A stretch of DNA of 64,000 nt from Phycisphaerae bacterium (lineage in GTDB: Bacteria > Planctomycetota > Phycisphaerae > UBA1845 > PWPN01): positions 62,001 through 126,000 of the forward strand of contig JAGNEZ010000012.1 of assembly GCA_018003015.1 (NCBI GenBank). Direction: 5' to 3'. The notes under the pieces were generated by a model, which ran no database searches, was not told the origin of the DNA, and saw only the letters and a program-made list of their open reading frames with translations. Positions 1 to 64,000 of this stretch are shown in pieces. The translations under genes were made by a program, and so were the position numbers. How positions within the stretch are numbered: the stretch's first letter is position 1; every line of letters starts with the position of its first letter.

Positions 1-705
1 TGCCCATGCCAGGCCGCGTGACCAGCACGAGTCGCCGCGATAGCCCTGGTGAGTCGTCTGCCTGAGGCACTCGCCGGTCGATAGGTCGAACATCGCCTCG
101 TGAGACGTCGAGCCGTCGCCCCGCACGAGGTAGCGACGTGATGTCGCGCAGTGCTTGCTGGCCACCTCCAGCAGCTCGCTGTCGTTTGTCTCGACCGCGG
201 TCAGCAGGATGATCGGCACATTCATCATGATGTCTACGAAAAGCGAATCGGGAGCCACGAACGATCGCAGGTAGTTGCCGACGGGCATGAATCGTTTGGC
301 GAGCGTCCGGCCGGCGTGATGAACGACCTCGCGTAGGGCGGGATCCGGCTTACCTTCGCGGACCGTCGCCTCGTACCATCGCCGGTACGTCCCGTGGTAG
401 AAGAGGAAGCCGAGGTCGTGGACGTCCCGGTCGTCCTTCCGCGGCTCGATCAGCCGGCTGTAATGCTCGGCCTTCTCTCGCCAGTAACGGTCGCCCGTCT
501 CCTCGTGGAAGATCCACATCATGCCGGGCAGGAAACCCTCGCACCAGTTGGTCCATTTCTCCCCTGTGTGCTGCCACTTCCCCTGAACGGTGTACATGGG
601 GAAGTAGTCCGGGTATCGCTCGACCAGCTTTCGTACCTGCTGCTGGGCGAACTCAAACCCTGCTTCAATCCGTTTCAGCAACTGGGACTGCTCCTTTTTG
701 GCCAT
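1..705 (-). CDS. Unsaturated glucuronyl hydrolase-like protein (GH88), 3' part beyond window
   Basis: Cut by the left edge; 235 residues are visible. GH88 enzymes remove the terminal unsaturated uronic acid from oligosaccharides made by polysaccharide lyases, using a hydration mechanism in an (alpha/alpha)6 barrel. Visible support: VHDLGF with Asp97, matching the family's first catalytic Asp, VDIMMN with Asp158, matching the second, and the late motif [16 protein letters not shown]. The ATG at 705-703 opens MAKKEQSQ with no signal peptide, so it is probably cytoplasmic. It diverges from the sugar isomerase starting at 860, which fits a shared uronate-catabolism promoter region. The assignment to GH88 rather than GH105 rests on motif memory and is not certain. 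Confidence 0.85.
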
Positions 706-859
706 GGACAGACTCCTTCTCCTGTTGTCGCAAACCCTTGCCATTCCTTACAGGAATGAGGGTATCGGCGGACAAATGCGTGGTCAAACCTGGGTCTCGG
801 TCTGTGATCCGCCAAACGGTTTCTGGTATCATGCCTTCGCGCCCGAGGAGGATCGCGAT

Positions 860-1678
860 TTGATCAAGGCGGTCAACGGTTGGACGTTCGAGGCGGGCAC
901 GCCGCTGGTTCAGGCCGCCGAAGCTTCGGCCCTGGCCGGCTTCCGGGCGTTCGAGCCGGTCCTGACCGCGGAGGGCGAACTGTCCCTGGCCACCGGCGAG
1001 GCGGAGTGCCGCAAGCTGGGTGACACCATCCGGGCGGCCGGGCTGGGGGTGGCCTCACTGGCGTGTGGGCTCTTCTGGCAGTGGCACTTCACTGCCCAGT
1101 CTCCAGCTGACCGCCGAAAGGCCTGGGACATCACCATCGCCGGCCTGGATCGGGCGCGCTGGCTGGGGACTGATGCCCTGCTCGTCGTTCCTGGGGTGGT
1201 CACCCACTTCCGCAGGCCCCGCGAGCTGCTCTGCGGCTACGCTGACGCCCTCAAGCTGACCTTTGATGCCCTCAGGGGACTCGTTCCGGAGGCCGAGAAG
1301 CGCGGCGTCGTCCTCGCGATCGAGAACGTCTGGAACCAGTTTCTCCTGTCGCCGGTTGAGATTTGCGAGCTGATCGACCGCCTCAACTCGCCCTGGGTCC
1401 GCGTCTGTCTCGATGTCGGAAACGTCGTCAAGTGGGGGCTTCCGGAAGACTGGGTCGATACACTGGGCAGGAGGATCTGTCGGATTCATCTCAAGGACTT
1501 CAGGACGGCTGTCGGCACGGTTGAGGGATTCTGCCTGCCGGGCGACGGCGACGTGAACTGGCCGGCGGTCATGGCCGCTCTGAAACGCATCCATTACGCT
1601 GGTCCGCTGATCCACGAGGGTCGGGGCGATCTGGTCGACATCTCCCGGCGGATCGACGCGATCCTGGCCGATGCGTGA
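860..1678 (+). CDS. Sugar phosphate isomerase/epimerase-like TIM-barrel protein
   Basis: Xylose-isomerase-like TIM barrel (AP-endonuclease 2 superfamily) of about 272 residues; it interconverts a keto sugar or sugar phosphate, substrate unknown. Metal and catalytic positions are visible in AIENVW (Glu), VCLDVGN (Asp), RIHLKDF (His, Lys) and IHEGRGD (Glu). I chose the TTG at 860 because GAGGAGG at 845-851 sits 8 bases upstream and translation then opens MIKAVNGWTF, the normal N-terminus of such barrels. The in-frame ATGs at 776 and 698 would add a tail with no clear ribosome site, and the 698 start would run into the divergent GH88 start codon. The next gene begins 8 bases after the stop, so the two are probably co-transcribed. 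Confidence 0.8.
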   Translation: MIKAVNGWTFEAGTPLVQAAEASALAGFRAFEPVLTAEGELSLATGEAECRKLGDTIRAAGLGVASLACGLFWQWHFTAQSPADRRKAWDITIAGLDRARWLGTDALLVVPGVVTHFRRPRELLCGYADALKLTFDALRGLVPEAEKRGVVLAIENVWNQFLLSPVEICELIDRLNSPWVRVCLDVGNVVKWGLPEDWVDTLGRRICRIHLKDFRTAVGTVEGFCLPGDGDVNWPAVMAALKRIHYAGPLIHEGRGDLVDISRRIDAILADA

Positions 1679-1686
1679 GGTACACG

Positions 1687-2265
1687 ATGGACAAGATCAT
1701 TCGCGCGTTCATACGGGAGCACCTGGAAGGCATCCAGCGGCTCGATGCCGCCCGCCAGGCCGAGATTGCGGCCGCCGCCCGCCTGCTCATCGACTGCTTC
1801 CGCTCCGGCGGGCGGGTCTACATCGGCGGCAACGGTGGGTCCGCGGCTGACGCCCAGCACATCGCCGCCGAACTGGTCGGCCGGTTTCTCCGTGAACGCC
1901 CGGGCCTGCCCTGCGTTGCCCTGACCACCGACACCAGCGCCCTGACCGCCATCAGCAATGATTACGGCTTCGACCGCGTCTTCGCCCGCCAGGTCGAGGC
2001 CCTGGTCCGTCCTGGCGACGTCTTCTGGGTCCTCAGCACCAGCGGCAAGAGTCCGAACGTCGTCGAGGCCGCCCGCGCCGCCCGTGTCCGTGGCGCCAAG
2101 GTCCTCGGTTTCCTCGGCGGGACCGGCGGCGACATGCTCGCCCTCTGCGACGTCTGCTTCCTTGCCCCGGCCAAGCCGAGCTACGCGGTGCAGCATCTCC
2201 ACCAGCTGGCCTACCACATCCTCTGTGATCTCGTCGAACGTGACCTGACTTCCGGTGGCAGGTGA
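1687..2265 (+). CDS. gmhA: Phosphoheptose isomerase (SIS domain)
   Basis: D-sedoheptulose 7-phosphate isomerase, the first step of ADP-heptose synthesis for the outer-membrane lipopolysaccharide core. The 192-residue length is normal for GmhA. The SIS phosphate-binding loops are visible (GGNGGSAADAQ and STSGKSPNV). The zinc site His58/Glu62 (QHIAAEL) and Gln169/His177 (AVQHLHQLAYH) keeps the same 4- and 8-residue spacing as the known family. The ATG at 1687 follows GTGAGG, which overlaps the upstream stop; a GTG at 1675 is the alternative and would add four residues. No other heptose genes (hldE, gmhB) lie in the window, so the coupled isomerase may be unrelated in pathway. Confidence 0.88.
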   Translation: MDKIIRAFIREHLEGIQRLDAARQAEIAAAARLLIDCFRSGGRVYIGGNGGSAADAQHIAAELVGRFLRERPGLPCVALTTDTSALTAISNDYGFDRVFARQVEALVRPGDVFWVLSTSGKSPNVVEAARAARVRGAKVLGFLGGTGGDMLALCDVCFLAPAKPSYAVQHLHQLAYHILCDLVERDLTSGGR

Positions 2266-2541
2266 GGTTTCGCATGCACGTGGCCCTCTCGGGTACTTCT
2301 GGCCACCCCGCAGGCGGCGCCTGAATGCGCCGGCACCTGGTCTGCTGGCCATAGCCCTATGACCACGCCTTCCGGGCCATCTGGGCTGTTGCCATGCGGT
2401 CTTTGCGGAGTATAACGGGTGTGCAGGTGACACCGGCGACGACGCCGGAGATCATGCAGAGGGACATGCTCATGGCTGAACCGTCAGGCCAGACCTTTTC
2501 CGCCCGGCGGCTGGCGAAGCTGGATCTTGGAGAGGGGAACC

Positions 2542-3201
2542 ATGGCTGACCGCACGACGATCATCCTTGCGGACGATCACGCCCTGGTCCGGGGGGCGGT
2601 GAAGACCGTCCTGGAGCGAGAGGCGGACCTGGTCGTGGTGGCGGAGGTGGGCAGCGCCGACGAAGCGGTCGCTGAGACGCTGCGTCTGAAGCCCGATGTC
2701 GTGCTTTTGGATATTGAGATGCCGGGCCAGCACAGCTTCGAGGCGGCCAGGACCATCAAGTCCCGGCTTCCGAAGACGCGAGTGGTCTTCCTCAGCGGCT
2801 TCCATCATGATCGCTACATCGAACAGGCCATACTGGTCCAGGCATCCGGCTACCTGAGCAAGGGCGAGCCGCCGCAACGACTCGTGGAGGCGATCCGCGC
2901 GGTCATGGCCGGTGGGGTCTGCTACTCGCCGGAGATCCAGGCGCGCATCATCATCCACCCGGACGGTCGCCACAAGCTGAGCCCGGCGGGGCACACCCGG
3001 GCGGCCAGCCTCACGGAGAAGGAACTGGCGGTTCTGCGTTACATCGCCCGGGGTCTTTCGAAAAAGGAGATTGCCCTGCAGATGAGTGTGACGCTCTCCG
3101 CCATCGACCGCCATTGCACGCGGCTCATGGCCAAACTCGATATCCATGATCGCGTGGACCTGACCAAATTCGCGATCCGCGAAGGCCTGGCGGAACCCTG
3201 A
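2542..3201 (+). CDS. NarL/FixJ-family response regulator
   Basis: Two-domain transcriptional regulator of 219 residues. The receiver domain (about 1-125) has the acidic pair DDH near residues 11-12, phospho-acceptor Asp57 in LLDIEMPG and the conserved Lys in GYLSKGEP. A LuxR-type helix-turn-helix (about 150-212) contains LTEKELAVLRYIARG and KKEIALQM. Phosphorylation would control DNA binding. The ATG at 2542 follows GGAGAGGGG; an in-frame TTG at 2527 is less likely. No histidine kinase is adjacent, so it is an orphan. The 276 bases upstream (2266-2541) show no gene and probably hold its promoter. Confidence 0.9.
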   Translation: MADRTTIILADDHALVRGAVKTVLEREADLVVVAEVGSADEAVAETLRLKPDVVLLDIEMPGQHSFEAARTIKSRLPKTRVVFLSGFHHDRYIEQAILVQASGYLSKGEPPQRLVEAIRAVMAGGVCYSPEIQARIIIHPDGRHKLSPAGHTRAASLTEKELAVLRYIARGLSKKEIALQMSVTLSAIDRHCTRLMAKLDIHDRVDLTKFAIREGLAEP

Positions 3202-3449
3202 AATCAGGTCGTCGCCCGCCGTCGGAGCCGTCCGATAAGCCTATGGCGGGCAGATGTATGTGTTTGCATCCCCCATATCCCCTCAAGTCAAGCCGATGCC
3301 GTGTTGTAGGTGGACGAAGGTGCGCCGGGGTGCGGGACCACCCGGCATTGTGGGACAAACGGCGGACGCAACGTCGCGCCGGGTTTCCGATCAAGTGATC
3401 AAGTGACGACGGTCCAAAGAACGGCGACAGTAACGGGGAGACGACAGAG

Positions 3450-5408
3450 ATGAAAAAGAGAATGAAACTCTCGACGAAAATGGCCCTTGGTTTCGGTGCG
3501 CTCGTGACCATCTCGGTTCTGCTGGGCCTGGCGAGCTGGAACGGCCTGAGGGACATCAACACCAAGCGTGCTGTTCTGGAGCAAGGGGCCGTCGTTCTGG
3601 AGCGCATGGGAAACTGTGCCACATTGAGGCGCGATTTCGCAGCCTCCGGCTTTGAGAAGGCCAATGGCGAGACCAAGAACGCCGCCGAAAAGTGGTACGA
3701 CGCCCACGCTCAGCTCCTGGCCGCCTTGAAGGACATTGAAACCACTTCGGGGATCGACACGGAGCAGGTCGGGCAGATCCGCAAAGTCGCGGGCTACGCC
3801 GATACCTACAAGAGCTCTTTCGACAAGATGGCTGATTCCCGCAAGGTCCGTGACCAGGCACGCACGGACTGGCGCAACCTGGGTAACAGCATCACCCGCG
3901 ATATCGCCACCGCGCTTCGAGAGACGATCGAGCCCGCCCTCGAGAAGGCCAAGGCTGACAAGAACATCGACGACCTCACGACCTGGTCCGCGGTGTCCAT
4001 TGAGCTGGATCGCGGTTTCATCCAGCCCTTCCTCCTCTTGCGGGTTGCCGGCACCTATCTGTTCGTTACGGGTGCCGAGCAGCAGTGGACCGAGTGGCAG
4101 GCTCAGTACGAAGTGGTCAAGGAAGGCCTGGGCAAGTGGTCTACACTGGCCAAGGGTACCGCCCAACTCGATAATCTGACCAAGGCATTGACTGGCTACA
4201 TGCAGCAGTACGAGACGGCTGCGATCAGCTATCACGGCGGACTGGTCACCGAGCGAGAAGCGGTACGGACGCTGGCCGACGCGGCCAAGAACGTGGTGAC
4301 TGAGACCAACACCTTGAACAGCCGGCTCAGCCAGGAGATGCAGTCGGTGACTGCCCGAACCCAGGTCATGATCATGGCGATGGGGATCGGCGCCCTGGTC
4401 ATCGGGACCATTCTGGCCGTTCTGATCACCCGCAGCATTGTCCGGCCGATCAGTCGCATCATCGAAGGTTTGAATGAAGGTGCCGATCAGGTCAACGATG
4501 CCGCCGCGCAGGTTGCCGACGCCTCGCAGCAGTTGGCGGAAGGAGCCAGCGAGCAGGCCTCGTCGCTGGAGGAGACTTCCAGCGCCCTGGAGCAGATGGC
4601 GGCGATGACGCGTACCAACGCGGCCAGTGCCAAAGAAGCCAACGACCTGGCCCTCAAAACGCGGCAGACCGCCCACGAAGGTGACCAGACCATGGGGCAG
4701 CTCAACGAGGCCATGGCGGGCATCAACGGCTCCTCCGAAAAGATCAGCAAGATCATCAAGGTGATCGAGGAGATTGCCTTCCAGACCAACCTGCTCGCGC
4801 TCAACGCGGCGGTCGAGGCCGCCCGAGCAGGTGAACATGGCAAGGGTTTTGCAGTCGTGGCCGACGAGGTCCGCAGCCTCGCCCAGCGTTGTGCCCAGGC
4901 GGCCAAGGAGACGACCGGCCTGATCGAAGACGCCGTCAATAAGTCGCACGAGGGTACCCGCGTGGCCAGCGAGGTGGCCAAGTCCCTGGCCGCCATCGTC
5001 GGCGACGTGGGCAAGGTCTCCGACTTGATCAACGGCATCTCCAAGGCATCGGACGAACAGGCGGTTGGCGTCGACCAGGTCAACACCGCGGTCAGCCAGA
5101 TGGACAAGGTCACCCAGCAGAACGCTTCCGGAGCGGAGGAATCCGCGGCCGCCGCGGAGGAACTCGCCGCCCAGGCCCAGTCGGTCAAGGGACTCGTCAC
5201 CGAATTGGTCGGCATTACCACCGGCGGTACCCTGGGCAGCGAACCGACTTCGGCCGCCCGGGGGACGACCAAGAAGGCGGCCAGCTCACCCGTCGTCAAG
5301 CCGCTGAGTCGGCTTGCCAAGCCCAAGCTGATCTCCAAGACCCCGAGTTCCCCGGCCAGCGAGGCCATACCCTTGGACGCGGACGGCAACGAGCCCAACG
5401 ATTTCTAG
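3450..5408 (+). CDS. Methyl-accepting chemotaxis protein
   Basis: Transmembrane chemoreceptor of 652 residues. TM1 lies at about 10-30, a sensory region at about 35-300 (largely helical, possibly a four-helix bundle), TM2 at about 306-327 ([14 protein letters not shown]), then a short HAMP-like linker and a long helical signalling domain. The kinase-contact hairpin tip is clear at about 440-480 ([18 protein letters not shown], then [17 protein letters not shown]). Alanine- and glutamate-rich stretches on either side suit methylation helices. There is no C-terminal CheR-binding pentapeptide; the protein ends EPNDF. A GGGGAG motif precedes the ATG. No che genes are nearby, so it must signal to an array encoded elsewhere. 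The ligand is unknown. Confidence 0.93.
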
Positions 5409-5432
5409 GACCGTTTAGAGCTAGGCGGACAC

Positions 5433-5476
5433 GGGGACAAGTGTCGATCCGGCATGGACGCTTGTCCCCTCTCTTT
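5433..5476 (+). terminator. Rho-independent terminator after the chemoreceptor gene
   Basis: A 13-bp stem (5433-5445 with 5457-5469, one G-U pair) encloses an 11-base loop and is followed by a T-rich run TCTCTTT. It begins 24 bases after the chemoreceptor stop codon, so it ends that transcript and isolates the deaminase gene downstream. Confidence 0.85.
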
Positions 5477-5690
5477 GTGCACAGACAACGAACAGATCGC
5501 TGCTCCGGGTCGAGCTCGACACTCCCGGATCGGACGCTGGTGCCCCCCGAGAACGAGGGAACGAACCCCAACTCGGCGTCTGGTCACGGCACTCCGACCA
5601 GGATGGCTGACCAAGTCACTCGTCCCAGCCATCGTGGTCTCTTCTTGCACCCCAAGCACCGTTCACTACACTGATCACCGAGAAGAGTGG

Positions 5691-7292
5691 ATGAAGACAC
5701 GCATTGATCATGCCTTGGTGGTGACGCCGCGCGACAAAGGCGTGGCCGTGCTCGATGACTGCTCCATCGAGTTCGAGAGCGGCGTCATCACCCGGCTTGG
5801 CCAGACTCGAAAGACCGTGCCCATTCCGGCTCGCGCGGCCATCAAGGATGTCCGGCTCCAGGAGCTGCATGGCCGACCGCTGGGGGCGATCCTCTTCAGG
5901 CTCGGATTGGTCACCCCCGAGGAGGTTGCTCGGGCCCTCGAAAGGCAGAAGACGCGTTATGGTGTCATCGGCCAGATGTTGACGGAGCTGGCGTTCGTCA
6001 CCGAGAGCGAAATCGAGTTTGCCCTGGCGATCCAGGCTGGCCGCGGTGCAGAAGAGGAGCCGGACAAGGAGGTGACGGTCATCGACGGCCGCGGCACGCT
6101 GGTGACCCCGGGGCTGGTGAACACCCACCACCACCTGTTCCAATCGCTGACCCGCTGCAGGACCGACGTTCAGGCGGCGACGTTGTTCAGCTGGCTGACG
6201 ACGCTGTACCCAATCTGGCGCGGGTTGTGCTACGACGATCTGCGGCAGGCGGCAGCGGTCAGTCTGGCAGAGCTTGTCGTCAGCGGTTGCACGACCACCA
6301 GCGATCATCATTACCTGTTCCCCAACGGCAGCGATGTGCGGCTCGAGGCGATCCTCGAAGCCGCCGAACAGGTGGGCATCCGCATTCACGCCTGCCGAGG
6401 CAGCATGAGCACGGGGCGATCGGCCGGTGGGCTTCCGCCCGACGAATGCGTCGAGAACGAGGAGAGCATTCTGGCCGACTGCCAGCATGCCCTGCTTCGT
6501 TTCCACGACGCCAGGCCGATGTCCATGCGCCGGATCGACCTGGCTCCCTGTTCGCCGTTCAACATCACGCCGGAACTGTTCGACGAGACACGGGTGCTGG
6601 CTGCCGAACACCATGTTCTACTGCACACCCATGCGGCCGAGACCCTTGACGAGGAGCGGTTCTGCCTGGAACGGTTCGAAGTACGACCGATCGAGTACCT
6701 TCACCGGCACGAGTGGCTGGCGGACAATGTCTACCTGGCCCACTGCGTGCATTTGAATGATCGGGAGATCCGCCTTCTGGCGGAGACGCATACCGGCGTG
6801 GCCCATTGCCCGTCATCCAACATGCGGCTGGCCAGCGGGGTGGCACCGATCCGGAAGATGCTTGACGCGGGCGTCAAGGTCGGCCTTGCCGTGGACGGCA
6901 GTAGCAGTAATGATGGCGGCAGTATCCTCGCGGAGGCCCGACAGGCCCTGCTGCTCCAGCGGGTCGGCGGCAACCCCGCCGGTATGACCGCCCAAGAGGC
7001 GTTCCGCCTGGTGACCGCCGGCGGCGCGGCGGTACTGAACCGCAAGGAGCTGGGCAGGATCGAGCCAGGCTGCGCCGCCGACCTGGCCCTCTTTGATCTC
7101 AGCGACGTAGCCTTCGCCGGTGCCATCGCCCAGGATCCGATCGGAGCGTTGATACTGGCCCAGCCGCCCCGGCCACGCGACGTGTTCGTCGCCGGCAAGC
7201 GGGTGGTTGAAGCTGGTCGGCTCTGTACCCTGGACGGCCTCCGGCTCGTGGCGGACTTCAACCGCCTGGTGCAACGGAAGTACCGGGCGTAG
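5691..7292 (+). CDS. 8-oxoguanine deaminase-like amidohydrolase with inserted GspE-N-like segment
   Basis: Amidohydrolase of 533 residues, most like 8-oxoguanine deaminase and the TrzN/AtzA group, which hydrolytically deaminate purine or triazine rings. The metal site is visible: NTHHHLF (His146, His148), LLHTHAAET, LAHCVH and the late Asp in VDGSSSND. Family members are about 450-460 residues. The excess comes from about residues 51-125, inserted between the N-terminal strands and the barrel. This segment carries LGAILFRLGLVTPEEVARAL and a second similar half (IGQMLTELAFVTESEIEFAL), resembling the paired helical motifs of GspE-N/MshEN domains. I start at the ATG at 5691; the upstream open frame has no protein-like composition. 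It follows the chemoreceptor terminator and has its own promoter, not identified. Confidence 0.8.
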   Translation: MKTRIDHALVVTPRDKGVAVLDDCSIEFESGVITRLGQTRKTVPIPARAAIKDVRLQELHGRPLGAILFRLGLVTPEEVARALERQKTRYGVIGQMLTELAFVTESEIEFALAIQAGRGAEEEPDKEVTVIDGRGTLVTPGLVNTHHHLFQSLTRCRTDVQAATLFSWLTTLYPIWRGLCYDDLRQAAAVSLAELVVSGCTTTSDHHYLFPNGSDVRLEAILEAAEQVGIRIHACRGSMSTGRSAGGLPPDECVENEESILADCQHALLRFHDARPMSMRRIDLAPCSPFNITPELFDETRVLAAEHHVLLHTHAAETLDEERFCLERFEVRPIEYLHRHEWLADNVYLAHCVHLNDREIRLLAETHTGVAHCPSSNMRLASGVAPIRKMLDAGVKVGLAVDGSSSNDGGSILAEARQALLLQRVGGNPAGMTAQEAFRLVTAGGAAVLNRKELGRIEPGCAADLALFDLSDVAFAGAIAQDPIGALILAQPPRPRDVFVAGKRVVEAGRLCTLDGLRLVADFNRLVQRKYRA

Positions 7293-7380
7293 TTGCCGAC
7301 GGATGACCATCAGCGGATGGTGGTGTGCCGTCGAAAACCGTCGGCGGTGGATGGGCGGTCTCAGACCTGGAGGTGCACGC

Positions 7381-8256
7381 ATGATTCAGACACGGCGTGA
7401 AGTACTGGCGGGAGCGGCGGCCGTGACGGCCGGGCTGGCCATCGGGACCCAGATCCGCCAAGCGGTCGCCGAAGCCAGAGCATCCGGCGTCAAAGTGAGC
7501 ATGTGCGACTGGTCCCTGGGCAAGACCACCCCGGAGGCTTTCCCCCTGGCCAAAGAGATCGGCCTTCAGGGAGTCCAGGTCAGCCTGGGCAGTCCGGAGA
7601 ACAGACTCTGGCTGCGGCAGCCCAGAATCCAGGAGGAGTACCTTGAGGCCTCACGCAAGTCCGGCGTGGCCATCTCCTCGCTGGCCATGGGACTGCTCAA
7701 TGAGATACCGCTCATGTCCGAACCGAGGGCGGCCATCTGGGCGGCCGACGCCATCGAGGCGGCCAAGGCCCTGAAGGTGCAGGTCATCCTGCTGGCCTTT
7801 TTTGGCCACGGCGAACTCAAGGAGGACAACGCGACCGACATGCGCCGGGTGACCGAAGTCCTGCAGGAACTAGCCCCGCGAGCGGAGAAAGCCGGCGTCA
7901 TCCTCGGCATCGAGAGCTACATGTCGGCCGAGGGGCATCTGAAGATCCTCGACCAGGTTCGCTCGGACGCCGTCCAGGTCTACTACGATTTCTTCAACTC
8001 CCACGCCACCAAGGGCTACGATTTCGTCAAGGAGGTCAAGCTCCTGGGCCGCAAACGCATCTGCGAGGTGCATTACAAGGAAGGCCGCCATCTGCTGGGT
8101 GCCAGCGGCAAGCCCGACTGGCCGACCGTCGTCAAGGTCCTGAAGGAAATCGGATACGATCGCTGGGCCACACTGGAAACCTCGAGTCCCAGCGGAAACA
8201 TGGTCGCCGATACACGCAGGAACCTAGAATACGTCCGGAAGCTCTGGGCGGGGTAG
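7381..8256 (+). CDS. Tat-exported sugar isomerase/epimerase-like TIM-barrel protein
   Basis: Xylose-isomerase-like barrel of 291 residues behind a twin-arginine signal (QTRREVLAGAAAVTAG, then a hydrophobic stretch ending near AVAEA), so it acts outside the cytoplasmic membrane. Catalytic and metal positions are suggested by LGIESYM (Glu), VYYDFFN (Asp), CEVHYKEG (His, Lys, Glu) and TLETSS (Glu). The ATG at 7381 is preceded by GGAGGTG. Such exported barrels are very common in planctomycetes and are thought to act on plant-derived sugars; the substrate is unknown. An in-frame open stretch upstream to 7207 is non-coding in character. The gene stands alone between the deaminase and the peroxiredoxin fusion. 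Confidence 0.85.
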   Translation: MIQTRREVLAGAAAVTAGLAIGTQIRQAVAEARASGVKVSMCDWSLGKTTPEAFPLAKEIGLQGVQVSLGSPENRLWLRQPRIQEEYLEASRKSGVAISSLAMGLLNEIPLMSEPRAAIWAADAIEAAKALKVQVILLAFFGHGELKEDNATDMRRVTEVLQELAPRAEKAGVILGIESYMSAEGHLKILDQVRSDAVQVYYDFFNSHATKGYDFVKEVKLLGRKRICEVHYKEGRHLLGASGKPDWPTVVKVLKEIGYDRWATLETSSPSGNMVADTRRNLEYVRKLWAG

Positions 8257-8361
8257 CTCTCTCAGCGGCCGGCATTCGGTCGTCGGATCTCCCTGAACGG
8301 GCCACGGTCCCATCCCGAAGGAGAAATGCCAGACGCCCAGACGGCGTGAGGAGTGTCGCTC

Positions 8362-9411
8362 ATGATTCGAGGCATATGCGGGTTCGCGATGTTGCTGGTG
8401 ACGGCCCCCACCGTGTCCGCTCTGAAGCCTGGAGACGCGCCCCCAGCGACCCAGGCCAAGAACCAGGAGGGCAAGACCGTCGACCTGGGCGGTCTGTACG
8501 GCCATCGGCCGGTTGTCCTGTTCTTCTACCCCAAGTCCTTCACCTCCGGCTGCACGGTCGAGGTCCAGGCCTTCCGCGACGCCGACAAGGACCTGCGCGC
8601 CTTCGACGCTGCCGTCTTTGGCGTGTCTTGTGACGAACAGGACACTCAGCACAAGTTCTGCGACTCCTATAGACTCAAGTATGATCTTCTGGCCGACAAG
8701 GAAGGTGTCGTCGCCAAGGCCTTCGACATCCCTGTGAACAACGGCCTCAGCGCCCGCTGGACGGTGGTCATCGGCCGGACCGGCAAGGTGCTCCTGATCG
8801 ACTCGAACGTGAGCAAGGACATCAAGGGACACCCCGCGAAGGTCGTCTCCGCTCTGAAGCAGGACTGGGAGCAGTACGTCGCCGGGTTCAAGCCGCTCTT
8901 CAACCGCAAGGACCTGGAAGGCTGGAAAGCGATCGCCGCCGAATCGGACACCTGGAAGGTAGTCAACGCCGAACTCCACTGCACCGGCAAGCCAACCTGC
9001 TACGTCCGCACCAAGGCGAGCCACAAGGACTACAAGCTGCTCCTGGAGTTCATGTATCCCGAGAAACTCGGCAACGCTGGCGTTCTGGTGCACATCAACG
9101 GCGAGGACAAGGTCTGGCCCCAGTCGATCGAGCCGAACCTGAACGTCGATCAGATGGGCAAGATCTACCTCATCGGCGGTGCATCTCTCGAGTACCTGAA
9201 GGACAATCCCTCGGCCAAGGTCGACATTCCCCCCGGCGTGTGGCACCGCTACGAGATCACCTGCAAGGGTGACACGATCCGCCTGGCGCTCAACGGTGTC
9301 GTGGTGAACGAGTGCAGGAAGGCGTCTCCGTCCTCCGGTACGATCGGCCTCCAATCCGAAGGTGTCCCCATCCGCTTCCGGACGATCGCGGTCAAGTCCC
9401 TGGTTCAGTAG
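8362..9411 (+). CDS. Secreted peroxiredoxin fused to a DUF1080-like domain
   Basis: A two-domain protein of 349 residues. After a signal peptide (about 1-20) comes an AhpC/TSA-type thioredoxin fold (about 21-165) with FFYPKSFTSGCT, giving peroxidatic Cys64 in the TxxC context of BCP-type peroxiredoxins; Cys90 and Cys100 are possible resolving residues. From about 175 to the end is a DUF1080 (3-keto-disaccharide hydrolase-like, concanavalin-type sandwich) domain: FKPLFNRKDLEGWK, ELHCTGKP, LLLEFMYP, NAGVLVHING, GVWHRYEITCKGDTIRL. DUF1080 domains usually stand alone or join other carbohydrate domains. The ATG at 8362 follows GAGGAG with 8-base spacing; a GTG at 8353 is the alternative. A single uninterrupted frame makes an assembly artefact unlikely. 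Confidence 0.85.
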   Translation: MIRGICGFAMLLVTAPTVSALKPGDAPPATQAKNQEGKTVDLGGLYGHRPVVLFFYPKSFTSGCTVEVQAFRDADKDLRAFDAAVFGVSCDEQDTQHKFCDSYRLKYDLLADKEGVVAKAFDIPVNNGLSARWTVVIGRTGKVLLIDSNVSKDIKGHPAKVVSALKQDWEQYVAGFKPLFNRKDLEGWKAIAAESDTWKVVNAELHCTGKPTCYVRTKASHKDYKLLLEFMYPEKLGNAGVLVHINGEDKVWPQSIEPNLNVDQMGKIYLIGGASLEYLKDNPSAKVDIPPGVWHRYEITCKGDTIRLALNGVVVNECRKASPSSGTIGLQSEGVPIRFRTIAVKSLVQ

Positions 9412-9478
9412 TATTCAGGACAGGTCACCTGGCCGCCTGCCCTCGGCGTCCCCGTTTGACGACGGAGGTGGGCGCATC

Positions 9479-9949
9479 CTAGCACGCCAGCTTCCTGAAC
9501 TCGCGCACCCGATGAAGGGTGATTAGATTGCCATCGTGGGCTGACTTGGCGTTTTCATCCCCGAAGCGGCTAAGAATCATCAGATCCCCGCCGTCAATCA
9601 CCATGCTTGCGTAGCTGCGGGCCTGCTTGGCCGACTTGCCTCGCGTGACCAGGCCGGCAAACACCCAATCGACGCAGTTCTTCGAGAAATGCAGTTGAAG
9701 CCGGTGACGCTCCTGGTTCGGGATGGCAAAACGGTCCGCCGGCCGCCGGTCGGCTCGGGTCATGCTGTCCGTCGCCTGATTGCTGACCACCCAGTGAAGC
9801 CGGGTCTGCTCGTCGTAGAGGATGGGGAACTTGAGTTGGCCCCCCGGCAAGGGAACGAACGCGGCAAACCGTCCCGACGGCATCTTCTCCAACTGCGTGG
9901 TCGTCGTCTCCGCCAAAACCAGCAATCCAAGCCCGCTTGCTGCTCGCAC
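9479..9949 (-). pseudogene. C-terminal fragment of a sialidase-like BNR-repeat protein
   Basis: About 156 residues resembling the last part of planctomycete secreted sialidase-like glycosidases: QLKFPILYDEQTRLHWVVSN, LQLHFSKNCVDWVFAGLV, ARSYASMVIDGGDLMILSR and SAHDGNLITLHRVREF. There is no signal peptide, no N-terminal catalytic half and no Asp-box repeats. The frame is closed by TAA about 25 bases upstream of the GTG at 9949, and the remaining 260 bases up to the next gene hold no related sequence in another frame that I could see. It is therefore most likely a deletion remnant. A short expressed protein cannot be excluded. Confidence 0.6.
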
Positions 9950-10212
9950 GAATACAGGCGAGAAAGACCCGGCTTATTCATGATGTTTCTGAAAACTCCG
10001 GGTCAGCAGCTGTCCCGGCTTCGCCTGTCTTTGACCGAAATCCAATAACGCGAGGTATCTACCCCGAACAAGAAGTGGTAGGATAGAACCAGGATTCGCC
10101 GACTTCGCACCTCGTGGTCACGACGGGTGTCTCCGTCGGATCCGAGTGCGATCACCCGGCAGGATTTGAGACGATCGCGGCTTTTGTCTAGCGAGAACGC
10201 GGGAGACCTGTC

Positions 10213-11205
10213 ATGAGTATTCGGAACGGCTACATGTTGTTGCTCGGTGCTTTCGTGGTTGTCCTCACCAGTGGCCAGGGCTGCTGGTCCCCGCCTCCGA
10301 CTCCTCAACCGCAAGGGAACGAACCGGTCACTATGGACGATGGGCACAAGATCTACAACATCACCGAGGACTTTATCGCCTATGCAGAGCAGAACGCCAA
10401 TGCGGACGCTGCCACGCGAACTGCCCAATGGAACGAACTCCTTGAAGGCAAGTACCCGGATTTCTTCAATCAGGTCATCTACCGCAACCTGACCGGAGAC
10501 GACCTCGCAGCCTACAAAGCCCAGATCATCGACCAGTTCTGGAACGAGATTGTGCCTCAGTTGAACACGTTGAAGCAGACCAGTAGTACGGCCGTACAGC
10601 GGGTGTTGGATGGGCGGACGTCGTTCAAGAACCTATTCGCCGACTTCGCTCCGCAGACCGACTACTACCTGACGGTGGCGTTCAGTTTCCACGGCAAGGC
10701 GGTGGACTTGAATGGCCAGACGATCCTGGCCCTGGGCCTCGAGAACTACGCCCCGAACGAACCCGAGTTGGATATCACCATCGCTCACGAGCAGTATCAT
10801 CTCTACCACTTCACCACGTTCAGCCCCTCGGGTGGCCTATACCGAGGGGTCTGGACCGAGGGCATGGCGGTCTACGCCTCCGAGCAGGTCATTCCCGGCC
10901 ATGAGATGACCGAGTACCTCGGTTTCACCACCGAGCGGATCACCCAGATGCACGACCTCTTCGACGATCTGACCCAGGACATCCTGAACAACATGGGCAC
11001 GACCGATCAGACAATCAAGCGAGCTTACCTTGGTGCGGAAGACAACGAGACGTGGATTCCCCCGGGCTCCGGGTACTACATCGGCTACTATCTGGTTCAG
11101 GAGCTGGTGGAACAGGGTAATACCCTTGCTACCATGACTCGGTGGGACGCGGACACGGTCTACGGCCAGATGCAGGATACCCTTCCGACGCTGGAGCAGC
11201 CGTAA
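10213..11205 (+). CDS. Secreted or lipid-anchored zinc metallopeptidase-like protein
   Basis: A 330-residue exported protein. The N-terminus is a hydrophobic signal (LLLGAFVVVLTSGQGC) with Cys24 as a possible lipid-attachment site, although the -3 to -1 residues are poor for a lipobox. The core carries IAHEQYHLYHF, an HExxH zinc motif (His192, Glu193, His196), and EGMAVYASE with Glu216 twenty residues later, the arrangement of gluzincins such as DUF2268-type predicted peptidases. Substrate unknown. The 263 bases before it (9950-10212) contain no gene. The next gene, a prepilin, starts 73 bases downstream in the same direction. No function beyond probable peptidase activity can be stated. Confidence 0.7.
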   Translation: MSIRNGYMLLLGAFVVVLTSGQGCWSPPPTPQPQGNEPVTMDDGHKIYNITEDFIAYAEQNANADAATRTAQWNELLEGKYPDFFNQVIYRNLTGDDLAAYKAQIIDQFWNEIVPQLNTLKQTSSTAVQRVLDGRTSFKNLFADFAPQTDYYLTVAFSFHGKAVDLNGQTILALGLENYAPNEPELDITIAHEQYHLYHFTTFSPSGGLYRGVWTEGMAVYASEQVIPGHEMTEYLGFTTERITQMHDLFDDLTQDILNNMGTTDQTIKRAYLGAEDNETWIPPGSGYYIGYYLVQELVEQGNTLATMTRWDADTVYGQMQDTLPTLEQP

Positions 11206-11278
11206 TGGATTGGCGGCGAGGCAGCATGGTTATATAATAGGCGGCGGTCAGGTCATTCACAGTCGCTTGAGGTCCGCC

Positions 11279-12163
11279 ATGAAAGCTACGTCCGACCCCC
11301 CGACCGAGTCTTCTTTGGTGGGCGTCAACGCTGCCAAAGCCGCGTTTACGCTGATCGAAGTGCTCGTGGTCGTCGCGATCATCGCCCTTCTGCTGGCCGT
11401 CCTGCTCCCTTCGCTAACCAAAGCCCGCGAGCAATCGCGTCGAGCGGTCTGTGCCACGCAGATCAAGCAGTTCGTCAATGGCATGGTGATGTATGGTTCG
11501 GACAGCAGAGATTCGCTCCCGGGGCCGATTCATCCGGCCATGGAACTGGAGACCTTCCTCAAGATCGCTTCCAACGATTACGAAGAGTGGCACCTGCCGT
11601 ATCTGATCCGCAAGTACTTCACGGACAAGGGACGCAGTGGGAAGGCGACCGACACCGTCGCCAAGTGTCCCACCGCCTTCGCCATGTCCAAGAACAAGCT
11701 GGCGAACACCTATGGGAGAACCGATTTCGAGCGGCCCTTCTCCTACGCGCTCAACAACTGGAGGAAGGCGGGAAGCGTTGAGTTCGGCACAGCGCCGCCG
11801 TGGTACTTCGGCTATCCGGACAACTTCTGGGAGAACACCAGGGCACCGTTCACGCCACGTTCTTCCACCGATCCTGCGTTTCTCAGGGACGCTGTCCCCA
11901 AGAAGATCCAGGTCGTCAAACAACCCGGCCGCGAGTGGGCCATCGCGGACGCATTTCGCTACCCCGAACTGCTGCCCATTCCCGTCGGCTCCACCCGCAG
12001 ACCCGGCCAATGGCAACGAGGCACTTACCAGTTCAGTTTCGTCACCGCGGAAGGCCTGATCCCGGACAAACCCTATCACGACGGCGGCGCCAACTACGCG
12101 ATGTTCGACGGCCACGTCGAATACCAGCGGAACTGGCTCGGCACGGTGAACCCGGCGCCGTAG
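11279..12163 (+). CDS. Type II/IV prepilin-like protein (H-X-DG type)
   Basis: A 294-residue pseudopilin of the kind that is massively expanded in planctomycetes. The class III signal is KAA/FTLIEVLVVVAIIALL: cleavage before Phe23, Glu27 at position +5, with Ala instead of the usual Gly at -1. A single hydrophobic helix follows, then a soluble domain ending in the characteristic GGANYAMFDGHVEY. The ATG at 11279 is preceded by GAGGT; the longer open frame from 11210 has no signal upstream. No secretion or pilus assembly genes are adjacent, so it relies on a prepilin peptidase encoded elsewhere. It converges with trpD at 12266 across a 102-base gap with no clear terminator. Confidence 0.88.
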   Translation: MKATSDPPTESSLVGVNAAKAAFTLIEVLVVVAIIALLLAVLLPSLTKAREQSRRAVCATQIKQFVNGMVMYGSDSRDSLPGPIHPAMELETFLKIASNDYEEWHLPYLIRKYFTDKGRSGKATDTVAKCPTAFAMSKNKLANTYGRTDFERPFSYALNNWRKAGSVEFGTAPPWYFGYPDNFWENTRAPFTPRSSTDPAFLRDAVPKKIQVVKQPGREWAIADAFRYPELLPIPVGSTRRPGQWQRGTYQFSFVTAEGLIPDKPYHDGGANYAMFDGHVEYQRNWLGTVNPAP

Positions 12164-12265
12164 GCGGCGATGCGTCTCGCCACGACCTCTCCGCGACTTC
12201 TCATCCTCATCGTCGGCGGCTTGCCGGGGTGATCGGGGCCAGGGGAATCGCATGCCGCGGGCCGT

Positions 12266-13291
12266 TCAGTCGGCGCTGGCGTTGGACAACCGCACCAGCT
12301 GATCGAGCGTTCTGCTTGCCCGGCCATCGTCGACCGCCTGAGCAGCGAGTTTGAGACCGGACGCGAGATCGGTGGCCAGACCCGCGACCAGCAGAGCCGC
12401 AGCGCTGTTCAGCAAGGCGTGATGGCGACGGGGGCCCTGATCGCGACCGCCGAAGATGTCGCGCATCGCGTTGGCGCTGGCGAAAGGAGAGTTCACGAGG
12501 AGCTTGCTCAGGCTGGCCACGGGCACGCCAACGTCCTCGGGATGAACCTGGAATGTGCGAAACCGCCCGTCCTTGACCTCGGTTACCTGGGTCGGCCCGG
12601 TGACGGTCAGATCGCACAGTCCGTTGTGGGCATGTACCACCCAGGCGAAGGCCGCCCCTCGGGCGGCGAGGACCGCAGCCAGTGTCTCGGTCAGATCGGG
12701 TCGGGAAGTGCCCAGCAGCTGCCGCCTGGCTCCAGCCGGATTGGTCAGCGGACCGAGCAAATTGAAGATGGTCCGGATGCGAATTGCCTTGCGAACCGGC
12801 GCCGCGTGCTTCATGGCCGGGTGCAGGTTCGGGGCATAAAGGAAGGCGATCCGGCATTCGCGAAGGCATCGCTCCAGCACCGGAACCGGTGCATTGAGGT
12901 TCACCCCCAGTTCCTCGATCACCTCAGCCGAGCCACTGACCCGGGTATGGGTGCGGTTGCCGTGCTTGGCGACGGTCGCCCCCGCGGAAGCGGCGATGAT
13001 CGCCGCAGTGGTCGAGACGTTGAAGGTGCTGATTCCATCGCCGCCCGTGCCGCAGGTATCGATACACTCCGCCTCGCAACGTACCCGGGTCACTTTCTCA
13101 TTCATGACGTCCGCGGCACCTGCGATCTCCTCGACGGTCTCGTCCTTGGCGGCGAGTGCAGTCAGAAACTCGCCCATGGGACCCGGCTCGACGCCACCGG
13201 TCATGATCTGCTCGAAGACCTCCCGGGTCTGCTCCCGAGACAGATGCCGGCCGGCCTTCACCTGCCCAATGATGCTTGCGATGTCAGCCAT
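12266..13291 (-). CDS. trpD: Anthranilate phosphoribosyltransferase
   Basis: Joins anthranilate to phosphoribosyl pyrophosphate in tryptophan synthesis; cytoplasmic. The 341-residue length is normal. Family signatures are visible: the phosphoribosyl-binding CGTGGDGISTFNVS, KHGNRTHTRVSGSAEV (the GNR loop) and FNLLGPLTNPA. The ATG at 13291 lies 21 bases after the galK stop, so galK-trpD probably form one leftward transcript, a pairing that makes no metabolic sense and reflects the scattered biosynthetic genes typical of planctomycetes. No other trp genes are in the window. Confidence 0.95.
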   Translation of the reverse strand: MADIASIIGQVKAGRHLSREQTREVFEQIMTGGVEPGPMGEFLTALAAKDETVEEIAGAADVMNEKVTRVRCEAECIDTCGTGGDGISTFNVSTTAAIIAASAGATVAKHGNRTHTRVSGSAEVIEELGVNLNAPVPVLERCLRECRIAFLYAPNLHPAMKHAAPVRKAIRIRTIFNLLGPLTNPAGARRQLLGTSRPDLTETLAAVLAARGAAFAWVVHAHNGLCDLTVTGPTQVTEVKDGRFRTFQVHPEDVGVPVASLSKLLVNSPFASANAMRDIFGGRDQGPRRHHALLNSAAALLVAGLATDLASGLKLAAQAVDDGRASRTLDQLVRLSNASAD

Positions 13292-13312
13292 GGCTGCCGC
13301 CCCAGAGCGCGA

Positions 13313-14482
13313 TTAGAGTGGATGCACGGCCGCCCCATTCGAGGCCGTGGTGGTATACACGATCGCAGGGTTCTTGAACCGACTGTCATAACGCTGCCGA
13401 ATGGCAGCCTGGAGCCGCTCCTCGGCCTCGCGGGCGACTAGCGCGATGGCGCAGCCGCCGAAACCGGCACCGGTCATCCTCGCGCCGTAGACGCCGGGAA
13501 TCCCGGTTGCGAGATCAACCAGGGCGTCCAGTTCCTCGCACGAGACCTCGTAATCGTCGCGCAGCGAGACGTGCGAGGCGATCATGAGTCGCCCGAAACC
13601 GGATGCGTCGTTGGCCCGGAGCACCTCGCCGGCGTGCGCCGTCCGCTGAATCTCGCTGACAATGTGGCGGCAGCGCCGATAGACGACCGGATCCATGTTC
13701 CCGCGGCCGGCCTCGAGTTGCTCAGGAGTCACGTCACGCAAGCTCGTCAGAGCCGGTTTGGTCGCCTTCAGGACGGCCAGCCCTTCGGCAATCTGCTTCT
13801 GCCGAACCGGGTACTGACTGGCCCCGACCTCGTGTTTGACCTGGGTGTTCATCACCGTCAGGACGGTGTCGCCCAAGGCCATGGGCAAGTGCTCGACCAC
13901 CTGGGTGCGGCAGTCGAGCAGCAAGGCGTGTCCCTCTCTCCCCAGGGCGCAGATGAACTGATCCATGATCCCGCAGGGGGACTTGGCGTACTGATGCTCC
14001 GCCTGCCGGGCCAGGAGGGCGGTCTTGACCGGATCCATGGTGCGACCGGCCAGGGCCAGGATCGCCTTGGCCGTGCCGACTTCAAGCGCCGCGGAACTGC
14101 TCACCCCCCCGCCCAAGGGCACTTCACTGTGGATGAACAGGCGCCCCCCCTTGCAGGTGATGCCTTCCCGCCGCAGCATCTCGACCGTTCCGCGAACGTA
14201 GTTGCCCCACTTGACTGCATCCGGCGGCCCTGGATCGGCTGCCGGGAACCGAATAGTCTGATCACCAGCTGTCGTATGGACCACAAGCGTGCCATCATTC
14301 GTCGGGGCAACCACCACGTACAAGGCCTGCGACATGGCGATGGGCAGAACGAACCCATCGGCATAATCCACATGCTCCCCGATCAGGTTGACCCGCCCGG
14401 GCGACCGCACCAACAGGGTCGGTGAAGCATCCGGGAACACCTTCGAGAAACGTTGCACCAGTTCCGCCGTATTGACCGTCAT
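13313..14482 (-). CDS. galK: Galactokinase (GHMP kinase)
   Basis: Phosphorylates galactose at C1 in the Leloir pathway. The 389-residue protein shows the galactokinase signature as GRVNLIGEHVDYADGFVLP, the ATP-binding GHMP motif PLGGGVSSSAAL, the catalytic Asp in CGIMDQFI and the C-terminal GARMTGAGFGGCA. In the first signature Val replaces the usual Thr and Ala the usual Asn, while the sugar-binding Glu, His and Asp are kept. The ATG at 14482 lies 88 bases from the divergent nucleoside hydrolase start at 14571. Other GHMP sugar kinases are possible but the signature favours GalK. Confidence 0.9.
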   Translation of the reverse strand: MTVNTAELVQRFSKVFPDASPTLLVRSPGRVNLIGEHVDYADGFVLPIAMSQALYVVVAPTNDGTLVVHTTAGDQTIRFPAADPGPPDAVKWGNYVRGTVEMLRREGITCKGGRLFIHSEVPLGGGVSSSAALEVGTAKAILALAGRTMDPVKTALLARQAEHQYAKSPCGIMDQFICALGREGHALLLDCRTQVVEHLPMALGDTVLTVMNTQVKHEVGASQYPVRQKQIAEGLAVLKATKPALTSLRDVTPEQLEAGRGNMDPVVYRRCRHIVSEIQRTAHAGEVLRANDASGFGRLMIASHVSLRDDYEVSCEELDALVDLATGIPGVYGARMTGAGFGGCAIALVAREAEERLQAAIRQRYDSRFKNPAIVYTTTASNGAAVHPL

Positions 14483-14570
14483 GCCGTCCTCACTAACAAT
14501 AGGCTGAGATGGCGACTGTAGGGCGTGGCCCTGAGCCTGTCAATGTTCTCATCGGCCGGTGGAGTCGACG

Positions 14571-15500
14571 ATGGCAACCCCGGTACTGATCGACACGGAC
14601 ATGGGGGTGGACGACGCGGTAGCAGTCGCACTGGCCCTCCGCTCGGACGCCATCGACCTCGTGGGCGTGGCCAGCGTTGAGGGCAACGTGCCGCTGGCCC
14701 AGGCCACGGTCAACGTGGCGCGGCTGTTGACCGCCTTGAGATTGCACAAGTGGCCCCCGATCGCCCGCGGACTGGCCCAGGTCGCCCCCGGTCTGGAGTA
14801 CTCCGCCCACGTCCATGGTCCGGATGGCATGGGCAACCTGGATCTCGCCACCCCCGAGGCGTTTGCGCCCTGTGGCTATGTCGAGCTGTACAGGCAACTC
14901 ATCGGCCAATACGGCAAGTCCCTGGCCATCCTCGCCATCGGGCCGCTGACGAACCTGGCTGCCCTGGTGCGGGAGAAACCGGACCTCCTGGTCGGGGCCG
15001 GTCAGATCATCATCATGGGCGGCGCGGTCTGGTGTCCCGGCAATGTGACCCAGGATGCGGAGTTCAACTTCTATCGCGACCCGGCAGCCGCGGCCACCGT
15101 GCTATCGGCCGGTCTGCCGGTGACGGTCGTCCCCCTCGATGTGACCCGGCAGGTCCAGATGGATGAATCCCATGTGGCCCGGCTGTCGCGAAGCCGGTCA
15201 AGCACCGCGGAGTTGCTCGCGCGCATGATCCGCTTTCCAATGGAGCAATGTGTCGACGGCGGACGAGGGACGTTCTTCGTGCACGACGCCCTGGCCCTGG
15301 GGGTGCTGATCTGGCCGTCGCTGTTCATGCGGGCACGCATGGGCTTGGACGTCACCACGGACGGCAAGCAGGCGGGACGCGTGCGCCCGACCGTCGGCAA
15401 AGACAAAAGCCGACAAGTTGGCGTGGTCATCTCCGTCAATGTCGTGGACTTCCTCGAAAACCTGCTGGAGCAGCTCTGCCAGGAGCGGTTCGTCGTCTGA
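14571..15500 (+). CDS. Inosine/uridine-preferring nucleoside hydrolase family protein
   Basis: Cleaves the N-glycosidic bond of ribonucleosides for salvage. The 309-residue protein has the calcium-binding N-terminal cluster as LIDTDMGVDDAVAV (the family norm is DTDPGxDDA, here Met replaces Pro), the mid-protein IGPLTNLA and EFNFYRDPAA, and the late FFVHDALAL, where the Asp completes the metal site. The ATG at 14571 follows GGTGGAG with 6-base spacing, better than the GTG at 14559. The mnmE start codon follows the stop directly with no gap, so the two are translationally coupled. Confidence 0.88.
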   Translation: MATPVLIDTDMGVDDAVAVALALRSDAIDLVGVASVEGNVPLAQATVNVARLLTALRLHKWPPIARGLAQVAPGLEYSAHVHGPDGMGNLDLATPEAFAPCGYVELYRQLIGQYGKSLAILAIGPLTNLAALVREKPDLLVGAGQIIIMGGAVWCPGNVTQDAEFNFYRDPAAAATVLSAGLPVTVVPLDVTRQVQMDESHVARLSRSRSSTAELLARMIRFPMEQCVDGGRGTFFVHDALALGVLIWPSLFMRARMGLDVTTDGKQAGRVRPTVGKDKSRQVGVVISVNVVDFLENLLEQLCQERFVV

Positions 15501-16919
15501 ATGCTCGACCGCCCGAACGATACCATTGTGGCCGTCTCCTCTCCGCCGGGTGTCAGTGTACGCGGCGTGGTCCGGCTCAGCGGCCCGGAGGCGATCGCCC
15601 TGGCGAACACCCTGTTTGAAGGCGACCGAGGAGAACGGCTCCTCCAGGTGGCCGGCCATCATCGGCTGGAGGGTCACATCGGCCTGGATCGCGCCGCCCG
15701 CCTGCCGGCCGAGGCCTACGTGTTCCGTGCCCCTGCCAGCTACACGCGACAAGACATTGTCGAGCTACACACCGTCGGTTCGCCGCCGGTGCTGGCCGCC
15801 GTGTGTGACCGGTTCGTGACCCTCGGGGCTCGGTATGCCGAACCTGGCGAGTTCACCGCCCGAGCCTACTTCAACGGGGCGATGGACTTGACTCGCATCG
15901 AAGGCGTCGCGGCCATGATTCACGCCCGCACGGACTCACAGCTGCGGGCCTCGGAAGCCCTGCTGCACGGCGAACTGAGCCGCCGGTCGGCCGCCATGCG
16001 CGAGCGGCTGACGGATCTCCTCGCCTTGATCGAAGCCCGGATTGACTTTGCGGACGCGCCTATCGAGTTCATCTCGGACCCGGAGGTCCTTGCGGTCCTC
16101 GACCAGACGATCGCGGACCTGGCCCGGTTGCTGCGGGAATCACCGTCAATCGAACGACTCGGCATCCTGCCCGAGATCCTCATCCTCGGGCGGCCGAATG
16201 CGGGCAAGAGCACGCTGTTCAACCGGCTGACCGGCATGGATCGCGCTATCCAGTCCGCGGTGGCGGGCACGACGCGCGACGTGATCGCCGCCCCGATGCC
16301 CCTCGGTGATGTGGAGGTCATGCTCATCGACAGCGCTGGCTGGAGCGAGGACCTCAAGGAGGACATGCTCGAGGACCACCCGGACGTCCTTGCCCAGGGG
16401 GCAACTCAACGGGCTTTGAGTTCAGCGGACATGATCCTGCTGGTTGTTGACGCAATGGCTCCGTTCGACCCGGTGAACAGCCTGTTACTGGCCAGGATGG
16501 CTCGCCGGCCGGTCTGCATCGTCGCCAGCAAGATCGACTTGACCACCGATGGGCATCCGCCACCCTGGGTCAGCCTGGTTCCACCTGGTCGCCCGGTCAT
16601 CACCGTCAGTGCCCATACCGGCCAGGGCCTTGAGGCCCTGCGTCAGGAGATACATCGGCTCGTGTTCGCCGACGTTGAGCCGCACGGTACGGAGCTCCTG
16701 GCCCTCTCGAGCCGACAGCGGTTGGCGCTGAGTGATGCCGGCGAAGCCCTGGCGCGAGCCCGGGCGATTTGCGGCCCTCACAATGCTCCTTGCGATGATG
16801 CGGAACTACTCGCCCTCGAGGTGCGTGAGGCGGTCAGCGCCCTCTCGCTGCTAACTGGCGAACTCGTGACCGAGGAACTGCTCGGTCGCATCTTCGCACG
16901 CTTCTGCATCGGCAAGTGA
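15501..16919 (+). CDS. mnmE: tRNA-modification GTPase MnmE
   Basis: With MnmG it installs carboxymethylaminomethyl at wobble U34 of certain tRNAs. The 472-residue protein has the N-terminal tetrahydrofolate-binding domain (DTIVAVSSPPG, EPGEFTARAYFNGAMDLTR), a central helical domain, an inserted Ras-like GTPase and the C-terminal FCIGK, whose Cys is the signature of the family. In the G domain, G1 is GRPNAGKST (about residue 230), G3 is DSAG instead of DTAG, and G4 is ASKIDL instead of NKxD. The ATG abuts the upstream stop codon. No mnmG lies nearby. Confidence 0.93.
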   Translation: MLDRPNDTIVAVSSPPGVSVRGVVRLSGPEAIALANTLFEGDRGERLLQVAGHHRLEGHIGLDRAARLPAEAYVFRAPASYTRQDIVELHTVGSPPVLAAVCDRFVTLGARYAEPGEFTARAYFNGAMDLTRIEGVAAMIHARTDSQLRASEALLHGELSRRSAAMRERLTDLLALIEARIDFADAPIEFISDPEVLAVLDQTIADLARLLRESPSIERLGILPEILILGRPNAGKSTLFNRLTGMDRAIQSAVAGTTRDVIAAPMPLGDVEVMLIDSAGWSEDLKEDMLEDHPDVLAQGATQRALSSADMILLVVDAMAPFDPVNSLLLARMARRPVCIVASKIDLTTDGHPPPWVSLVPPGRPVITVSAHTGQGLEALRQEIHRLVFADVEPHGTELLALSSRQRLALSDAGEALARARAICGPHNAPCDDAELLALEVREAVSALSLLTGELVTEELLGRIFARFCIGK

Positions 16920-17004
16920 AAAAAACTAAGGGGCGTTCGCTTCGCGGTCGATATAACATGCAGCGTGCCGCGGGCGCGGCTGAAACAAAAAACGGAAAAA
17001 TGTT

Positions 17005-17032
17005 TTGACAACCGCCGCTGTCCCGCTATTCT
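17005..17032 (+). promoter_or_regulatory. Sigma-70-type promoter for the lysine-rich peptide gene
   Basis: A perfect -35 TTGACA (17005-17010), a 16-base spacer and a -10 TATTCT (17027-17032). An A-rich tract (16981-17000) just upstream could act as an UP element. Transcription would start near 17039, leaving about 21 bases of leader containing the AGGAG at 17047-17051. This is the best-looking promoter in the window. Confidence 0.75.
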
Positions 17033-17060
17033 GGGCACCGCCAAACAGGAGATAGGTGCG

Positions 17061-17147
17061 ATGGCCAAGAAGAAGGTTGCGAAGAAGAAAGTGGCGAAGA
17101 AGAAAGTGGCGAAGAAGACCTGCAAGAAGAGCCGCTGCTGCAAGTAG
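17061..17147 (+). CDS. 28-residue lysine-rich repeat peptide
   Basis: Encodes MAKKKVAKKK, two further VAKKK-type repeats, then TCKKSRCCK: about half of all residues are Lys, with three Cys at the C-terminus. The DNA shows a 15-base unit (AAGAAGAAAGTGGCG) in tandem, the first copy slightly different. AGGAG at 17047-17051 lies 9 bases before the ATG; a promoter and a terminator flank it closely, so it looks like a complete, strongly expressed unit. The composition recalls histone H1-like tails and suggests nucleic-acid binding; the CxxxxxCC end could bind metal or form disulfides. Both are inference. A 60-residue frame beginning at 16965 would have to start upstream of the promoter and is rejected. 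Confidence 0.7.
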   Translation: MAKKKVAKKKVAKKKVAKKTCKKSRCCK

Positions 17148-17173
17148 CGGCCTATGGAATGCTCATGACAACG

Positions 17174-17213
17174 GGGAGGTGCTCGCGCGCCACGGCGGCA
17201 CCTCCCGCTTTTG
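17174..17213 (+). terminator. Rho-independent terminator after the lysine-rich peptide gene
   Basis: A perfect 9-bp GC-rich stem (17174-17182 with 17198-17206) followed by GCTTTTG, 27 bases after the peptide stop codon. It closes a transcript of only about 170 bases. It may also help separate this unit from the converging radical SAM gene. Confidence 0.8.
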
Positions 17214-17265
17214 TGCGCATCCGGTACCATCCGGAGCTCTCTTTCCGCTTCAAGCACTCCTTGCC

Positions 17266-17958
17266 CTACCCGCCAACGCCGAAGTCCGTGTTCTCCCAAA
17301 GTACTTCGATCGTGGGATGCTCGGCCAGCCAGGCGTATTCCTCGCGAAACCAGGCCTGGATGTCCGCGTCCAACAACCCTTCGCTCCGGCTGTTTGGCGT
17401 GAACAGGTTGACGCAGCCGAATCGGAACTGAGTCAGGAGAATGTCCATGTCACGGCGAACAAGGTCGCGTGTCTGGCCCTTGAAACCGACGAGCAGGCAG
17501 ATGGTGTCGGTGAATCGGGCAACGTCCGCCGGCGACTCAAAGCGGATGTTCTTACCCAGGACATCGTTCCGCAGATGATCATCAAACGTCTCGATACCGA
17601 TCTTGAGCCGTGTGGGTACGCCGAAAAAGGCCAGGGTCTCGGCGAAGCTCGGCTGGTATGCCCAGTAGGACTCGCAGATGAAATCGCGGATCCCCTTGTC
17701 GTGCAGCAACTCTCGAACGGCGCGTCGGACATCGATCGGCAGCTCCTGCACGCTGCCCGAATTGATCATCTCGAGCCGCGAGTACCGCCCGGTCACCTTC
17801 GCCAACTCGCGACTCGCCACGCTCCGTATCTCGTTCAGGTCGGTGGTGTTGTCCAGGATGTAGTCGCAGAACGTACAACGCCCCCAAATGCAGGGCAGAC
17901 TGCGCAGCAGGACGATCTCGCGGGGCAACTTACCGGCGATGACCGCGTAGCGATTCAT
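17266..17958 (-). CDS. Radical SAM protein with CX4CX2C cluster motif
   Basis: About 230 residues. The N-terminal CIWGRCTFCDY supplies three Cys in CX4CX2C spacing, in place of the usual CX3CX2C, as expected for a [4Fe-4S] cluster that cleaves S-adenosylmethionine. Further barrel-like features follow: RLEMINSGSVQELP (a GxS-type strand) and RLKIGIETFDD (the conserved GIET/S-like strand). I start at the ATG at 17958 (MNRYAVI), preceded by AGGA; the longer frame to 18102 would extend into the divergent gene's leader. It ends VLWENTDFGVGG. The substrate cannot be told. It is divergent from the P-loop protein at 18114, possibly functionally linked, but nothing in the sequence proves it. Confidence 0.75.
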   Translation of the reverse strand: MNRYAVIAGKLPREIVLLRSLPCIWGRCTFCDYILDNTTDLNEIRSVASRELAKVTGRYSRLEMINSGSVQELPIDVRRAVRELLHDKGIRDFICESYWAYQPSFAETLAFFGVPTRLKIGIETFDDHLRNDVLGKNIRFESPADVARFTDTICLLVGFKGQTRDLVRRDMDILLTQFRFGCVNLFTPNSRSEGLLDADIQAWFREEYAWLAEHPTIEVLWENTDFGVGG

Positions 17959-18113
17959 GGTTCCTATCATGCCACCTTGATCGATCATCCGCAAAGCCCG
18001 AGACCGCAGAGGGCCTGCTTGAGAACCGGACAACGGCGAGGTAGAATGCGGAACAGAGCATGAGTGGCGGTCCGGTATGCCTGTCATGCCAGCCCTAGCC
18101 AAGACGGCCTGCT

Positions 18114-18989
18114 ATGCCACTGGAAACGCTTCTGATCAGCGGCCCTTCAGGGTGCGGCAAAACCACTGTCGCACAGGTTGTGGCCGACCACGTCCTCGGA
18201 CGGTCGGTCCACGTCCTTCGCCTGCAAACCTCACTCGACAATCACACCAACAGCATTGAACGCGAGCCTCCGGACGATACGACGCCCAGCGATGGACGAT
18301 GGGCCTCGGTCCACATCGTTCGCTATACGCGCGAGCGGATCTTCGAAACCCTGCCTGACGCCCTGCGGGCCGTGCGCCGACTCGACCGGCGAGGCTTCGT
18401 CATCGTCGAAGCGGATACCGACCCCTCGATCCGCCACGCTTACCCCTACGACTACCGGGTCTTCGTCATGTCCTCCCCGGTGGACATTCACGAGGTCTTC
18501 CGCGAACCGAAAGCCGCCGCCGTCGCCCTGCAGGAGGTGATGGAGGATACGGCCGCCTTTGCCGCGGAGATCTTCGGGCTCTTCGAGGGCGACCCACTGG
18601 ACGATTCTTCGGGCGTCAAGCACCGGAGGAAAAAGGTCAAACCGAGGCGAGGGAGTGTCATCTCAAACCCGGTCGAATTCCTGGACGTCAACGAGACGCA
18701 AATCCACCAGTTCCTTCGCTCCCCCATCGGGGCGGAGATCGCCTCGCGCATTCAACTCCAGCCGGAGTTCCACGCCCTGGTCGAAGCCGACGTCGTCCTC
18801 GTCAACATGGGCCGGGTCACGGCTCCCGACGTGCTGGACGAATGCGTCCGGCGAATCGAGAAGCTGCTCAGCCGGATCCGCCACGACAGCCGCCAACACA
18901 GCATCCTCTACTGGGGCGACCTGACCTGCGACCGTGATCCGACCCGCTGTATGCTCATCGAGCGGCTCAAGACCCTCATTGGGAAGTAA
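18114..18989 (+). CDS. P-loop NTPase of unknown function
   Basis: A 291-residue protein opening directly with a Walker A motif, LLISGPSGCGKTTVAQVVAD (about residues 6-25). A Walker-B-like strand appears at GFVIVEADTDPS, and RVFVMSSPVDIHEVF suggests a nucleotide- or phosphate-pathway kinase-like core. The middle contains a basic stretch (HRRKKVKPRRG). No known family is recognised; MobB, uridine kinase and adenylate-kinase-like folds are all possible. There is no signal peptide, so it is cytoplasmic. The ribosome site before the ATG at 18114 is weak. It is transcribed away from the radical SAM gene, from a 155-base shared region. Confidence 0.7.
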   Translation: MPLETLLISGPSGCGKTTVAQVVADHVLGRSVHVLRLQTSLDNHTNSIEREPPDDTTPSDGRWASVHIVRYTRERIFETLPDALRAVRRLDRRGFVIVEADTDPSIRHAYPYDYRVFVMSSPVDIHEVFREPKAAAVALQEVMEDTAAFAAEIFGLFEGDPLDDSSGVKHRRKKVKPRRGSVISNPVEFLDVNETQIHQFLRSPIGAEIASRIQLQPEFHALVEADVVLVNMGRVTAPDVLDECVRRIEKLLSRIRHDSRQHSILYWGDLTCDRDPTRCMLIERLKTLIGK

Positions 18990-19210
18990 GACCAGAACGC
19001 TGATACGCCGAAAACCGTCAGGGGCAGCGACAAGGGCTCGGGACCTGCCACGCGATCAGCACCACCACCGCCCAATCCAGCGAGAGGCACGCTCCAGCGT
19101 GAAAACGCATTGGCCCCTGTAGGCCGGGCAAGAGCTTGACCACCGGCCCCGGAAGTCAGGTCCGGGGGGCGGAGACGGCATCTCGCCTTGTCCAGACAGC
19201 ATGCCCAAAG

Positions 19211-19249
19211 AAGAGGACCGCGGCAGTGAGTTGCCACGGTCCCTTTCTC
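19211..19249. terminator. Bidirectional terminator between P-loop gene and ferredoxin gene
   Basis: An 11-bp stem (19215-19225 with 19232-19242, one non-Watson-Crick position) with a 6-base loop lies between the converging genes. Reading rightward it is followed by CTTTCTC; reading leftward by TCTTCTTTGG. The rest of 18990-19308 holds no gene. Confidence 0.7.
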
Positions 19250-19308
19250 AGTAGCCTGGAGGATGCTCCCCCGGAAGCCGGGGTTTCGGACCCGGCGAAG
19301 GGCCTCCG

Positions 19309-19527
19309 CTACTTGGCTTCGAACTTGATCGCCTCGCAGGGGCAGTCGCCAGCCGCCGCGATAATCTCGTCGCTGTGGGCCTGCAGGAAGGCCGCGTCCT
19401 TGGCTTCGGCCTTGACGGCCGCCACGTCGCCCTTCATCTCAAACACGTCCGGGGCCGACGCCACGCACGCCTCACACGAAGTGCAGTTGTCTGTATCGAC
19501 CCAGACCTTGGTCACAGTCTTCGCCAT
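19309..19527 (-). CDS. [4Fe-4S] ferredoxin, small
   Basis: A 72-residue soluble electron carrier. Cys15, Cys18 and Cys21 (CTSCEAC) plus Cys62 before Pro63 (DCPCEAIKFE) give the ligands of a single [4Fe-4S] cluster; Cys64 is extra. The early VDTDNCTSCEACVASAPDVF and terminal CEAIKFE match the mono-cluster ferredoxins of anaerobes and deltaproteobacteria. The ATG at 19527 follows AGGAG. It lies 130 bases downstream of the cytochrome b cluster on the same strand, so it could be read through, and may be the electron partner of redox enzymes rather than of the complex itself. A terminator at 19211-19249 follows it. Confidence 0.9.
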   Translation of the reverse strand: MAKTVTKVWVDTDNCTSCEACVASAPDVFEMKGDVAAVKAEAKDAAFLQAHSDEIIAAAGDCPCEAIKFEAK

Positions 19528-19657
19528 CGGAAATCTCCTGGCATTACACGGGTGCGGCCACGGCCGCACCGAGCCAACCCATGAACCGGCACGCCTCACG
19601 GTGCCACGAAGCGTACAGCATAGCAAACGGCTCCGTGATGGCAAGTCCTGTCGGCGT

Positions 19658-20839
19658 TCAGATGCTCAGCGACCACTCCGTGAACGCCACGATGTACTTC
19701 AGGTTGAAGCACCAGCGAAGCAGCATCTTGATCGGAACGAGGAGCATCGCGGCCAGCAGGAACATCGTGATCGTGTACCGGGCAAGTCCCATTTGCGAGT
19801 AGGTCCCCCGAAAGGCAGTGCGCTTCAGCAGCCAGGGCGGGAGAAGGAAATACAGGGCCAGCAGACACAGTCCCGGCGTTTCGCGCAGGATACCGCTTGC
19901 CGCCCCCCCAAAGCCGGCTCCCGGCGGCGTCCGTCCTTGCCCGTGGATCCAGAACAACTCCGACAGGTTGACCTGGGCCGTCGACGCAGGCCGGTGAGGA
20001 TCCCAGGACTCGAAGGGTCCGAAACAAGCCCAGTTGGGTCCACGGAGCACGGTTCCCACGATGATCGGCAGCAGCCAAAGCAGGACGAAACCACTCAGAA
20101 AGAGCGTTACGGCGAACGGCCGTTCCCGAAGGGTGTAGTAGCCGTTTCCGTTCGGGTTGCGATCCAGATAGGGGATTGCGCACAGGCCAAGGACGATCAG
20201 CACCGGCACCAGGACGCCTGCGATCCACGGATCGAAGTAGACGAGCAACTCCTGAAGCCCGAGGAAGTACCAGGGCGCCTTCGCCGGGTTCGGTGCCACA
20301 TAGGGACTGGCCGGCGGTTCCAGCGGAGCGCGGACCAGGATGGACCACACGAGAAGCAAGGTCATGCAGATCAGCGTCGCGACCAGTTCGACGACCAGGA
20401 GGTGCGGCCACGTCAGTACCTGGTTGTCGGCCCGGCCCTCGAGGAGAGACAGGCCCTCTCGACGTCGTTGATCATTGAGCGCCGCTCGCCGCAGGCCGAT
20501 CCACAAGCCGACAGCCAGCATGACGAGCAGCAGAGTGATGGGGACGCTGTCCGGCCGGCTGGCGGCGCGAAAGAAGACCGCGTCACACAGGGCGGCGATG
20601 TAGGCCGCCGCGACAACGGCGCCAAGGCAAGCTGCGATCGGTGGCCGTGTCCAGCGGCGGTACGTAATGAGGCCCGTAGCCAGCACCGCGACGGCCAAAG
20701 GGAACAGTCGCTGCGGTGCCGACAGCCAGTCGACGGCGCCGCGAATCCCCTCGGTTGCTGCGATGATCGGCAACACGTTGACTCCCATGTGCAGGACCAG
20801 ATCGCAGGCTGCTCTATAGAGGCCCGCTGATCCCTCCAT
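19658..20839 (-). CDS. Cytochrome b C-terminal/subunit IV-like protein with extra N-terminal helices
   Basis: Membrane subunit of a quinol:cytochrome c-type oxidoreductase, 393 residues. From about residue 145 it matches the cytochrome b C-terminal domain/Pet[41 protein letters not shown], then several membrane helices. PetD is only about 160 residues; here about 140 residues with at least three helices are added in front and a long tail behind. At the quinol-oxidising site the usual PEWY reads KAPWYF, so the Glu is missing, but GLQELL supplies a Glu nearby, as in some alternative bacterial complexes. The ATG at 20839 overlaps the previous cytochrome gene by 26 bases, indicating coupling; Met18 (20788) is a possible alternative start. 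Confidence 0.85.
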
Positions 20840-21581
20840 CCTTGCGGATCCGCCAGAAGTGCACAGCCATCAGCACCGTCGCGATCAAAGGGAGCGCAAT
20901 ACAGTGCAGAACGTAGAACCGCAAGAGTGCGGCCGGTCCCACCGACGATCCGCCCAGCAGCAGCGAACGGAGATCGGAGCCGGAGTGCACCAAGGGCACG
21001 TCCCCGACGGAAACCAGCCCGCTCCCCGGTCCCTGCGCCCCCACCACCGGCGCCGCCCCGGCCATGTTCGTTCCCACCGTCACCGCCCACATGGAGAGCT
21101 GGTCCCAAGGCAGCAGGTAACCGGTGAACGACAGCAGCATGGTGAGCACCAGCAGTACGACGCCAACGACCCAGTTGAACTCCCGCGGCGGCTTGTAGCT
21201 GCCGGTCAAAAACACGCGGAGCATGTGCAGCCAGACAGTAATGACCATCAGGTGGGCGCCCCAACGATGGATCTCGCGCACCAGTCCGAAGGGCACGTGC
21301 GATCCCAACGCGATGATGTCCTTATAGGCGTACTCAGCCGTGGGCCGATAGTAGAACATCAGCAGAACGCCGGTGACCAGCTCTACCAGGAACAGCAAGA
21401 ACGTCGTGCCACCCATACACCAGGTATAGGTGACCTCCACGCCGCTGCGGCGAACCGACGGTGGGTGAAGGTGGAGAAACACGTTGCCCAAGACCGCCCG
21501 GATGCGCGTACTCGTGTCATGAGGTACGCCGTGGCGGAACACCGACTTCCAGATCTGAGAATCGCGCACCAATCGAGCCAC
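20814..21581 (-). CDS. b6-type cytochrome b, N-terminal subunit
   Basis: Haem-binding subunit of a split cytochrome b complex, 255 residues with about four membrane helices. His105 and His119 ([16 protein letters not shown]) and His226 and His241 ([14 protein letters not shown]) are the two haem pairs. Their spacings of 14 and 15 residues match cytochrome b6 rather than bc1 cytochrome b. Cys55 in [12 protein letters not shown] aligns with the b6 Cys that covalently holds the extra high-spin haem. [10 protein letters not shown] and [14 protein letters not shown] are further b6/b hallmarks. It lies between the Rieske gene (122 bases upstream) and the subunit IV-like gene (overlapping). The likely substrate is menaquinol, by inference from lineage. 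Confidence 0.93.
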
Positions 21582-21624
21582 TCGTACAATCCCTCGTGCC
21601 CCACCTAGATCCTATCCCGTTACG

Positions 21625-21674
21625 TGTGGGACCGGCATCTTGCCAGTCAAATGACAGGCCGGAAGCCTGTCCCA
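21625..21674. repeat. Twin-hairpin element between Rieske and cytochrome b genes
   Basis: Two adjacent short inverted repeats: CCGGCA/TGCCAG around TCT (about 21632-21646) and GACAGGC/GCCTGTC (21653-21659, 21665-21671) with a 5-base loop. They resemble the small dispersed palindromic elements common between planctomycete genes. No second copy was noticed in this window, so its repeat nature is inference; it could instead be an RNA-processing or attenuation hairpin within the operon. Confidence 0.4.
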
Positions 21675-21703
21675 AACCTCCCGCAGAGATAGGCTCCTGA
21701 GCA

Positions 21704-22234
21704 TCACAGCGACAGGAAGCTGCCCTGATCGCTCTTGCCGCCAAGGAACCGGCGGCTCCGATCGACCACCACCAGACCGTCCACCACGCTGACTCCAAAC
21801 CGATCCATCGGACGTGGAGCCGGCCCCTCCGTGTTGGTGCCATCGAGGGCAAAGCCACTCCCATGACACGGACATGCGAATCTGCGTTCGCCGGGTATCC
21901 AGTTCAGGATGCAGCCCAAGTGCGTGCAGGCGGTGCTCAGGGCCACAAGCCGATCAGGGAGCCGCACCAGCCAGACACCGTCCTTCTTGCGGCGCTCATC
22001 GACCGTGCCGGCGGGCATGCGCGCGTAGGAGTCCACCGGTCCGGCGGCCACTCGCGGATCGGGCTCCTCCGAGGCGTTGGGAAACATGAATCGAGCGGTC
22101 GCCAGAGCCGCAACCGCGCCGCTGCCCGCAAGTGCGAGCCAGCCGGCGCCGGCCGCGGAGAGCACCTGCCTCCGCTCTATCCCGCGTTGACCGGCGTCAG
22201 GCGGGCTGCCGGGTCGTGGTTCCTGCGCGCTCAT
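21704..22234 (-). CDS. Rieske iron-sulfur protein
   Basis: [2Fe-2S] subunit that takes the first electron from quinol, 176 residues. A Tat-type N-terminus (ERRQVLSAAGAGWLALAGSG) gives the membrane anchor, as expected for Rieske proteins. Cluster ligands lie in CTHLGC (Cys103, His105; Cys108 for the disulfide) and CPCHGSGF (Cys121, His124; Cys123). The ATG at 22234 overlaps the stop of the upstream transporter (ATGA), so translation is coupled. A 511-residue open frame runs upstream through the transporter gene, but only this C-terminal portion is real. Downstream lie the two cytochrome b genes, completing a minimal complex; no cytochrome c or f gene was seen in the cluster. Confidence 0.95.
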   Translation of the reverse strand: MSAQEPRPGSPPDAGQRGIERRQVLSAAGAGWLALAGSGAVAALATARFMFPNASEEPDPRVAAGPVDSYARMPAGTVDERRKKDGVWLVRLPDRLVALSTACTHLGCILNWIPGERRFACPCHGSGFALDGTNTEGPAPRPMDRFGVSVVDGLVVVDRSRRFLGGKSDQGSFLSL

Positions 22235-24108
22235 GTCTTCCTTCGTGCCAGCAGATAGCCCCACAAGAATGCCACGGACGAACCGATCGGGACGAACCAC
22301 GGCCATGCCAGGGTTGCATACCGCACCTTGCCGGTCAGGGGATCGGTCTTCGCATCGAAGAAGCCGTAGTGACTGATGATGAGCATCAGGGCAATACCCG
22401 CCAGCAGGAGTACCGTTTGGGCTGGAGTTGCCACGACCGTCGCGCCCAACTCGTCGGACGCCTTGGCCGCAGGTATCCGCTCTCTTGCCTGGCTCCACAT
22501 CCAGGTCATCAGCAGGACCGCGGCCCCCACCCAGCAGACGATATTCGCCCACGGCTCGTGCCAGACCAGGGCGAAAACCACGAACACGGACAAAGGAGCC
22601 GACCAGGTGTACCCGCGCGCGGTGATGTTGAACCGCATGAAGGCAAGCATGAAGCCTGCGAGAATCGCGCCTCCGGTGTAGCCGGCCATGGCCAGCGCCA
22701 GGTTCAGGATCTGCGGGAACTGCCCGGAAGCGAGATCGGCCACTTGAGCCATCAGGCATAGAATCAGGCCCCATACCAGGACGAGCACCCGAGACAGGTG
22801 GACCAGGCCCGGATCCTTCATCGCCGAGTCCAGCGAAGCATCCTGCCCCGCAGCCACCAGTCGGCGCCTTCGCCACGGCAGATAGAAAGCCGCCAGCGAG
22901 GTCTGGCTGAACGAGGCAACCACCGACACCAGCGTGGAGATGGCCGCCGCGAAGATACCCGCGATCACCAGGCCGCAGATGCCCGGCGGCAGTTGCTCGA
23001 TGATGAACACCGGGAAGATGCGATCGCCCTTCTCGGCGACCAGTCTGGCCGCCTCGCCGGTCAGCGGATAGCGCAGATAGAAGGCGTACAGGGCGGCGCC
23101 GACCAGTAACATGATCAGGGCGATGACCTGACTCGAGGAACTGGCGATCACCGCCATCCGGGCGTCTCGTTGTCCCTTGCAGCAGAAGATGCGCTGAGCC
23201 ATCATCTGGTCCGTGCCGAACGCGCCCAAGCCGCCCCACGTACTCGCGATGGCGGCCGTCCAGATGGTAAACTCCTTGGTCGGGCTGAGACTATAGTCAA
23301 ACAGTGTAAACTTGCCCCACGGACCGGCCTCCTTGGCCCCCCACCCGACGCTCCAGAACTCACCCAGCCCGCCGGGCAGCTTGCCGATCGCGGCCGCCAA
23401 GGCCACGAAGGCCCCGATCAAGAAGACCAGGAACAGAATCACATCCGTCCAGATAACCGTAGTAATGCCGCCGATCCACGTCCAGACCACCGACAGGGCT
23501 CCGATGGTGTAGATCGACCAGACGAGCGTGCTCACGCCGGTTCGCTCTTGCAGCCCCCCAAAAACCGAGGGCCCGATGATCAGGTCCAGGATCAGGGCGG
23601 TGAGATACACGCGCGAACCTTGAGCCAACGACCCACCCAAAATGAACAGGCAGGTCGTGACCGATCGGGCCCGCTCTCCGAGCTGGTTGGCCATGTAGTC
23701 GTACGGGCTGTAGATCTCCCGTTCGTAAAAGGCCGGCACGAACACCAAGCCCACAATGATCTTCGCGAGGACCGATCCTATCAGTCCCAGTTGCAGATAG
23801 GTGAAGTTGCCGGTCGGGGCGCATACCACGGCGGGCACGCAGACAAAGGTCACCGCGCTGATCTCCGTGGCGATGTTCGAGCCGCACACCGCGTACCACG
23901 GCAGCTTCCGGCCACCCAGGAAGAAATCACGGATGGTTGCCTGCTTGCCGGCCATCAGCGAACCGATCAGCGTGGTCAGCACGAGGTAGGCGATCACCAC
24001 CAGCCAGTCCAGCCGGGTGAACTGCCCGGACAGCGCCCCGGCTTGCCCGGCGGCCAGTATCAGTGCGTCGTGTCCCACAACTCTCTCGCTCGCAACAGGA
24101 TTCGCCAT
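22231..24108 (-). CDS. Sodium/solute symporter (SSS family)
   Basis: Integral membrane carrier of 625 residues with about 13-14 hydrophobic helices, beginning DWLVVIAYLVLTTLIGSLMA. Family features include the early RDFFLGGRKLPWYAVCGSNIATEISAVTF, the Na+-site region SVVASFSQTSLAAFY, and GTDQMMAQRIFCCKGQRDAR, typical of SGLT-like members. It imports a sugar, amino acid or carboxylate with Na+; the ligand cannot be told. Its stop overlaps the Rieske start, an unexpected union of a transporter with respiratory genes. The ATG at 24108 lies 150 bases from the glycosyltransferase stop. Confidence 0.9.
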   Translation of the reverse strand: MANPVASERVVGHDALILAAGQAGALSGQFTRLDWLVVIAYLVLTTLIGSLMAGKQATIRDFFLGGRKLPWYAVCGSNIATEISAVTFVCVPAVVCAPTGNFTYLQLGLIGSVLAKIIVGLVFVPAFYEREIYSPYDYMANQLGERARSVTTCLFILGGSLAQGSRVYLTALILDLIIGPSVFGGLQERTGVSTLVWSIYTIGALSVVWTWIGGITTVIWTDVILFLVFLIGAFVALAAAIGKLPGGLGEFWSVGWGAKEAGPWGKFTLFDYSLSPTKEFTIWTAAIASTWGGLGAFGTDQMMAQRIFCCKGQRDARMAVIASSSSQVIALIMLLVGAALYAFYLRYPLTGEAARLVAEKGDRIFPVFIIEQLPPGICGLVIAGIFAAAISTLVSVVASFSQTSLAAFYLPWRRRRLVAAGQDASLDSAMKDPGLVHLSRVLVLVWGLILCLMAQVADLASGQFPQILNLALAMAGYTGGAILAGFMLAFMRFNITARGYTWSAPLSVFVVFALVWHEPWANIVCWVGAAVLLMTWMWSQARERIPAAKASDELGATVVATPAQTVLLLAGIALMLIISHYGFFDAKTDPLTGKVRYATLAWPWFVPIGSSVAFLWGYLLARRKT

Positions 24109-24258
24109 GAGCCTCGCGAGCGTGGACTATACGAAGAACCCGCCTGCCGAACAAGACAAAGCCCGGCTTGTCCGAGGCACCGACCGACCCCTGTATGGGC
24201 AGGGAGGTGGACGCAAACCAGACTCCTGCTCACCGGCGGACGGATGTCGCCCGGAGCA

Positions 24259-25023
24259 TCAGGGGGCCTTGGATGCGCCTTCAAGGAACTGATCGATCAC
24301 TCGTATCGCCTCGCGCCGCCGGGAGGAACCGACCTGCGGACAGTTGAACCGAAGGATGTACCACAGGGCGTGCATGCCGTCGGCCATGCCGATCTTCTTT
24401 CCCTCGGCATACGTTCGTCCGTAATAGGAGATCGGCACCTCGTAGACCCGAGCCCTGGTCTTGGCCACGGTGGCGGTGATCTCGACCTCGAGGCCGAAGC
24501 CCTTGCTGGTTAGCGGGATCGCCTTCGCGATCGGCGAGCGGAACGCCTTGTAGCAGGTCTCAATGTCGGTCATGTTCAGGTTGGTGAACAGGTTGGAGAA
24601 GAAGGTCAGGCCCTTGTTCGCCAGGTAGTGGTAGAAATACAGCACCCGGGTCGCTCGCCGAACCAGGAACCGGCTACCGTAGACCACGTCGGCCTGTCCG
24701 GCCAGGATCGGGGCAATCACGAAGGGGATCTCGGCCGGATCGTACTCCAGGTCGGCGTCCTGGATGATGACCAGCGGACTCTGAACCTCGCTTAGCCCCC
24801 TGCGAACCGCTGCCGTCTTCCCTGAGTTCCGCTCCGTCCGCAACAGCCGGACCCGTGGCGAGCCGAACGACTCAACCACTCCCGCTGTGCCGTCGGTCGA
24901 ACAGTCGTCCACCACGATGATCTCGCCAACACAGGCCAGTCCATCCACCGCCCGGAGGACCGTTCCCAGGGTACGCTCTTCGTTGTAGGCGGGGATCACG
25001 ACGGCCAGCACGCGCTCATCCAT
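24259..25023 (-). CDS. Family 2 glycosyltransferase (dolichol-phosphate-mannose-synthase-like)
   Basis: About 254 residues, GT-A fold. Visible: VVIPAYNEERTLGTVLRAVD at the N-terminus, VVDDCSTDGT, the metal-binding IIQDADLEYDP (DxD) and YGSRFLVRR. It transfers a sugar from a nucleotide or polyprenyl donor, probably to undecaprenyl phosphate or an envelope polymer. There is no C-terminal membrane segment; the protein ends soon after a KIGMADGMHALWYILRF region common in this family. I take the ATG at 25023, spaced 8 bases from GGGAG, over the GTG at 25038. It is first in a leftward run with the symporter and the Rieske/cytochrome genes but separated from them by 150 bases. Confidence 0.9.
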   Translation of the reverse strand: MDERVLAVVIPAYNEERTLGTVLRAVDGLACVGEIIVVDDCSTDGTAGVVESFGSPRVRLLRTERNSGKTAAVRRGLSEVQSPLVIIQDADLEYDPAEIPFVIAPILAGQADVVYGSRFLVRRATRVLYFYHYLANKGLTFFSNLFTNLNMTDIETCYKAFRSPIAKAIPLTSKGFGLEVEITATVAKTRARVYEVPISYYGRTYAEGKKIGMADGMHALWYILRFNCPQVGSSRRREAIRVIDQFLEGASKAP

Positions 25024-25386
25024 GAGGGCATCTCCCACGTCAGCCGGGCGACAGGAACGGGCGTATTACCGCACGTCGGCCGGCAGATGTCAACCGGGCA
25101 GTCCAAGAAGCCACCGTGCCGACCCATCTTCCGTCTCGGCCTGCAACACCATCCAGTGGTCGGACAGAAGCACCCGCCGCTTCGGCTGTCGCAACGTCAG
25201 CCCTCCGCCGCTCGAGGGCCTCCTGGGACGGTCGATTGGTCTCGGCAGCCCCGCCCGGCAGCCTGGATGCCAAGCCATGCTCCGATCGGGAATCTCCCCA
25301 AGGGCGACCTGCTCACCTCTGCCCTCACACTTCCCGCTTCCACGGCATTGCGGCAAGCCTCGCGCCAGCATATACTTGGAGCCACT
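25024..25386. other. Divergent intergenic region, glycosyltransferase/nrdR
   Basis: About 360 bases between two divergent starts. No convincing gene, RNA or repeat was found. Open frames here lack ribosome sites and family resemblance. It should contain promoters for both flanking genes, but no clear -35/-10 pair stood out. Confidence 0.5.
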
Positions 25387-25884
25387 ATGCGATGCCCCTA
25401 CTGTCGCGAGATTAACCAGGACAAGGTCATCGATTCCCGTCTGAGCGAAAACGGTGAGGTCATCCGCCGCCGGCGGGTGTGCATTTCCTGCAACAAGCGA
25501 TTCACGACCAAGGAACGCGTCGAACAGGACGTGAAGCTCATGGTCATCAAGCGCGACGGCAGCCGGGTGCCGTATGAACGCCACAAGATCCTGAGCAGCC
25601 TGCAACGGGCGGCCTACAAGCGGCCGATCAGCGACGAGGTGATGACCGGCATGGTCGACGCGATCGAGGACACCCTGTTCAAGCAGTATGACCGGGAGGT
25701 CAGCAGCCAGATCATCGGCAAGCTGGCCGGCGATCAGCTCCGCCACGTGGACCAGATCGCCTACGTCCGCTTCGCCAGCGTCTACCGCCGATTCCAGGAC
25801 CTCGGCCAACTCATCGACGAGGCCCAGGAAGTCATCGAGCACCATGTGACCGACACACCTGGCCAGCAGAGGTTGTTCGAGTGA
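25387..25884 (+). CDS. nrdR: Transcriptional repressor NrdR
   Basis: Represses ribonucleotide reductase genes in response to dATP/ATP. The 165-residue protein has the N-terminal zinc ribbon CPYC...CISC (MRCPYC, RRRRVCISCNKRFTT) and the ATP-cone domain (VIKRDGSRVPYERHKILSSL). The ATG at 25387 is preceded by GGAG; an open frame from 25087 adds no recognisable sequence. No nrd genes are nearby. The 260 bases after it (25885-26144) hold no gene and separate it from the converging methyltransferase. Confidence 0.96.
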   Translation: MRCPYCREINQDKVIDSRLSENGEVIRRRRVCISCNKRFTTKERVEQDVKLMVIKRDGSRVPYERHKILSSLQRAAYKRPISDEVMTGMVDAIEDTLFKQYDREVSSQIIGKLAGDQLRHVDQIAYVRFASVYRRFQDLGQLIDEAQEVIEHHVTDTPGQQRLFE

Positions 25885-26144
25885 ACGACCGAGCGAAAAG
25901 TCACCTGACACTCTAGCAGGCACCTTCAAGAGTCAGATTCCGCATGGGCGACCCGGCTTGGGCCCCACGAAATGCAGAGAACGTCATTCGTGGAACGTGC
26001 TTGCTGAGAAGGGCGGCATTCCGCCTGCACCCGGTCATCAGCGCGTCTGCCTCCGGTTCAATCCCAGCGTTTCGCGGGCAGCATCGGCAGGGGCAAGGAC
26101 TCCGCCCGTCTCCCGGACATTGCGGCTCGCCACCCCCGCAGCAA

Positions 26145-27362
26145 TCACAGCACCCGCGCCCATATGGCCTTCAGGTACCCGCTCTCTGGGCAATTGGCCA
26201 TGATGGGGTGATCCGGGCCGGCGCCAGTCTGGTCGAGGATCTGGAGCGGGCGGCCAAGCCGGCCGGCGGCCGCCTTAACCATGCCCAGAAAGTCGTCCCG
26301 CCCCACCAGGCCGGAACATGAGCAAGTCAACAGCAGGCCACCCGGCTTCAGCACGCCGATGCCCAGCGCGTTGAGATCGAGGTACTTGCGCGAGCCTTCC
26401 TGATAGTCGTCGCGGCCGGGCACGAACTTGGGCGGATCGAGCACGACGGCATCGAACTGCCGTCCGTTGGCCTGCATCTGCCGCAAGTAAGTGAACGCAT
26501 CCGCGTGGGTATGCTGGATTCGAACCTGGTTGAGCTTGGCGTTGGCCTTGGCCAATTCGATGGCCTCCTCGTCCAGATCGACGGCTGTCACCGAGGCCGC
26601 GCCACCAAGTTTGGCGGCGTAAATGCCGAACCCGCCCGTGTAGCAGCAGACGTCGAGCACGTCGAGGCCGCTGCACAACGCCCCCAACCGTCGGCGATTC
26701 TCGCGCTGATCGCAGAAGAAACCCGTCTTGTGGCCGGCCCGCAGGTCTACGCGAAAGCGTATCCCGTTTTCCCGCACCGTGATCGTCTTCGGAGCCAAGT
26801 CCGACGCTTCCGGCGGAACATGGAAACCCTCTAGCCGCTCGACCCGATCGTCTGCCCGGACGACAAATCGGCTGACGCCGGTCTGCTCACCCAGCAGCCG
26901 CTTGAACAGGTCCAGCCGGCGGAAGACGCCCAGCGAGAAGACCTCAATCGCGATCCAATCTGCGTACCGCTCGGCGATGAGGCCGCTGATCGAGTCCCCC
27001 TCGGCATGGACGAGTCGGTAAACGTCAGTGCCCAGATCGGAGCCGATCAGACGCTTCCGCCAGACAAGGGCATGATCGATCCGGGCGGCGAAGAAGGTGT
27101 CGTCGACCGGCTCACGGGCGTAGGAGATCATCCGCAGGGCAATCTGCGAGCGGTCGTGATAGAAGCCATGCCCGAACAGGTCGCCCTTCCGATCATAGAC
27201 CACCACGACATCCCCCGGGCGAGCCTCCGGAGCGACTTGGTCAACCATCCGCCGATAGATGAACGGGCTGGCGGCCGCCGACCGCAGGCGGACCCAGGGA
27301 TACGGGTAGTCCTGGCTGGCCGAAGCGGTGGGCTGGAACTCGTCCTTCGGCGGATTGCTCAT
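26145..27362 (-). CDS. Class I SAM-dependent rRNA methyltransferase (RlmI-like)
   Basis: About 405 residues: an N-terminal PUA-like RNA-binding domain (PGDVVVVYDRKGDLFGHGFY), a middle EEHEE-type domain, and a Rossmann methyltransferase with VLDVCCYTGGFGIYAAKLGG (motif I), TAVDLDEEAI (motif II) and VVLDPPKF (motif IV). This order matches the family of 23S rRNA cytosine-C5 methyltransferases RlmI. The start is one of two adjacent ATGs (27365, 27362); the longer frame to 27524 would overlap tyrS on the other strand. It diverges from tyrS across about 80 bases. Confidence 0.88.
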   Translation of the reverse strand: MSNPPKDEFQPTASASQDYPYPWVRLRSAAASPFIYRRMVDQVAPEARPGDVVVVYDRKGDLFGHGFYHDRSQIALRMISYAREPVDDTFFAARIDHALVWRKRLIGSDLGTDVYRLVHAEGDSISGLIAERYADWIAIEVFSLGVFRRLDLFKRLLGEQTGVSRFVVRADDRVERLEGFHVPPEASDLAPKTITVRENGIRFRVDLRAGHKTGFFCDQRENRRRLGALCSGLDVLDVCCYTGGFGIYAAKLGGAASVTAVDLDEEAIELAKANAKLNQVRIQHTHADAFTYLRQMQANGRQFDAVVLDPPKFVPGRDDYQEGSRKYLDLNALGIGVLKPGGLLLTCSCSGLVGRDDFLGMVKAAAGRLGRPLQILDQTGAGPDHPIMANCPESGYLKAIWARVL

Positions 27363-27440
27363 CATCGCATGATCGGGTTTGACCCCACGCAATGCAAGAC
27401 GCCAGTTGATCCTCCGCCGTCCCCGGCGATAATAGGCGGC

Positions 27441-28685
27441 ATGAGTTTTCCAGGCGTTGACGAGCAGTTGGCAGTTCTGACACGCGGTTGCGAGCGGATC
27501 GACGCGCTGGACGAACTGAGGCATAAGCTGGCCGCCTCACAGAAGGCGAACCGGCCGCTGCGGGTGAAGCTCGGCCTCGACCCGACCGCTCCGGATATCC
27601 ATCTGGGGCATACCGTGGTCCTTCGTAAGATGCGCCAGTTCCAAGACTTAGGACACAAGGCGGTCCTGATCATCGGCGACTACACCTCCCGGGTGGGCGA
27701 CCCGTCCGGGCGGAGCAAGACCCGGCCCGTCCTTGACACCGACGCTATCGAGGCCAACGCCAGGACCTACTTCGATCAAGCTGGGCGGATCCTGGACACC
27801 ACCGAGGGCAAGCTCGAGGTCCGGCACAACAGCGAATGGCTGGCCGGGATGACCTTCGCAGACGTGCTCAAACTGGCCGGGCAGATGACGGTTGGCCAGA
27901 TGCTCAAGCGGGAGGACTTCCGCAAACGGTTCGAGACCGAAGTGCCCATCGGCGTTCACGAGTTCCTTTACCCGCTCATGCAGGGCTGGGACAGTGTCTG
28001 CATCCAGTCGGACGTCGAGTTGGGCGGAACGGATCAGACGTTCAACAACCTGGTTGGCCGCGACCTTCAGCGTAACGCCGGGCAACACGCTCAGGTGGTC
28101 ATGGTCATGCCCATTCTGGTCGGCCTGGACGGCAAGGAGAAGATGAGCAAGTCGCTGGGCAACTACATCGGCGTGAGCGAAGCCGCCCACGATATGTTCG
28201 GCAAGCTGATGAGCGTTCCCGACGGATGCATGGCCAACTACCTCACGCTGCTCACCGCGGTTCCGGAGACCGAGATCCGGATGCTGTGCAATCCCGCCCA
28301 GACACACCCCATGGAGGCCAAGAAGCGGCTGGCGGCCGAAATCGCCGCGACGTTTCATTCGCGCGAGGCGGTCGATCACGCTCGCCACGAGTGGGAGCAG
28401 ATCCATCAGAAGAAGGCCGCCACTGGCGAGCTGGTCGTACCGGCCGATACCCAGACGGTCGTCATCAGCCACGAGCTGTTCCTGGACGGCCGGGTCCCGG
28501 TCACCAAGCTCGCGGTGCACTGCGGTTTCGCGGCCAGCAATGGCGAGGTCCGGCGGCTGGTTGCGGAGAAGGGGATCCGTTTCAATGGCGAAGTGGTCGA
28601 GGACGCCGCCGGCTTGCTGGTGGTCAAGAGCGGCGACATCCTGCAGCGCGGCAAACGCAAGTTCGTCCGCCTGCAGGTGGACTGA
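27441..28685 (+). CDS. tyrS: Tyrosyl-tRNA synthetase
   Basis: Class I aminoacyl-tRNA synthetase, 414 residues. The HIGH-type motif is PDIHLGHT, and KMSKS is intact (GKEKMSKSLGN). Amino-acid and ATP pocket segments are visible (VLIIGDYTSRVGDPSGRSKT, QSDVELGGTDQTFNN). A C-terminal S4-like RNA-binding domain (VRRLVAEKGIRFNGEVV) ends the protein. The long KxxK-spaced arrangement and length resemble the TyrZ-like bacterial type. The ATG at 27441 gives MSFPGVDE; an open frame to 27006 overlaps the opposite-strand gene and is rejected. Two small unknown genes follow on the same strand. Confidence 0.95.
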   Translation: MSFPGVDEQLAVLTRGCERIDALDELRHKLAASQKANRPLRVKLGLDPTAPDIHLGHTVVLRKMRQFQDLGHKAVLIIGDYTSRVGDPSGRSKTRPVLDTDAIEANARTYFDQAGRILDTTEGKLEVRHNSEWLAGMTFADVLKLAGQMTVGQMLKREDFRKRFETEVPIGVHEFLYPLMQGWDSVCIQSDVELGGTDQTFNNLVGRDLQRNAGQHAQVVMVMPILVGLDGKEKMSKSLGNYIGVSEAAHDMFGKLMSVPDGCMANYLTLLTAVPETEIRMLCNPAQTHPMEAKKRLAAEIAATFHSREAVDHARHEWEQIHQKKAATGELVVPADTQTVVISHELFLDGRVPVTKLAVHCGFAASNGEVRRLVAEKGIRFNGEVVEDAAGLLVVKSGDILQRGKRKFVRLQVD

Positions 28686-28704
28686 TGCAAGGCAAGAAAG
28701 ACGC

Positions 28705-29298
28705 ATGAAGCTCCCCGAAGTGCCATCACCGGAACGCTACGGCGGCCTGTACGTGTTTGATTTTGGCAATCAGGTGGCAATCGGATACACCGCCGACGAG
28801 ATCGCCGTGCTCCTCGAGTCCGAGAAATACCGCCACGGCAAGGTCTACCGGATTCACCGGGCTCTCCCGGACGGGACGATGGAGCTGGCCGGTGTGCCCC
28901 ACGAGCGGTTTCAGCTCGAAGACGGGATCCTGTTCTATCGCTCGACGAGCGAGGCAGCCCGAGCGGATTACGAGGCACTGAATCGACTGGCCGCTGCCGC
29001 CCCCCCACCGTGCCGGATGAAGGTCCAGCTGGCCCGCCTCGAAGGCGCGGGCCACTCGGAACTGACCGTGATCATCTTCCCGGCCGAGTTCACCCACGAC
29101 GTGGCCGGATGGCTCGACCGACTGGGCTACGGTGGCGGCGACTACGTGGAAGGTGGTCCGAGCCAGGTGACCAGCTACTACGAGGCCGGGCCGGCCATCC
29201 TTGCCCGGCAGCAGCTCTGGCCGGCGGCCGACGATTCGCGGCCGGCGGAGGAAGTCCTGGCCACGACGCATCTGGCGGTGCAGCGGATACCGGCATGA
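28705..29298 (+). CDS. Conserved-looking protein of unknown function after tyrS
   Basis: A 197-residue soluble protein with no recognised family. The N-terminal half reads as an alpha/beta module (GGLYVFDFGNQVAIGYTADE, GKVYRIHRALPDG); the C-terminal half contains ELTVIIFPAEFTHDVAGWL and GGDYVEGGPSQVTSYYEAGP, with many Tyr and Gly. No signal peptide or membrane helix. It starts 20 bases after tyrS and its stop overlaps the next start (ATGA), so all three are likely one transcript. Codon use matches its neighbours and the frame is long and clean, which supports a real gene. Confidence 0.7.
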   Translation: MKLPEVPSPERYGGLYVFDFGNQVAIGYTADEIAVLLESEKYRHGKVYRIHRALPDGTMELAGVPHERFQLEDGILFYRSTSEAARADYEALNRLAAAAPPPCRMKVQLARLEGAGHSELTVIIFPAEFTHDVAGWLDRLGYGGGDYVEGGPSQVTSYYEAGPAILARQQLWPAADDSRPAEEVLATTHLAVQRIPA

Positions 29299-29507
29299 GA
29301 CGCAGACGCACAGGGTGGCTCTCATTCCTGGCGGACCTGGTGATCCGCATCCACCCCAACCGGCCGACCCGCGACGACGCGGATCGGCGGGCCAGGCGAT
29401 TCGAGTATGGAACCGGCGCTTCCCGGCTGGGTCTCCGCATGACCGATTGGCTGAGGGCTCGTCTACGCCTTCGCTGGCTGAGACTGCGAAGCGAGAGGCG
29501 AGTGTGA
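29295..29507 (+). CDS. Small Arg-rich basic protein, translationally coupled
   Basis: A 70-residue product starting MRRRRTGWLSFLADLVIRIH and ending RLRWLRLRSERRV; about 28% Arg. The ATG overlaps the stop of the preceding gene in ATGA, the main evidence that it is expressed. A central segment (TRDDADRRARRFEYGTGASR) is less hydrophobic. It might bind nucleic acid or the membrane surface; no family is recognised. The roughly 110 bases after it hold a short direct repeat (CTGACAGCT at 29581 and 29594) but no gene. Confidence 0.45.
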   Translation: MRRRRTGWLSFLADLVIRIHPNRPTRDDADRRARRFEYGTGASRLGLRMTDWLRARLRLRWLRLRSERRV

Positions 29508-29619
29508 CCGCTATGCGGAAGCAGGAGGCAACATCCTTGTTCAGGCAATGGTCTCTTCGGTCTCTTCTTCTGGCGGATTGCTGACAGCTGGCCGCTGACA
29601 GCTCCTGATGAGGTTTCCC

Positions 29620-30672
29620 ATGCCCAAAACATACGGATTCGGCGTAATCGGTGCGGGGATGATCGGCAACTTCCACGCAGAGGCGATCAAGCAGTTGCCC
29701 AATGCCAAGCTTGTGGCGGTGTGCGATGATGTGGCCGGCGCCGCCGACCGCTATGCGAAGAAACACGGATGCGCCGCAGTGACTGGTCTGGACGGAATGT
29801 TCTCGCGGTCCGATATTGACGTGGTCACCGTGGCCACGCCCAGCGGCACGCACGCGGACTTGGCGATCGCCGCGGCCCAGCATGGCAAGCATGCCATCGT
29901 GGAGAAGCCGCTGGACATCACCCTGGCGAAGATCGATGCCGCCATCGAAGCCCACGCCAAGTCGGGCACCAGCCTGGGCGGTATTTTCAACGGTCGGTTC
30001 CTGCCCACTGCCCGCCTGCTCAAGAAGGCGGTCGCGGACGGCCGGTTCGGGCGGATGACCTTCGGCATGGCCTACGGGCCGTGGTGGCGCGACCAGGGAT
30101 ACTATGACCAGGGCGGCTGGCGAGGCACCTGGAAACTCGACGGCGGCGGAGCCTACATGAATCAGGGTATTCACACCGTCGATCTGCTCCAGTGGCTCAT
30201 GGGGCCGGTCCGGTGCGTCAAGGCCAGCACGACGACGATCGCTCACCAGCGGATCGAGGTGGAGGACACTGGGGCCGCGGTCATCGAGTTCGCCAGTGGA
30301 GCGATCGGCACCATGGCTTGTACGACCAGCATGTGGCCGGGCCATTTCCGGATCGTCGAAGTCTCCGGGACGGACGGCACGGTGGCCATGGCCGACCAGA
30401 GCTTCTTCTTCTGGCAATTCCGCGCCGAGAAGCCCGAGGACCAACAGATCCGGGAGAAGTACCTGCAGTTTCCCGCTGTCTCGATCGGGGCGGCCAATCC
30501 TTCGGCTGGCATGACGGCCGATGGCCATCGTGACAACTTCGCCTCGTTCCTGAAGGCGGTCGATGAGAAGCGCACGCCGGAGATCGACGGCACCGAGGCT
30601 CGAAAGGCCGTACAGACGATCCTGGCAATCTACGAATCGGCCCGCACGGGGAAGACGGTGACCCTGGGATAG
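29620..30672 (+). CDS. Gfo/Idh/MocA-family oxidoreductase
   Basis: NAD(P)-dependent sugar or cyclitol dehydrogenase, 350 residues. The N-terminal Rossmann fold shows FGVIGAGMIGNFHAEAI, and EKPLDITL is the family's EKP motif with catalytic Lys. The C-terminal half has GGWRGTWKLDGGGAYMNQGIH, where the Gly-rich turn and His form the substrate site. No signal peptide, unlike the second family member at 41671. The ATG at 29620 follows GAGG; an in-frame ATG at 29608 is possible. It stands alone. The substrate is unknown. Confidence 0.92.
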   Translation: MPKTYGFGVIGAGMIGNFHAEAIKQLPNAKLVAVCDDVAGAADRYAKKHGCAAVTGLDGMFSRSDIDVVTVATPSGTHADLAIAAAQHGKHAIVEKPLDITLAKIDAAIEAHAKSGTSLGGIFNGRFLPTARLLKKAVADGRFGRMTFGMAYGPWWRDQGYYDQGGWRGTWKLDGGGAYMNQGIHTVDLLQWLMGPVRCVKASTTTIAHQRIEVEDTGAAVIEFASGAIGTMACTTSMWPGHFRIVEVSGTDGTVAMADQSFFFWQFRAEKPEDQQIREKYLQFPAVSIGAANPSAGMTADGHRDNFASFLKAVDEKRTPEIDGTEARKAVQTILAIYESARTGKTVTLG

Positions 30673-30793
30673 TGCCCCAACACGTGTACTCAAGAACCGT
30701 TCTGGCATCGTGTCCGACAAGTTCCTATAATGGATTTGAGCAGGGTCGCCCTGTCGCCGCATCCCTATGTCACAGACCGGAAGGAGGCCGACC

Positions 30794-31900
30794 ATGTTCT
30801 CATTCACTCGGGCTCTTCCTCTCCTCGCAACCGCGCTCCTGCCCACGCTGGTGCACGGCCAGGCATCGCTCCCCGTCGTCTACGTTCTGGACGCCAAGAG
30901 CGCCTGGCAGCAGGGGTGCTTTCCGCCCTGCAAGTGTCCGCTCGGACCGGAGACTCCAGTCACAGGCACTTTCAGGCTGGTATTTGAGGGGTTCAGCGAC
31001 TGGTACGACCGTTACGCGGTGACCGACGTCGACTGGACCGTCGAGACCGCCGAGGGCAAGGTCCTCCACATCACCGGGTCTGGTTCCTACATTGTGGGTG
31101 GCGATTTCGTCCTCGACCAACGACTGATTCTCGACTTGTCGACCAACGGGAGCGCGTCCGAGCGATTCGACAGCGGCATGGTCATCGGCGGCGGCTTGCC
31201 TCGCATTGACATCACCGTCTCCATCAACCAGTTGTACTGCTACGACACCGTGATCCAGGTGATCGCCGCCCCTCAGGCCGTGCCGCCCGTGCTCTATCGG
31301 CTTGGGCCCAGGAGCACCTACCAGGAAGGCTGCTTCGGCATGTGCAACTGTGTCCTGTATCCTGAGTCGCGCATCACCGGCACATTCTTGCTCACCCTCG
31401 AAGACTCCAATCCGCTCTTCCAGACCTATGCGTTCGCTGAGGTGGATTGGCACAGCTTCGCGGGCACGCAGTCCCGGCACCTCACCGGCAAGGGCCTTTA
31501 CAGGATCGGAGGCGAGGTGGCCCTGACGCAGCAGCTCGAGCTGGATCTCGCGATCAACGGCGACGGGCCCGAGCACTTCGACAGCGGCATGGTCCCCGGT
31601 GGGGCGAAGTTCCCGCTGATTGACATCCAGGTCACCATCGGCCAGCTGGTCTGCTTCGACCGGCCGATCCACGTCATCGGCGCGCCGGTTGTGGACTTCA
31701 ACCTGGACGGCAGGAGCGACCGGGCCGACCTCGAGTGGTTCCTCAGCTGTGTGAGCGGGCCGGAGATCGGCTTGGGGTCCTTTGGATGTGCGGCTGCCGA
31801 TCTGGATGCTGACCGCGACGTCGATCAATCCGACTTCGGTCTGCTGCAGCGATGCTGGCCGGAAGCTGGCGATCTCGTCGATCCCGCCTGTCTTGAGTAG
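30794..31900 (+). CDS. Secreted protein with two GCFxxCxC repeats and dockerin-like tail
   Basis: A 368-residue exported protein. After a signal peptide ending near VHGQA come two homologous domains of about 125 residues (about 28-155 and 160-285). Each opens with a Tyr/Leu strand, then GCFPPCKC or GCFGMCNC, TGTFRL or TGTFLL, VDW, HITGSGSY or HLTGKGLY, and ERFDSGMV or EHFDSGMV. The C-terminus carries calcium-loop-like pairs (DFNLDGRSDRADLEWFLSC, DLDADRDVDQSDF), like type I dockerins. AAGGAGG precedes the ATG at 30794. It converges with the GH5 gene (8-base gap), which carries the same tail. No known family is recognised; a surface polysaccharide-binding or structural role is inferred. Confidence 0.75.
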   Translation: MFSFTRALPLLATALLPTLVHGQASLPVVYVLDAKSAWQQGCFPPCKCPLGPETPVTGTFRLVFEGFSDWYDRYAVTDVDWTVETAEGKVLHITGSGSYIVGGDFVLDQRLILDLSTNGSASERFDSGMVIGGGLPRIDITVSINQLYCYDTVIQVIAAPQAVPPVLYRLGPRSTYQEGCFGMCNCVLYPESRITGTFLLTLEDSNPLFQTYAFAEVDWHSFAGTQSRHLTGKGLYRIGGEVALTQQLELDLAINGDGPEHFDSGMVPGGAKFPLIDIQVTIGQLVCFDRPIHVIGAPVVDFNLDGRSDRADLEWFLSCVSGPEIGLGSFGCAAADLDADRDVDQSDFGLLQRCWPEAGDLVDPACLE

Positions 31901-31908
31901 TGTCCCCT

Positions 31909-33375
31909 TCATGGTTCCCGGGTATACACGCAGTCCGGATCGGCCGGTATGCCGGCTCCGGCGCGGCACTGTTCGAAGACAGCCAGGTCCTTCTGATTGG
32001 CCAGCCCGTCGTTGTCGAAGTCCGCGTTTCGGCAACTGGAGGCTTGTTCCAGCTCGGTGGCGCTGAGACACCGCTGCAGGACGCCGAAGTCGTCCATATC
32101 CACGTCCCCGTCGAAGTCGAGGTCGCCTTTTCGCAGCCGGGCCAGGAAGAGGGCATCGGTGGTGAGGATCGCGTCGGTCGAAGCATCGTAGGGGAGAAAC
32201 ACGCCGTTGCCGTCGTCGTACGGTGAATACGAGTCGCTCAGGATGAGCCAGTTCGTCGCCCCGCCGCAGGAGCCGCCGGTGAGGGCCGAGCTCTGACACA
32301 AGCCATAGAAAACCTCCTGGTAGAAGAAATCACGAATGGTGGTCGGGCCGCTCTCGATTCCTCTTCCCCGGTTATCTCGAGGGATGCCGAACTCCTCGCA
32401 GAGCAGCGGCTTCTTGAGAACGGTGTCGGTATCTTCCAGGTGCCGCTGGAAGTAGAGTCTCGATTTGTATACGGCTGACGTCGTGTTGCCGATGGGGTTC
32501 CAGCCCCAGTTATCCGGCCAGATGTGGCACGTCGCGAAGTCGATCGAGGCATGCTGATGGTTGTTGACGAAGTCCTGGCCGCTGGCTGCCATCCACGAAT
32601 CCGTATTGCGGTTGGCGTGGCTGAGGCCGTAGAAGCCCTCGATGCCGGTGGTGACCATGTGGTTGGGATCCACGCTCTTGACCAATGCGCTCATCTCGCC
32701 GATCCAGGCGTTGAGATCAGCGGCCGCGCTGGCGGAGGACCTGGCCTCGTTGGTGAGTTCCCAGGCGAAGATAGTGGGATCATCGCGGTAGCGCCGGCCA
32801 TTGACGGTGTTGACCCGGTTCACCAGGACCTGTACGAGGTCCTGGTACCATTCCCTGATGACTGGATCGGTATAGAACTTGTCGTGGTTGACGGAGCCGA
32901 ATCGCCACAGGGTCCAGCGGTCCATGCCGCCGTAGTCGCCCCAGTTGTTGACCAGGGCGAGCACGACGCGGATTCCTCGCTGATCGGCGGCGGCGAGGGC
33001 CTGATCCAGGGCTTCGAGGGTGAGCGGGTCGAGGAAGTCGATGGGGCGTTCGTCGGGCGACAGCTGTCGCTGGGGTGCGCACTGCAGGCAGGCTCCGTTC
33101 TCCACGGCGTCCTGGAAGGCCCACGTGCGGACCAGGGTCATCCCTCGGGCGGCCATCTTGTCGAGTACCTCGTCCGGACCCGGTACGTTCCACCGGCGAT
33201 AGGTCACCTGGTAGTAGCTGTTGGATCCTGCGAAGAAGACAGGTCGACCGTCGAGCATGAACTGGGTTTTGAGGCGGTAGACGAAGCCCGCGTTTTCGGC
33301 CTGTGCCGGGCTCGCGCAGAAGCCTGCGAGGACAACTGAAGTCAGGCAAACCCTCCGAACCCAAGCCTTTCGCAT
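31909..33375 (-). CDS. Secreted GH5-like mannanase with dockerin-like C-terminus
   Basis: About 488 residues, exported by the signal MRKAWVRRVCLTSVVLAGFC...AQA. The TIM barrel resembles GH5 endo-beta-mannanases: FFAGSNSYY near the start, FAWELTNEARSS with the acid/base Glu, HIWPDNWGW, and CEEFGIP with the nucleophile Glu. It would cleave beta-1,4-mannan. The C-terminus has two calcium-loop segments (GDLDFDGDVDMDDFGVLQRC, ADFDNDGLANQKDL) typical of planctomycete dockerin-like tails. The start at 33375 gives a canonical signal peptide; the upstream ATGs at 33405 and 33396 are possible. It shares the tail type with its convergent neighbour. Confidence 0.85.
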   Translation of the reverse strand: MRKAWVRRVCLTSVVLAGFCASPAQAENAGFVYRLKTQFMLDGRPVFFAGSNSYYQVTYRRWNVPGPDEVLDKMAARGMTLVRTWAFQDAVENGACLQCAPQRQLSPDERPIDFLDPLTLEALDQALAAADQRGIRVVLALVNNWGDYGGMDRWTLWRFGSVNHDKFYTDPVIREWYQDLVQVLVNRVNTVNGRRYRDDPTIFAWELTNEARSSASAAADLNAWIGEMSALVKSVDPNHMVTTGIEGFYGLSHANRNTDSWMAASGQDFVNNHQHASIDFATCHIWPDNWGWNPIGNTTSAVYKSRLYFQRHLEDTDTVLKKPLLCEEFGIPRDNRGRGIESGPTTIRDFFYQEVFYGLCQSSALTGGSCGGATNWLILSDSYSPYDDGNGVFLPYDASTDAILTTDALFLARLRKGDLDFDGDVDMDDFGVLQRCLSATELEQASSCRNADFDNDGLANQKDLAVFEQCRAGAGIPADPDCVYTREP

Positions 33376-33502
33376 AGACTCCCCACCGCTGTGCATGGCG
33401 CTCACGAGGTGAGCACCCCCATTATACCGTCCGCGGGGTCTCAGGAACAGGCCGGCCGGTGGTTGGCTTTTCGGTCAGGTTCCCGTGCCGGCAAGGGGCG
33501 GG

Positions 33503-34201
33503 TTACTGTTCGGTGACTGCCACCCGGCCGAGGAGATCATCGAGGACCTTGGCTTTTCGATGAACGCAGAGCACGGTGTCGAGCACGTGCTCGCTGTGGT
33601 TGTCGCCGAAGATGAACACCAGCTTCCCGCTGCGGAGCAGGCCGTATTCGACCACATCGTCGATCACCAGTTTGAAGCGCGTCTGGGCGGTGGGATGGCG
33701 TTCCTGCTCGGCCATGTAGCCGCGATGGATGATGATCTCGTTTCGTTCGATGACCCAGAAGTGGAAGCGGGTCTGGATCCAAGCGATCGCCAGGTTGAAG
33801 AAGAGGACGAACGCGAAGGTGAAGTAGAAAGCTGCATTGGCGTAGACCCGGACGCTCAAGGCGTCGCCGATCGCGCGCCAGGCTCCGCCCTCGACATAGC
33901 GGTTGAGGAGGAAGATGGTTAGCACGAAGACGAGGATGCCGAGGGCGATGATGAGGAAGCCGCGCAAACTGAGATCGTAGAGCAGCAGGGTGAGATTGAT
34001 CATCAGCACCAGCAGGAACAACAGCCCGACAAGGTGTAGCCACCCAAAGCCAGCATCGGGTGCTGGGGCGGGCTGGAAAGACATGATTCCGCCGCAGACC
34101 AGGGCCATGAACAGGGTTGGCAGCATGAGGATGATCTTGGGCCACGAGCGGATGATGAACCGGTCGATCCTGGGGCGGGATGCAACCTCGGTGTCGGCCA
34201 T
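33503..34201 (-). CDS. Membrane protein of unknown function
   Basis: About 232 residues with four hydrophobic segments: KIILMLPTLFMALVCGGIM, LVGLLFLLVLMINLTLLLY, LIIALGILVFVLTIFLL and FYFTFAFVLFFNLAIAW. A soluble C-terminal domain of about 85 residues follows (HFWVIERNEIIIHRGYMAE, RFKLVIDDVVEYGLLRSGKL), reminiscent of PH-like YdbS/bPH2 modules. The ATG at 34201 is preceded by AAGGAG and gives MADTEVASRP; a longer frame to 34252 exists. It is the last gene in a leftward direction before the GH5 gene. The role is unknown. Confidence 0.75.
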   Translation of the reverse strand: MADTEVASRPRIDRFIIRSWPKIILMLPTLFMALVCGGIMSFQPAPAPDAGFGWLHLVGLLFLLVLMINLTLLLYDLSLRGFLIIALGILVFVLTIFLLNRYVEGGAWRAIGDALSVRVYANAAFYFTFAFVLFFNLAIAWIQTRFHFWVIERNEIIIHRGYMAEQERHPTAQTRFKLVIDDVVEYGLLRSGKLVFIFGDNHSEHVLDTVLCVHRKAKVLDDLLGRVAVTEQ

Positions 34202-34458
34202 GTCGGGCTCCTTCCAAAGCGGGGCCGAAACCTGCCCAGCGGCAGTGGGCACGGTCGACCCCTCATTCGCCCCACAGTGTGCCCATCCCCAGGGATGCCG
34301 TCAAGCCCGTGGTGCCCTTGCGGTGCTGGCGGAAGCCACCGGGTTGACTCTGGCGACAGGGCAGGCTTTTCCGGCCGAGGCCGGCGCTGTTGGGGGTGTC
34401 CCATGCTCCTCTGCTCTTTGGAGACGGTGGGTATTGTCCGGCGGCGGCCCAGGCGTAC

Positions 34459-36168
34459 CTACCGGTCGGCGTCCGGGCCGGCGGCCCCCCACCGTGACCG
34501 GGGCCCGATCGCCGCATCTACCTCCTTGGTATTCTTCAGCTCCAGCTTCAGCACTCCTTCCTGTGCTTCGAGGATGATCCGGGGCTGGCCGGGTTGGGCC
34601 CGGAACCGGCCCTTGCTCAACCACTGCCGGTAGGCAAAACCGTTGTGGCGGTACAGGACCGCACCGTCCTCCACGCGCTCGATGGGCGGCTTCTTCTCCG
34701 GCGCCCAACTCATCTCGAGGGCCCACGATGTCGGCGTTCCCGGTTCGGTCTGGAGGAGCATTCGTTCCGGCTGGCATCGCACGGTCAAGCGTCCCCCGCC
34801 GGTCAGCGGAACACTGATCTCCAGGGCGTCTTCTTCCTGTTCGGTCACCTCCGGCGTGCCGGTCGTCATCGGCAAGGTCTTGCCGTCTGGCGACACCCGG
34901 ACCGGTCGGGCACCGGCCCGGGCTTCGCGTGTGCTCCAGGTGAAGCCGTCGATGACGGGCAGGGTATCGTAGACGGCGGCGTGGGTGGTGACCCGTTGGT
35001 TGAGGTAGCGTTCCGGGTAGTGTTCGTCGAACACATGGATATCGCGGATGCGCAGGCCGTTCTCGTCCCAGAAGAGATTGGTGCGGTAGAACCGGCTGTT
35101 ATACCAGACGCTACCTCTTTCGCGGCCCTTCATATCATGCAGGGCGGTGACGGCGGTTGCGGGGGTTTGGGGGAAGGTGTTTTTGAACCATTGGCCGGAC
35201 TGCCCGAGCGTCTCGACGCGGATTTGGCCGGTCTGGGAGAGTTCAGCCAACCTTTTGACCTGGTCGGTGAGGCCCTTTTCCATAGCCGGCCAGCCGAAGG
35301 AGTTCTCCTGGCCGGCCTGGGTATAGGCGAAGGCCAGGCAGGGTGTGGACGTCTGCAGGTCGAGGAACCAGCGGACCCACGCGGGCACTCCTCCGCCGCC
35401 GGTGCCGCCGGTGTAGACCGGTTCAAGGGTGACCACGCCCTGAGCGGCCTCCCCCAGGCCGTTGTCGTACTGGTCGATCGGGTCGCTGCCCAGCATGCGG
35501 AACACCGGCACAGGGATTTGGCGGATGGGGTCTTGAGCGGGCATATAGGCGTTGAGGCGGCTGGGGTAGTAGGCCTGATTCCAGTAGCCGCCCCAAAGCG
35601 TGTAGCCGTCCGTGCCGGTCTGATCCTTGCAGATGCAGGCGGCGGTGACTCCGTAGCGGTCGGAGAGGTAGGTCAAGGTATGAGCGTCGATCAGCCAGCA
35701 GCCCACGGAGCGAGGCCGGCGTCCAAAAGCATGCACAAACGCGCGCATGTACTCGTCGATGAGCTTTTCGCGCTCAGCGGGCGTGTAGCCGATGGTGAAT
35801 CCGACATCGGTATGCCAATCCCAGGGGAATCGTCCTCGCCACTTGAGTCCGGCGGCCTCGACCTGGGGTTGGACGATTTCGAGCCAGGCTCCGATTTCAT
35901 CGTCGCCGGTCAGTTCTTTTTTGAGCAACTGGACGAAGCGGTCTTGAATGAGGGCGTCGTATTGGATGAGGAACGTGGTTGGCAGGCCGTGCGTGTGGGC
36001 GAGGTGGATCTGGCGGACGACGGGCTCATAGAGATCGACCGGCTCGCGTGGTTCGACGCCGCGGATGAAGTTGACGATATTGACGATGCGGGGAGCCTTG
36101 GGTTGGGCGGCCGCGGTGGTGAGTCCGGCCACCACCGGGATCGAGAAGGCCCAGATCAGCAACCACAT
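34459..36168 (-). CDS. Secreted protein, deacetylase/hydrolase-like barrel, unknown function
   Basis: A 569-residue exported protein: signal MWLLIWAFSIPVVAGLTTAAA, then a region resembling NodB/GH57-like alpha/beta barrels (THGLPTTFLIQYDALIQDRF, EIGAWLEIVQP, VGCWLIDAHTLTYLSDRYGV). Asp and His positions (IQYD, WLIDAH) could be catalytic. The C-terminal half is beta-rich, with GGRLTVRCQPERMLLQ and RQWLSKGRFRAQPGQPRI. No exact family is recognised. GGAGGA lies 6-7 bases before the ATG at 36168; an in-frame ATG at 36186 is the alternative. The 257 bases after its stop separate it from the membrane protein gene and contain no gene. Confidence 0.65.
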   Translation of the reverse strand: MWLLIWAFSIPVVAGLTTAAAQPKAPRIVNIVNFIRGVEPREPVDLYEPVVRQIHLAHTHGLPTTFLIQYDALIQDRFVQLLKKELTGDDEIGAWLEIVQPQVEAAGLKWRGRFPWDWHTDVGFTIGYTPAEREKLIDEYMRAFVHAFGRRPRSVGCWLIDAHTLTYLSDRYGVTAACICKDQTGTDGYTLWGGYWNQAYYPSRLNAYMPAQDPIRQIPVPVFRMLGSDPIDQYDNGLGEAAQGVVTLEPVYTGGTGGGGVPAWVRWFLDLQTSTPCLAFAYTQAGQENSFGWPAMEKGLTDQVKRLAELSQTGQIRVETLGQSGQWFKNTFPQTPATAVTALHDMKGRERGSVWYNSRFYRTNLFWDENGLRIRDIHVFDEHYPERYLNQRVTTHAAVYDTLPVIDGFTWSTREARAGARPVRVSPDGKTLPMTTGTPEVTEQEEDALEISVPLTGGGRLTVRCQPERMLLQTEPGTPTSWALEMSWAPEKKPPIERVEDGAVLYRHNGFAYRQWLSKGRFRAQPGQPRIILEAQEGVLKLELKNTKEVDAAIGPRSRWGAAGPDADR

Positions 36169-36842
36169 GGCGGGTCCTCCATCCAAAGACGCTGCAGGCG
36201 TTTGGTCGCGAAGTATAGCCGAAAAAAGCCGTTTTGGCGGAACGAAGCCGATTGAGTGGTCAGCGACCCGCTGTCCGCGGTTAGCCGGAGCGGCGGACGG
36301 CGATCTCTTTGGGGGCGAGGCCGCGGCGAGCCCCGGGGTAAGGCTATCAGGATTTCAAAGCGCCAAACGAAGCCAATTGAGCGACCAGCGGTCAGCAGTC
36401 GGCTGGAGCGGCAGACGTATTCGGCTGGGTTCCTCCTTCAATAACACGCCGCGTGTTCTGGGAAGTTGGCGGGAAGCGGAACTGGGTGGCTGCGGTGGCT
36501 CGGACGATGTTACGTCACCGCTGGGCGTGGTCCTGATTGGGGATGGTTGGGTTCTTTGGGAAGCGGCTGAGATGTCTACGTGGTGAGGCGTCGATCGTTG
36601 GGGTGGCAGTTGAGCATCATGATCTTAGTGATAGGGATGACGCCCCCTTCCTGGCTGACCAGATGCTGTCGGGCGTGGGCCAGAAAGGGATTCTTGTGGG
36701 AGTCAACGGTCGGGGGGGAGGAGTCAGGTGGACGGCCTCTCTTTCGGTGTCCTTGCAGGCAGAGGTTTCGGTGATGCACCTTGTTCTCTGGGTGGACTTC
36801 CCGTAGACTGTGGGGCTTTCATGGGGAGTCACTTTAACAGCC
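36169..36842. other. Intergenic region upstream of kup with degenerate direct repeat
   Basis: About 670 bases without a convincing gene. It contains an imperfect direct repeat: AACGAAGCCGATTGAG at 36241-36256 and AACGAAGCCAATTGAG at 36366-36381, each followed by a GGTCAGC stretch and a CGGAGCGGC- or TGGAGCGGC-type sequence. No riboswitch consensus could be matched. Promoters of the divergent genes must lie here. Confidence 0.5.
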
Positions 36843-38822
36843 ATGGCATGTGACGATTCTCCGGAAGCCTGCTCACGGGACGACGGTCCAGAGTCCGCGG
36901 ATTCTCCTTCCTTGACGGCGGCCGCCGGTCAGCGTCTCTCCATGAGCCGGATGTCGGTAGCGGCGGCCGGGCTGGGGGCTCTTGGGGTCGTATACGGTGA
37001 CATTGGCACTTCGCCGCTGTATGCGTTGAGGGAGTGTCTTGGTTCCCGGTACGGGGTGGCGCCGGTTGAGGAGAACGTGCTTGGGCTGCTGTCGCTCATC
37101 TTCTGGTCGCTGACGCTGATTGTTGTGGTGAAGTACATCGGGTTCGTGCTCCGAGCGGACCATCGCGGCGAAGGGGGGATCCTATCGCTGATGGCTTTGG
37201 CGGTTCCCCCGGACAAGGCGCCGGGGCACAGGTGGTCACGGCGGGGGATCGTGACCGGTTTGGGGCTTTTTGGTGCGGCTCTGCTGCTCGGTGAAGGCAT
37301 GATCACGCCGGCCATCTCGGTGCTGAGCGCCGTGGAAGGTCTGGAGCTCAGCGCGCCCTCGCTGTCACCGGCGGTTGTTCCGATCACGCTTGTGATTCTG
37401 GCTTCTCTGTTTCTTGTGCAGAAGCGGGGCACGGGTTTTGTGGGAGCGTTGTTTGGGCCGGTGATGTTCATTTGGTTCGTGGTCATTGGGGGATTAGGGC
37501 TGGTCTGGGTCATTCGGGAGCCGTCGATTCTGGCGGCAGTCAATCCGCTGCGGATGATCGCGTTTTTCCAGCACCATCAGCTGCACGGGTTTCTGGTCTT
37601 GGGAGCGGTGGTTTTGTGTGTTACGGGTACGGAGGCCTTGTACGCGGATCTTGGTCACTTTGGGCGTCACCCGATCCGGGCGGCTTGGTTTGTGGTGGTG
37701 TTTCCGTGTCTTCTGCTCAACTACTTTGGTCAAGGTGCGGTTGTGATTGCCAAGGGTCAGGCCGCGGCGGTGAACCCGTTCTATCTTCTCGCTCCCGACT
37801 CGATGCAGTACCCGCTCATTGCCCTAGCGACCGTTGCCACGGTGATTGCCTCTCAGTCTCTGATCTCGGGCTCGTTCTCGTTGGCGCAGCAGGCGGTGCA
37901 GCTCGGGTATTCGCCGCGACTGACGGTGGTGCACACATCGAGCAGGACGAAGGGGCAGATCTACATGCCGGAGGTGAACGGCTGGCTGGCGATTGCCTGT
38001 TGCGGGCTTGTGCTCGCGTTCAAGAAGTCCTCGAATTTGGCGGCGGCCTATGGTGTGGTTGTGATCGGCACGATGACCATCACATCGCTGATGCTGTTCG
38101 TGGTTGCCTATCGGCGGTGGAACTGGGGGCTGCCCAAGGCTGCCGCTCTGGCGGGTTTGTTTCTCGCGGTCGACCTGACCTTTCTCACCTCGAACCTGTC
38201 GAAGCTGTGGGAGGGCGCCTGGCTGCCGCTGGTCACCGGGCTCGTGTTATTCACACTGATGACCACCTGGAAGCGTGGCCGAGGCATCCTGGCGGCGTCG
38301 ATTGGCAGGGCCACGCTGCCGCTGCAGGCCTTTCTCGAACCGCTGGAGCGAGGCCAGAAGCCGCTCCGTGCACCGGGCACGGCGGTTTTCATGACCTCCA
38401 ATCCCGAAGGTACGCCGCTGGTGCTGATGCATCACTACAAGCACAACAAGATGCTCCACGATCAGGTCATTCTGCTCTCCGTTTCCACCCTGGAGGTGCC
38501 GAGTGTGGCCACGGAACAGCGGGTCCGGGTGGTGGATCATGGTCACGGTTTTTTTTCGGTGCGCGCCTTCTACGGTTACATGGAAACGCCGAGGGTGCGT
38601 GACGTTTTTCACTGGTGCAGGTCCGAGGGCCTCAAGGTTGATCCCCGGCGAGCGAGTTTTTACCTTGGGCGGGAGTCGCTGATCACGACCACCAAGCCGG
38701 GCATGTCGCGATGGCGGAAAGCGGTTTTCGCGGTGATGTCGCGGAACGCGATTTCGGCGGTGGCGTACTTTGACATTCCGCCCGACCGGGTAGTTGAGCT
38801 GGGCACGCAGATCGAGTTATGA
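36843..38822 (+). CDS. kup: Kup-family potassium uptake transporter
   Basis: Low-affinity K+/H+ symporter, 659 residues. The hallmark GVVYGDIGTSPLYALREC opens the first membrane helix; about a dozen helices follow to near residue 450, then a cytoplasmic C-terminal domain (GTAVFMTSNPEGTPLVLMHH, VIRVVDHG-type strand, FHWCRSEGL). The conserved DHRGEGGILSLMAL loop is intact. The ATG at 36843 has a weak ribosome site; GTG at 36810 and internal Met residues near 45-48 are alternatives, since the extreme N-terminus is unconserved. Codon use is richer in G/T-ending codons than in genes at 12-25 kb. Confidence 0.93.
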   Translation: MACDDSPEACSRDDGPESADSPSLTAAAGQRLSMSRMSVAAAGLGALGVVYGDIGTSPLYALRECLGSRYGVAPVEENVLGLLSLIFWSLTLIVVVKYIGFVLRADHRGEGGILSLMALAVPPDKAPGHRWSRRGIVTGLGLFGAALLLGEGMITPAISVLSAVEGLELSAPSLSPAVVPITLVILASLFLVQKRGTGFVGALFGPVMFIWFVVIGGLGLVWVIREPSILAAVNPLRMIAFFQHHQLHGFLVLGAVVLCVTGTEALYADLGHFGRHPIRAAWFVVVFPCLLLNYFGQGAVVIAKGQAAAVNPFYLLAPDSMQYPLIALATVATVIASQSLISGSFSLAQQAVQLGYSPRLTVVHTSSRTKGQIYMPEVNGWLAIACCGLVLAFKKSSNLAAAYGVVVIGTMTITSLMLFVVAYRRWNWGLPKAAALAGLFLAVDLTFLTSNLSKLWEGAWLPLVTGLVLFTLMTTWKRGRGILAASIGRATLPLQAFLEPLERGQKPLRAPGTAVFMTSNPEGTPLVLMHHYKHNKMLHDQVILLSVSTLEVPSVATEQRVRVVDHGHGFFSVRAFYGYMETPRVRDVFHWCRSEGLKVDPRRASFYLGRESLITTTKPGMSRWRKAVFAVMSRNAISAVAYFDIPPDRVVELGTQIEL

Positions 38823-38964
38823 CGCGTTGTTGGCAGCGTGGCGGGGTTTCTCTGCGGGTTGGAGTCGGGGTGTGCCTGGGTGGCGGGCGGACGGTTTGCG
38901 TCCCTGGGGTGTCGAGGGTGCCTTTGGCGGACTGGTCCTTGGATGAGTTCTATCGGGTTGTGGT

Positions 38965-40623
38965 CTACTCCTGCGGCTCCCGGCGATTGCTGACCCGCGA
39001 GCCTGGCTTGATCTTGTGGTCGGGGGCGGACGCCTTTGGCGGCGTGGGTGTCGGCTTGAACAGTTGATCGAGGATGTTCCGTGCCCGGCTACCGACGGGC
39101 GAGCGCTGGATTCGGATCTCGTTGGCCTGATTGGTGGAGCGTTGAATGGTCGGCGGGGTGGAGTGCGTGGTCTGGCGCGGGGGCTGGGGTGAGCGGGTGG
39201 TCTGGCGCGGGGGCTGGCCGGATCGTTCCAGTAGTCCGGTTTCTCGGCGTCCGGCGGTCTGGTCCAGCGGGACACCCACTGCCCCCTTCCACAGGTCCTG
39301 GGGGCGGCGCGTTTCGGAGTTTCTTCTTTCCTCTATGTACTTCCTCAGTTGGGTCGCTGTCTGGCGGGCGGCATCGATCCGTTCGTTGGGCAGAGACTGG
39401 AAGCGGAAGGGTGCATCGGGGCGGTTCACGACCTGAGTGAGGGCTTGCGCCATGCCGACATGTCTGGCTTTTTCCGGGCTGACGTCGTCGCGTCCGGTCA
39501 TCCGCTGGAGGTCGGAATAGGTGCGCGGCGGTCGGGCTTCCGGATGGTCGCGCCGAAAGCGGTACTCGTCGTGCAACTCCCGGGTAAACTTGTCGTGGTC
39601 GGCCTTATGCATGGCCAAGTGATGGGCGAAGATCGGATCATAGCCGTAGCGGCTGTTGTGGTAGGAGACCACCGGGTAGATGCCGGACCTGAAGTAGGAG
39701 CGGTCGTAGTAATCGCCGAAGTAGTAGTGGTCGTAATGGGGACGAGCGAAGATCTTGCCAACCAGGACGGTCACGTTGACGACCACGTCGGGGGTATAGA
39801 CGAATGCGGGGCGGGTGAGTTGCTGCGGCGGCAGGTAGACGGGGGCAAACAGGACGCCGCGTTGGGGCATGACGTAGTCCCAGTAGCCGTTGACGAAGAC
39901 ATAGCCGCGGGGCGTCCAGACATAGCGATCGGGCACCCACACCCACTCTTCCCGGGGGGCGATCCAGTAGCCAGGGCGCCACACATAGCCGGATGAGGAC
40001 CACACCCAGACGCCCGGGACCCAGATGAAGTTGGGTTTCGGTGGAAGGCCGGTTGCGGCCGGGTCGAGCGACTCGGGTGGGGTAGGCAGGTATTGGAGCA
40101 CCTCGGTTTGTCTGCTTCGCCAGCAGCCAGGGACCCACTGATAACGGCTCTGGGTTTCGCACCAGTATCCGGGGACGAACTCTCTACCGGGGGGGATATT
40201 CCGCCAGATGCCGCTAATCCAGACGAAGTCGTTGCGGTCGTCGTCCCAAGCCCAGTACCCGGGAATCCAGCGGATGTCGTCGCCTCGAGGGCAATGGGGA
40301 GGGGGGACCTCGTTGATCAATGCCGGGGGGCGTCTGAGGACAACCAAGCCGGGTTTAGGGTCGAACACCACAGGTTCGGCAAACGCTTCGTGGATTGGAC
40401 CGCGGTTATCCACGACCCAGGAAGGTAGCGAGGGGGCCGCCGGTCCACCGATATTGACGTTGATCTGGAAAAGGGTTTCCCGGTCGCGGTGATTTCGGTC
40501 GCGATCATGATCATCCTGGTCCGCCAAGAGGTTTTGGGTGGTTCCCAGCAGCGTAGAGAGCGCAAGCAGACCACTGCATGCCCATCGAATACGGCCGCCG
40601 CAGAACGGGTGTATTGCTCTCAT
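38965..40623 (-). CDS. WxPGxW-repeat envelope protein
   Basis: A 552-residue exported protein; signal IRWACSGLLALSTLLGTTQNLLA. The middle is dominated by aromatic WxPGxW/WVPG repeats (WIPGYWAWDDD, FVPGYWCE, YQWVPGCWRS, WVPGVWVWSS, YVWRPGYWIAP, WVWVPDRY), a family of unknown role in planctomycete envelopes. A Tyr/His-rich section follows (HYDHYYFGDYYDRSYF), then a Pro/Gln/Thr-rich C-terminus. GAGG lies 6 bases before the ATG. It is divergent from nothing close and probably monocistronic. The composition suggests a structural surface or cell-wall protein. Confidence 0.85.
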   Translation of the reverse strand: MRAIHPFCGGRIRWACSGLLALSTLLGTTQNLLADQDDHDRDRNHRDRETLFQINVNIGGPAAPSLPSWVVDNRGPIHEAFAEPVVFDPKPGLVVLRRPPALINEVPPPHCPRGDDIRWIPGYWAWDDDRNDFVWISGIWRNIPPGREFVPGYWCETQSRYQWVPGCWRSRQTEVLQYLPTPPESLDPAATGLPPKPNFIWVPGVWVWSSSGYVWRPGYWIAPREEWVWVPDRYVWTPRGYVFVNGYWDYVMPQRGVLFAPVYLPPQQLTRPAFVYTPDVVVNVTVLVGKIFARPHYDHYYFGDYYDRSYFRSGIYPVVSYHNSRYGYDPIFAHHLAMHKADHDKFTRELHDEYRFRRDHPEARPPRTYSDLQRMTGRDDVSPEKARHVGMAQALTQVVNRPDAPFRFQSLPNERIDAARQTATQLRKYIEERRNSETRRPQDLWKGAVGVPLDQTAGRRETGLLERSGQPPRQTTRSPQPPRQTTHSTPPTIQRSTNQANEIRIQRSPVGSRARNILDQLFKPTPTPPKASAPDHKIKPGSRVSNRREPQE

Positions 40624-40925
40624 GTCATCCTCTCAGGCCCGGCGCTTACCGGACTGGTTCGTCTGACCCGCCTGGTCGTATCGTCTGCCTCGCCGGGGCT
40701 CCTGGCTCTCAAAGCAAGGCGCTGGCGGTGAATGCCCGGCGGAATCGGCTCTTATTATGTTACCACACGGGAATCCTGGCGGAAAGCGACTGCCGGGGCG
40801 ACTCAGGTCATCCGCGGTGGCCTCCTGGGTGATTTGGCGGAGGGTTTCTCCGGGCTTGCTCGGACTGCGGTTGGCGGGGGGCGGCGCAGGGATGATCGGC
40901 CGCGGGGGAGGTCGACGGTCTCCGA
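40624..40925. other. Intergenic region upstream of the WxPGxW gene
   Basis: About 300 bases. No gene, RNA or hairpin with a T-run could be supported. It must hold the WxPGxW promoter and the end of the small gene at 40926. Confidence 0.4.
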
Positions 40926-41165
40926 TCAGCTTTTGCCGATTGGCTGGATCAGGTCCTCGTGGCGTTCCTTTGCGAACAGCAGATCGCGGGCGAGTATGCG
41001 TTGCAGTTGACTGACGGTGGCGGTTGCAGGATCGAGATGATGAGCGCGAAGGCACTCGTCGGTCAGGTCAAGATCAGGGGTGAGCCGATTCCATTGGGGA
41101 TGGAGTTGCTCGAGCAGCAGGTGGACCACGGTGGGCCAGGTGCCTGGATCCCTGTAGGTTGCCAT
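40926..41165 (-). CDS. 79-residue protein of unknown function
   Basis: Small soluble protein, MATYRDPGTW...LIQPIGKS, with a helical pattern (TVVHLLLEQLHPQWNRL, VSQLQRILARDLLFAKERHE). No signal peptide and no known family. The main evidence for reality is AAGGAGG with ideal spacing before the ATG at 41165. A longer 227-residue frame to 41609 in the same phase has no signal before its start and a random-looking Pro/His/Thr-rich sequence. It sits alone between the WxPGxW gene and a Tat oxidoreductase gene. Confidence 0.55.
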   Translation of the reverse strand: MATYRDPGTWPTVVHLLLEQLHPQWNRLTPDLDLTDECLRAHHLDPATATVSQLQRILARDLLFAKERHEDLIQPIGKS

Positions 41166-41670
41166 GTTCGCCTCCTTCTCTCTCGCGTGCGGTCGGGGAG
41201 TGTGACCGCATGGGCGGGACGGCACGAACGCCCGAGGCCGCGTGTGGGGCCTGGGCTGGGGTAACTGACCCATGGAGTGTACCTGATGCTCTTGGGGCCC
41301 GCAAGGTGCCAGATTGTTGCCGGCGCGCTGCGAGCCAACGTGGGGGGCCATGTGACGGAAAGCCGCCAACTGTTTGAGGGCAGATCGCCACGAGGAAGGC
41401 GTTGGCTTGGGGTCGGTTTCTGTTATGCGGCGGGTGGTGGCCGTTCTGAAGGTATCTTGGGTGTGCTTCGTGACTGAACGTCCGTTTGGGGTGGAGTTCA
41501 GGTTGGCGCGGTTCGCTTCTGGGGTGTGGTGATTGGTTTCCGGGCGGGTGGGATGTTGTCCTCGGGGTGGGGTATGAAGGAGACACGGGCGTGAGGCTGG
41601 GTGCTTCACGCTCGTGCAGTGATGGTGCCCTTGCTTGCGTGTGGTCAGACGTGCCCGTTGGATGGGCGGG
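41166..41670. other. Intergenic region with no supported gene
   Basis: About 500 bases, G-rich on the given strand. Open frames on both strands lack ribosome sites and family resemblance. Nothing else could be identified apart from the presumed promoter of the 79-residue gene. Confidence 0.4.
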
Positions 41671-43167
41671 TCAGACCATGGGCAGTTGGAAGCCCTTGCG
41701 GTATTCGCGGGCCAGGTACTTATTGGCCTCCCGGTCCGGGATTCTCAGTTCGCGATCGGTGAAGCAGAGCTCGCGGGTGCCGTCCCAGTAGATTCGCCGG
41801 CCGACGCGGAGGGAGACGTTGGCCAGGTGGCAGGCGGCGACCGAGTGGTAGTGTGATTCGAGGTTAGCGATTGGCGGCTTGCGGTCGCGCACGCATGCAA
41901 GGAAGTCCTCGACATGCTTCTGGTGAGCGGCCTGGTCGGCGCCGGGGAAGTTGCGGTTTTTTTGTTCCTTGGTCATGTTGCCGAGGCGCCACTCGGACTG
42001 GTTGGGACCGATCCGGCCCTGCTTCTTGGCGCCGTCCCAGAATTTCCAATCCCACTTATCCGGATCAGTGATGTAGTCATTGCGCGTGAGGTGGATCATG
42101 CCGTTGGTGCCGTGGAAGTCCATGCCGTAGCCGCCGACATCCCACGGTTTGCCGCTGACTTTGCGCATGGTGTAGGTTTGGATGAAGCCCTGCTTGCTGG
42201 TTGGAGCGTTTTGGGGAGCGGGGAATTCATAGACCGCCTGCATCATGTCGGGAGTGGTTCGATCGTCTTCGATGATGAAGTGTCCGCCGACGCAGGATAC
42301 GGAGATGGGGGACACCGCGCCCATGGTCCACATGATGATGTCCTGGAGATGGACGTTCCAGTCGCCGACCATACCGCACCCGTAGTCGAAGTACCAGCGC
42401 CAGGTGTTGTGGAACCGCCGCCTGTTGAATGGCAGGACCTTGGCCGGGCCGAGCCACATGTCGTAGTCCACACCGGGTGGCACGGGTCCGTCGGGATCGT
42501 TCCCCATGTTGGCGAAGACCTCGTTGCCGTAGGTGTAGGTATTGGTCATGCTGATTGTGCCGAGCTTGCCGGCGCGGATGAACTCGCGGGCCTCCTGGAT
42601 GTGGGGTATCTCGCGCTGGTGGGTACCAACCTGGACGATGGCCCCGTATCTTTTGGCGGCATTGACCATCAATCGACCTTCGTGGATGTTGTGGCAGCAG
42701 GGCTTTTCGCAGTAGACATCCTTGCCGCTGGCGACGGCGAGCATCATGGGGGCGGCGTGCCAGTGATCGGGTGTGGCGACGATCACCAAGTCGATGTCCT
42801 TGCGAGTGACGATCTGGCGATAGTCCTTGATGAGTTCGGGCTTCTGGTTGAGTTTTTTGGCGACATCCTCGGCGGCGCCGGCGAGCTGTTTGTCATCCAC
42901 GTCGCAGAGAGCGACGACATTGCACTGCTTGGAGTCCATGAAGTTGCCGAGTTTGTAGCGACCCATGCCGCCGCAGCCGACCAGGGTGATGTTGAATTTC
43001 TCATTGGGGCTGACGGTTCGGCGGCTGATTTTGGCTGCCGGGGCGGGTGCGAATGTCATTCCGGTGCCGGCGGTGCCGCAACCGCCGAGTGCGGCGGTCA
43101 CGGCCGCCGCTCCAGCTGCCATCGTGCCGTTCTCGAGGAGCTGTCTGCGAGTCACAGGGTTCTTCAT
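41671..43167 (-). CDS. Tat-exported Gfo/Idh/MocA-family oxidoreductase
   Basis: A 498-residue exported dehydrogenase-like protein. The twin-arginine signal TRRQLLENGTMAAGAAAVTAAL precedes a Rossmann fold (ITLVGCGGMGRYKL) and the EKP motif (VYCEKPCCHNIHEG). The C-terminal domain has GMVGDWNVHLQDIIMWTMG, with conserved Asp/His at the sugar site. Such exported members typically number dozens per planctomycete genome; activity on sugars in the periplasm is inferred. The N-terminal GGCG suggests possible lipid attachment, but the Tat context makes this uncertain. GGAGAG precedes the ATG. It lies 190 bases downstream of the GH140-like gene on the same strand. Confidence 0.9.
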   Translation of the reverse strand: MKNPVTRRQLLENGTMAAGAAAVTAALGGCGTAGTGMTFAPAPAAKISRRTVSPNEKFNITLVGCGGMGRYKLGNFMDSKQCNVVALCDVDDKQLAGAAEDVAKKLNQKPELIKDYRQIVTRKDIDLVIVATPDHWHAAPMMLAVASGKDVYCEKPCCHNIHEGRLMVNAAKRYGAIVQVGTHQREIPHIQEAREFIRAGKLGTISMTNTYTYGNEVFANMGNDPDGPVPPGVDYDMWLGPAKVLPFNRRRFHNTWRWYFDYGCGMVGDWNVHLQDIIMWTMGAVSPISVSCVGGHFIIEDDRTTPDMMQAVYEFPAPQNAPTSKQGFIQTYTMRKVSGKPWDVGGYGMDFHGTNGMIHLTRNDYITDPDKWDWKFWDGAKKQGRIGPNQSEWRLGNMTKEQKNRNFPGADQAAHQKHVEDFLACVRDRKPPIANLESHYHSVAACHLANVSLRVGRRIYWDGTRELCFTDRELRIPDREANKYLAREYRKGFQLPMV

Positions 43168-43357
43168 GAGAGTCTCTCCAAATCAACAGGTACTACGGTC
43201 CGCACTCTTCCCGCCGGTGGAGCCCACGCGGTCGTGCAGGATCTGGAAGCGTAACCGCAAGTCTGCTGGCGGACAAGTGATTCGAGGGCCGTACCGGAGC
43301 GGGAGGTGGGGCACGTCGCGTGGAGGCCGATAGCGGGGTGCGGGCGATCCGGGCGCC

Positions 43358-44797
<1,440 letters not shown>

Positions 44798-45320
44798 GTT
44801 GGATTCCTCTCAAGCGGAGACCGGGCGCGATGGAGCGTCGGTCGCTTTGTCATCGGACACCTTCTGTTGCTGGTTTGGGCCAGCGTTCAAAGACGGACGC
44901 TTGAGCGCCTTGTGTGCGTCGAATGTCGGTGTGTGCCGCCGGAGTGGGGAGGCGTCGGGAATCTGATTCTTGCCCGACCTGGTATCGCCTCGTGATTTGG
45001 ACTCCTGACGGGCGCCCGAGTCCGCGCCGTCTGGAGTCTGGGCCCGACGGCCACACCTGTGTCGAGTGCAGTTTAAAGTTGGCCAAGGTGGACGTCAATC
45101 GGGCCGAACGACGGGCGTTACTGCGATCTGGGTCATGCCACCCTACGAGGGCTGTGGTGGCGGCGACAGCGGCCATGGTGTACGACGTGTTTGAGCGGAG
45201 TTCTGCTTTGCGACAAGGAGTGGAGGTGGTATGCTATAGTCTTGTTTCGGCGTGGCAGGGACGAGAAGCTCACGTCCTGTGTAAATGACACGGCGATCGG
45301 GAGTCCCTGGCCCATGAGAT
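44798..45320. other. Intergenic region between GH140-like gene and tRNA-Leu
   Basis: About 520 bases holding the divergent promoters. A possible promoter for tRNA-Leu is -35 TTGCGA (45208-45213), a 16-base spacer and -10 TATGCT (45230-45235), about 80 bases before the tRNA. No gene is supported. Confidence 0.4.
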
Positions 45321-45402
45321 GCGCGAGTGGCGGAATTGGCAGACGCGCAGGATTTAGGTTCCTGTACCGCAAGGTGTGGGGGTTCGATTCCCCCCTCGCG
45401 CA
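45321..45402 (+). tRNA. tRNA-Leu (anticodon UAG)
   Basis: Acceptor GCGCGAG/CTCGCGC pairs over 7 bp with discriminator A. The anticodon stem-loop AGGA-TTTAGGT-TCCT gives anticodon TAG. A long variable arm (about TACCGCAAGGTGT) is typical of class II tRNAs such as Leu, and the T arm is GGGGGTTCGATTCCCCC. CCA is not encoded. It decodes CUA/CUN Leu codons. It stands alone. Confidence 0.95.
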
Positions 45403-45632
45403 GTGCCCTTGGGTCGTGAGAGTTGCGAACCGCAGCGGATGCTGCCGGTCGGCGGGCGCCAGAGCGTCTCTGATCCCAGAGCCGTGCGGAGTAACGTTGG
45501 GGGATCCCAGGGATTGAGTGATGGGCGTGTCGGCGAGCGACGGTTGCGAGGGGGAGGCGGGTGTGGCCCTTGTCGTGGACGCGGGGCAGTGGCGATCCCC
45601 AAGGACCGTGGGGGCCGCCAGGCAGAGAGCGA

Positions 45633-47039
45633 TCAGCACTCCTCTTCGACCTTCAGTTTCAACAGGGCAGCCAGGTCGTGGATCGCGTTGAGCCGGTCGC
45701 CGTATACGATGACGCGGTGCAGGCCGCCGCGGTAGTTGTGGAGCATCTTCCGCGCGTCCGCCACTTTGGTCGTGATCTTGGTGCGGCAGCCACGATCCAC
45801 GTCGGGATTGTCAGTGATCGAGCCCGTCGAGACGAGGAGGGTGTCAAGCCCGGTGAGCTTTGCGCAGGTGATGGGTTGTCCGACGCGCATCCTGACCTGG
45901 AGCGAGACTCCCTTGTTGTCCTCGAGGTGGCTCCGAATGATGTACGGGCATCGCTCGCCGTCGGGGCCGTCCATTCTGGTGGCCGAGACGCAATGGGCAT
46001 GGATGACCGCGTTCCTCGCGGTGTCGATGACGGGGTCGCTGACGAAGCCAGGGACACCGAAGGCGTACTGCAGCAGAAGCTGCGTCAGGGTGGAGCTCAT
46101 GTCCCCTTCGCACACCCCTGTGAGTCCCATGTCGTTGAGGCGGCAGTAGGCCAGGCAGGGGTAGGCAGGGAGGACTTTGCGGGCAAAGAGACCGAGGCAA
46201 TCGATCGTGACGGCTTGCGCGGACTCTTCCTGCATCAGTTTTCGGATGGCCAGGAAGAGGCAGCTGGAATCGCGGATGTCGGACTCTGAGGGTTCGACCA
46301 CCTTTTCCGCATGGCGAATCCAGTCTTGGGCATCTGCGTTGGCCGCGTCTTCGGGCACGGCCCGGTAGGCGGCGTTGAGCCGGTCGGGGGTGATCGAGAC
46401 GGCGGTTGTCCCGAAGCGCTCTCGGATCGCATTTGAGGACTCGGTCGCGAGCGGTCCTCCGCCGATGAAGAGGATGCGTGAATCGCGGAGTCGCCGAACG
46501 GCATCGAGCATTCGGCAGGCGGTGGTGATCTCGGCGAAGTCACTGGTGGCGAACACGGTGACCCTGCGACCGGTGGACCGCAGGGCGGCCACGGAGGACC
46601 AGTCGTGTCCGCTGAAAGGTTGTGAGAACAGGACGACCGGAAGATCCATGGCCGCCAGCTTAGCGAGTGGCTGTCCGACGCCCGAGGTGATATTGAAGAC
46701 CAGCAGGCCGTCCGGGTTGCCGAGTGCCTTGGCTGATGAAGGTACGTCGTTGGCCACACGGTACAAGTCTGCCCCTTCGGTGCGAATTCCGGGCAGGCCA
46801 TGGAGGGCCTTGGCGACCTCGGCCTCGCAGCGGCGGACCTCGGCCTGCACATCCAGATCGGGTTTAGGCCAGGTTGGAATGGGTTTGGCGAGGTAGACGG
46901 TCCGGATTCGGGTCAGGGGATTGAAGCCGGCTGGCCGGCTCGCGGGCGGTTCGGCGGACCGGGTGGTCTGGGCTATTGCACTTGCTCCCACCGCGCCAGC
47001 AGCGGAGAGCAGTTGCCGTCTGGTCAGATCACAGCACAT
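45633..47039 (-). CDS. Tat-exported L-fucose/arabinose isomerase-fold protein
   Basis: A 468-residue exported protein with the Tat signal TRRQLLSAAGAVGASAIAQ. The two-domain alpha/beta architecture (GNPDGLLVFNITSGVGQPLA, VVLFSQPFSGHDWSSVAAL, RRLRDSRILFIGGG) and the Glu/Asp/His-containing C-terminal half (VTIDCLGLFARKVLPAYPCL, GVCEGDMSSTLTQLL, HAHCVSATRM) resemble the FucI/AraA isomerase fold. Glu in CEGD and His in HAHC may bind metal. True isomerases are cytosolic, so export here is odd and the activity is uncertain. GGGAGGT precedes the ATG at 47039; a longer frame to 47126 is rejected. The stop lies 230 bases after tRNA-Leu. Confidence 0.6.
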   Translation of the reverse strand: MCCDLTRRQLLSAAGAVGASAIAQTTRSAEPPASRPAGFNPLTRIRTVYLAKPIPTWPKPDLDVQAEVRRCEAEVAKALHGLPGIRTEGADLYRVANDVPSSAKALGNPDGLLVFNITSGVGQPLAKLAAMDLPVVLFSQPFSGHDWSSVAALRSTGRRVTVFATSDFAEITTACRMLDAVRRLRDSRILFIGGGPLATESSNAIRERFGTTAVSITPDRLNAAYRAVPEDAANADAQDWIRHAEKVVEPSESDIRDSSCLFLAIRKLMQEESAQAVTIDCLGLFARKVLPAYPCLAYCRLNDMGLTGVCEGDMSSTLTQLLLQYAFGVPGFVSDPVIDTARNAVIHAHCVSATRMDGPDGERCPYIIRSHLEDNKGVSLQVRMRVGQPITCAKLTGLDTLLVSTGSITDNPDVDRGCRTKITTKVADARKMLHNYRGGLHRVIVYGDRLNAIHDLAALLKLKVEEEC

Positions 47040-47347
47040 GGTGTACCTCCCATTCAGCGCGATTCCTGATCTGGATGGCGATGTCGCGTTTCCGGAGTCG
47101 CGTTGCCTGGCGTTTCTGCCCGGCAAGGCGGCGCCATTATACTATACCGCGTCTTGTCGGCCTGCCTACCCCTCGGGATTTGCCCTTTGCCGGCTTGGTT
47201 CCGCCCGGATTCTGACTGGTCAGGCTTGTTGACGCTGGCCGGTCTCCTGGTTAGGACTGGACGGGCGTGCCCGGAAGAGGTAGAGGCGGGGCTGTCCCGT
47301 GGGAAGCCGGCATCGCGGGGGTCCTGCTGCTTGAGGAGGGCTTGAAG
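47040..47347. other. Divergent intergenic region with a leftward -10-like sequence
   Basis: About 300 bases between divergent genes. On the minus strand TATAGTATAATGG (complement of about 47136-47148) resembles a -10 region for the isomerase-fold gene, without an equally good -35. No gene is supported. Confidence 0.4.
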
Positions 47348-48031
47348 ATGGACACGTCGAAGATGACAGTTCGTTCTCGGCCGCTCTGTTTACTCGCCGC
47401 GATTGCCGTGGTGACCGGGGAGGTCGTGCTGCTCGGCGGAGGACCTTGTTGGGCGGATGGGGTGGCCGCGAGCGCGCCGCAATCGCTCCCCCCGATGCTC
47501 AGGATCCGATGGCGACTGGGGCAGGATTATCCCATGGGGATTCAGGATGCGGCGGTGGGGATCATTCACGGCAAGATCGTTGCCGCGGGCGGGTTCACCA
47601 GGCATCCGGCGGACGTCGTCAAGCACCATCCTGATGCTCTCGGTGGGCGGCCGAGTGGTTTCACCAAGCTGGCGTTTGTTTTCGATCCCCGGCACGAGTC
47701 TGGCGGCTGGAAGCGTATCGCCGACATGCCGGGCCCTCCTCGACAGGGGGCGGCGGTCGCGGTCGTGGACGACATGCTGTACGCGATGGGCGGGATCAAC
47801 TACACCGAGCCATTGACCTATCGCGACACCTACCGATTACAGGAGAAAGCGGGGAGGTGGGTGTGGGAAGAGCTGCGGTCCTGCCAGCTTCCGTGGCCGA
47901 TCTATGGAGCGGCGGCGAGCACGGCGGTGGTCGGCAAGAGAATCTACCTGACCGCGGTGGCCGACTACTTCCGGGGGCCTGATGCTGATGGGTCCGATTT
48001 CCGAATGAACCGTGCCCTGGTCCGGGCGTAG
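47348..48031 (+). pseudogene. Kelch-like secreted protein, truncated
   Basis: About 227 residues: signal LCLLAAIAVVTGEVVLLGG, then the beginning of a kelch-type propeller like the planctomycete/NanM group: GIQDAAVGIIHGKIVAAGGF, FVFDPRHESGGWKRIADMPG, PRQGAAVAVVDDMLYAMGG, YGAAASTAVVGKRIYL. A six-bladed propeller needs about 350-400 residues, but the frame stops at 48031 after about three blades (DFRMNRALVRA). The sequence that should continue is absent, and GH43 starts 60 bases later, so a deletion or frameshift is likely. GAGGAGG before the ATG at 47348 shows that the 5' end is intact. It could still yield a short product. Confidence 0.6.
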
Positions 48032-48091
48032 CGGAAGGTGACGCTCTGTGGTCTGGCCAATGCGGAGGGGTCGCCCGTACAATGCTCAGTC

Positions 48092-49090
48092 ATGAATCAG
48101 AAACGCTGGATGTGGATCGGCTGGCTTTGTGCCCCTACTCTTTTGTTCGGGCAGTCGCGGCCGGTGGCGTCGCCTGGCCCCGGCAGTCGCCCGGCCGCCC
48201 AGGTCGCGACGACGTATCGGAACCCGATCATCGACCGTCTCGGGCCTGCCGATCCGATGGTCATTCTCCACCAAGGCACCTACTACCTGTATCCCACGCT
48301 GGACGGCAGGGGCTACGACGTGTTCACGTCCAAGGACTTGGTGCACTGGGAGAGGAAGCCCAAATGCTACACTGATTCGCGCCGCGGCGCGTGGGCTCCG
48401 GATGTTTTCCATCACAAGCGGGGTGATGGCAAGTTCTATCTCTACTACACCGTTGACAAGCCGGGCGGCAGCAAGCTGATCGGCGTGGCGGTTGCCGATC
48501 ATCCGCTCGGGCCGTTCGTTGACCGGGGCACACTCCTGGAAGACGCCATTGACGCTCATCTGTTCCAGGACGACGACGGTGCCATGTACCTCTATTTTGT
48601 CAACATTGCCGACGGTTCCAACAAGATTGGTGTGCAGCGAATGGCGGACCCGCTCACCAAGAAAGGGGAGCCGACGATCGTGATCCGGCCGGTGGACGAA
48701 TGGGAGAGGCATGGGGCGCCGATCGCGGAGGGCCCCTGGATGCTAAAGCACAAGGGTCTCTACTACCTGATGTACTCGGGCAGCGGCGCGGATCGCCCGG
48801 ACTACGCGATTGGCTACGCCACCGCTCGATCGCCGGCCGGACCGTTCATCAAGTACCGCGGCAACCCCATCGCCAAGCGAGGGAACGGCGTATTCGGTCC
48901 CGGCCATCACTGTGTCGTCACCGCCCCTGACGGCAGGTTATGGATGGTCTATCACCAACAGAACAGTGAGAAGATCGGTTGGGCTCGTTTTCTGGCGATC
49001 GACCCGTTGTGGTTCGACGAAGAGGGAGTGATTCACGTGCGAACCACGCGTGGTACAGATCAGCCAGGACCGCCACGATTACCGGACTGA
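48092..49090 (+). CDS. Secreted GH43-family glycosidase
   Basis: Five-bladed propeller enzyme of 332 residues acting on arabinan/xylan-type polymers. Signal WMWIGWLCAPTLLFG. The catalytic triad is visible: base Asp54 (PADPMVIL), pKa-modulating Asp154 (AIDAHLFQ) and acid Glu213 (IAEGPWML). Other landmarks are FTSKDLVHWER, GAWAPDVFHH and GPGHHCVVTAPDGRLWMVYH. The start is taken at the ATG at 48092, which gives a proper signal peptide. Its 3' end overlaps the convergent redoxin gene by 12 bases. Confidence 0.9.
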   Translation: MNQKRWMWIGWLCAPTLLFGQSRPVASPGPGSRPAAQVATTYRNPIIDRLGPADPMVILHQGTYYLYPTLDGRGYDVFTSKDLVHWERKPKCYTDSRRGAWAPDVFHHKRGDGKFYLYYTVDKPGGSKLIGVAVADHPLGPFVDRGTLLEDAIDAHLFQDDDGAMYLYFVNIADGSNKIGVQRMADPLTKKGEPTIVIRPVDEWERHGAPIAEGPWMLKHKGLYYLMYSGSGADRPDYAIGYATARSPAGPFIKYRGNPIAKRGNGVFGPGHHCVVTAPDGRLWMVYHQQNSEKIGWARFLAIDPLWFDEEGVIHVRTTRGTDQPGPPRLPD

Positions 49091-49717
49091 GGGTCGCCGG
49101 TGAAAGGCTCTTTGGCGCAGAGCATACGGCATCGCAGCGCCCAGCAGGATGAGGGATGTCGGTTCAGGCACGATGGCGTCGATCTTGCTGCGGAAGGTCG
49201 TGTAGTCACCCGGGGAGTAACCCGCTCGGTGGTCGAGGATTTCCCACTGCCTGTTGCCCGATCCGGCCACGCCGTCGATCAGCACGAACATGGGGACGCC
49301 ACCGAGGGTGTAGTGCGCGTAGACGGTTCGGGCCCCGTCGTCGAGGGCCAAGTCGAGGTCATATTGCTGAATCAGGGCGGAAGTTTGTGCCCGATTGGAT
49401 GGTTCGACGCTGATGGACAGGAACTGGACGGGGATCCCGGCGGGGTTTCCATTTCGGGCTTCGTAGTAGTCCTGAATCTGGGTTTCCAGTTCGGGCAACG
49501 AGGCTCGGCAATGCGGACACCAATAGACGAAGAAGTCCAGGAGTACGATCTGTCCGGCGAAGTCGTACAGGCGAACGGGGGAACGGCTGGTCCACTCGGG
49601 CAGGGTAAAATCCGGGGCGATCTGCCCTACCCGGCCGGCGGCCATGACCGGAGTAACGCAGGGGGCAATCAGAACAAGGGCGAGAAAAGCAAGACCGAGG
49701 CGCGGCTTGGATGTCAT
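49079..49717 (-). CDS. TlpA-like thiol-disulfide oxidoreductase with PEP-CTERM tail
   Basis: A 212-residue exported redoxin. Signal LGLAFLALVLIAPCVTPVMA, then a thioredoxin fold: GQIAPDFTLPEWTS, VLLDFFVYWCPHCRASLPEL (redox pair Cys67/Cys70) and GVPMFVLIDG (cis-Pro loop). From about residue 183 the tail VPEPTSLILLGAAMPYALRQ, a PEP motif plus hydrophobic stretch and basic residues, is a PEP-CTERM sorting signal, handled by exosortase. A redoxin joined to PEP-CTERM is unusual. GGAGGG precedes the ATG at 49717. It overlaps GH43 tail to tail. No exosortase gene is in the window. Confidence 0.85.
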   Translation of the reverse strand: MTSKPRLGLAFLALVLIAPCVTPVMAAGRVGQIAPDFTLPEWTSRSPVRLYDFAGQIVLLDFFVYWCPHCRASLPELETQIQDYYEARNGNPAGIPVQFLSISVEPSNRAQTSALIQQYDLDLALDDGARTVYAHYTLGGVPMFVLIDGVAGSGNRQWEILDHRAGYSPGDYTTFRSKIDAIVPEPTSLILLGAAMPYALRQRAFHRRPSVR

Positions 49718-50092
49718 GACTTCTGGTCCCTCCTTCCGGACGAGGCTCAGCCGTTTTCTTCCTGCTTCATGGGTGGACGGCGTGTCACCATTGTACAGCG
49801 CCGCGGCCAAGCTGCCGCCGACAATTCTGGGGCTGCGGATCACCTTGAGTCTCTGCGGTCTGCCGAGGAGAGGCCTCCTTTGACTCCGGCGTTTTCCATG
49901 GTGCGGACGAGTGGTCTGACCTTTCTCTTCTCTGGCGGCGGGATTGGCCGAGGTGACCTCGTGACGATGACGCCTGGGGTGATCGTTTCGCACTCAGTTG
50001 CGCGGAGCCTGTCCGCGCGAGTTTGTCCCGCTTTCGGCCCTGACGGCATCTTTTGAAGCTGCAAGTCCTGTATTTCTTGTGGGTTGGGGGAC
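49718..50092. other. Intergenic region between redoxin gene and tRNA-Gly
   Basis: About 375 bases with no supported gene. The tRNA-Gly is transcribed leftward into this region; no clear terminator was found after it. Confidence 0.4.
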
Positions 50093-50164
50093 AGCGGGTG
50101 ATGGGACTTGAACCCACGACATTCACGTTGGCAACGTGACGCTCTACCACTGAGCTACACCCGC
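50093..50164 (-). tRNA. tRNA-Gly (anticodon GCC)
   Basis: Read on the minus strand: acceptor GCGGGTG/CACCCGC, 7 bp, discriminator T, D arm TAGCTCAGTGGTAGAGC, anticodon stem-loop TCACG-TTGCCAA-CGTGA giving GCC, T arm GTGGGTTCAAGTCCCAT. CCA is not encoded. It decodes GGC/GGU. Confidence 0.95.
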
Positions 50165-50562
50165 ACGCGTAAGCTCTTCCATGGAACTATACCCGACGGG
50201 GCGTAGGATTCAACCCCCGGGTGACGATGATTCTGCGATTGAGGCGAGGCCGGGCTTTTCGAGGGGGTGGGCCCAATTGGGGAGAGCGAAGCCGGGGGCG
50301 GACGTGGGTGGCTGGTGCGGCTGAGCCGGAGGCTCGAGGTGGACTCGTGGCCAGCCGCTGGTTATGTAAACTATTGTCAGGAAGAAGGTTAGGGATAAGC
50401 GTGCTGCCGGCCGGAGGGTACAGGTCCGCGAGGGCTGAAGGGGCCCTGTGGCGGATGTGCATTCTTGCGCCGACTTCGGTACACTAGTGAGTTTGGTTCG
50501 GCCAACCTGGGACGGGCTGGTTGGCGATAGACTGTTCGAAAACCTTGAAGGAGACCGACTCA
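50165..50562. other. Intergenic region upstream of the aldolase gene
   Basis: About 400 bases between the divergent tRNA-Gly and the aldolase gene. No gene or strong promoter pair was identified. An AAGGAGA at the right end is the aldolase ribosome site. Confidence 0.4.
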
Positions 50563-51591
50563 ATGGCACTGGTACCGATGCGAGTCCTGCTGGATCATGC
50601 GGCCGAGAACAACTATGGGGTGGCCGCGTTCAACGTGAACAACATGGAGCAGATTCAGGCGATTATGGCTGCCGCCCAGGAGACGAACTCGCCGGTGATT
50701 GTGCAGGCTTCACGGGGAGCCCGGAGTTACACCAATGACGCCTATCTCCGGCACCTCATGCTGGCGGCGGCGGAATTGCATCCGCAACTTCCGATTGCGA
50801 TGCACCAGGATCACGGGAACTCGCCGGAAACGTGCCAGAGTGCGATTGACCAGGGTTTCACCTCGGTCATGATGGATGGCTCGCTGTCGGTGGACGGCAA
50901 GACCCCTTCCACCTTCGAATACAACGTGGAGGTGACGAAGAAAGTGGTGGACATGGCTCATGCCAAGGGTGTGACCGTGGAAGGCGAACTCGGCTGCCTG
51001 GGGGGGATTGAGGACGGCCACGGGGCCGGCATGACCGGTGCTGAGGCTCTCAAGCACCTGACGGACCCGGATCAGGCCGCGGAGTTTGTGGCCAAGACTG
51101 GTGTTGACGCTCTGGCGGTGGCCATTGGCACCAGTCATGGGGCGTACAAGTTCACCCGCAAGCCGACTGGCGACGTCCTGGTGATGACGGTCATCGAGAA
51201 GATCCACCAGAAGCTGCCCAACACCCATCTGGTCATGCATGGTTCGTCGAGCGTACCGCAGGAACTTCTGCAGATTATTCGCGAGTATGGCGGGGAGATG
51301 AAGGAGACCTATGGGGTCCCGGTGGAGGAGATACAGCGGGGCATCAAGCATGGGGTTCGCAAGATCAATGTCGACACGGATAACCGTCTGGCGATGACTG
51401 GAGCCATCCGGAAGGTTTTCGCGACCAAGAAGGGCGAGTTTGACCCACGGCATTACCTGGGCCCGGCCCGGGACGCCATGAAGCAGGTGTGCATCGACCG
51501 CATGGTCGCCTTCGGGCAGGCGGGTCAGGCCGGGAAAATCAAGCCGAAAACGTGTAAGGAGATGGTCGCCTTTTACACGAAGGGCAAATAG
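50563..51591 (+). CDS. fba: Class II fructose-bisphosphate aldolase
   Basis: Zinc-dependent glycolytic/gluconeogenic aldolase, 342 residues. Visible: the opening [20 protein letters not shown], zinc and catalytic residues in AMHQDHGNS (His, Asp, His), [25 protein letters not shown] (His) and VMHGSSSVP (His), and INVDTDNRL (phosphate site). Length and N-terminus are closest to the Calvin-cycle subtype of class II aldolases. AAGGAGA lies 8 bases before the ATG at 50563; an in-frame start at 50521 is less likely. It is monocistronic. Confidence 0.97.
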
Positions 51592-51705
51592 GCCGATAGA
51601 ATAGACTGGGCTTTCGGTTGGCGCGCCGATGCTCTGTTCCTTTCCCCCCGTTCGTTGCGGTTGATGGGAGAGGGAGTGCTTGCTCATTGGCTAAGGAGTC
51701 CACCG

Positions 51706-53034
51706 ATGCAATGCAAGGTGCAGTATGGTTTCTTTGCGGTTGCGGCAGTTCTGGTCCTGGGCCTCGCGGCAGGTTTATGCGGCTGTGTGCCCCCGCAGAA
51801 TCCGCCGCCGACCAACAATTCGCCGACCGCCAACGCCGGGCCGGATCAGAATGTTCTGCCCAGTGCGGCGGTGACTTTGACCGGGGCGGCCAGTACCGAC
51901 CCTGACGGTGACGCCTTGACTTACGCCTGGACCCAGGTGCTTGGGACAACTGTCACCCTGACCGGCGCGACCACGGTCAGCCCGACGTTCACCGCCCCCG
52001 CCTCCAACGCCACGCTGGTTTTCCAGCTGGTCGTCAATGACGGTCAAGGTGGAACCAGCACAGACCTGGTTACGGTGCTGGTGGTTGAAGGGGGTGGCAC
52101 GTCACCGGTGACGCCCACGCTGTTTGTGACCAGCGCGGCCGGTCCCAACGTGGTCGGATTCGCCTACCCGTGGACGGTATCCGGTAACGCGGTGCCCAAT
52201 ACGGTGCTCACTGGCGCCAGCACCAAGCTGGTACTGCCCTGGGCCGCGGTGGCCATTTCGAACGGCACGCTGCTGGTGAGCAACATTGATGGAACGGACG
52301 ATGACAGTCCCTCGATCACGGGCTACGTGAACGCGGCGTCAGCGACTGGCAACCTGGCTCCCAGTCTGGAGGTCACTGGAGTGGCGACTTCGCTCGTCTC
52401 GCCCAGGTCGATGGCCTATCATGCGGCCAGCGACACGCTGCTGGTCGCTGACGTCGGCGTTCCTTCGATTCTGGTGTACGCCGGCGTCTCCCAGGCCGCA
52501 TTCAACGGTAACGTGCCTCCGACGCGGATCATCACCAGTGGGGACCTTTCCGGTCCTCAAGGCATCTATCTTGCCGGCAATGGAGATCTCTACGTCGCCA
52601 ATAACGGCAACAACAGCATCGCGGTCTTTGCTAGCGCCCACGCGGCCAACGGCACGGTGGCGGCCACCCGTCTCATCACCTCGACGGATCTGGCCGCCGC
52701 AGGTTCGCTGCAGGCCGTTTGCGTGGACCAGGGCGACCATTTGTTTGCCGCGGATTCCAGTGGCAAGGTGTTCATGTTTAACAGTGCCTCGGCGTTGACC
52801 GGAGCGGTTACGCCGGCGGCGACGATCCAGGTTCAGACCGCCATCGCAACCAGTCTCACGGCCATAGCAGTCGACTCAGGTGGTCACGGGTATGTCCTGG
52901 ACGGCGGGGCTAACAGCGCGGTGTATGTCTTCGACAGCATTGCGACGCGATCGGGGACCATGCCGCCCGACCGGACCATTACCGGAAACGCCACTCAGCT
53001 TGTGCTCCCGCAGCGTCTGTTCTTCTGGGAGTAG
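51706..53034 (+). CDS. Lipoprotein with PKD/Ig-like domain and propeller repeats
   Basis: A 442-residue surface lipoprotein: signal VAAVLVLGLAAGLCGC with a lipobox-like LCGC. The first domain (about 33-125) is PKD/REJ-like: NSPTANAGPDQNVLPSA, LTGAASTDPDGDALTYAWTQ, VVNDGQGGTSTDLVTVLVV. The rest (about 140-440) has strand repeats of an NHL- or six-bladed propeller (GPQGIYLAGNGDLYVANNGN, SIAVFASAHAANG). AAGGAG lies 7 bases before the ATG at 51706. Function unknown; adhesion or carbohydrate binding is inferred. The strong terminator at 53110 ends its transcript. Confidence 0.8.
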   Translation: MQCKVQYGFFAVAAVLVLGLAAGLCGCVPPQNPPPTNNSPTANAGPDQNVLPSAAVTLTGAASTDPDGDALTYAWTQVLGTTVTLTGATTVSPTFTAPASNATLVFQLVVNDGQGGTSTDLVTVLVVEGGGTSPVTPTLFVTSAAGPNVVGFAYPWTVSGNAVPNTVLTGASTKLVLPWAAVAISNGTLLVSNIDGTDDDSPSITGYVNAASATGNLAPSLEVTGVATSLVSPRSMAYHAASDTLLVADVGVPSILVYAGVSQAAFNGNVPPTRIITSGDLSGPQGIYLAGNGDLYVANNGNNSIAVFASAHAANGTVAATRLITSTDLAAAGSLQAVCVDQGDHLFAADSSGKVFMFNSASALTGAVTPAATIQVQTAIATSLTAIAVDSGGHGYVLDGGANSAVYVFDSIATRSGTMPPDRTITGNATQLVLPQRLFFWE

Positions 53035-53109
53035 GCAAAGGCCGCTGCCGGGCGGAAGCGGATTGCCGGCTGAGGTTTCGCGCCGGCGGTAGTGCTGCAG
53101 ACCCGACGT

Positions 53110-53157
53110 GCAGGCGGTTCGTCATCGGACTTGGTGGCGAACCGCCTGCTGTTGTTG
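53110..53157 (+). terminator. Rho-independent terminator after the propeller lipoprotein gene
   Basis: A perfect 12-bp stem (53110-53121 with 53138-53149), a 16-base loop, then TGTTGTTG. It lies 75 bases after the stop codon, between two converging genes, and may serve both directions. Confidence 0.8.
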
Positions 53158-53240
53158 CGGGTCAGCGGTGTTTGTGGCCAACTCTTCGATGACATGATGC
53201 GTCACCGGTTCCTGACGATAGGAGGCGCGGGGCCTATCGC

Positions 53241-55079
53241 TCAGGGGCTCACGGTCACGCTTACGCTGGCCGAGGCCTGGTTGCCGGCGAGATCGCAGAC
53301 CTGAACGGTGATGCGGTGGGTGCCAGGCGTCATTCCAGCCGACGGCGGGCTGAGGTTGTATGCCACGGTGGATTCCGTGCTGGGAGGCAGGGTGAGATGG
53401 GCGATGATGTGATCATCGACGAGGATATCGGCGGTTCCGACGCTGCGGTCGTCCATGGCCCGGGCCAAGATTGTGGTCAGGCCTCGCAGCGTTGCTCCCT
53501 GGACCGGGCTACTGATCGTGACTGTTGGGGGCACGACATCGGCACTGGTCGCGAAGACGAGGCTGATCTCGTGCTCGGCGGTATTGCCGGACACATCGGC
53601 AGCCACGGCCTTGAGCCGGTGAGCGCCGGCGGCGTATGCCGAGGTATCGAGGTAAAACTTGTAGGGCGGCGACAGATCGACCGCCATGACGACATCATCC
53701 ACCAGGAGCGACAGATCGGCGACCATGTCTGTGTCGCTTGCGGAGACCTCGACGGTCACTCCGCCGGTCACGCGAAGGGCTGATGAGGGTGATGTGATCT
53801 GCACGCTGGGCGGCGTTTGGTCGCTCTGTTCGACGACTTGCTGAGCGAGTTCGAGTGCTGCCTGGGCATCGACTCGTCCGGCGCCATAGCGATCATCCCA
53901 GCCAGGGGAGCCGAGATCGACGGCGGTTGCGATCAAGATGGCCTGGACGGTGGAAGGCGTCAATGTGGGCCGGACCGACCAGATCAGGGCCGCGATCCCC
54001 GACACGATTGGTGCGGAGAACGAGGTGCCGGTGAAGGTGCCGTAGGTGCTGCCCAGGCTGGTGGTCAGGATGTCGACCCCCGGCGCCGCCAAGTTCACGA
54101 AGCTGCCGGTTGTGGAGAAGGATGCCAGTTCGTCTCGCTTGTTGGTGGCTCCGATGAAGAGGGCATCCTGTCCGGAAGATGCGGAGCCGGTTACGGTGCG
54201 ACCGCTGTTGCCTGCGGCTATGACCACCAGGGTACCTGCGAGCCGGGCCTGCCTGGCCTGACGAAGCACGATGGGATCGTCGTGGAGCGTATCGAAGGAG
54301 ATGTTGATGACCCTGGCGTGTTGCTGGACGGCCAGGTTGATGCCGGCGGCCAGTGCCCAGCTCGTGGTCTGGCCCCTGTCGTTGGTGACCTTGATGGGCA
54401 GGATGGGGTTCTGCCAGGCGAGGGAGCTGATTCCCTCGGAGCTGTCGGATGCGGCGCCGATGATGCCTGCCACGGCGGTTCCGTGGCCTGTGGTGTCTTC
54501 CCAGCCGCTGCCGTCGTAGGTGTTTGCGCCCCCGGTGAGCTTCGAGGCCAAGTCGGGATGGCTGGTCTGCACGCCGCTATCGAGGATGGCGGCGATGATG
54601 TTCGGATTGCCGGTGGTGACCTCCCAGGCGCCGGCCGCGCGCACGGCGGGGAGGAACCACTGCTCACCCACCAGTGGATCACCCGGGAGGGGTTGGGTTT
54701 CATGGTAGTGGTTGTCGACCACCTCTTCGACGAGTGGTGAGCTGCCGAGTGTCGACTCGACCTGGCTACGTCGATCCGCTGTGAACTGGAGGAGGTAGGC
54801 CGATAGTCCCGCCAACTGACCCTGCACTTCGGCGCCGGAGTCGGCGACGAGTTGATTCAGCCGTGATTCGGTGGTTCCGGGCTTGGTGACGACGATGACC
54901 TGATCCTGAACCACGGTTGGGTCGGCCCCACCAGGGGCCGCAGGGGTGCAGCTCTGGGCCATAAGGAGGGGTGCCAGGATGGCCGTCGACGCGGCTCGGC
55001 GTGCGGCCCTGCTCAGCAGTGTCGTCCTGGAAAACGCACCCCATCTGGCGGCTCGCAGCCTGGTCCGATAACCGCACAT
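53241..55079 (-). CDS. Subtilisin-like (S8) serine protease with Ig-like C-terminal domains
   Basis: A 612-residue exported protease. The catalytic triad is intact: Asp167 (AAILDSGVQ), His199 (TTGHGTAVAG) and Ser353 (GTSFSAPIVSG), with the oxyanion Asn in IAAGNSG. An N-terminal inhibitor-like region (VIVVTKPGTTESRLNQLVAD, LSAYLLQFTADRR) precedes it. C-terminal to the peptidase come two Ig-like/PKD-type modules (VQITSPSSALRVTGGVTVEV, VTISSPVQGATLRGLTTILA). The N-terminus (ILAPLLMAQSC) may carry a lipidated Cys. I start at the ATG at 55079, after GGGAG; 55130 is the alternative. Confidence 0.9.
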   Translation of the reverse strand: MCGYRTRLRAARWGAFSRTTLLSRAARRAASTAILAPLLMAQSCTPAAPGGADPTVVQDQVIVVTKPGTTESRLNQLVADSGAEVQGQLAGLSAYLLQFTADRRSQVESTLGSSPLVEEVVDNHYHETQPLPGDPLVGEQWFLPAVRAAGAWEVTTGNPNIIAAILDSGVQTSHPDLASKLTGGANTYDGSGWEDTTGHGTAVAGIIGAASDSSEGISSLAWQNPILPIKVTNDRGQTTSWALAAGINLAVQQHARVINISFDTLHDDPIVLRQARQARLAGTLVVIAAGNSGRTVTGSASSGQDALFIGATNKRDELASFSTTGSFVNLAAPGVDILTTSLGSTYGTFTGTSFSAPIVSGIAALIWSVRPTLTPSTVQAILIATAVDLGSPGWDDRYGAGRVDAQAALELAQQVVEQSDQTPPSVQITSPSSALRVTGGVTVEVSASDTDMVADLSLLVDDVVMAVDLSPPYKFYLDTSAYAAGAHRLKAVAADVSGNTAEHEISLVFATSADVVPPTVTISSPVQGATLRGLTTILARAMDDRSVGTADILVDDHIIAHLTLPPSTESTVAYNLSPPSAGMTPGTHRITVQVCDLAGNQASASVSVTVSP

Positions 55080-55387
55080 CGTCGGGATCTCCCTTGGTGG
55101 GTATTGGAAAGGTGCCGACCACAGCTTCATGCCAGGGCATCGGTTGCCTGATGGATTGGCTTGAGGTGACGCGGCTCGGGTCGGGGAGGAAGTCGCGGGG
55201 GGTGGACGAGCGAGGCGCAGTCCGCTGGTGGGAGGGATCCGCTTTCAGGAGTGGCCGAAAGCCCTTCTTGGGGCCGCAGGAGGCCGCCAGGCATTGGCTT
55301 CCGGAGTGCGACTATTGTGGTTTGGGCCTTGGTGGGGTAGTGTGATCTCGTTCGCCTGCCGCTGTCAGACTGCAAGGAGGGTGGAGC
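55080..55387. other. Divergent intergenic region, subtilase/CPBP gene
   Basis: About 300 bases with no supported gene; expected to contain both promoters. No -35/-10 pair was convincing. Confidence 0.4.
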
Positions 55388-56347
55388 GTGAGCAACCCTG
55401 TTTCAGATGGTGGGGAGCACAAGTCTCTGGGCGATGCGGCCGCGGTCTTTCCGCTCCAGGGAGAGCCGTGTGTTCCTTCTGCGCTGCCGATCAGTCTGCC
55501 GGAGGCGTTTCGACGACCGCGGGTGTGGACGGTTTTCCTGCTGTGCGTGGTGACGCTGATCAGTGTGGTAGTTTGTAGTGGTTCTCTCCTCCTAATACTC
55601 GCAGTGGTGCAGAATGGCCCGGAGGGTTTCAGCCGGGATGGAGCGGGGGCCATCATGCGGACGCTGGGTACGGCTGCCGGCTTGCTGAGCACGATGGCGG
55701 CCACGATGGTCCTGATTGCGCTGGCCGCGCTCTCGGGAGGGTGGTTGTCACCTTTGCCGTGTCGCGAGCGGTTGCGATTGAAGGTGCCCCGGATTTCCTC
55801 CTTTACCTGGGCAGCCGCCCTGGTGGGAATGCTGGGACTGAGCGTCGCGTTCACTGCGGCCATGAACCTGGGTCTGGCACCGCAGAAGTCGATTCTCGAG
55901 ACGTTGAGCCGAGCGATCGAACAGCTTGTGGGGGTCGGACTGGCGGCCGGATTCCTCACAATCTGCGTGGCCCCGGGAATTGCGGAGGAGTTGTTTTTCC
56001 GCGGCTACGTTCAGACTCGATTTGCAGCCCGATGGCACTCTGCGTGGGCGGTGTTCCTGACGTCGCTTTTGTTTGCCTTCTACCACATGGACCTGATCCA
56101 AGGGGTGTTTGCCTTTGCCATGGGGTTGTTTCTCGGCCTCCTCACTGAGCGAGCGTGCAGCGTTGTTCCAGCGATGGTTTGTCACACGGTAATCAACGCA
56201 TTCTCGTTCTGGATGACCGTGGGCGGTGTCGAGATTGTCGGTCGAGGAGCGAACATCGTGGCCGTTGTCGCGGGTGTGATTGTCATGGTGGCCTGTTTCA
56301 ACCATGTTCGCTGCCGACCGGTCCGACCGGCGAGGGCTGGGATTTGA
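55388..56347 (+). CDS. CPBP-family intramembrane glutamic endopeptidase
   Basis: A 319-residue integral membrane protein of the CPBP (Rce1-like) family. The three conserved motifs are visible: EExxxR as AEELFFRG (Glu200, Glu201, Arg205), FxxxH as FAFYH (His233), and HxxxN as HTVIN (His266, Asn270). Eight or so hydrophobic segments surround them. It would cleave membrane or prenylated substrates; targets are unknown. The start is a GTG at 55388 after GGAGG. It is divergent from the subtilase. Confidence 0.9.
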   Translation: MSNPVSDGGEHKSLGDAAAVFPLQGEPCVPSALPISLPEAFRRPRVWTVFLLCVVTLISVVVCSGSLLLILAVVQNGPEGFSRDGAGAIMRTLGTAAGLLSTMAATMVLIALAALSGGWLSPLPCRERLRLKVPRISSFTWAAALVGMLGLSVAFTAAMNLGLAPQKSILETLSRAIEQLVGVGLAAGFLTICVAPGIAEELFFRGYVQTRFAARWHSAWAVFLTSLLFAFYHMDLIQGVFAFAMGLFLGLLTERACSVVPAMVCHTVINAFSFWMTVGGVEIVGRGANIVAVVAGVIVMVACFNHVRCRPVRPARAGI

Positions 56348-56463
56348 GTGGCAGTCCGGCTCACGGGCACCCCGGCCGGGGGCTTCGCCTGCTCTCCTGG
56401 CCGATCGGAGCTTGAATCCCGACGTGGTCGAGGCTACAAAGCGGGTTTCCACTGCATAGGAGA

Positions 56464-59052
56464 ATGAGCATGAGCCTTTCAATAGACCGAGTCACGTTGA
56501 GTTGTGTCATGACCGTGCTGCTCTTGATGGCCGGGCCTGGGCTGGCCGCCGACCTGCGTCCCCCTTCGGTGCCCCTGGTTTCGGTCGATCCCTACTTCAG
56601 CATCTGGTCGCCTGCTGACCGGCTGACCGACGCGTGGCCGGTTCACTGGACGGGCAAGCCGCATGGCATGAGCAGCATGGTGTTGGTGGATGGCAAGCCC
56701 TACCGACTGATGGGGACTGAGCCCAAGGATGTGCCGGCCATGGCGCAGGCCGGGCTCCAGGTGCTCCCGACGCGAACGATCTACACATTCAAGAACGATC
56801 AGGTGTTGGTGACCCTGACTTTCATGACCCCCCTGCTGCCGGACGATTTCGAAGTGCTGGCCCGTCCGCTCACCTACCTGACCTGGCAGATGCGTTCGGC
56901 TGACGGGAAGGAGCACGAGGCCGCGATCTACTTTGACGCTACCGGTGAACTGGTCGTCAACGTCCCGGACCAGCGGGTTGCCTGGTCGAAGCCGACGATT
57001 TCGGGGCTTGCGGTGCTGCGGATCGGAAGTGAGGACCAGCCTATTCTCGCGAAGAAGGGTGATGATCTGCGGATCGACTGGGGCTATCTGTACGCGGCGA
57101 CGCAGAGCGAGAAGGGCGTCTGGTGTGCGGTTCTTCCCGCGGAACAAGCCCGCAAGACGTTTGCCGCGGGTCAGGCCTTGGCCACCGCGGAGGCATTGAG
57201 CATGCCCCGCGCGGTCAAGGATGGGTGGCCCGCGTTGACGTTTGTGCTCGATCTGGGCAAGGTCGGTGATGCACCGAGGGCCCAGACGGTCATGCTGGCT
57301 TACGATGACATCTTCGGGATCACGTACTTCAAGACGAAGCTTCGCTCCTACTGGCGGCGTAACGGAGCCGAGGCGGCCGATCTTCTGACGGCGGCGGCCA
57401 AGGACTTTGCCTCACTCACCAAGCGGTGCGAGGCGTTCGACGCGGAACTGGTCGCGGACCTGGCCACGGCCGGCGGCAAGGAATATGCGGATATCGGCTG
57501 CCTGGCCTACCGCCAGTGCTTCGCCGCCAACAAGATCACGGCCGATGCCCGGGGCATGCCGTTGCTGTTTCCGAAGGAGAACTTCAGCAATGGGTGCATC
57601 GCCACGGTGGACGTGATTTATCCGATGCTGCCGCAGTTCTTGCTGCTCAGCCCCATTCTGGCCAAGGCTTCGCTGGTGCCGGTCCTCGACTACTCTGCCA
57701 GCCCGCGATGGCGTTTTCCCTTTGCCCCGCACGATCTGGGTACCTACCCGATGGCCAACGGGCAGGTTTACGGGGGCGGCGAGATCGGTGAGGAGAACCA
57801 GATGCCGGTTGAGGAGACCGGCAACATGCTTTTGCTGATGGGTGCGATTGCCAAGGTCGAGGGCAAGCCCGATTTCGCGGTCCGATATTGGCCGCTGATG
57901 ACCAAGTGGGCGGAGTATCTCAAGAGCAAGGGACTCGATCCCGAGAATCAGCTCTGCACCGACGACTTTGCCGGGCACCTGGCCCACAACGTGAACCTCT
58001 CAGCGAAGGCCATTCTGGCCCTGGGCTCGTACGCGATGCTCTGCGACATGGCTGGCAAGAAGGATGAGGCCGCCGAGTACAGGAGGATTGCCAAGGAGTT
58101 TGCGACCAAGTGGGAGGAGATGGCCCGTGACGGTGATCACTACCGGCTGGCGTTCGACAAGCCCGGAACGTGGAGCCAGAAGTACAATCTGGTCTGGGAT
58201 CGCCTCCTGGGGCTCGACCTGTTCCCTGAGTCGATTCTCCGGAAGGAGATGGCCTACTACCTCAAGATTCGGAACGAGTACGGTCTGCCGCTCGACAACC
58301 GCAAGGCGTACACCAAGCTTGACTGGACGATCTGGACGGCCACGCTGACCGGTTCGAGCAAGGACTTCGAGGCCCTGGTCAAGCCGGTCCACGCCTTTCT
58401 GCAAGCGACGCCCGATCGAATACCCATGACCGACTGGTACCAGACGACCGACGCGAAGCGCGTCGGCTTCCAAGCTCGTTCGGTGGTTGGCGGCGTGTTC
58501 ATCAAGCTGCTCGACGATCCGGGGATGTGGAGGAAGTGGGCGGGCAAGGCGGCGACGGTGAAGGGCGACTGGGCTCCGCTGCCCACCCCGCCGACCTTCC
58601 AGGCCGTCGTGCCCACCGCCGAGAAGGAGGCGGCCGAGTGGCGCTATACCACCACGAAGCCGGCGGACGGGTGGTTCAGGGCCGATTTCGATGATTCCGC
58701 CTGGAAGAAGGGAAAAGCGGGTTTCGGAACCAGGCAGACTCCCGGGGCGGTCATCGGAACGGAATGGGACTCGAAGGACATCTGGCTGCGGCGAACGGTC
58801 GATGTGGCTAACAGCCCGCTAACCGCCCCGCACCTGCGCGTTCATCACGACGAGGACGCCGAGATCTACGTCAATGGCATTCTGGCCGCCAGGCTTCGCG
58901 GCTACACGGTTTCGTACGAGGAGGTCGAGTTGACCGGCCCGGCGGCGAAGGCTCTCAAGGCGGGTAAGAACACGCTGGCCGTCCACTGCCGCCAGACTGG
59001 AGGCGGGCAGTACATCGACGTTGGTATTGCCGTGCCTCGCATTCCGAGGTGA
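56464..59052 (+). CDS. Secreted glutaminase A-like (DUF4965/DUF1793) protein
   Basis: An 862-residue exported protein; signal MTVLLLMAGPGLAA. The order DUF4964 (PPSVPLVSVDPYFSIWSPAD), DUF5127, DUF4965 (about residues 290-480) and DUF1793 (KSKGLDPENQLCTDDFAGHL, YKNLVWD-type helices) matches the fungal/bacterial glutaminase A family, a (alpha/alpha)6 structure often encoded beside glycosidases in bacteria. A C-terminal galactose-binding-like module (WFRADFDDSAWKKGKAGFGT, LRVHHDEDAEIYVNGILAAR) is attached. The family's glutaminase role is established only in fungi; in this context it may be a glycoside hydrolase. Two candidate ATGs (56464, 56470); AGGAG spacing favours the second. Confidence 0.85.
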   Translation: MSMSLSIDRVTLSCVMTVLLLMAGPGLAADLRPPSVPLVSVDPYFSIWSPADRLTDAWPVHWTGKPHGMSSMVLVDGKPYRLMGTEPKDVPAMAQAGLQVLPTRTIYTFKNDQVLVTLTFMTPLLPDDFEVLARPLTYLTWQMRSADGKEHEAAIYFDATGELVVNVPDQRVAWSKPTISGLAVLRIGSEDQPILAKKGDDLRIDWGYLYAATQSEKGVWCAVLPAEQARKTFAAGQALATAEALSMPRAVKDGWPALTFVLDLGKVGDAPRAQTVMLAYDDIFGITYFKTKLRSYWRRNGAEAADLLTAAAKDFASLTKRCEAFDAELVADLATAGGKEYADIGCLAYRQCFAANKITADARGMPLLFPKENFSNGCIATVDVIYPMLPQFLLLSPILAKASLVPVLDYSASPRWRFPFAPHDLGTYPMANGQVYGGGEIGEENQMPVEETGNMLLLMGAIAKVEGKPDFAVRYWPLMTKWAEYLKSKGLDPENQLCTDDFAGHLAHNVNLSAKAILALGSYAMLCDMAGKKDEAAEYRRIAKEFATKWEEMARDGDHYRLAFDKPGTWSQKYNLVWDRLLGLDLFPESILRKEMAYYLKIRNEYGLPLDNRKAYTKLDWTIWTATLTGSSKDFEALVKPVHAFLQATPDRIPMTDWYQTTDAKRVGFQARSVVGGVFIKLLDDPGMWRKWAGKAATVKGDWAPLPTPPTFQAVVPTAEKEAAEWRYTTTKPADGWFRADFDDSAWKKGKAGFGTRQTPGAVIGTEWDSKDIWLRRTVDVANSPLTAPHLRVHHDEDAEIYVNGILAARLRGYTVSYEEVELTGPAAKALKAGKNTLAVHCRQTGGGQYIDVGIAVPRIPR

Positions 59053-59066
59053 GAGGAGGACGTACC

Positions 59067-60995
59067 GTGAGAACCTTGAAGTCTGTGCCCTTCGGGGCAG
59101 CGGCATTCTCGGTGATTGGCGGCTCGATGCTTGTGGTGAGCGCGGCCGAGAAAGACCCTACTGCCTCTTTGCCTGATCGGAACCGGATCGCAGCCATCGC
59201 GGCCATACTGCCGGACAAGCCTGTGGGGGTAGGACGGCCCATCTCCGATCGCGAAGCCTGGCGGGCCCTGGCCGAGAAACCGGCGTACCAATCGGTTGGG
59301 GACGCGGCCGCAAACACGCTGAAGGACCCGCTGCCCGACCTGCCTGACGAGCTCTACCTGGACTACTCTCGAACGGGCAACCGCACGCGTTGGCAAGCGG
59401 TCAATGGCCGGCGGCTCGGGCGGATTCCGAGATATGTCATTGCGGAGTGCATGGAGAACAAAGGGCGGTTTCTTCCGGCGTTCGAAGCCCTGGCAAAGTC
59501 GGTGTGTGAACAGCGAACCTGGATGATGCCCGCCCACGACGGCAGCCTGGTCAACTTCAAGGGTACGCGTATTGACATTGACCTGGGCTCATCGGCGATC
59601 GGGTGGGATCTGGCGACCGCGGATTTCCTTCTGGGCGACAAACTTAGTCCTGAGACACGGAGGCTCATCCATGAGAACGTGAACCGGAGGATCCTGGAGC
59701 CTTTCCGGGGCATGATTGAGGGCAAGCGCGGGGCCAATTCCTGGCTTTCGACGACGAACAACTGGAACGCGGTCTGCTTGGCGAATGTGACTGGGGCGGC
59801 GTTGACCCTGATTGAATCGAAGGCTGACCGGGCGTTCTTCGTTGCGGCGGCCGAGCACCTCTCGTTGAACTTCCTCAAGGGTTTCACCTCCGACGGCTAC
59901 TGCAGCGAAGGGCTGGGCTACTGGAACTACGGGTTCGGTCATTACGTGCTCCTGGCCGAGACGGTTCGTCAAGCCACCGGCGGCAAGCTGGATCTGCTTG
60001 AACGGCCGGTGGTCAGGGCCATTGCCCTGTTCGGCGTCAACATCGAGATCACGAACGGCGTTTTTCCGGCCTTTGCCGACTGTTCACCCAGCGCCCGTCC
60101 GTCGGCGAGAATCCTATCGGTCGTCAGTCGCGAGTTGGGTCTTGGTCTGAGCAGCTGGGAGAGGCAGGATCCCGCCTCGCCGTCCGGCGGGCTGGCGGAG
60201 GCGATGGTCTATTCGTTCCCGAGTGCGGCCGGTCAGGCCCGGCCGGCCGCCCCAAAGTGGAACGGACCGGGGCCGCGAACCTGGTTCGAACAGGCGGGCA
60301 TCCTCATCCGCCGGCAGATCGAGGGCTCGGGGTGCCGGATGGGCGTGGCCCTCAAAGGCGGGCCCAACGCCGACCACCACCATCACAACGAAGTCGGCTC
60401 CTACGTGGTGGTCATCGGGAAGGAAGCGGTTCTGGTTGATCCTGGTGCCGAGGTCTACACCGCGCGTACCTTCAGCAGCCGTCGCTATGAGAGCAAGGTG
60501 CTCAACTCGTTCGGCCATCCCGTCCCGAGGGTGGCGGATGAGTTGCAGAAGACTGGCTCTCAAGCTCGGGGCAGGGTTGTCAAGACCGAGTTCACGGACG
60601 CCTCCGACACCCTAGTTCTAGATCTATCCTCGGCGTACCGGGTGCCTTCGCTCCAGAAACTGGAGCGAACGTTTGTTTTTTCACGGTTGGCGACGGGTTC
60701 ACTGGCTGTCACCGACGAGGTCCTTTTCAGTCAGCCCGCCCGCTTCGGCACGGCGCTCATCACCTTCGGGAAGTGGGAACGAAGTGCCCCCGACCGCCTC
60801 GTCATCTCCAGCGGCAGGGAGGGGGCGCGGGTCGTGATCGAGGCGACCGGCGGCGAATGGGACGTGTTCGCTGAGCCGATCGAGGAAGACCTTGGCGTCA
60901 AGCGGCCCCTGACGCGACTGGGCATCGATTTCAAGAAGCCGGTCAAGCAGGGAAAAGTGGTTTTAACCATTCTGCCGGCAACCGAGGCCCAGTGA
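59067..60995 (+). CDS. Secreted heparinase II/III-family polysaccharide lyase-like protein
   Basis: A 642-residue exported protein. It has an N-terminal (alpha/alpha) toroid domain (GWDLATADFLLG, NSWLSTTNNWNAVCLANV, GYCSEGLGYWNYGFGHYVLL) and the C-terminal heparinase-type beta domain (PNADHHHHNEVGSYVVVIGK, VLVDPGAEVYTARTFSSRRY). His in DHHHHNEVG and Tyr/Asn in NWNA and GYWNYG are candidate catalytic residues, as in PL15/PL17/PL12. The GTG at 59067 follows GGAGGAC, 14 bases after the previous stop, so it is co-transcribed with the glutaminase A-like gene. The substrate (alginate, heparin-like or other) cannot be told. Confidence 0.85.
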   Translation: MRTLKSVPFGAAAFSVIGGSMLVVSAAEKDPTASLPDRNRIAAIAAILPDKPVGVGRPISDREAWRALAEKPAYQSVGDAAANTLKDPLPDLPDELYLDYSRTGNRTRWQAVNGRRLGRIPRYVIAECMENKGRFLPAFEALAKSVCEQRTWMMPAHDGSLVNFKGTRIDIDLGSSAIGWDLATADFLLGDKLSPETRRLIHENVNRRILEPFRGMIEGKRGANSWLSTTNNWNAVCLANVTGAALTLIESKADRAFFVAAAEHLSLNFLKGFTSDGYCSEGLGYWNYGFGHYVLLAETVRQATGGKLDLLERPVVRAIALFGVNIEITNGVFPAFADCSPSARPSARILSVVSRELGLGLSSWERQDPASPSGGLAEAMVYSFPSAAGQARPAAPKWNGPGPRTWFEQAGILIRRQIEGSGCRMGVALKGGPNADHHHHNEVGSYVVVIGKEAVLVDPGAEVYTARTFSSRRYESKVLNSFGHPVPRVADELQKTGSQARGRVVKTEFTDASDTLVLDLSSAYRVPSLQKLERTFVFSRLATGSLAVTDEVLFSQPARFGTALITFGKWERSAPDRLVISSGREGARVVIEATGGEWDVFAEPIEEDLGVKRPLTRLGIDFKKPVKQGKVVLTILPATEAQ

Positions 60996-61226
60996 GACTG
61001 GAGGGCTGTTGCTGATGGCCGGGAGGTTTAGCAGGGCGCGATTTCCGGGTGTGGCGCCATCGTTGGCTGTGATCTTGTCCGCCTCGCTGGACGCTGCCGG
61101 CCGACCCGTGTGAACTCGGGCCTTGCAGACGGCAGCGCGGCGCAACAAGCCATGGTGAGCAAACGAGGAAGGTGGGCCCCTAGCGGATCTTCGCCTCCGG
61201 GTCCTGATGCACAGCAGCGGCGGATC

Positions 61227-62396
61227 TCAGAAGGCTGCCGCCAAGGCTTCGGTGAGCTCTTCGGAGGCGAGCGCGATCGGGTTGCCCTTGGTACTGCCGG
61301 CCACCTGGACTCTCTCCACGATCCAGGCGAAGTCCTCGGTCGAGATTCCCTGCTCTCGAAGCGGCTTGATGGACAGCGAGGCGCACAGTTCGCGAATCCA
61401 GCTTACTCCGTCCTCTGCGGTGGCAAGGGGTTCGCAGGTGACGAGCCGAGCGATTTCCGCATAGCGAGCCAGGGCGTTGCTGCCCGGCTGGCGTTTCTGC
61501 AGGGCCCGGAGATTGACGGCCATCACGTGTGGCAGGAGTGCGGCGCAGATCTCGCCGTGGGGAGCGTTGAACCGACCACCGATCGGGCCGGCGAGACCGT
61601 GTACGGCCCCAAGGCCGGCGTTGGCCAGGGCCAAGCCGCCAAAGAGGCTGGCGATACACATTTCCTCGCGAGCGTCGGCGTCCCACGCATCCTGGTAGAC
61701 TCGCGGAAGAGCTCGTGCCGCCCGTTGGATGCCCTCGCGACAGATGCCGTCGGTCGTTGGATTGGCGCGGGCAGACACATACGGCTCGATGAGCTGGGTG
61801 AGGGCATCCAAGCCGGTGCTCGCGGTCACTGCCTTGGGGAGTTCAAGGGTCAGCTCAGGATCGACCAGGGCCAGTCGGGGAAGCATCAGCGGACTTCGCA
61901 GGCTGACTTTGACACGATGTTCGGTGGAGGTCAGCACCGCGTTGCGGGTGACCTCGGATCCGGTGCCGGCAGTCGTGGGGATGGCGATGACCGGCAGTGG
62001 CGGATGGGTCAAGGGCTTGTTGTGGCCGATGACCTCGAGGTAATCGAGCGTATCGCCGGGGTTGGTGGCCAGGGCGGCGATGGCCTTGCCGGCGTCGATG
62101 GCGCTGCCGCCGCCGAAGCTGATCACCAATGAACAGCCGTCGTGGCGGACCTGCTCGGTTCCCCAGTAAACGGCGTCAATCGTGGGCTCGCCGGGCATGC
62201 TGAACGTTCGCGAGTCGATGCCCCTAGGTTGCAGGAGTTCCACCAGTCGGCCGGCGCGTGCGGCCGAGCGCCCGCACACCAGGAGTGCACGTGGGTTTTC
62301 CTGACCGGGCAGGGTTTCTCCGACCAGACGGCCGATTTCGTCGAGCGTACCGGGGCCAAAGACAATCCGTGATGCGGTGGCGAACTCAAAGCGCAT
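61227..62396 (-). CDS. Iron-containing alcohol dehydrogenase
   Basis: Group III alcohol dehydrogenase, 389 residues. The NAD site is [15 protein letters not shown] with [15 protein letters not shown]; metal ligands are Asp in [13 protein letters not shown] and three His in [20 protein letters not shown]. The N-terminus [20 protein letters not shown] is typical. It oxidises or reduces a small alcohol/aldehyde, perhaps an intermediate in sugar catabolism. The start at 62396 lies 5 bases after the upstream stop, implying coupled translation with the monooxygenase-like gene. The longer frame to 62489 overlaps that gene and is rejected. Confidence 0.93.
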
Positions 62397-62401
62397 GAGA
62401 G

Positions 62402-62707
62402 CTACCACCCCTGCTCGTCTGGAAAGACGTTGGCGTACTTGATACCTTGTCGCGGCTCGGCCATCATATCCGCGACGGTATCTCGCCATTTGAGGTAGTG
62501 GGCTGTCTCCTTGTGTTTAACGGTGGCCTCCTCGTTGCGGTAGACCTCGACGAGGACGAGCTGGCTGGGGTCATCTTTCTGTTGGATGACGTCGAAGCGG
62601 GCGATACCCGGTTCCCGGACGCTGTGACGAGCGTTCTCGAGAGTGGCCTGTTTGAACGCCTCAATCGACTCGGTTTTGACATGAACATGAACCATCACGA
62701 TCAGCAT
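62402..62707 (-). CDS. ABM-domain protein (antibiotic biosynthesis monooxygenase/LsrG-like)
   Basis: A 101-residue ferredoxin-like ABM fold: [20 protein letters not shown], then [53 protein letters not shown]. These dimeric proteins include quinone monooxygenases and LsrG-type isomerases. GGGAGA lies 7 bases before the ATG at 62707. Paired with an iron ADH, a role in aldehyde or sugar-derived intermediate handling is inferred. Confidence 0.9.
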
Positions 62708-62877
62708 CCAAGGTCTCCCATTCTGATGACCGTTTCGGCGATCCAGTCCTGGGGATAGTATAGCGATGGAATGGTGACGAGTCATCTGCATGTGGTGGTC
62801 GAACATGGCATGGCAGCGCAGTCAGGGGAGGCTAGCTGGGGAATCACGGGTCAGGGTATGCTGGTAAGGGAGAACAC

Positions 62878-64000
62878 ATGCGCCGATCACTTGTCATGGT
62901 TTTTGGATTGCAGTGGGCGGTTTGCCCATCTCCTGCCGAGGCCGACAAGCCGCCGTTGCGCGATCAGGCGGTTCAGGCTCTGCGGCAGGCCACGGAGTTT
63001 TTCCGCACCCAGGTTGCCACGGAGGGCGGTTACCTCTGGCGTTACAGCGAGGATCTGACCCAGCGCGAAGGCGAGGGCAAGGCATCGGAGGCCACGATTT
63101 GGGTCCAGCCTCCAGGCACACCCTCTGTCGGCATGGCGTACCTGGAGGCGCATGAGGCTACTCGAGACCGATACTATCTTGAGGCTGCCAGGGAAGCCGC
63201 CTATGCCCTGGTGCGCGGGCAATTGCGTTCCGGCGGTTGGGATTATCGCATTGAGTTCGATCCCAAGCACCGTCGGCACTATGCCTACCGGGTGGACGGC
63301 GGCCAGGCCGGACCGCGTAACGTGACCACTCTGGATGATGACACGAGCCAGTCCGCCTTGCGTTTCCTGATGCGTGTTGATCGAGCGTTCGCGTTCCGAG
63401 ATGAGCGCATTCACGAAGCTGCCGGCTACGCCCTGGCCAGCCTGCTGAAAGCACAGTATCCGAACGGTTCCTGGCCGCAACGCTTCGACAGTTTCCCTGA
63501 ACCGTCCAGGTTTCCGTCCAAACGTGCGAGCTTCCCGACTACGTGGTCGCGGGAGTTCCCGGACACGAAGTACGCCGCCTACTACACGCTGAACGACGGT
63601 GCCGTCCCCGACATGATGGCGACGATGCTCGAGGCCTGGCGGATCTACGGTGAGGACCGATACCGAAGCTCGGCAGAGCGGGCGGGCGATTTCCTTTTGC
63701 TCGCCCAGATGCCGGAGCCGCAGCCGGCCTGGGCCCAGCAGTATGATACGGACATGCATCCGGCATGGGCGCGGCAATTCGAGCCGCCGGCAATCACCGG
63801 GGGCGAATCCCAGGTGGTGATGAGAACGCTACTCGTCCTGTGCCGTGCGACGGGCGACCGCAGATACCTCGAACCACTGCCTCGAGCCATTGCCTATTTC
63901 CGCCGCTCGCGCCTGAGCAACGGCCTGCTGGCTCGCTTCTACGAACTGCAGACCAACAAGCCGCTCTATTTCACGCGCGACTACAAGCTGACTTACAGTG
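62878..64000 (+). CDS. Pectate lyase-like protein (PL10), 3' end beyond window
   Basis: Starts at the ATG at 62878 after AAGGGAGA and runs off the right edge; 374 residues are visible. Signal RSLVMVFGLQWAVCPSPAEA. The (alpha/alpha) toroid shows features of PelA/PL10 pectic acid lyases: EGGYLWRYSEDLTQREGEG, TIWVQPPGTPSVGMAYLEAH, SGGWDYRIEFDP, RNVTTLDDDTSQSALRFLMR, AQYPNGSWPQRFDS and YYTLNDGAVPDMMATM. Asp in TLDDDT and Arg in QRFDSFP are catalytic candidates. It would cleave polygalacturonate, feeding GH88-type enzymes. It is divergent from the ABM-ADH pair. Confidence 0.88.
   Translation, partial: MRRSLVMVFGLQWAVCPSPAEADKPPLRDQAVQALRQATEFFRTQVATEGGYLWRYSEDLTQREGEGKASEATIWVQPPGTPSVGMAYLEAHEATRDRYYLEAAREAAYALVRGQLRSGGWDYRIEFDPKHRRHYAYRVDGGQAGPRNVTTLDDDTSQSALRFLMRVDRAFAFRDERIHEAAGYALASLLKAQYPNGSWPQRFDSFPEPSRFPSKRASFPTTWSREFPDTKYAAYYTLNDGAVPDMMATMLEAWRIYGEDRYRSSAERAGDFLLLAQMPEPQPAWAQQYDTDMHPAWARQFEPPAITGGESQVVMRTLLVLCRATGDRRYLEPLPRAIAYFRRSRLSNGLLARFYELQTNKPLYFTRDYKLTYS

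Follow-up and report, generated by a model that had tools for sequence, protein, structure and literature searches.

A putative c-di-GMP-binding MshEN_N domain nested in a guanine-type deaminase of one planctomycete family

Results

The window analysed here (the whole stretch of 64,000 nucleotides, positions 62,001 to 126,000 of contig JAGNEZ010000012.1 of a Phycisphaerae bacterium) carries on its forward strand, at 5691..7292 with the stop codon included, the gene for a 533 amino acid amidohydrolase of the 8-oxoguanine deaminase type, here called P0001. The ATG at 5691 was preferred as start over a longer open reading frame beginning at 5454, which has no backing, because relatives of the protein, the other carriers described below among them, have the same MKTRIDHA-type start. 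The whole protein scored 570.2 bits against the NCBIfam 8-oxoguanine deaminase equivalog NF006055 (PRK08203.1; curated cut-off 532) and matched PF01979 at E 3.7e-57. The N-terminal strands of the small domain (residues 1-40, 5691..5810) can be aligned in homologues with and without the insertion that is the subject of this work, and the strand with the metal-binding HxH motif (residues 129-150, 6075..6140) contains H146 and H148, found in 29 of 29 aligned homologues. Invariant in the same 29 are H312, H314 and E317 (6624..6641), H351 (6741..6743) and D402 (6894..6896); E317 was taken by motif as the catalytic E243 of poNdmH, H351 as its proton-shuttle histidine H275 and D402 as its catalytic aspartate D326 (PMC13054789). 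The HxHxxQ, HxxE, His and Asp set is complete (H146, H148, Q151, H314, E317, H351 and D402, all invariant), and because 14 of the 15 active-site positions checked do not vary among the 29 homologues, N291 being the exception, P0001 is likely to be an active metal-dependent deaminase. At the NdmH C-Q-N-N positions the segment CSPFN (287-291) reads, by eye, C, S and N for three of the four. A nucleobase deaminase had been proposed at this locus, and an assignment to the 8-oxoguanine or guanine type is supported at family level by the NF006055 score, but does not extend to the exact substrate, which stays putative. The nearest enzymes in the PDB, 3hpa and 7ww2, align to P0001 only from residue 117 or 130 onwards.

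Just upstream, at 2527-5408 of the window, lie a response regulator (REC plus LuxR-type) and a methyl-accepting chemotaxis protein, conserved only with a genome of the same genus. Further downstream, at 8353-9411, is a 352 amino acid protein that joins an AhpC/TSA redoxin domain to a 3-keto-disaccharide hydrolase domain (PF06439), and in genome G003 (L095:5136-7774) the genes ahead of the carrier encode a DUF362 protein and another, distant amidohydrolase. When the neighbours were compared across genera none was conserved and none linked the enzyme to c-di-GMP, and operon logic was accordingly set aside as a clue to function.

Two repeats had been predicted within 5841-6065 (residues 51-125), and these are borne out: motif I (PLGAILFRLGLVTPEEVARALERQ, residues 63-86, 5877..5948) and motif II (VIGQMLTELAFVTESEIEFALAIQ, residues 92-115, 5964..6035), of 24 residues each, are spaced 29 residues apart and are identical at 9 of 24 positions. 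With the five-residue linker between them (residues 87-91), as in MshE, residues 63-115 have exactly the 24+5+24 layout (53 residues) of the MshEN c-di-GMP unit (PMC5013675). The existence of an inserted domain stood, but its predicted limits did not, since it extends from about residue 59 to residue 118 (5865..6044) and is flanked by linker 1 (residues 41-58, 5811..5864) and linker 2 (residues 119-128, 6045..6074). Identity of P0001 to carriers of other genera is 50-62% in the domain, against 0-25% in the linkers (6-25% in the first, 0-20% in the second).

Residues 41-133 matched the profile NF053729 (c-di-GMP_motif) over positions 1-53 of its 53 at E 1.4e-19, two stretches together giving 69.7 bits against a cut-off of 38; in a six-frame search of the genome the best single stretch within the insert reached 46.2 bits. 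Full-length matches above the cut-off were obtained in P0001 and in three further carriers tested. A profile made from four inserts and two PilB/GspE domains matched the PDB chains of PilF (E 1.3e-19), MshE (2.5e-8) and PilB (6e-6), and the best PDB sequence match of the insert was to the PilF GSPII-C motifs. PF05157, on which the original prediction was to be checked, gave no match to the insert at E 10, but it is the wrong model for this segment: in the genome's own PilB/GspE protein (L086) NF053729 aligns at 8-60 and PF05157 only after it, at 62-150, so the insert comprises MshEN_N alone and lacks the following subdomain which PF05157 describes. Matches to DUF4388 (E 0.05-0.1 in P0001 and 0.0011 in L015, all below cut-off) were dismissed as weak cross-matching. 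Counting consensus letters was not decisive as a sole test; P0001 scored 13 of 22, and among 2000 shuffles the best also reached 13 (mean 9.0). The identity of the insert is therefore based on profiles, structure and conservation.

AlphaFold2 models of the insert alone, built from three sequences, have four main helices, with a best-of-five pLDDT of 78 and other models down to 48; the isolated segment is thus predicted to fold as a MshE/PilF-like four-helix unit. Its top Foldseek matches were the c-di-GMP-bound PilF-GSPIIB and MshE structures, at 0.6-0.7 Å rmsd over about 55 residues (0.6 Å across 56 columns for MshE), E 0.02-0.04 and probability 1.00, with a VIA Z of about 10, a value that would not on its own be conclusive for a small bundle of helices. 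In both sequence and structure searches of the insert the MshEN family came out on top, above unrelated entries. The full-length model, from six sequences, had a pLDDT of 43 and was unusable for coupling geometry; viral contigs searched for further homologues with which to deepen the full-length alignment yielded none. Profile, structure model and family alignment agree on a MshEN-like double motif inside an amidohydrolase, and that the insert is a MshEN_N domain inserted in a deaminase we regard as close to certain.

The insert occupies the same site in seven genomes from six genera of one planctomycete family. Among the 13 genomes examined for this family, full-length carriers are present in six (G000, G001, G003, G004, G007 and G010), the carrier gene of G002 is cut short at a contig end, the enzyme of G005 is free of the insert, and the others have no strong homologue. 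The insert is absent from about 30 aligned homologues of other families, insert-free enzymes being common in the same order, and in samples of the class and phylum no strong match spanned it among the matches listed (down to E 1e-100 and 1e-90, respectively). An assembly or reading-frame artefact was rejected because the insert lies in frame at one site in all seven genomes, whose whole-match identities range from 50 to 94%. In a tree of the catalytic part, which is 64-75% identical to P0001 in the full-length carriers of other genera, the carriers group together on a single branch (87/87, recovered in 88% of 200 bootstrap trees) and the G005 copy groups with another family (99/95). This topology suggests that the insert was gained once, and that the G005 copy was separately inherited or transferred.

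Conservation within the insert is concentrated on the pocket, defined from published structures as positions 1-4, 17, 21 and 24 of each motif: 11 of the 14 pocket positions are invariant in carriers, as against 7 of 39 others (Fisher p 9e-5). In all seven carriers motif I keeps P63, L64, G65, L83 and Q86 and motif II keeps V92, I93, G94, Q95, L112 and Q115, so both glutamines and both glycines are retained, and position 2 is Leu in the first motif and Ile in the second. Departures from the published consensus are also consistent, with position 1, where R/K/L is expected, invariantly P in motif I and V in motif II, and position 17 mostly V/I in place of L in both; in motif II of P0001, moreover, position 10 is A where G is expected. 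The inserts score 13-16 of 22 consensus letters, compared with 21 for MshE. Some of the pocket conservation is accounted for by constraints of the fold, the two glutamines being its most ligand-specific part, and selection for a ligand has probably acted on the pocket. Were the insert instead a neutral or structural spacer, folded within a loop at the surface and perhaps lending stability to the small domain or the dimer, with neither ligand nor partner, one could explain the hypervariable linkers, the frequency of insert-free enzymes in the order and the dN/dS of 0.40 for the insert (0.075 for the catalytic part) in the closest pair, P0001 and L043, a single comparison with few sites. Such a spacer would have no need to keep two glutamines known to hold ligand, nor does its retention across six genera with invariant pocket positions fit well, and we consider it unlikely.

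The probable source of the insert lies within the lineage itself. Two N-terminal motifs from PilB/GspE proteins of this family share 48-62% identity with the inserts, and have GRPLG, HG(V/P)IGQ and QAG in common with them, so that a copy of the lineage's PilB/GspE motif is the likely donor, as far as sequence comparison can tell. The genome's own ATPase (L086, C98:10174) reads KGRPLG...HGPIGQ...QAG and is 46% identical over 63 query residues, and against the L018 insert the identity of this type of motif rises to as much as 62%; the ATPase has PIG in motif II where the insert has VIG, and its motif is followed by the PF05157 domain and the ATPase. Proline at position 1 of motif I is common to insert and PilB/GspE, which may therefore have the same non-canonical role. 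This kinship is what would favour a docking module, by which the deaminase is tethered to pilus or secretion machinery, or to another protein, with no nucleotide bound: N-terminal domains of PilB/GspE ATPases contact partner proteins, that of X. citri PilB binds PilZ without a c-di-GMP motif (PMC8389850), and the genome has seven PilZ-domain matches. The known PilB-PilZ contacts are, however, mainly in ND1 (PMC8389850), a subdomain absent from the insert, and conservation has fallen on the ligand pocket, both glutamines included, and not on other positions, so docking appears rather unlikely.

Elsewhere the genome has seven GGDEF matches, and in total 11 matches to the c-di-GMP motif, which occurs also in PilB/GspE ATPases, a CheA-type kinase and, below the cut-off, a protein kinase. 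In the CheA-type kinase (L089, G000:C34:53749-53910) the motif lies between the N-terminal part and the kinase core, and in the protein kinase (L093) the sub-threshold match is N-terminal. A 136 amino acid open reading frame (L092, G000:C32:33489-33632), located roughly 1 kb ahead of a GGDEF protein, matches the motif weakly at 31.9 bits, which is below the cut-off.

Discussion

The explanation we prefer is that the 8-oxoguanine/guanine-type deaminase of this family would have gained, on one occasion, a MshEN_N copy most like the lineage's PilB/GspE N-terminal motif, in a loop of the small N-terminal domain, some 28 residues ahead of the metal-binding HxH. This copy would most likely still bind c-di-GMP, or a close relative of it, between its two motifs, and binding may shift the flanking strands, one of which reaches the metal ligands H146 and H148 within about 28 residues of sequence, and change deaminase activity or assembly in cis. 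Guanine-base salvage or clean-up would in this way be coupled to the cell's c-di-GMP state.

The NF053729 match, the fold model, the pocket conservation and the GGDEF proteins of the genome all argue for c-di-GMP, as do precedents from PilF and NfrB. MshEN_N by itself was reported to suffice for binding (KD 0.35 uM; PMC5013675), and the glutamines and glycines of MshE and PilF form side-chain and backbone hydrogen bonds to the ligand, the glutamines holding its phosphates and riboses (PMC5013675, PMC11731258). Lacking arginines, PilF-GSPIIB binds c-di-GMP at 6 nM, and PilF-GSPII-C, in which one motif begins with Pro (P335), retains binding at 0.3-0.5 uM (PMC11731258), although the motif pair responsible in GSPII-C is inferred by us. 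Against this reading stand P and V at position 1, for the latter of which, in motif II, we found no tested precedent in the literature, the degenerate consensus, and the loss of binding known from some MshEN domains (XpsE, X. citri PilB ND0 and PilF GSPII-A), together with the dN/dS of the insert, the insert-free G005 enzyme and the lack of a linking neighbour gene. Since the arginines are absent and a precedent for Val was not found, and despite the arginine-free binding of PilF, we hold c-di-GMP as the ligand with an effect on the enzyme only tentatively, at a little below an even chance. Another guanine compound (pGpG, GTP, or a nucleobase akin to substrate or product) could occupy the same pocket, making for metabolite feedback and not second-messenger control; the host enzyme belongs to a family acting on guanine-type bases (PMC13054789), and in its stacking positions, always P and V, the insert differs from known c-di-GMP binders. 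We think this highly improbable, as the 29-residue spacing and both glutamines fit the two-fold c-di-GMP site, and a specificity of MshEN for c-di-GMP, with binding of cGAMP as well, has been reported (PMC5013675).

If c-di-GMP control is true, second-messenger control would reach directly into base catabolism, and a signal of bacterial lifestyle may directly govern an enzyme of the housekeeping type. The enzyme is small, has natural insert-free homologues as controls, and its insert probes the limits of divergence from the c-di-GMP consensus, with Pro and Val replacing Arg. In the one literature collection searched no paper was found to name both MshEN and amidohydrolase, nor was anything direct found on c-di-GMP control of purine deaminases; the parts are known, and their nested combination is new as far as that collection shows.

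Compared with known systems, the host enzyme resembles the 8-oxoguanine deaminase/NdmH/AtzB cluster of the amidohydrolase superfamily (3hpa, 7ww2; PMC13054789, PMC6186785) in having all of the catalytic residues, and differs by an insert that its own order-level homologues, about 30 in number, do not have. MshEN domains have been described on pilus and secretion ATPases, on signalling proteins and on a glycosyltransferase. The MshEN_N of V. cholerae MshE (5htl; PMC5013675) has the same 24+5+24 layout, four-helix fold and Leu/Gly/Gln pocket frame; the insert differs in having neither the position-1 arginines nor MshEN_C, and is nested in a metal-dependent deaminase where the MshE copy heads an ATPase. 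Thermus thermophilus PilF (PMC11731258) is comparable in that its GSPII-B binds c-di-GMP without arginine and its GSPII-C has Pro at a motif start, but it is a pilus ATPase with full GSPII domains. As an enzyme with an attached MshEN, E. coli NfrB, which is reported to be allosterically activated by c-di-GMP (PMC8669469), is a further likeness, although there the domain is a C-terminal fusion to a membrane glycosyltransferase and its consensus is intact.
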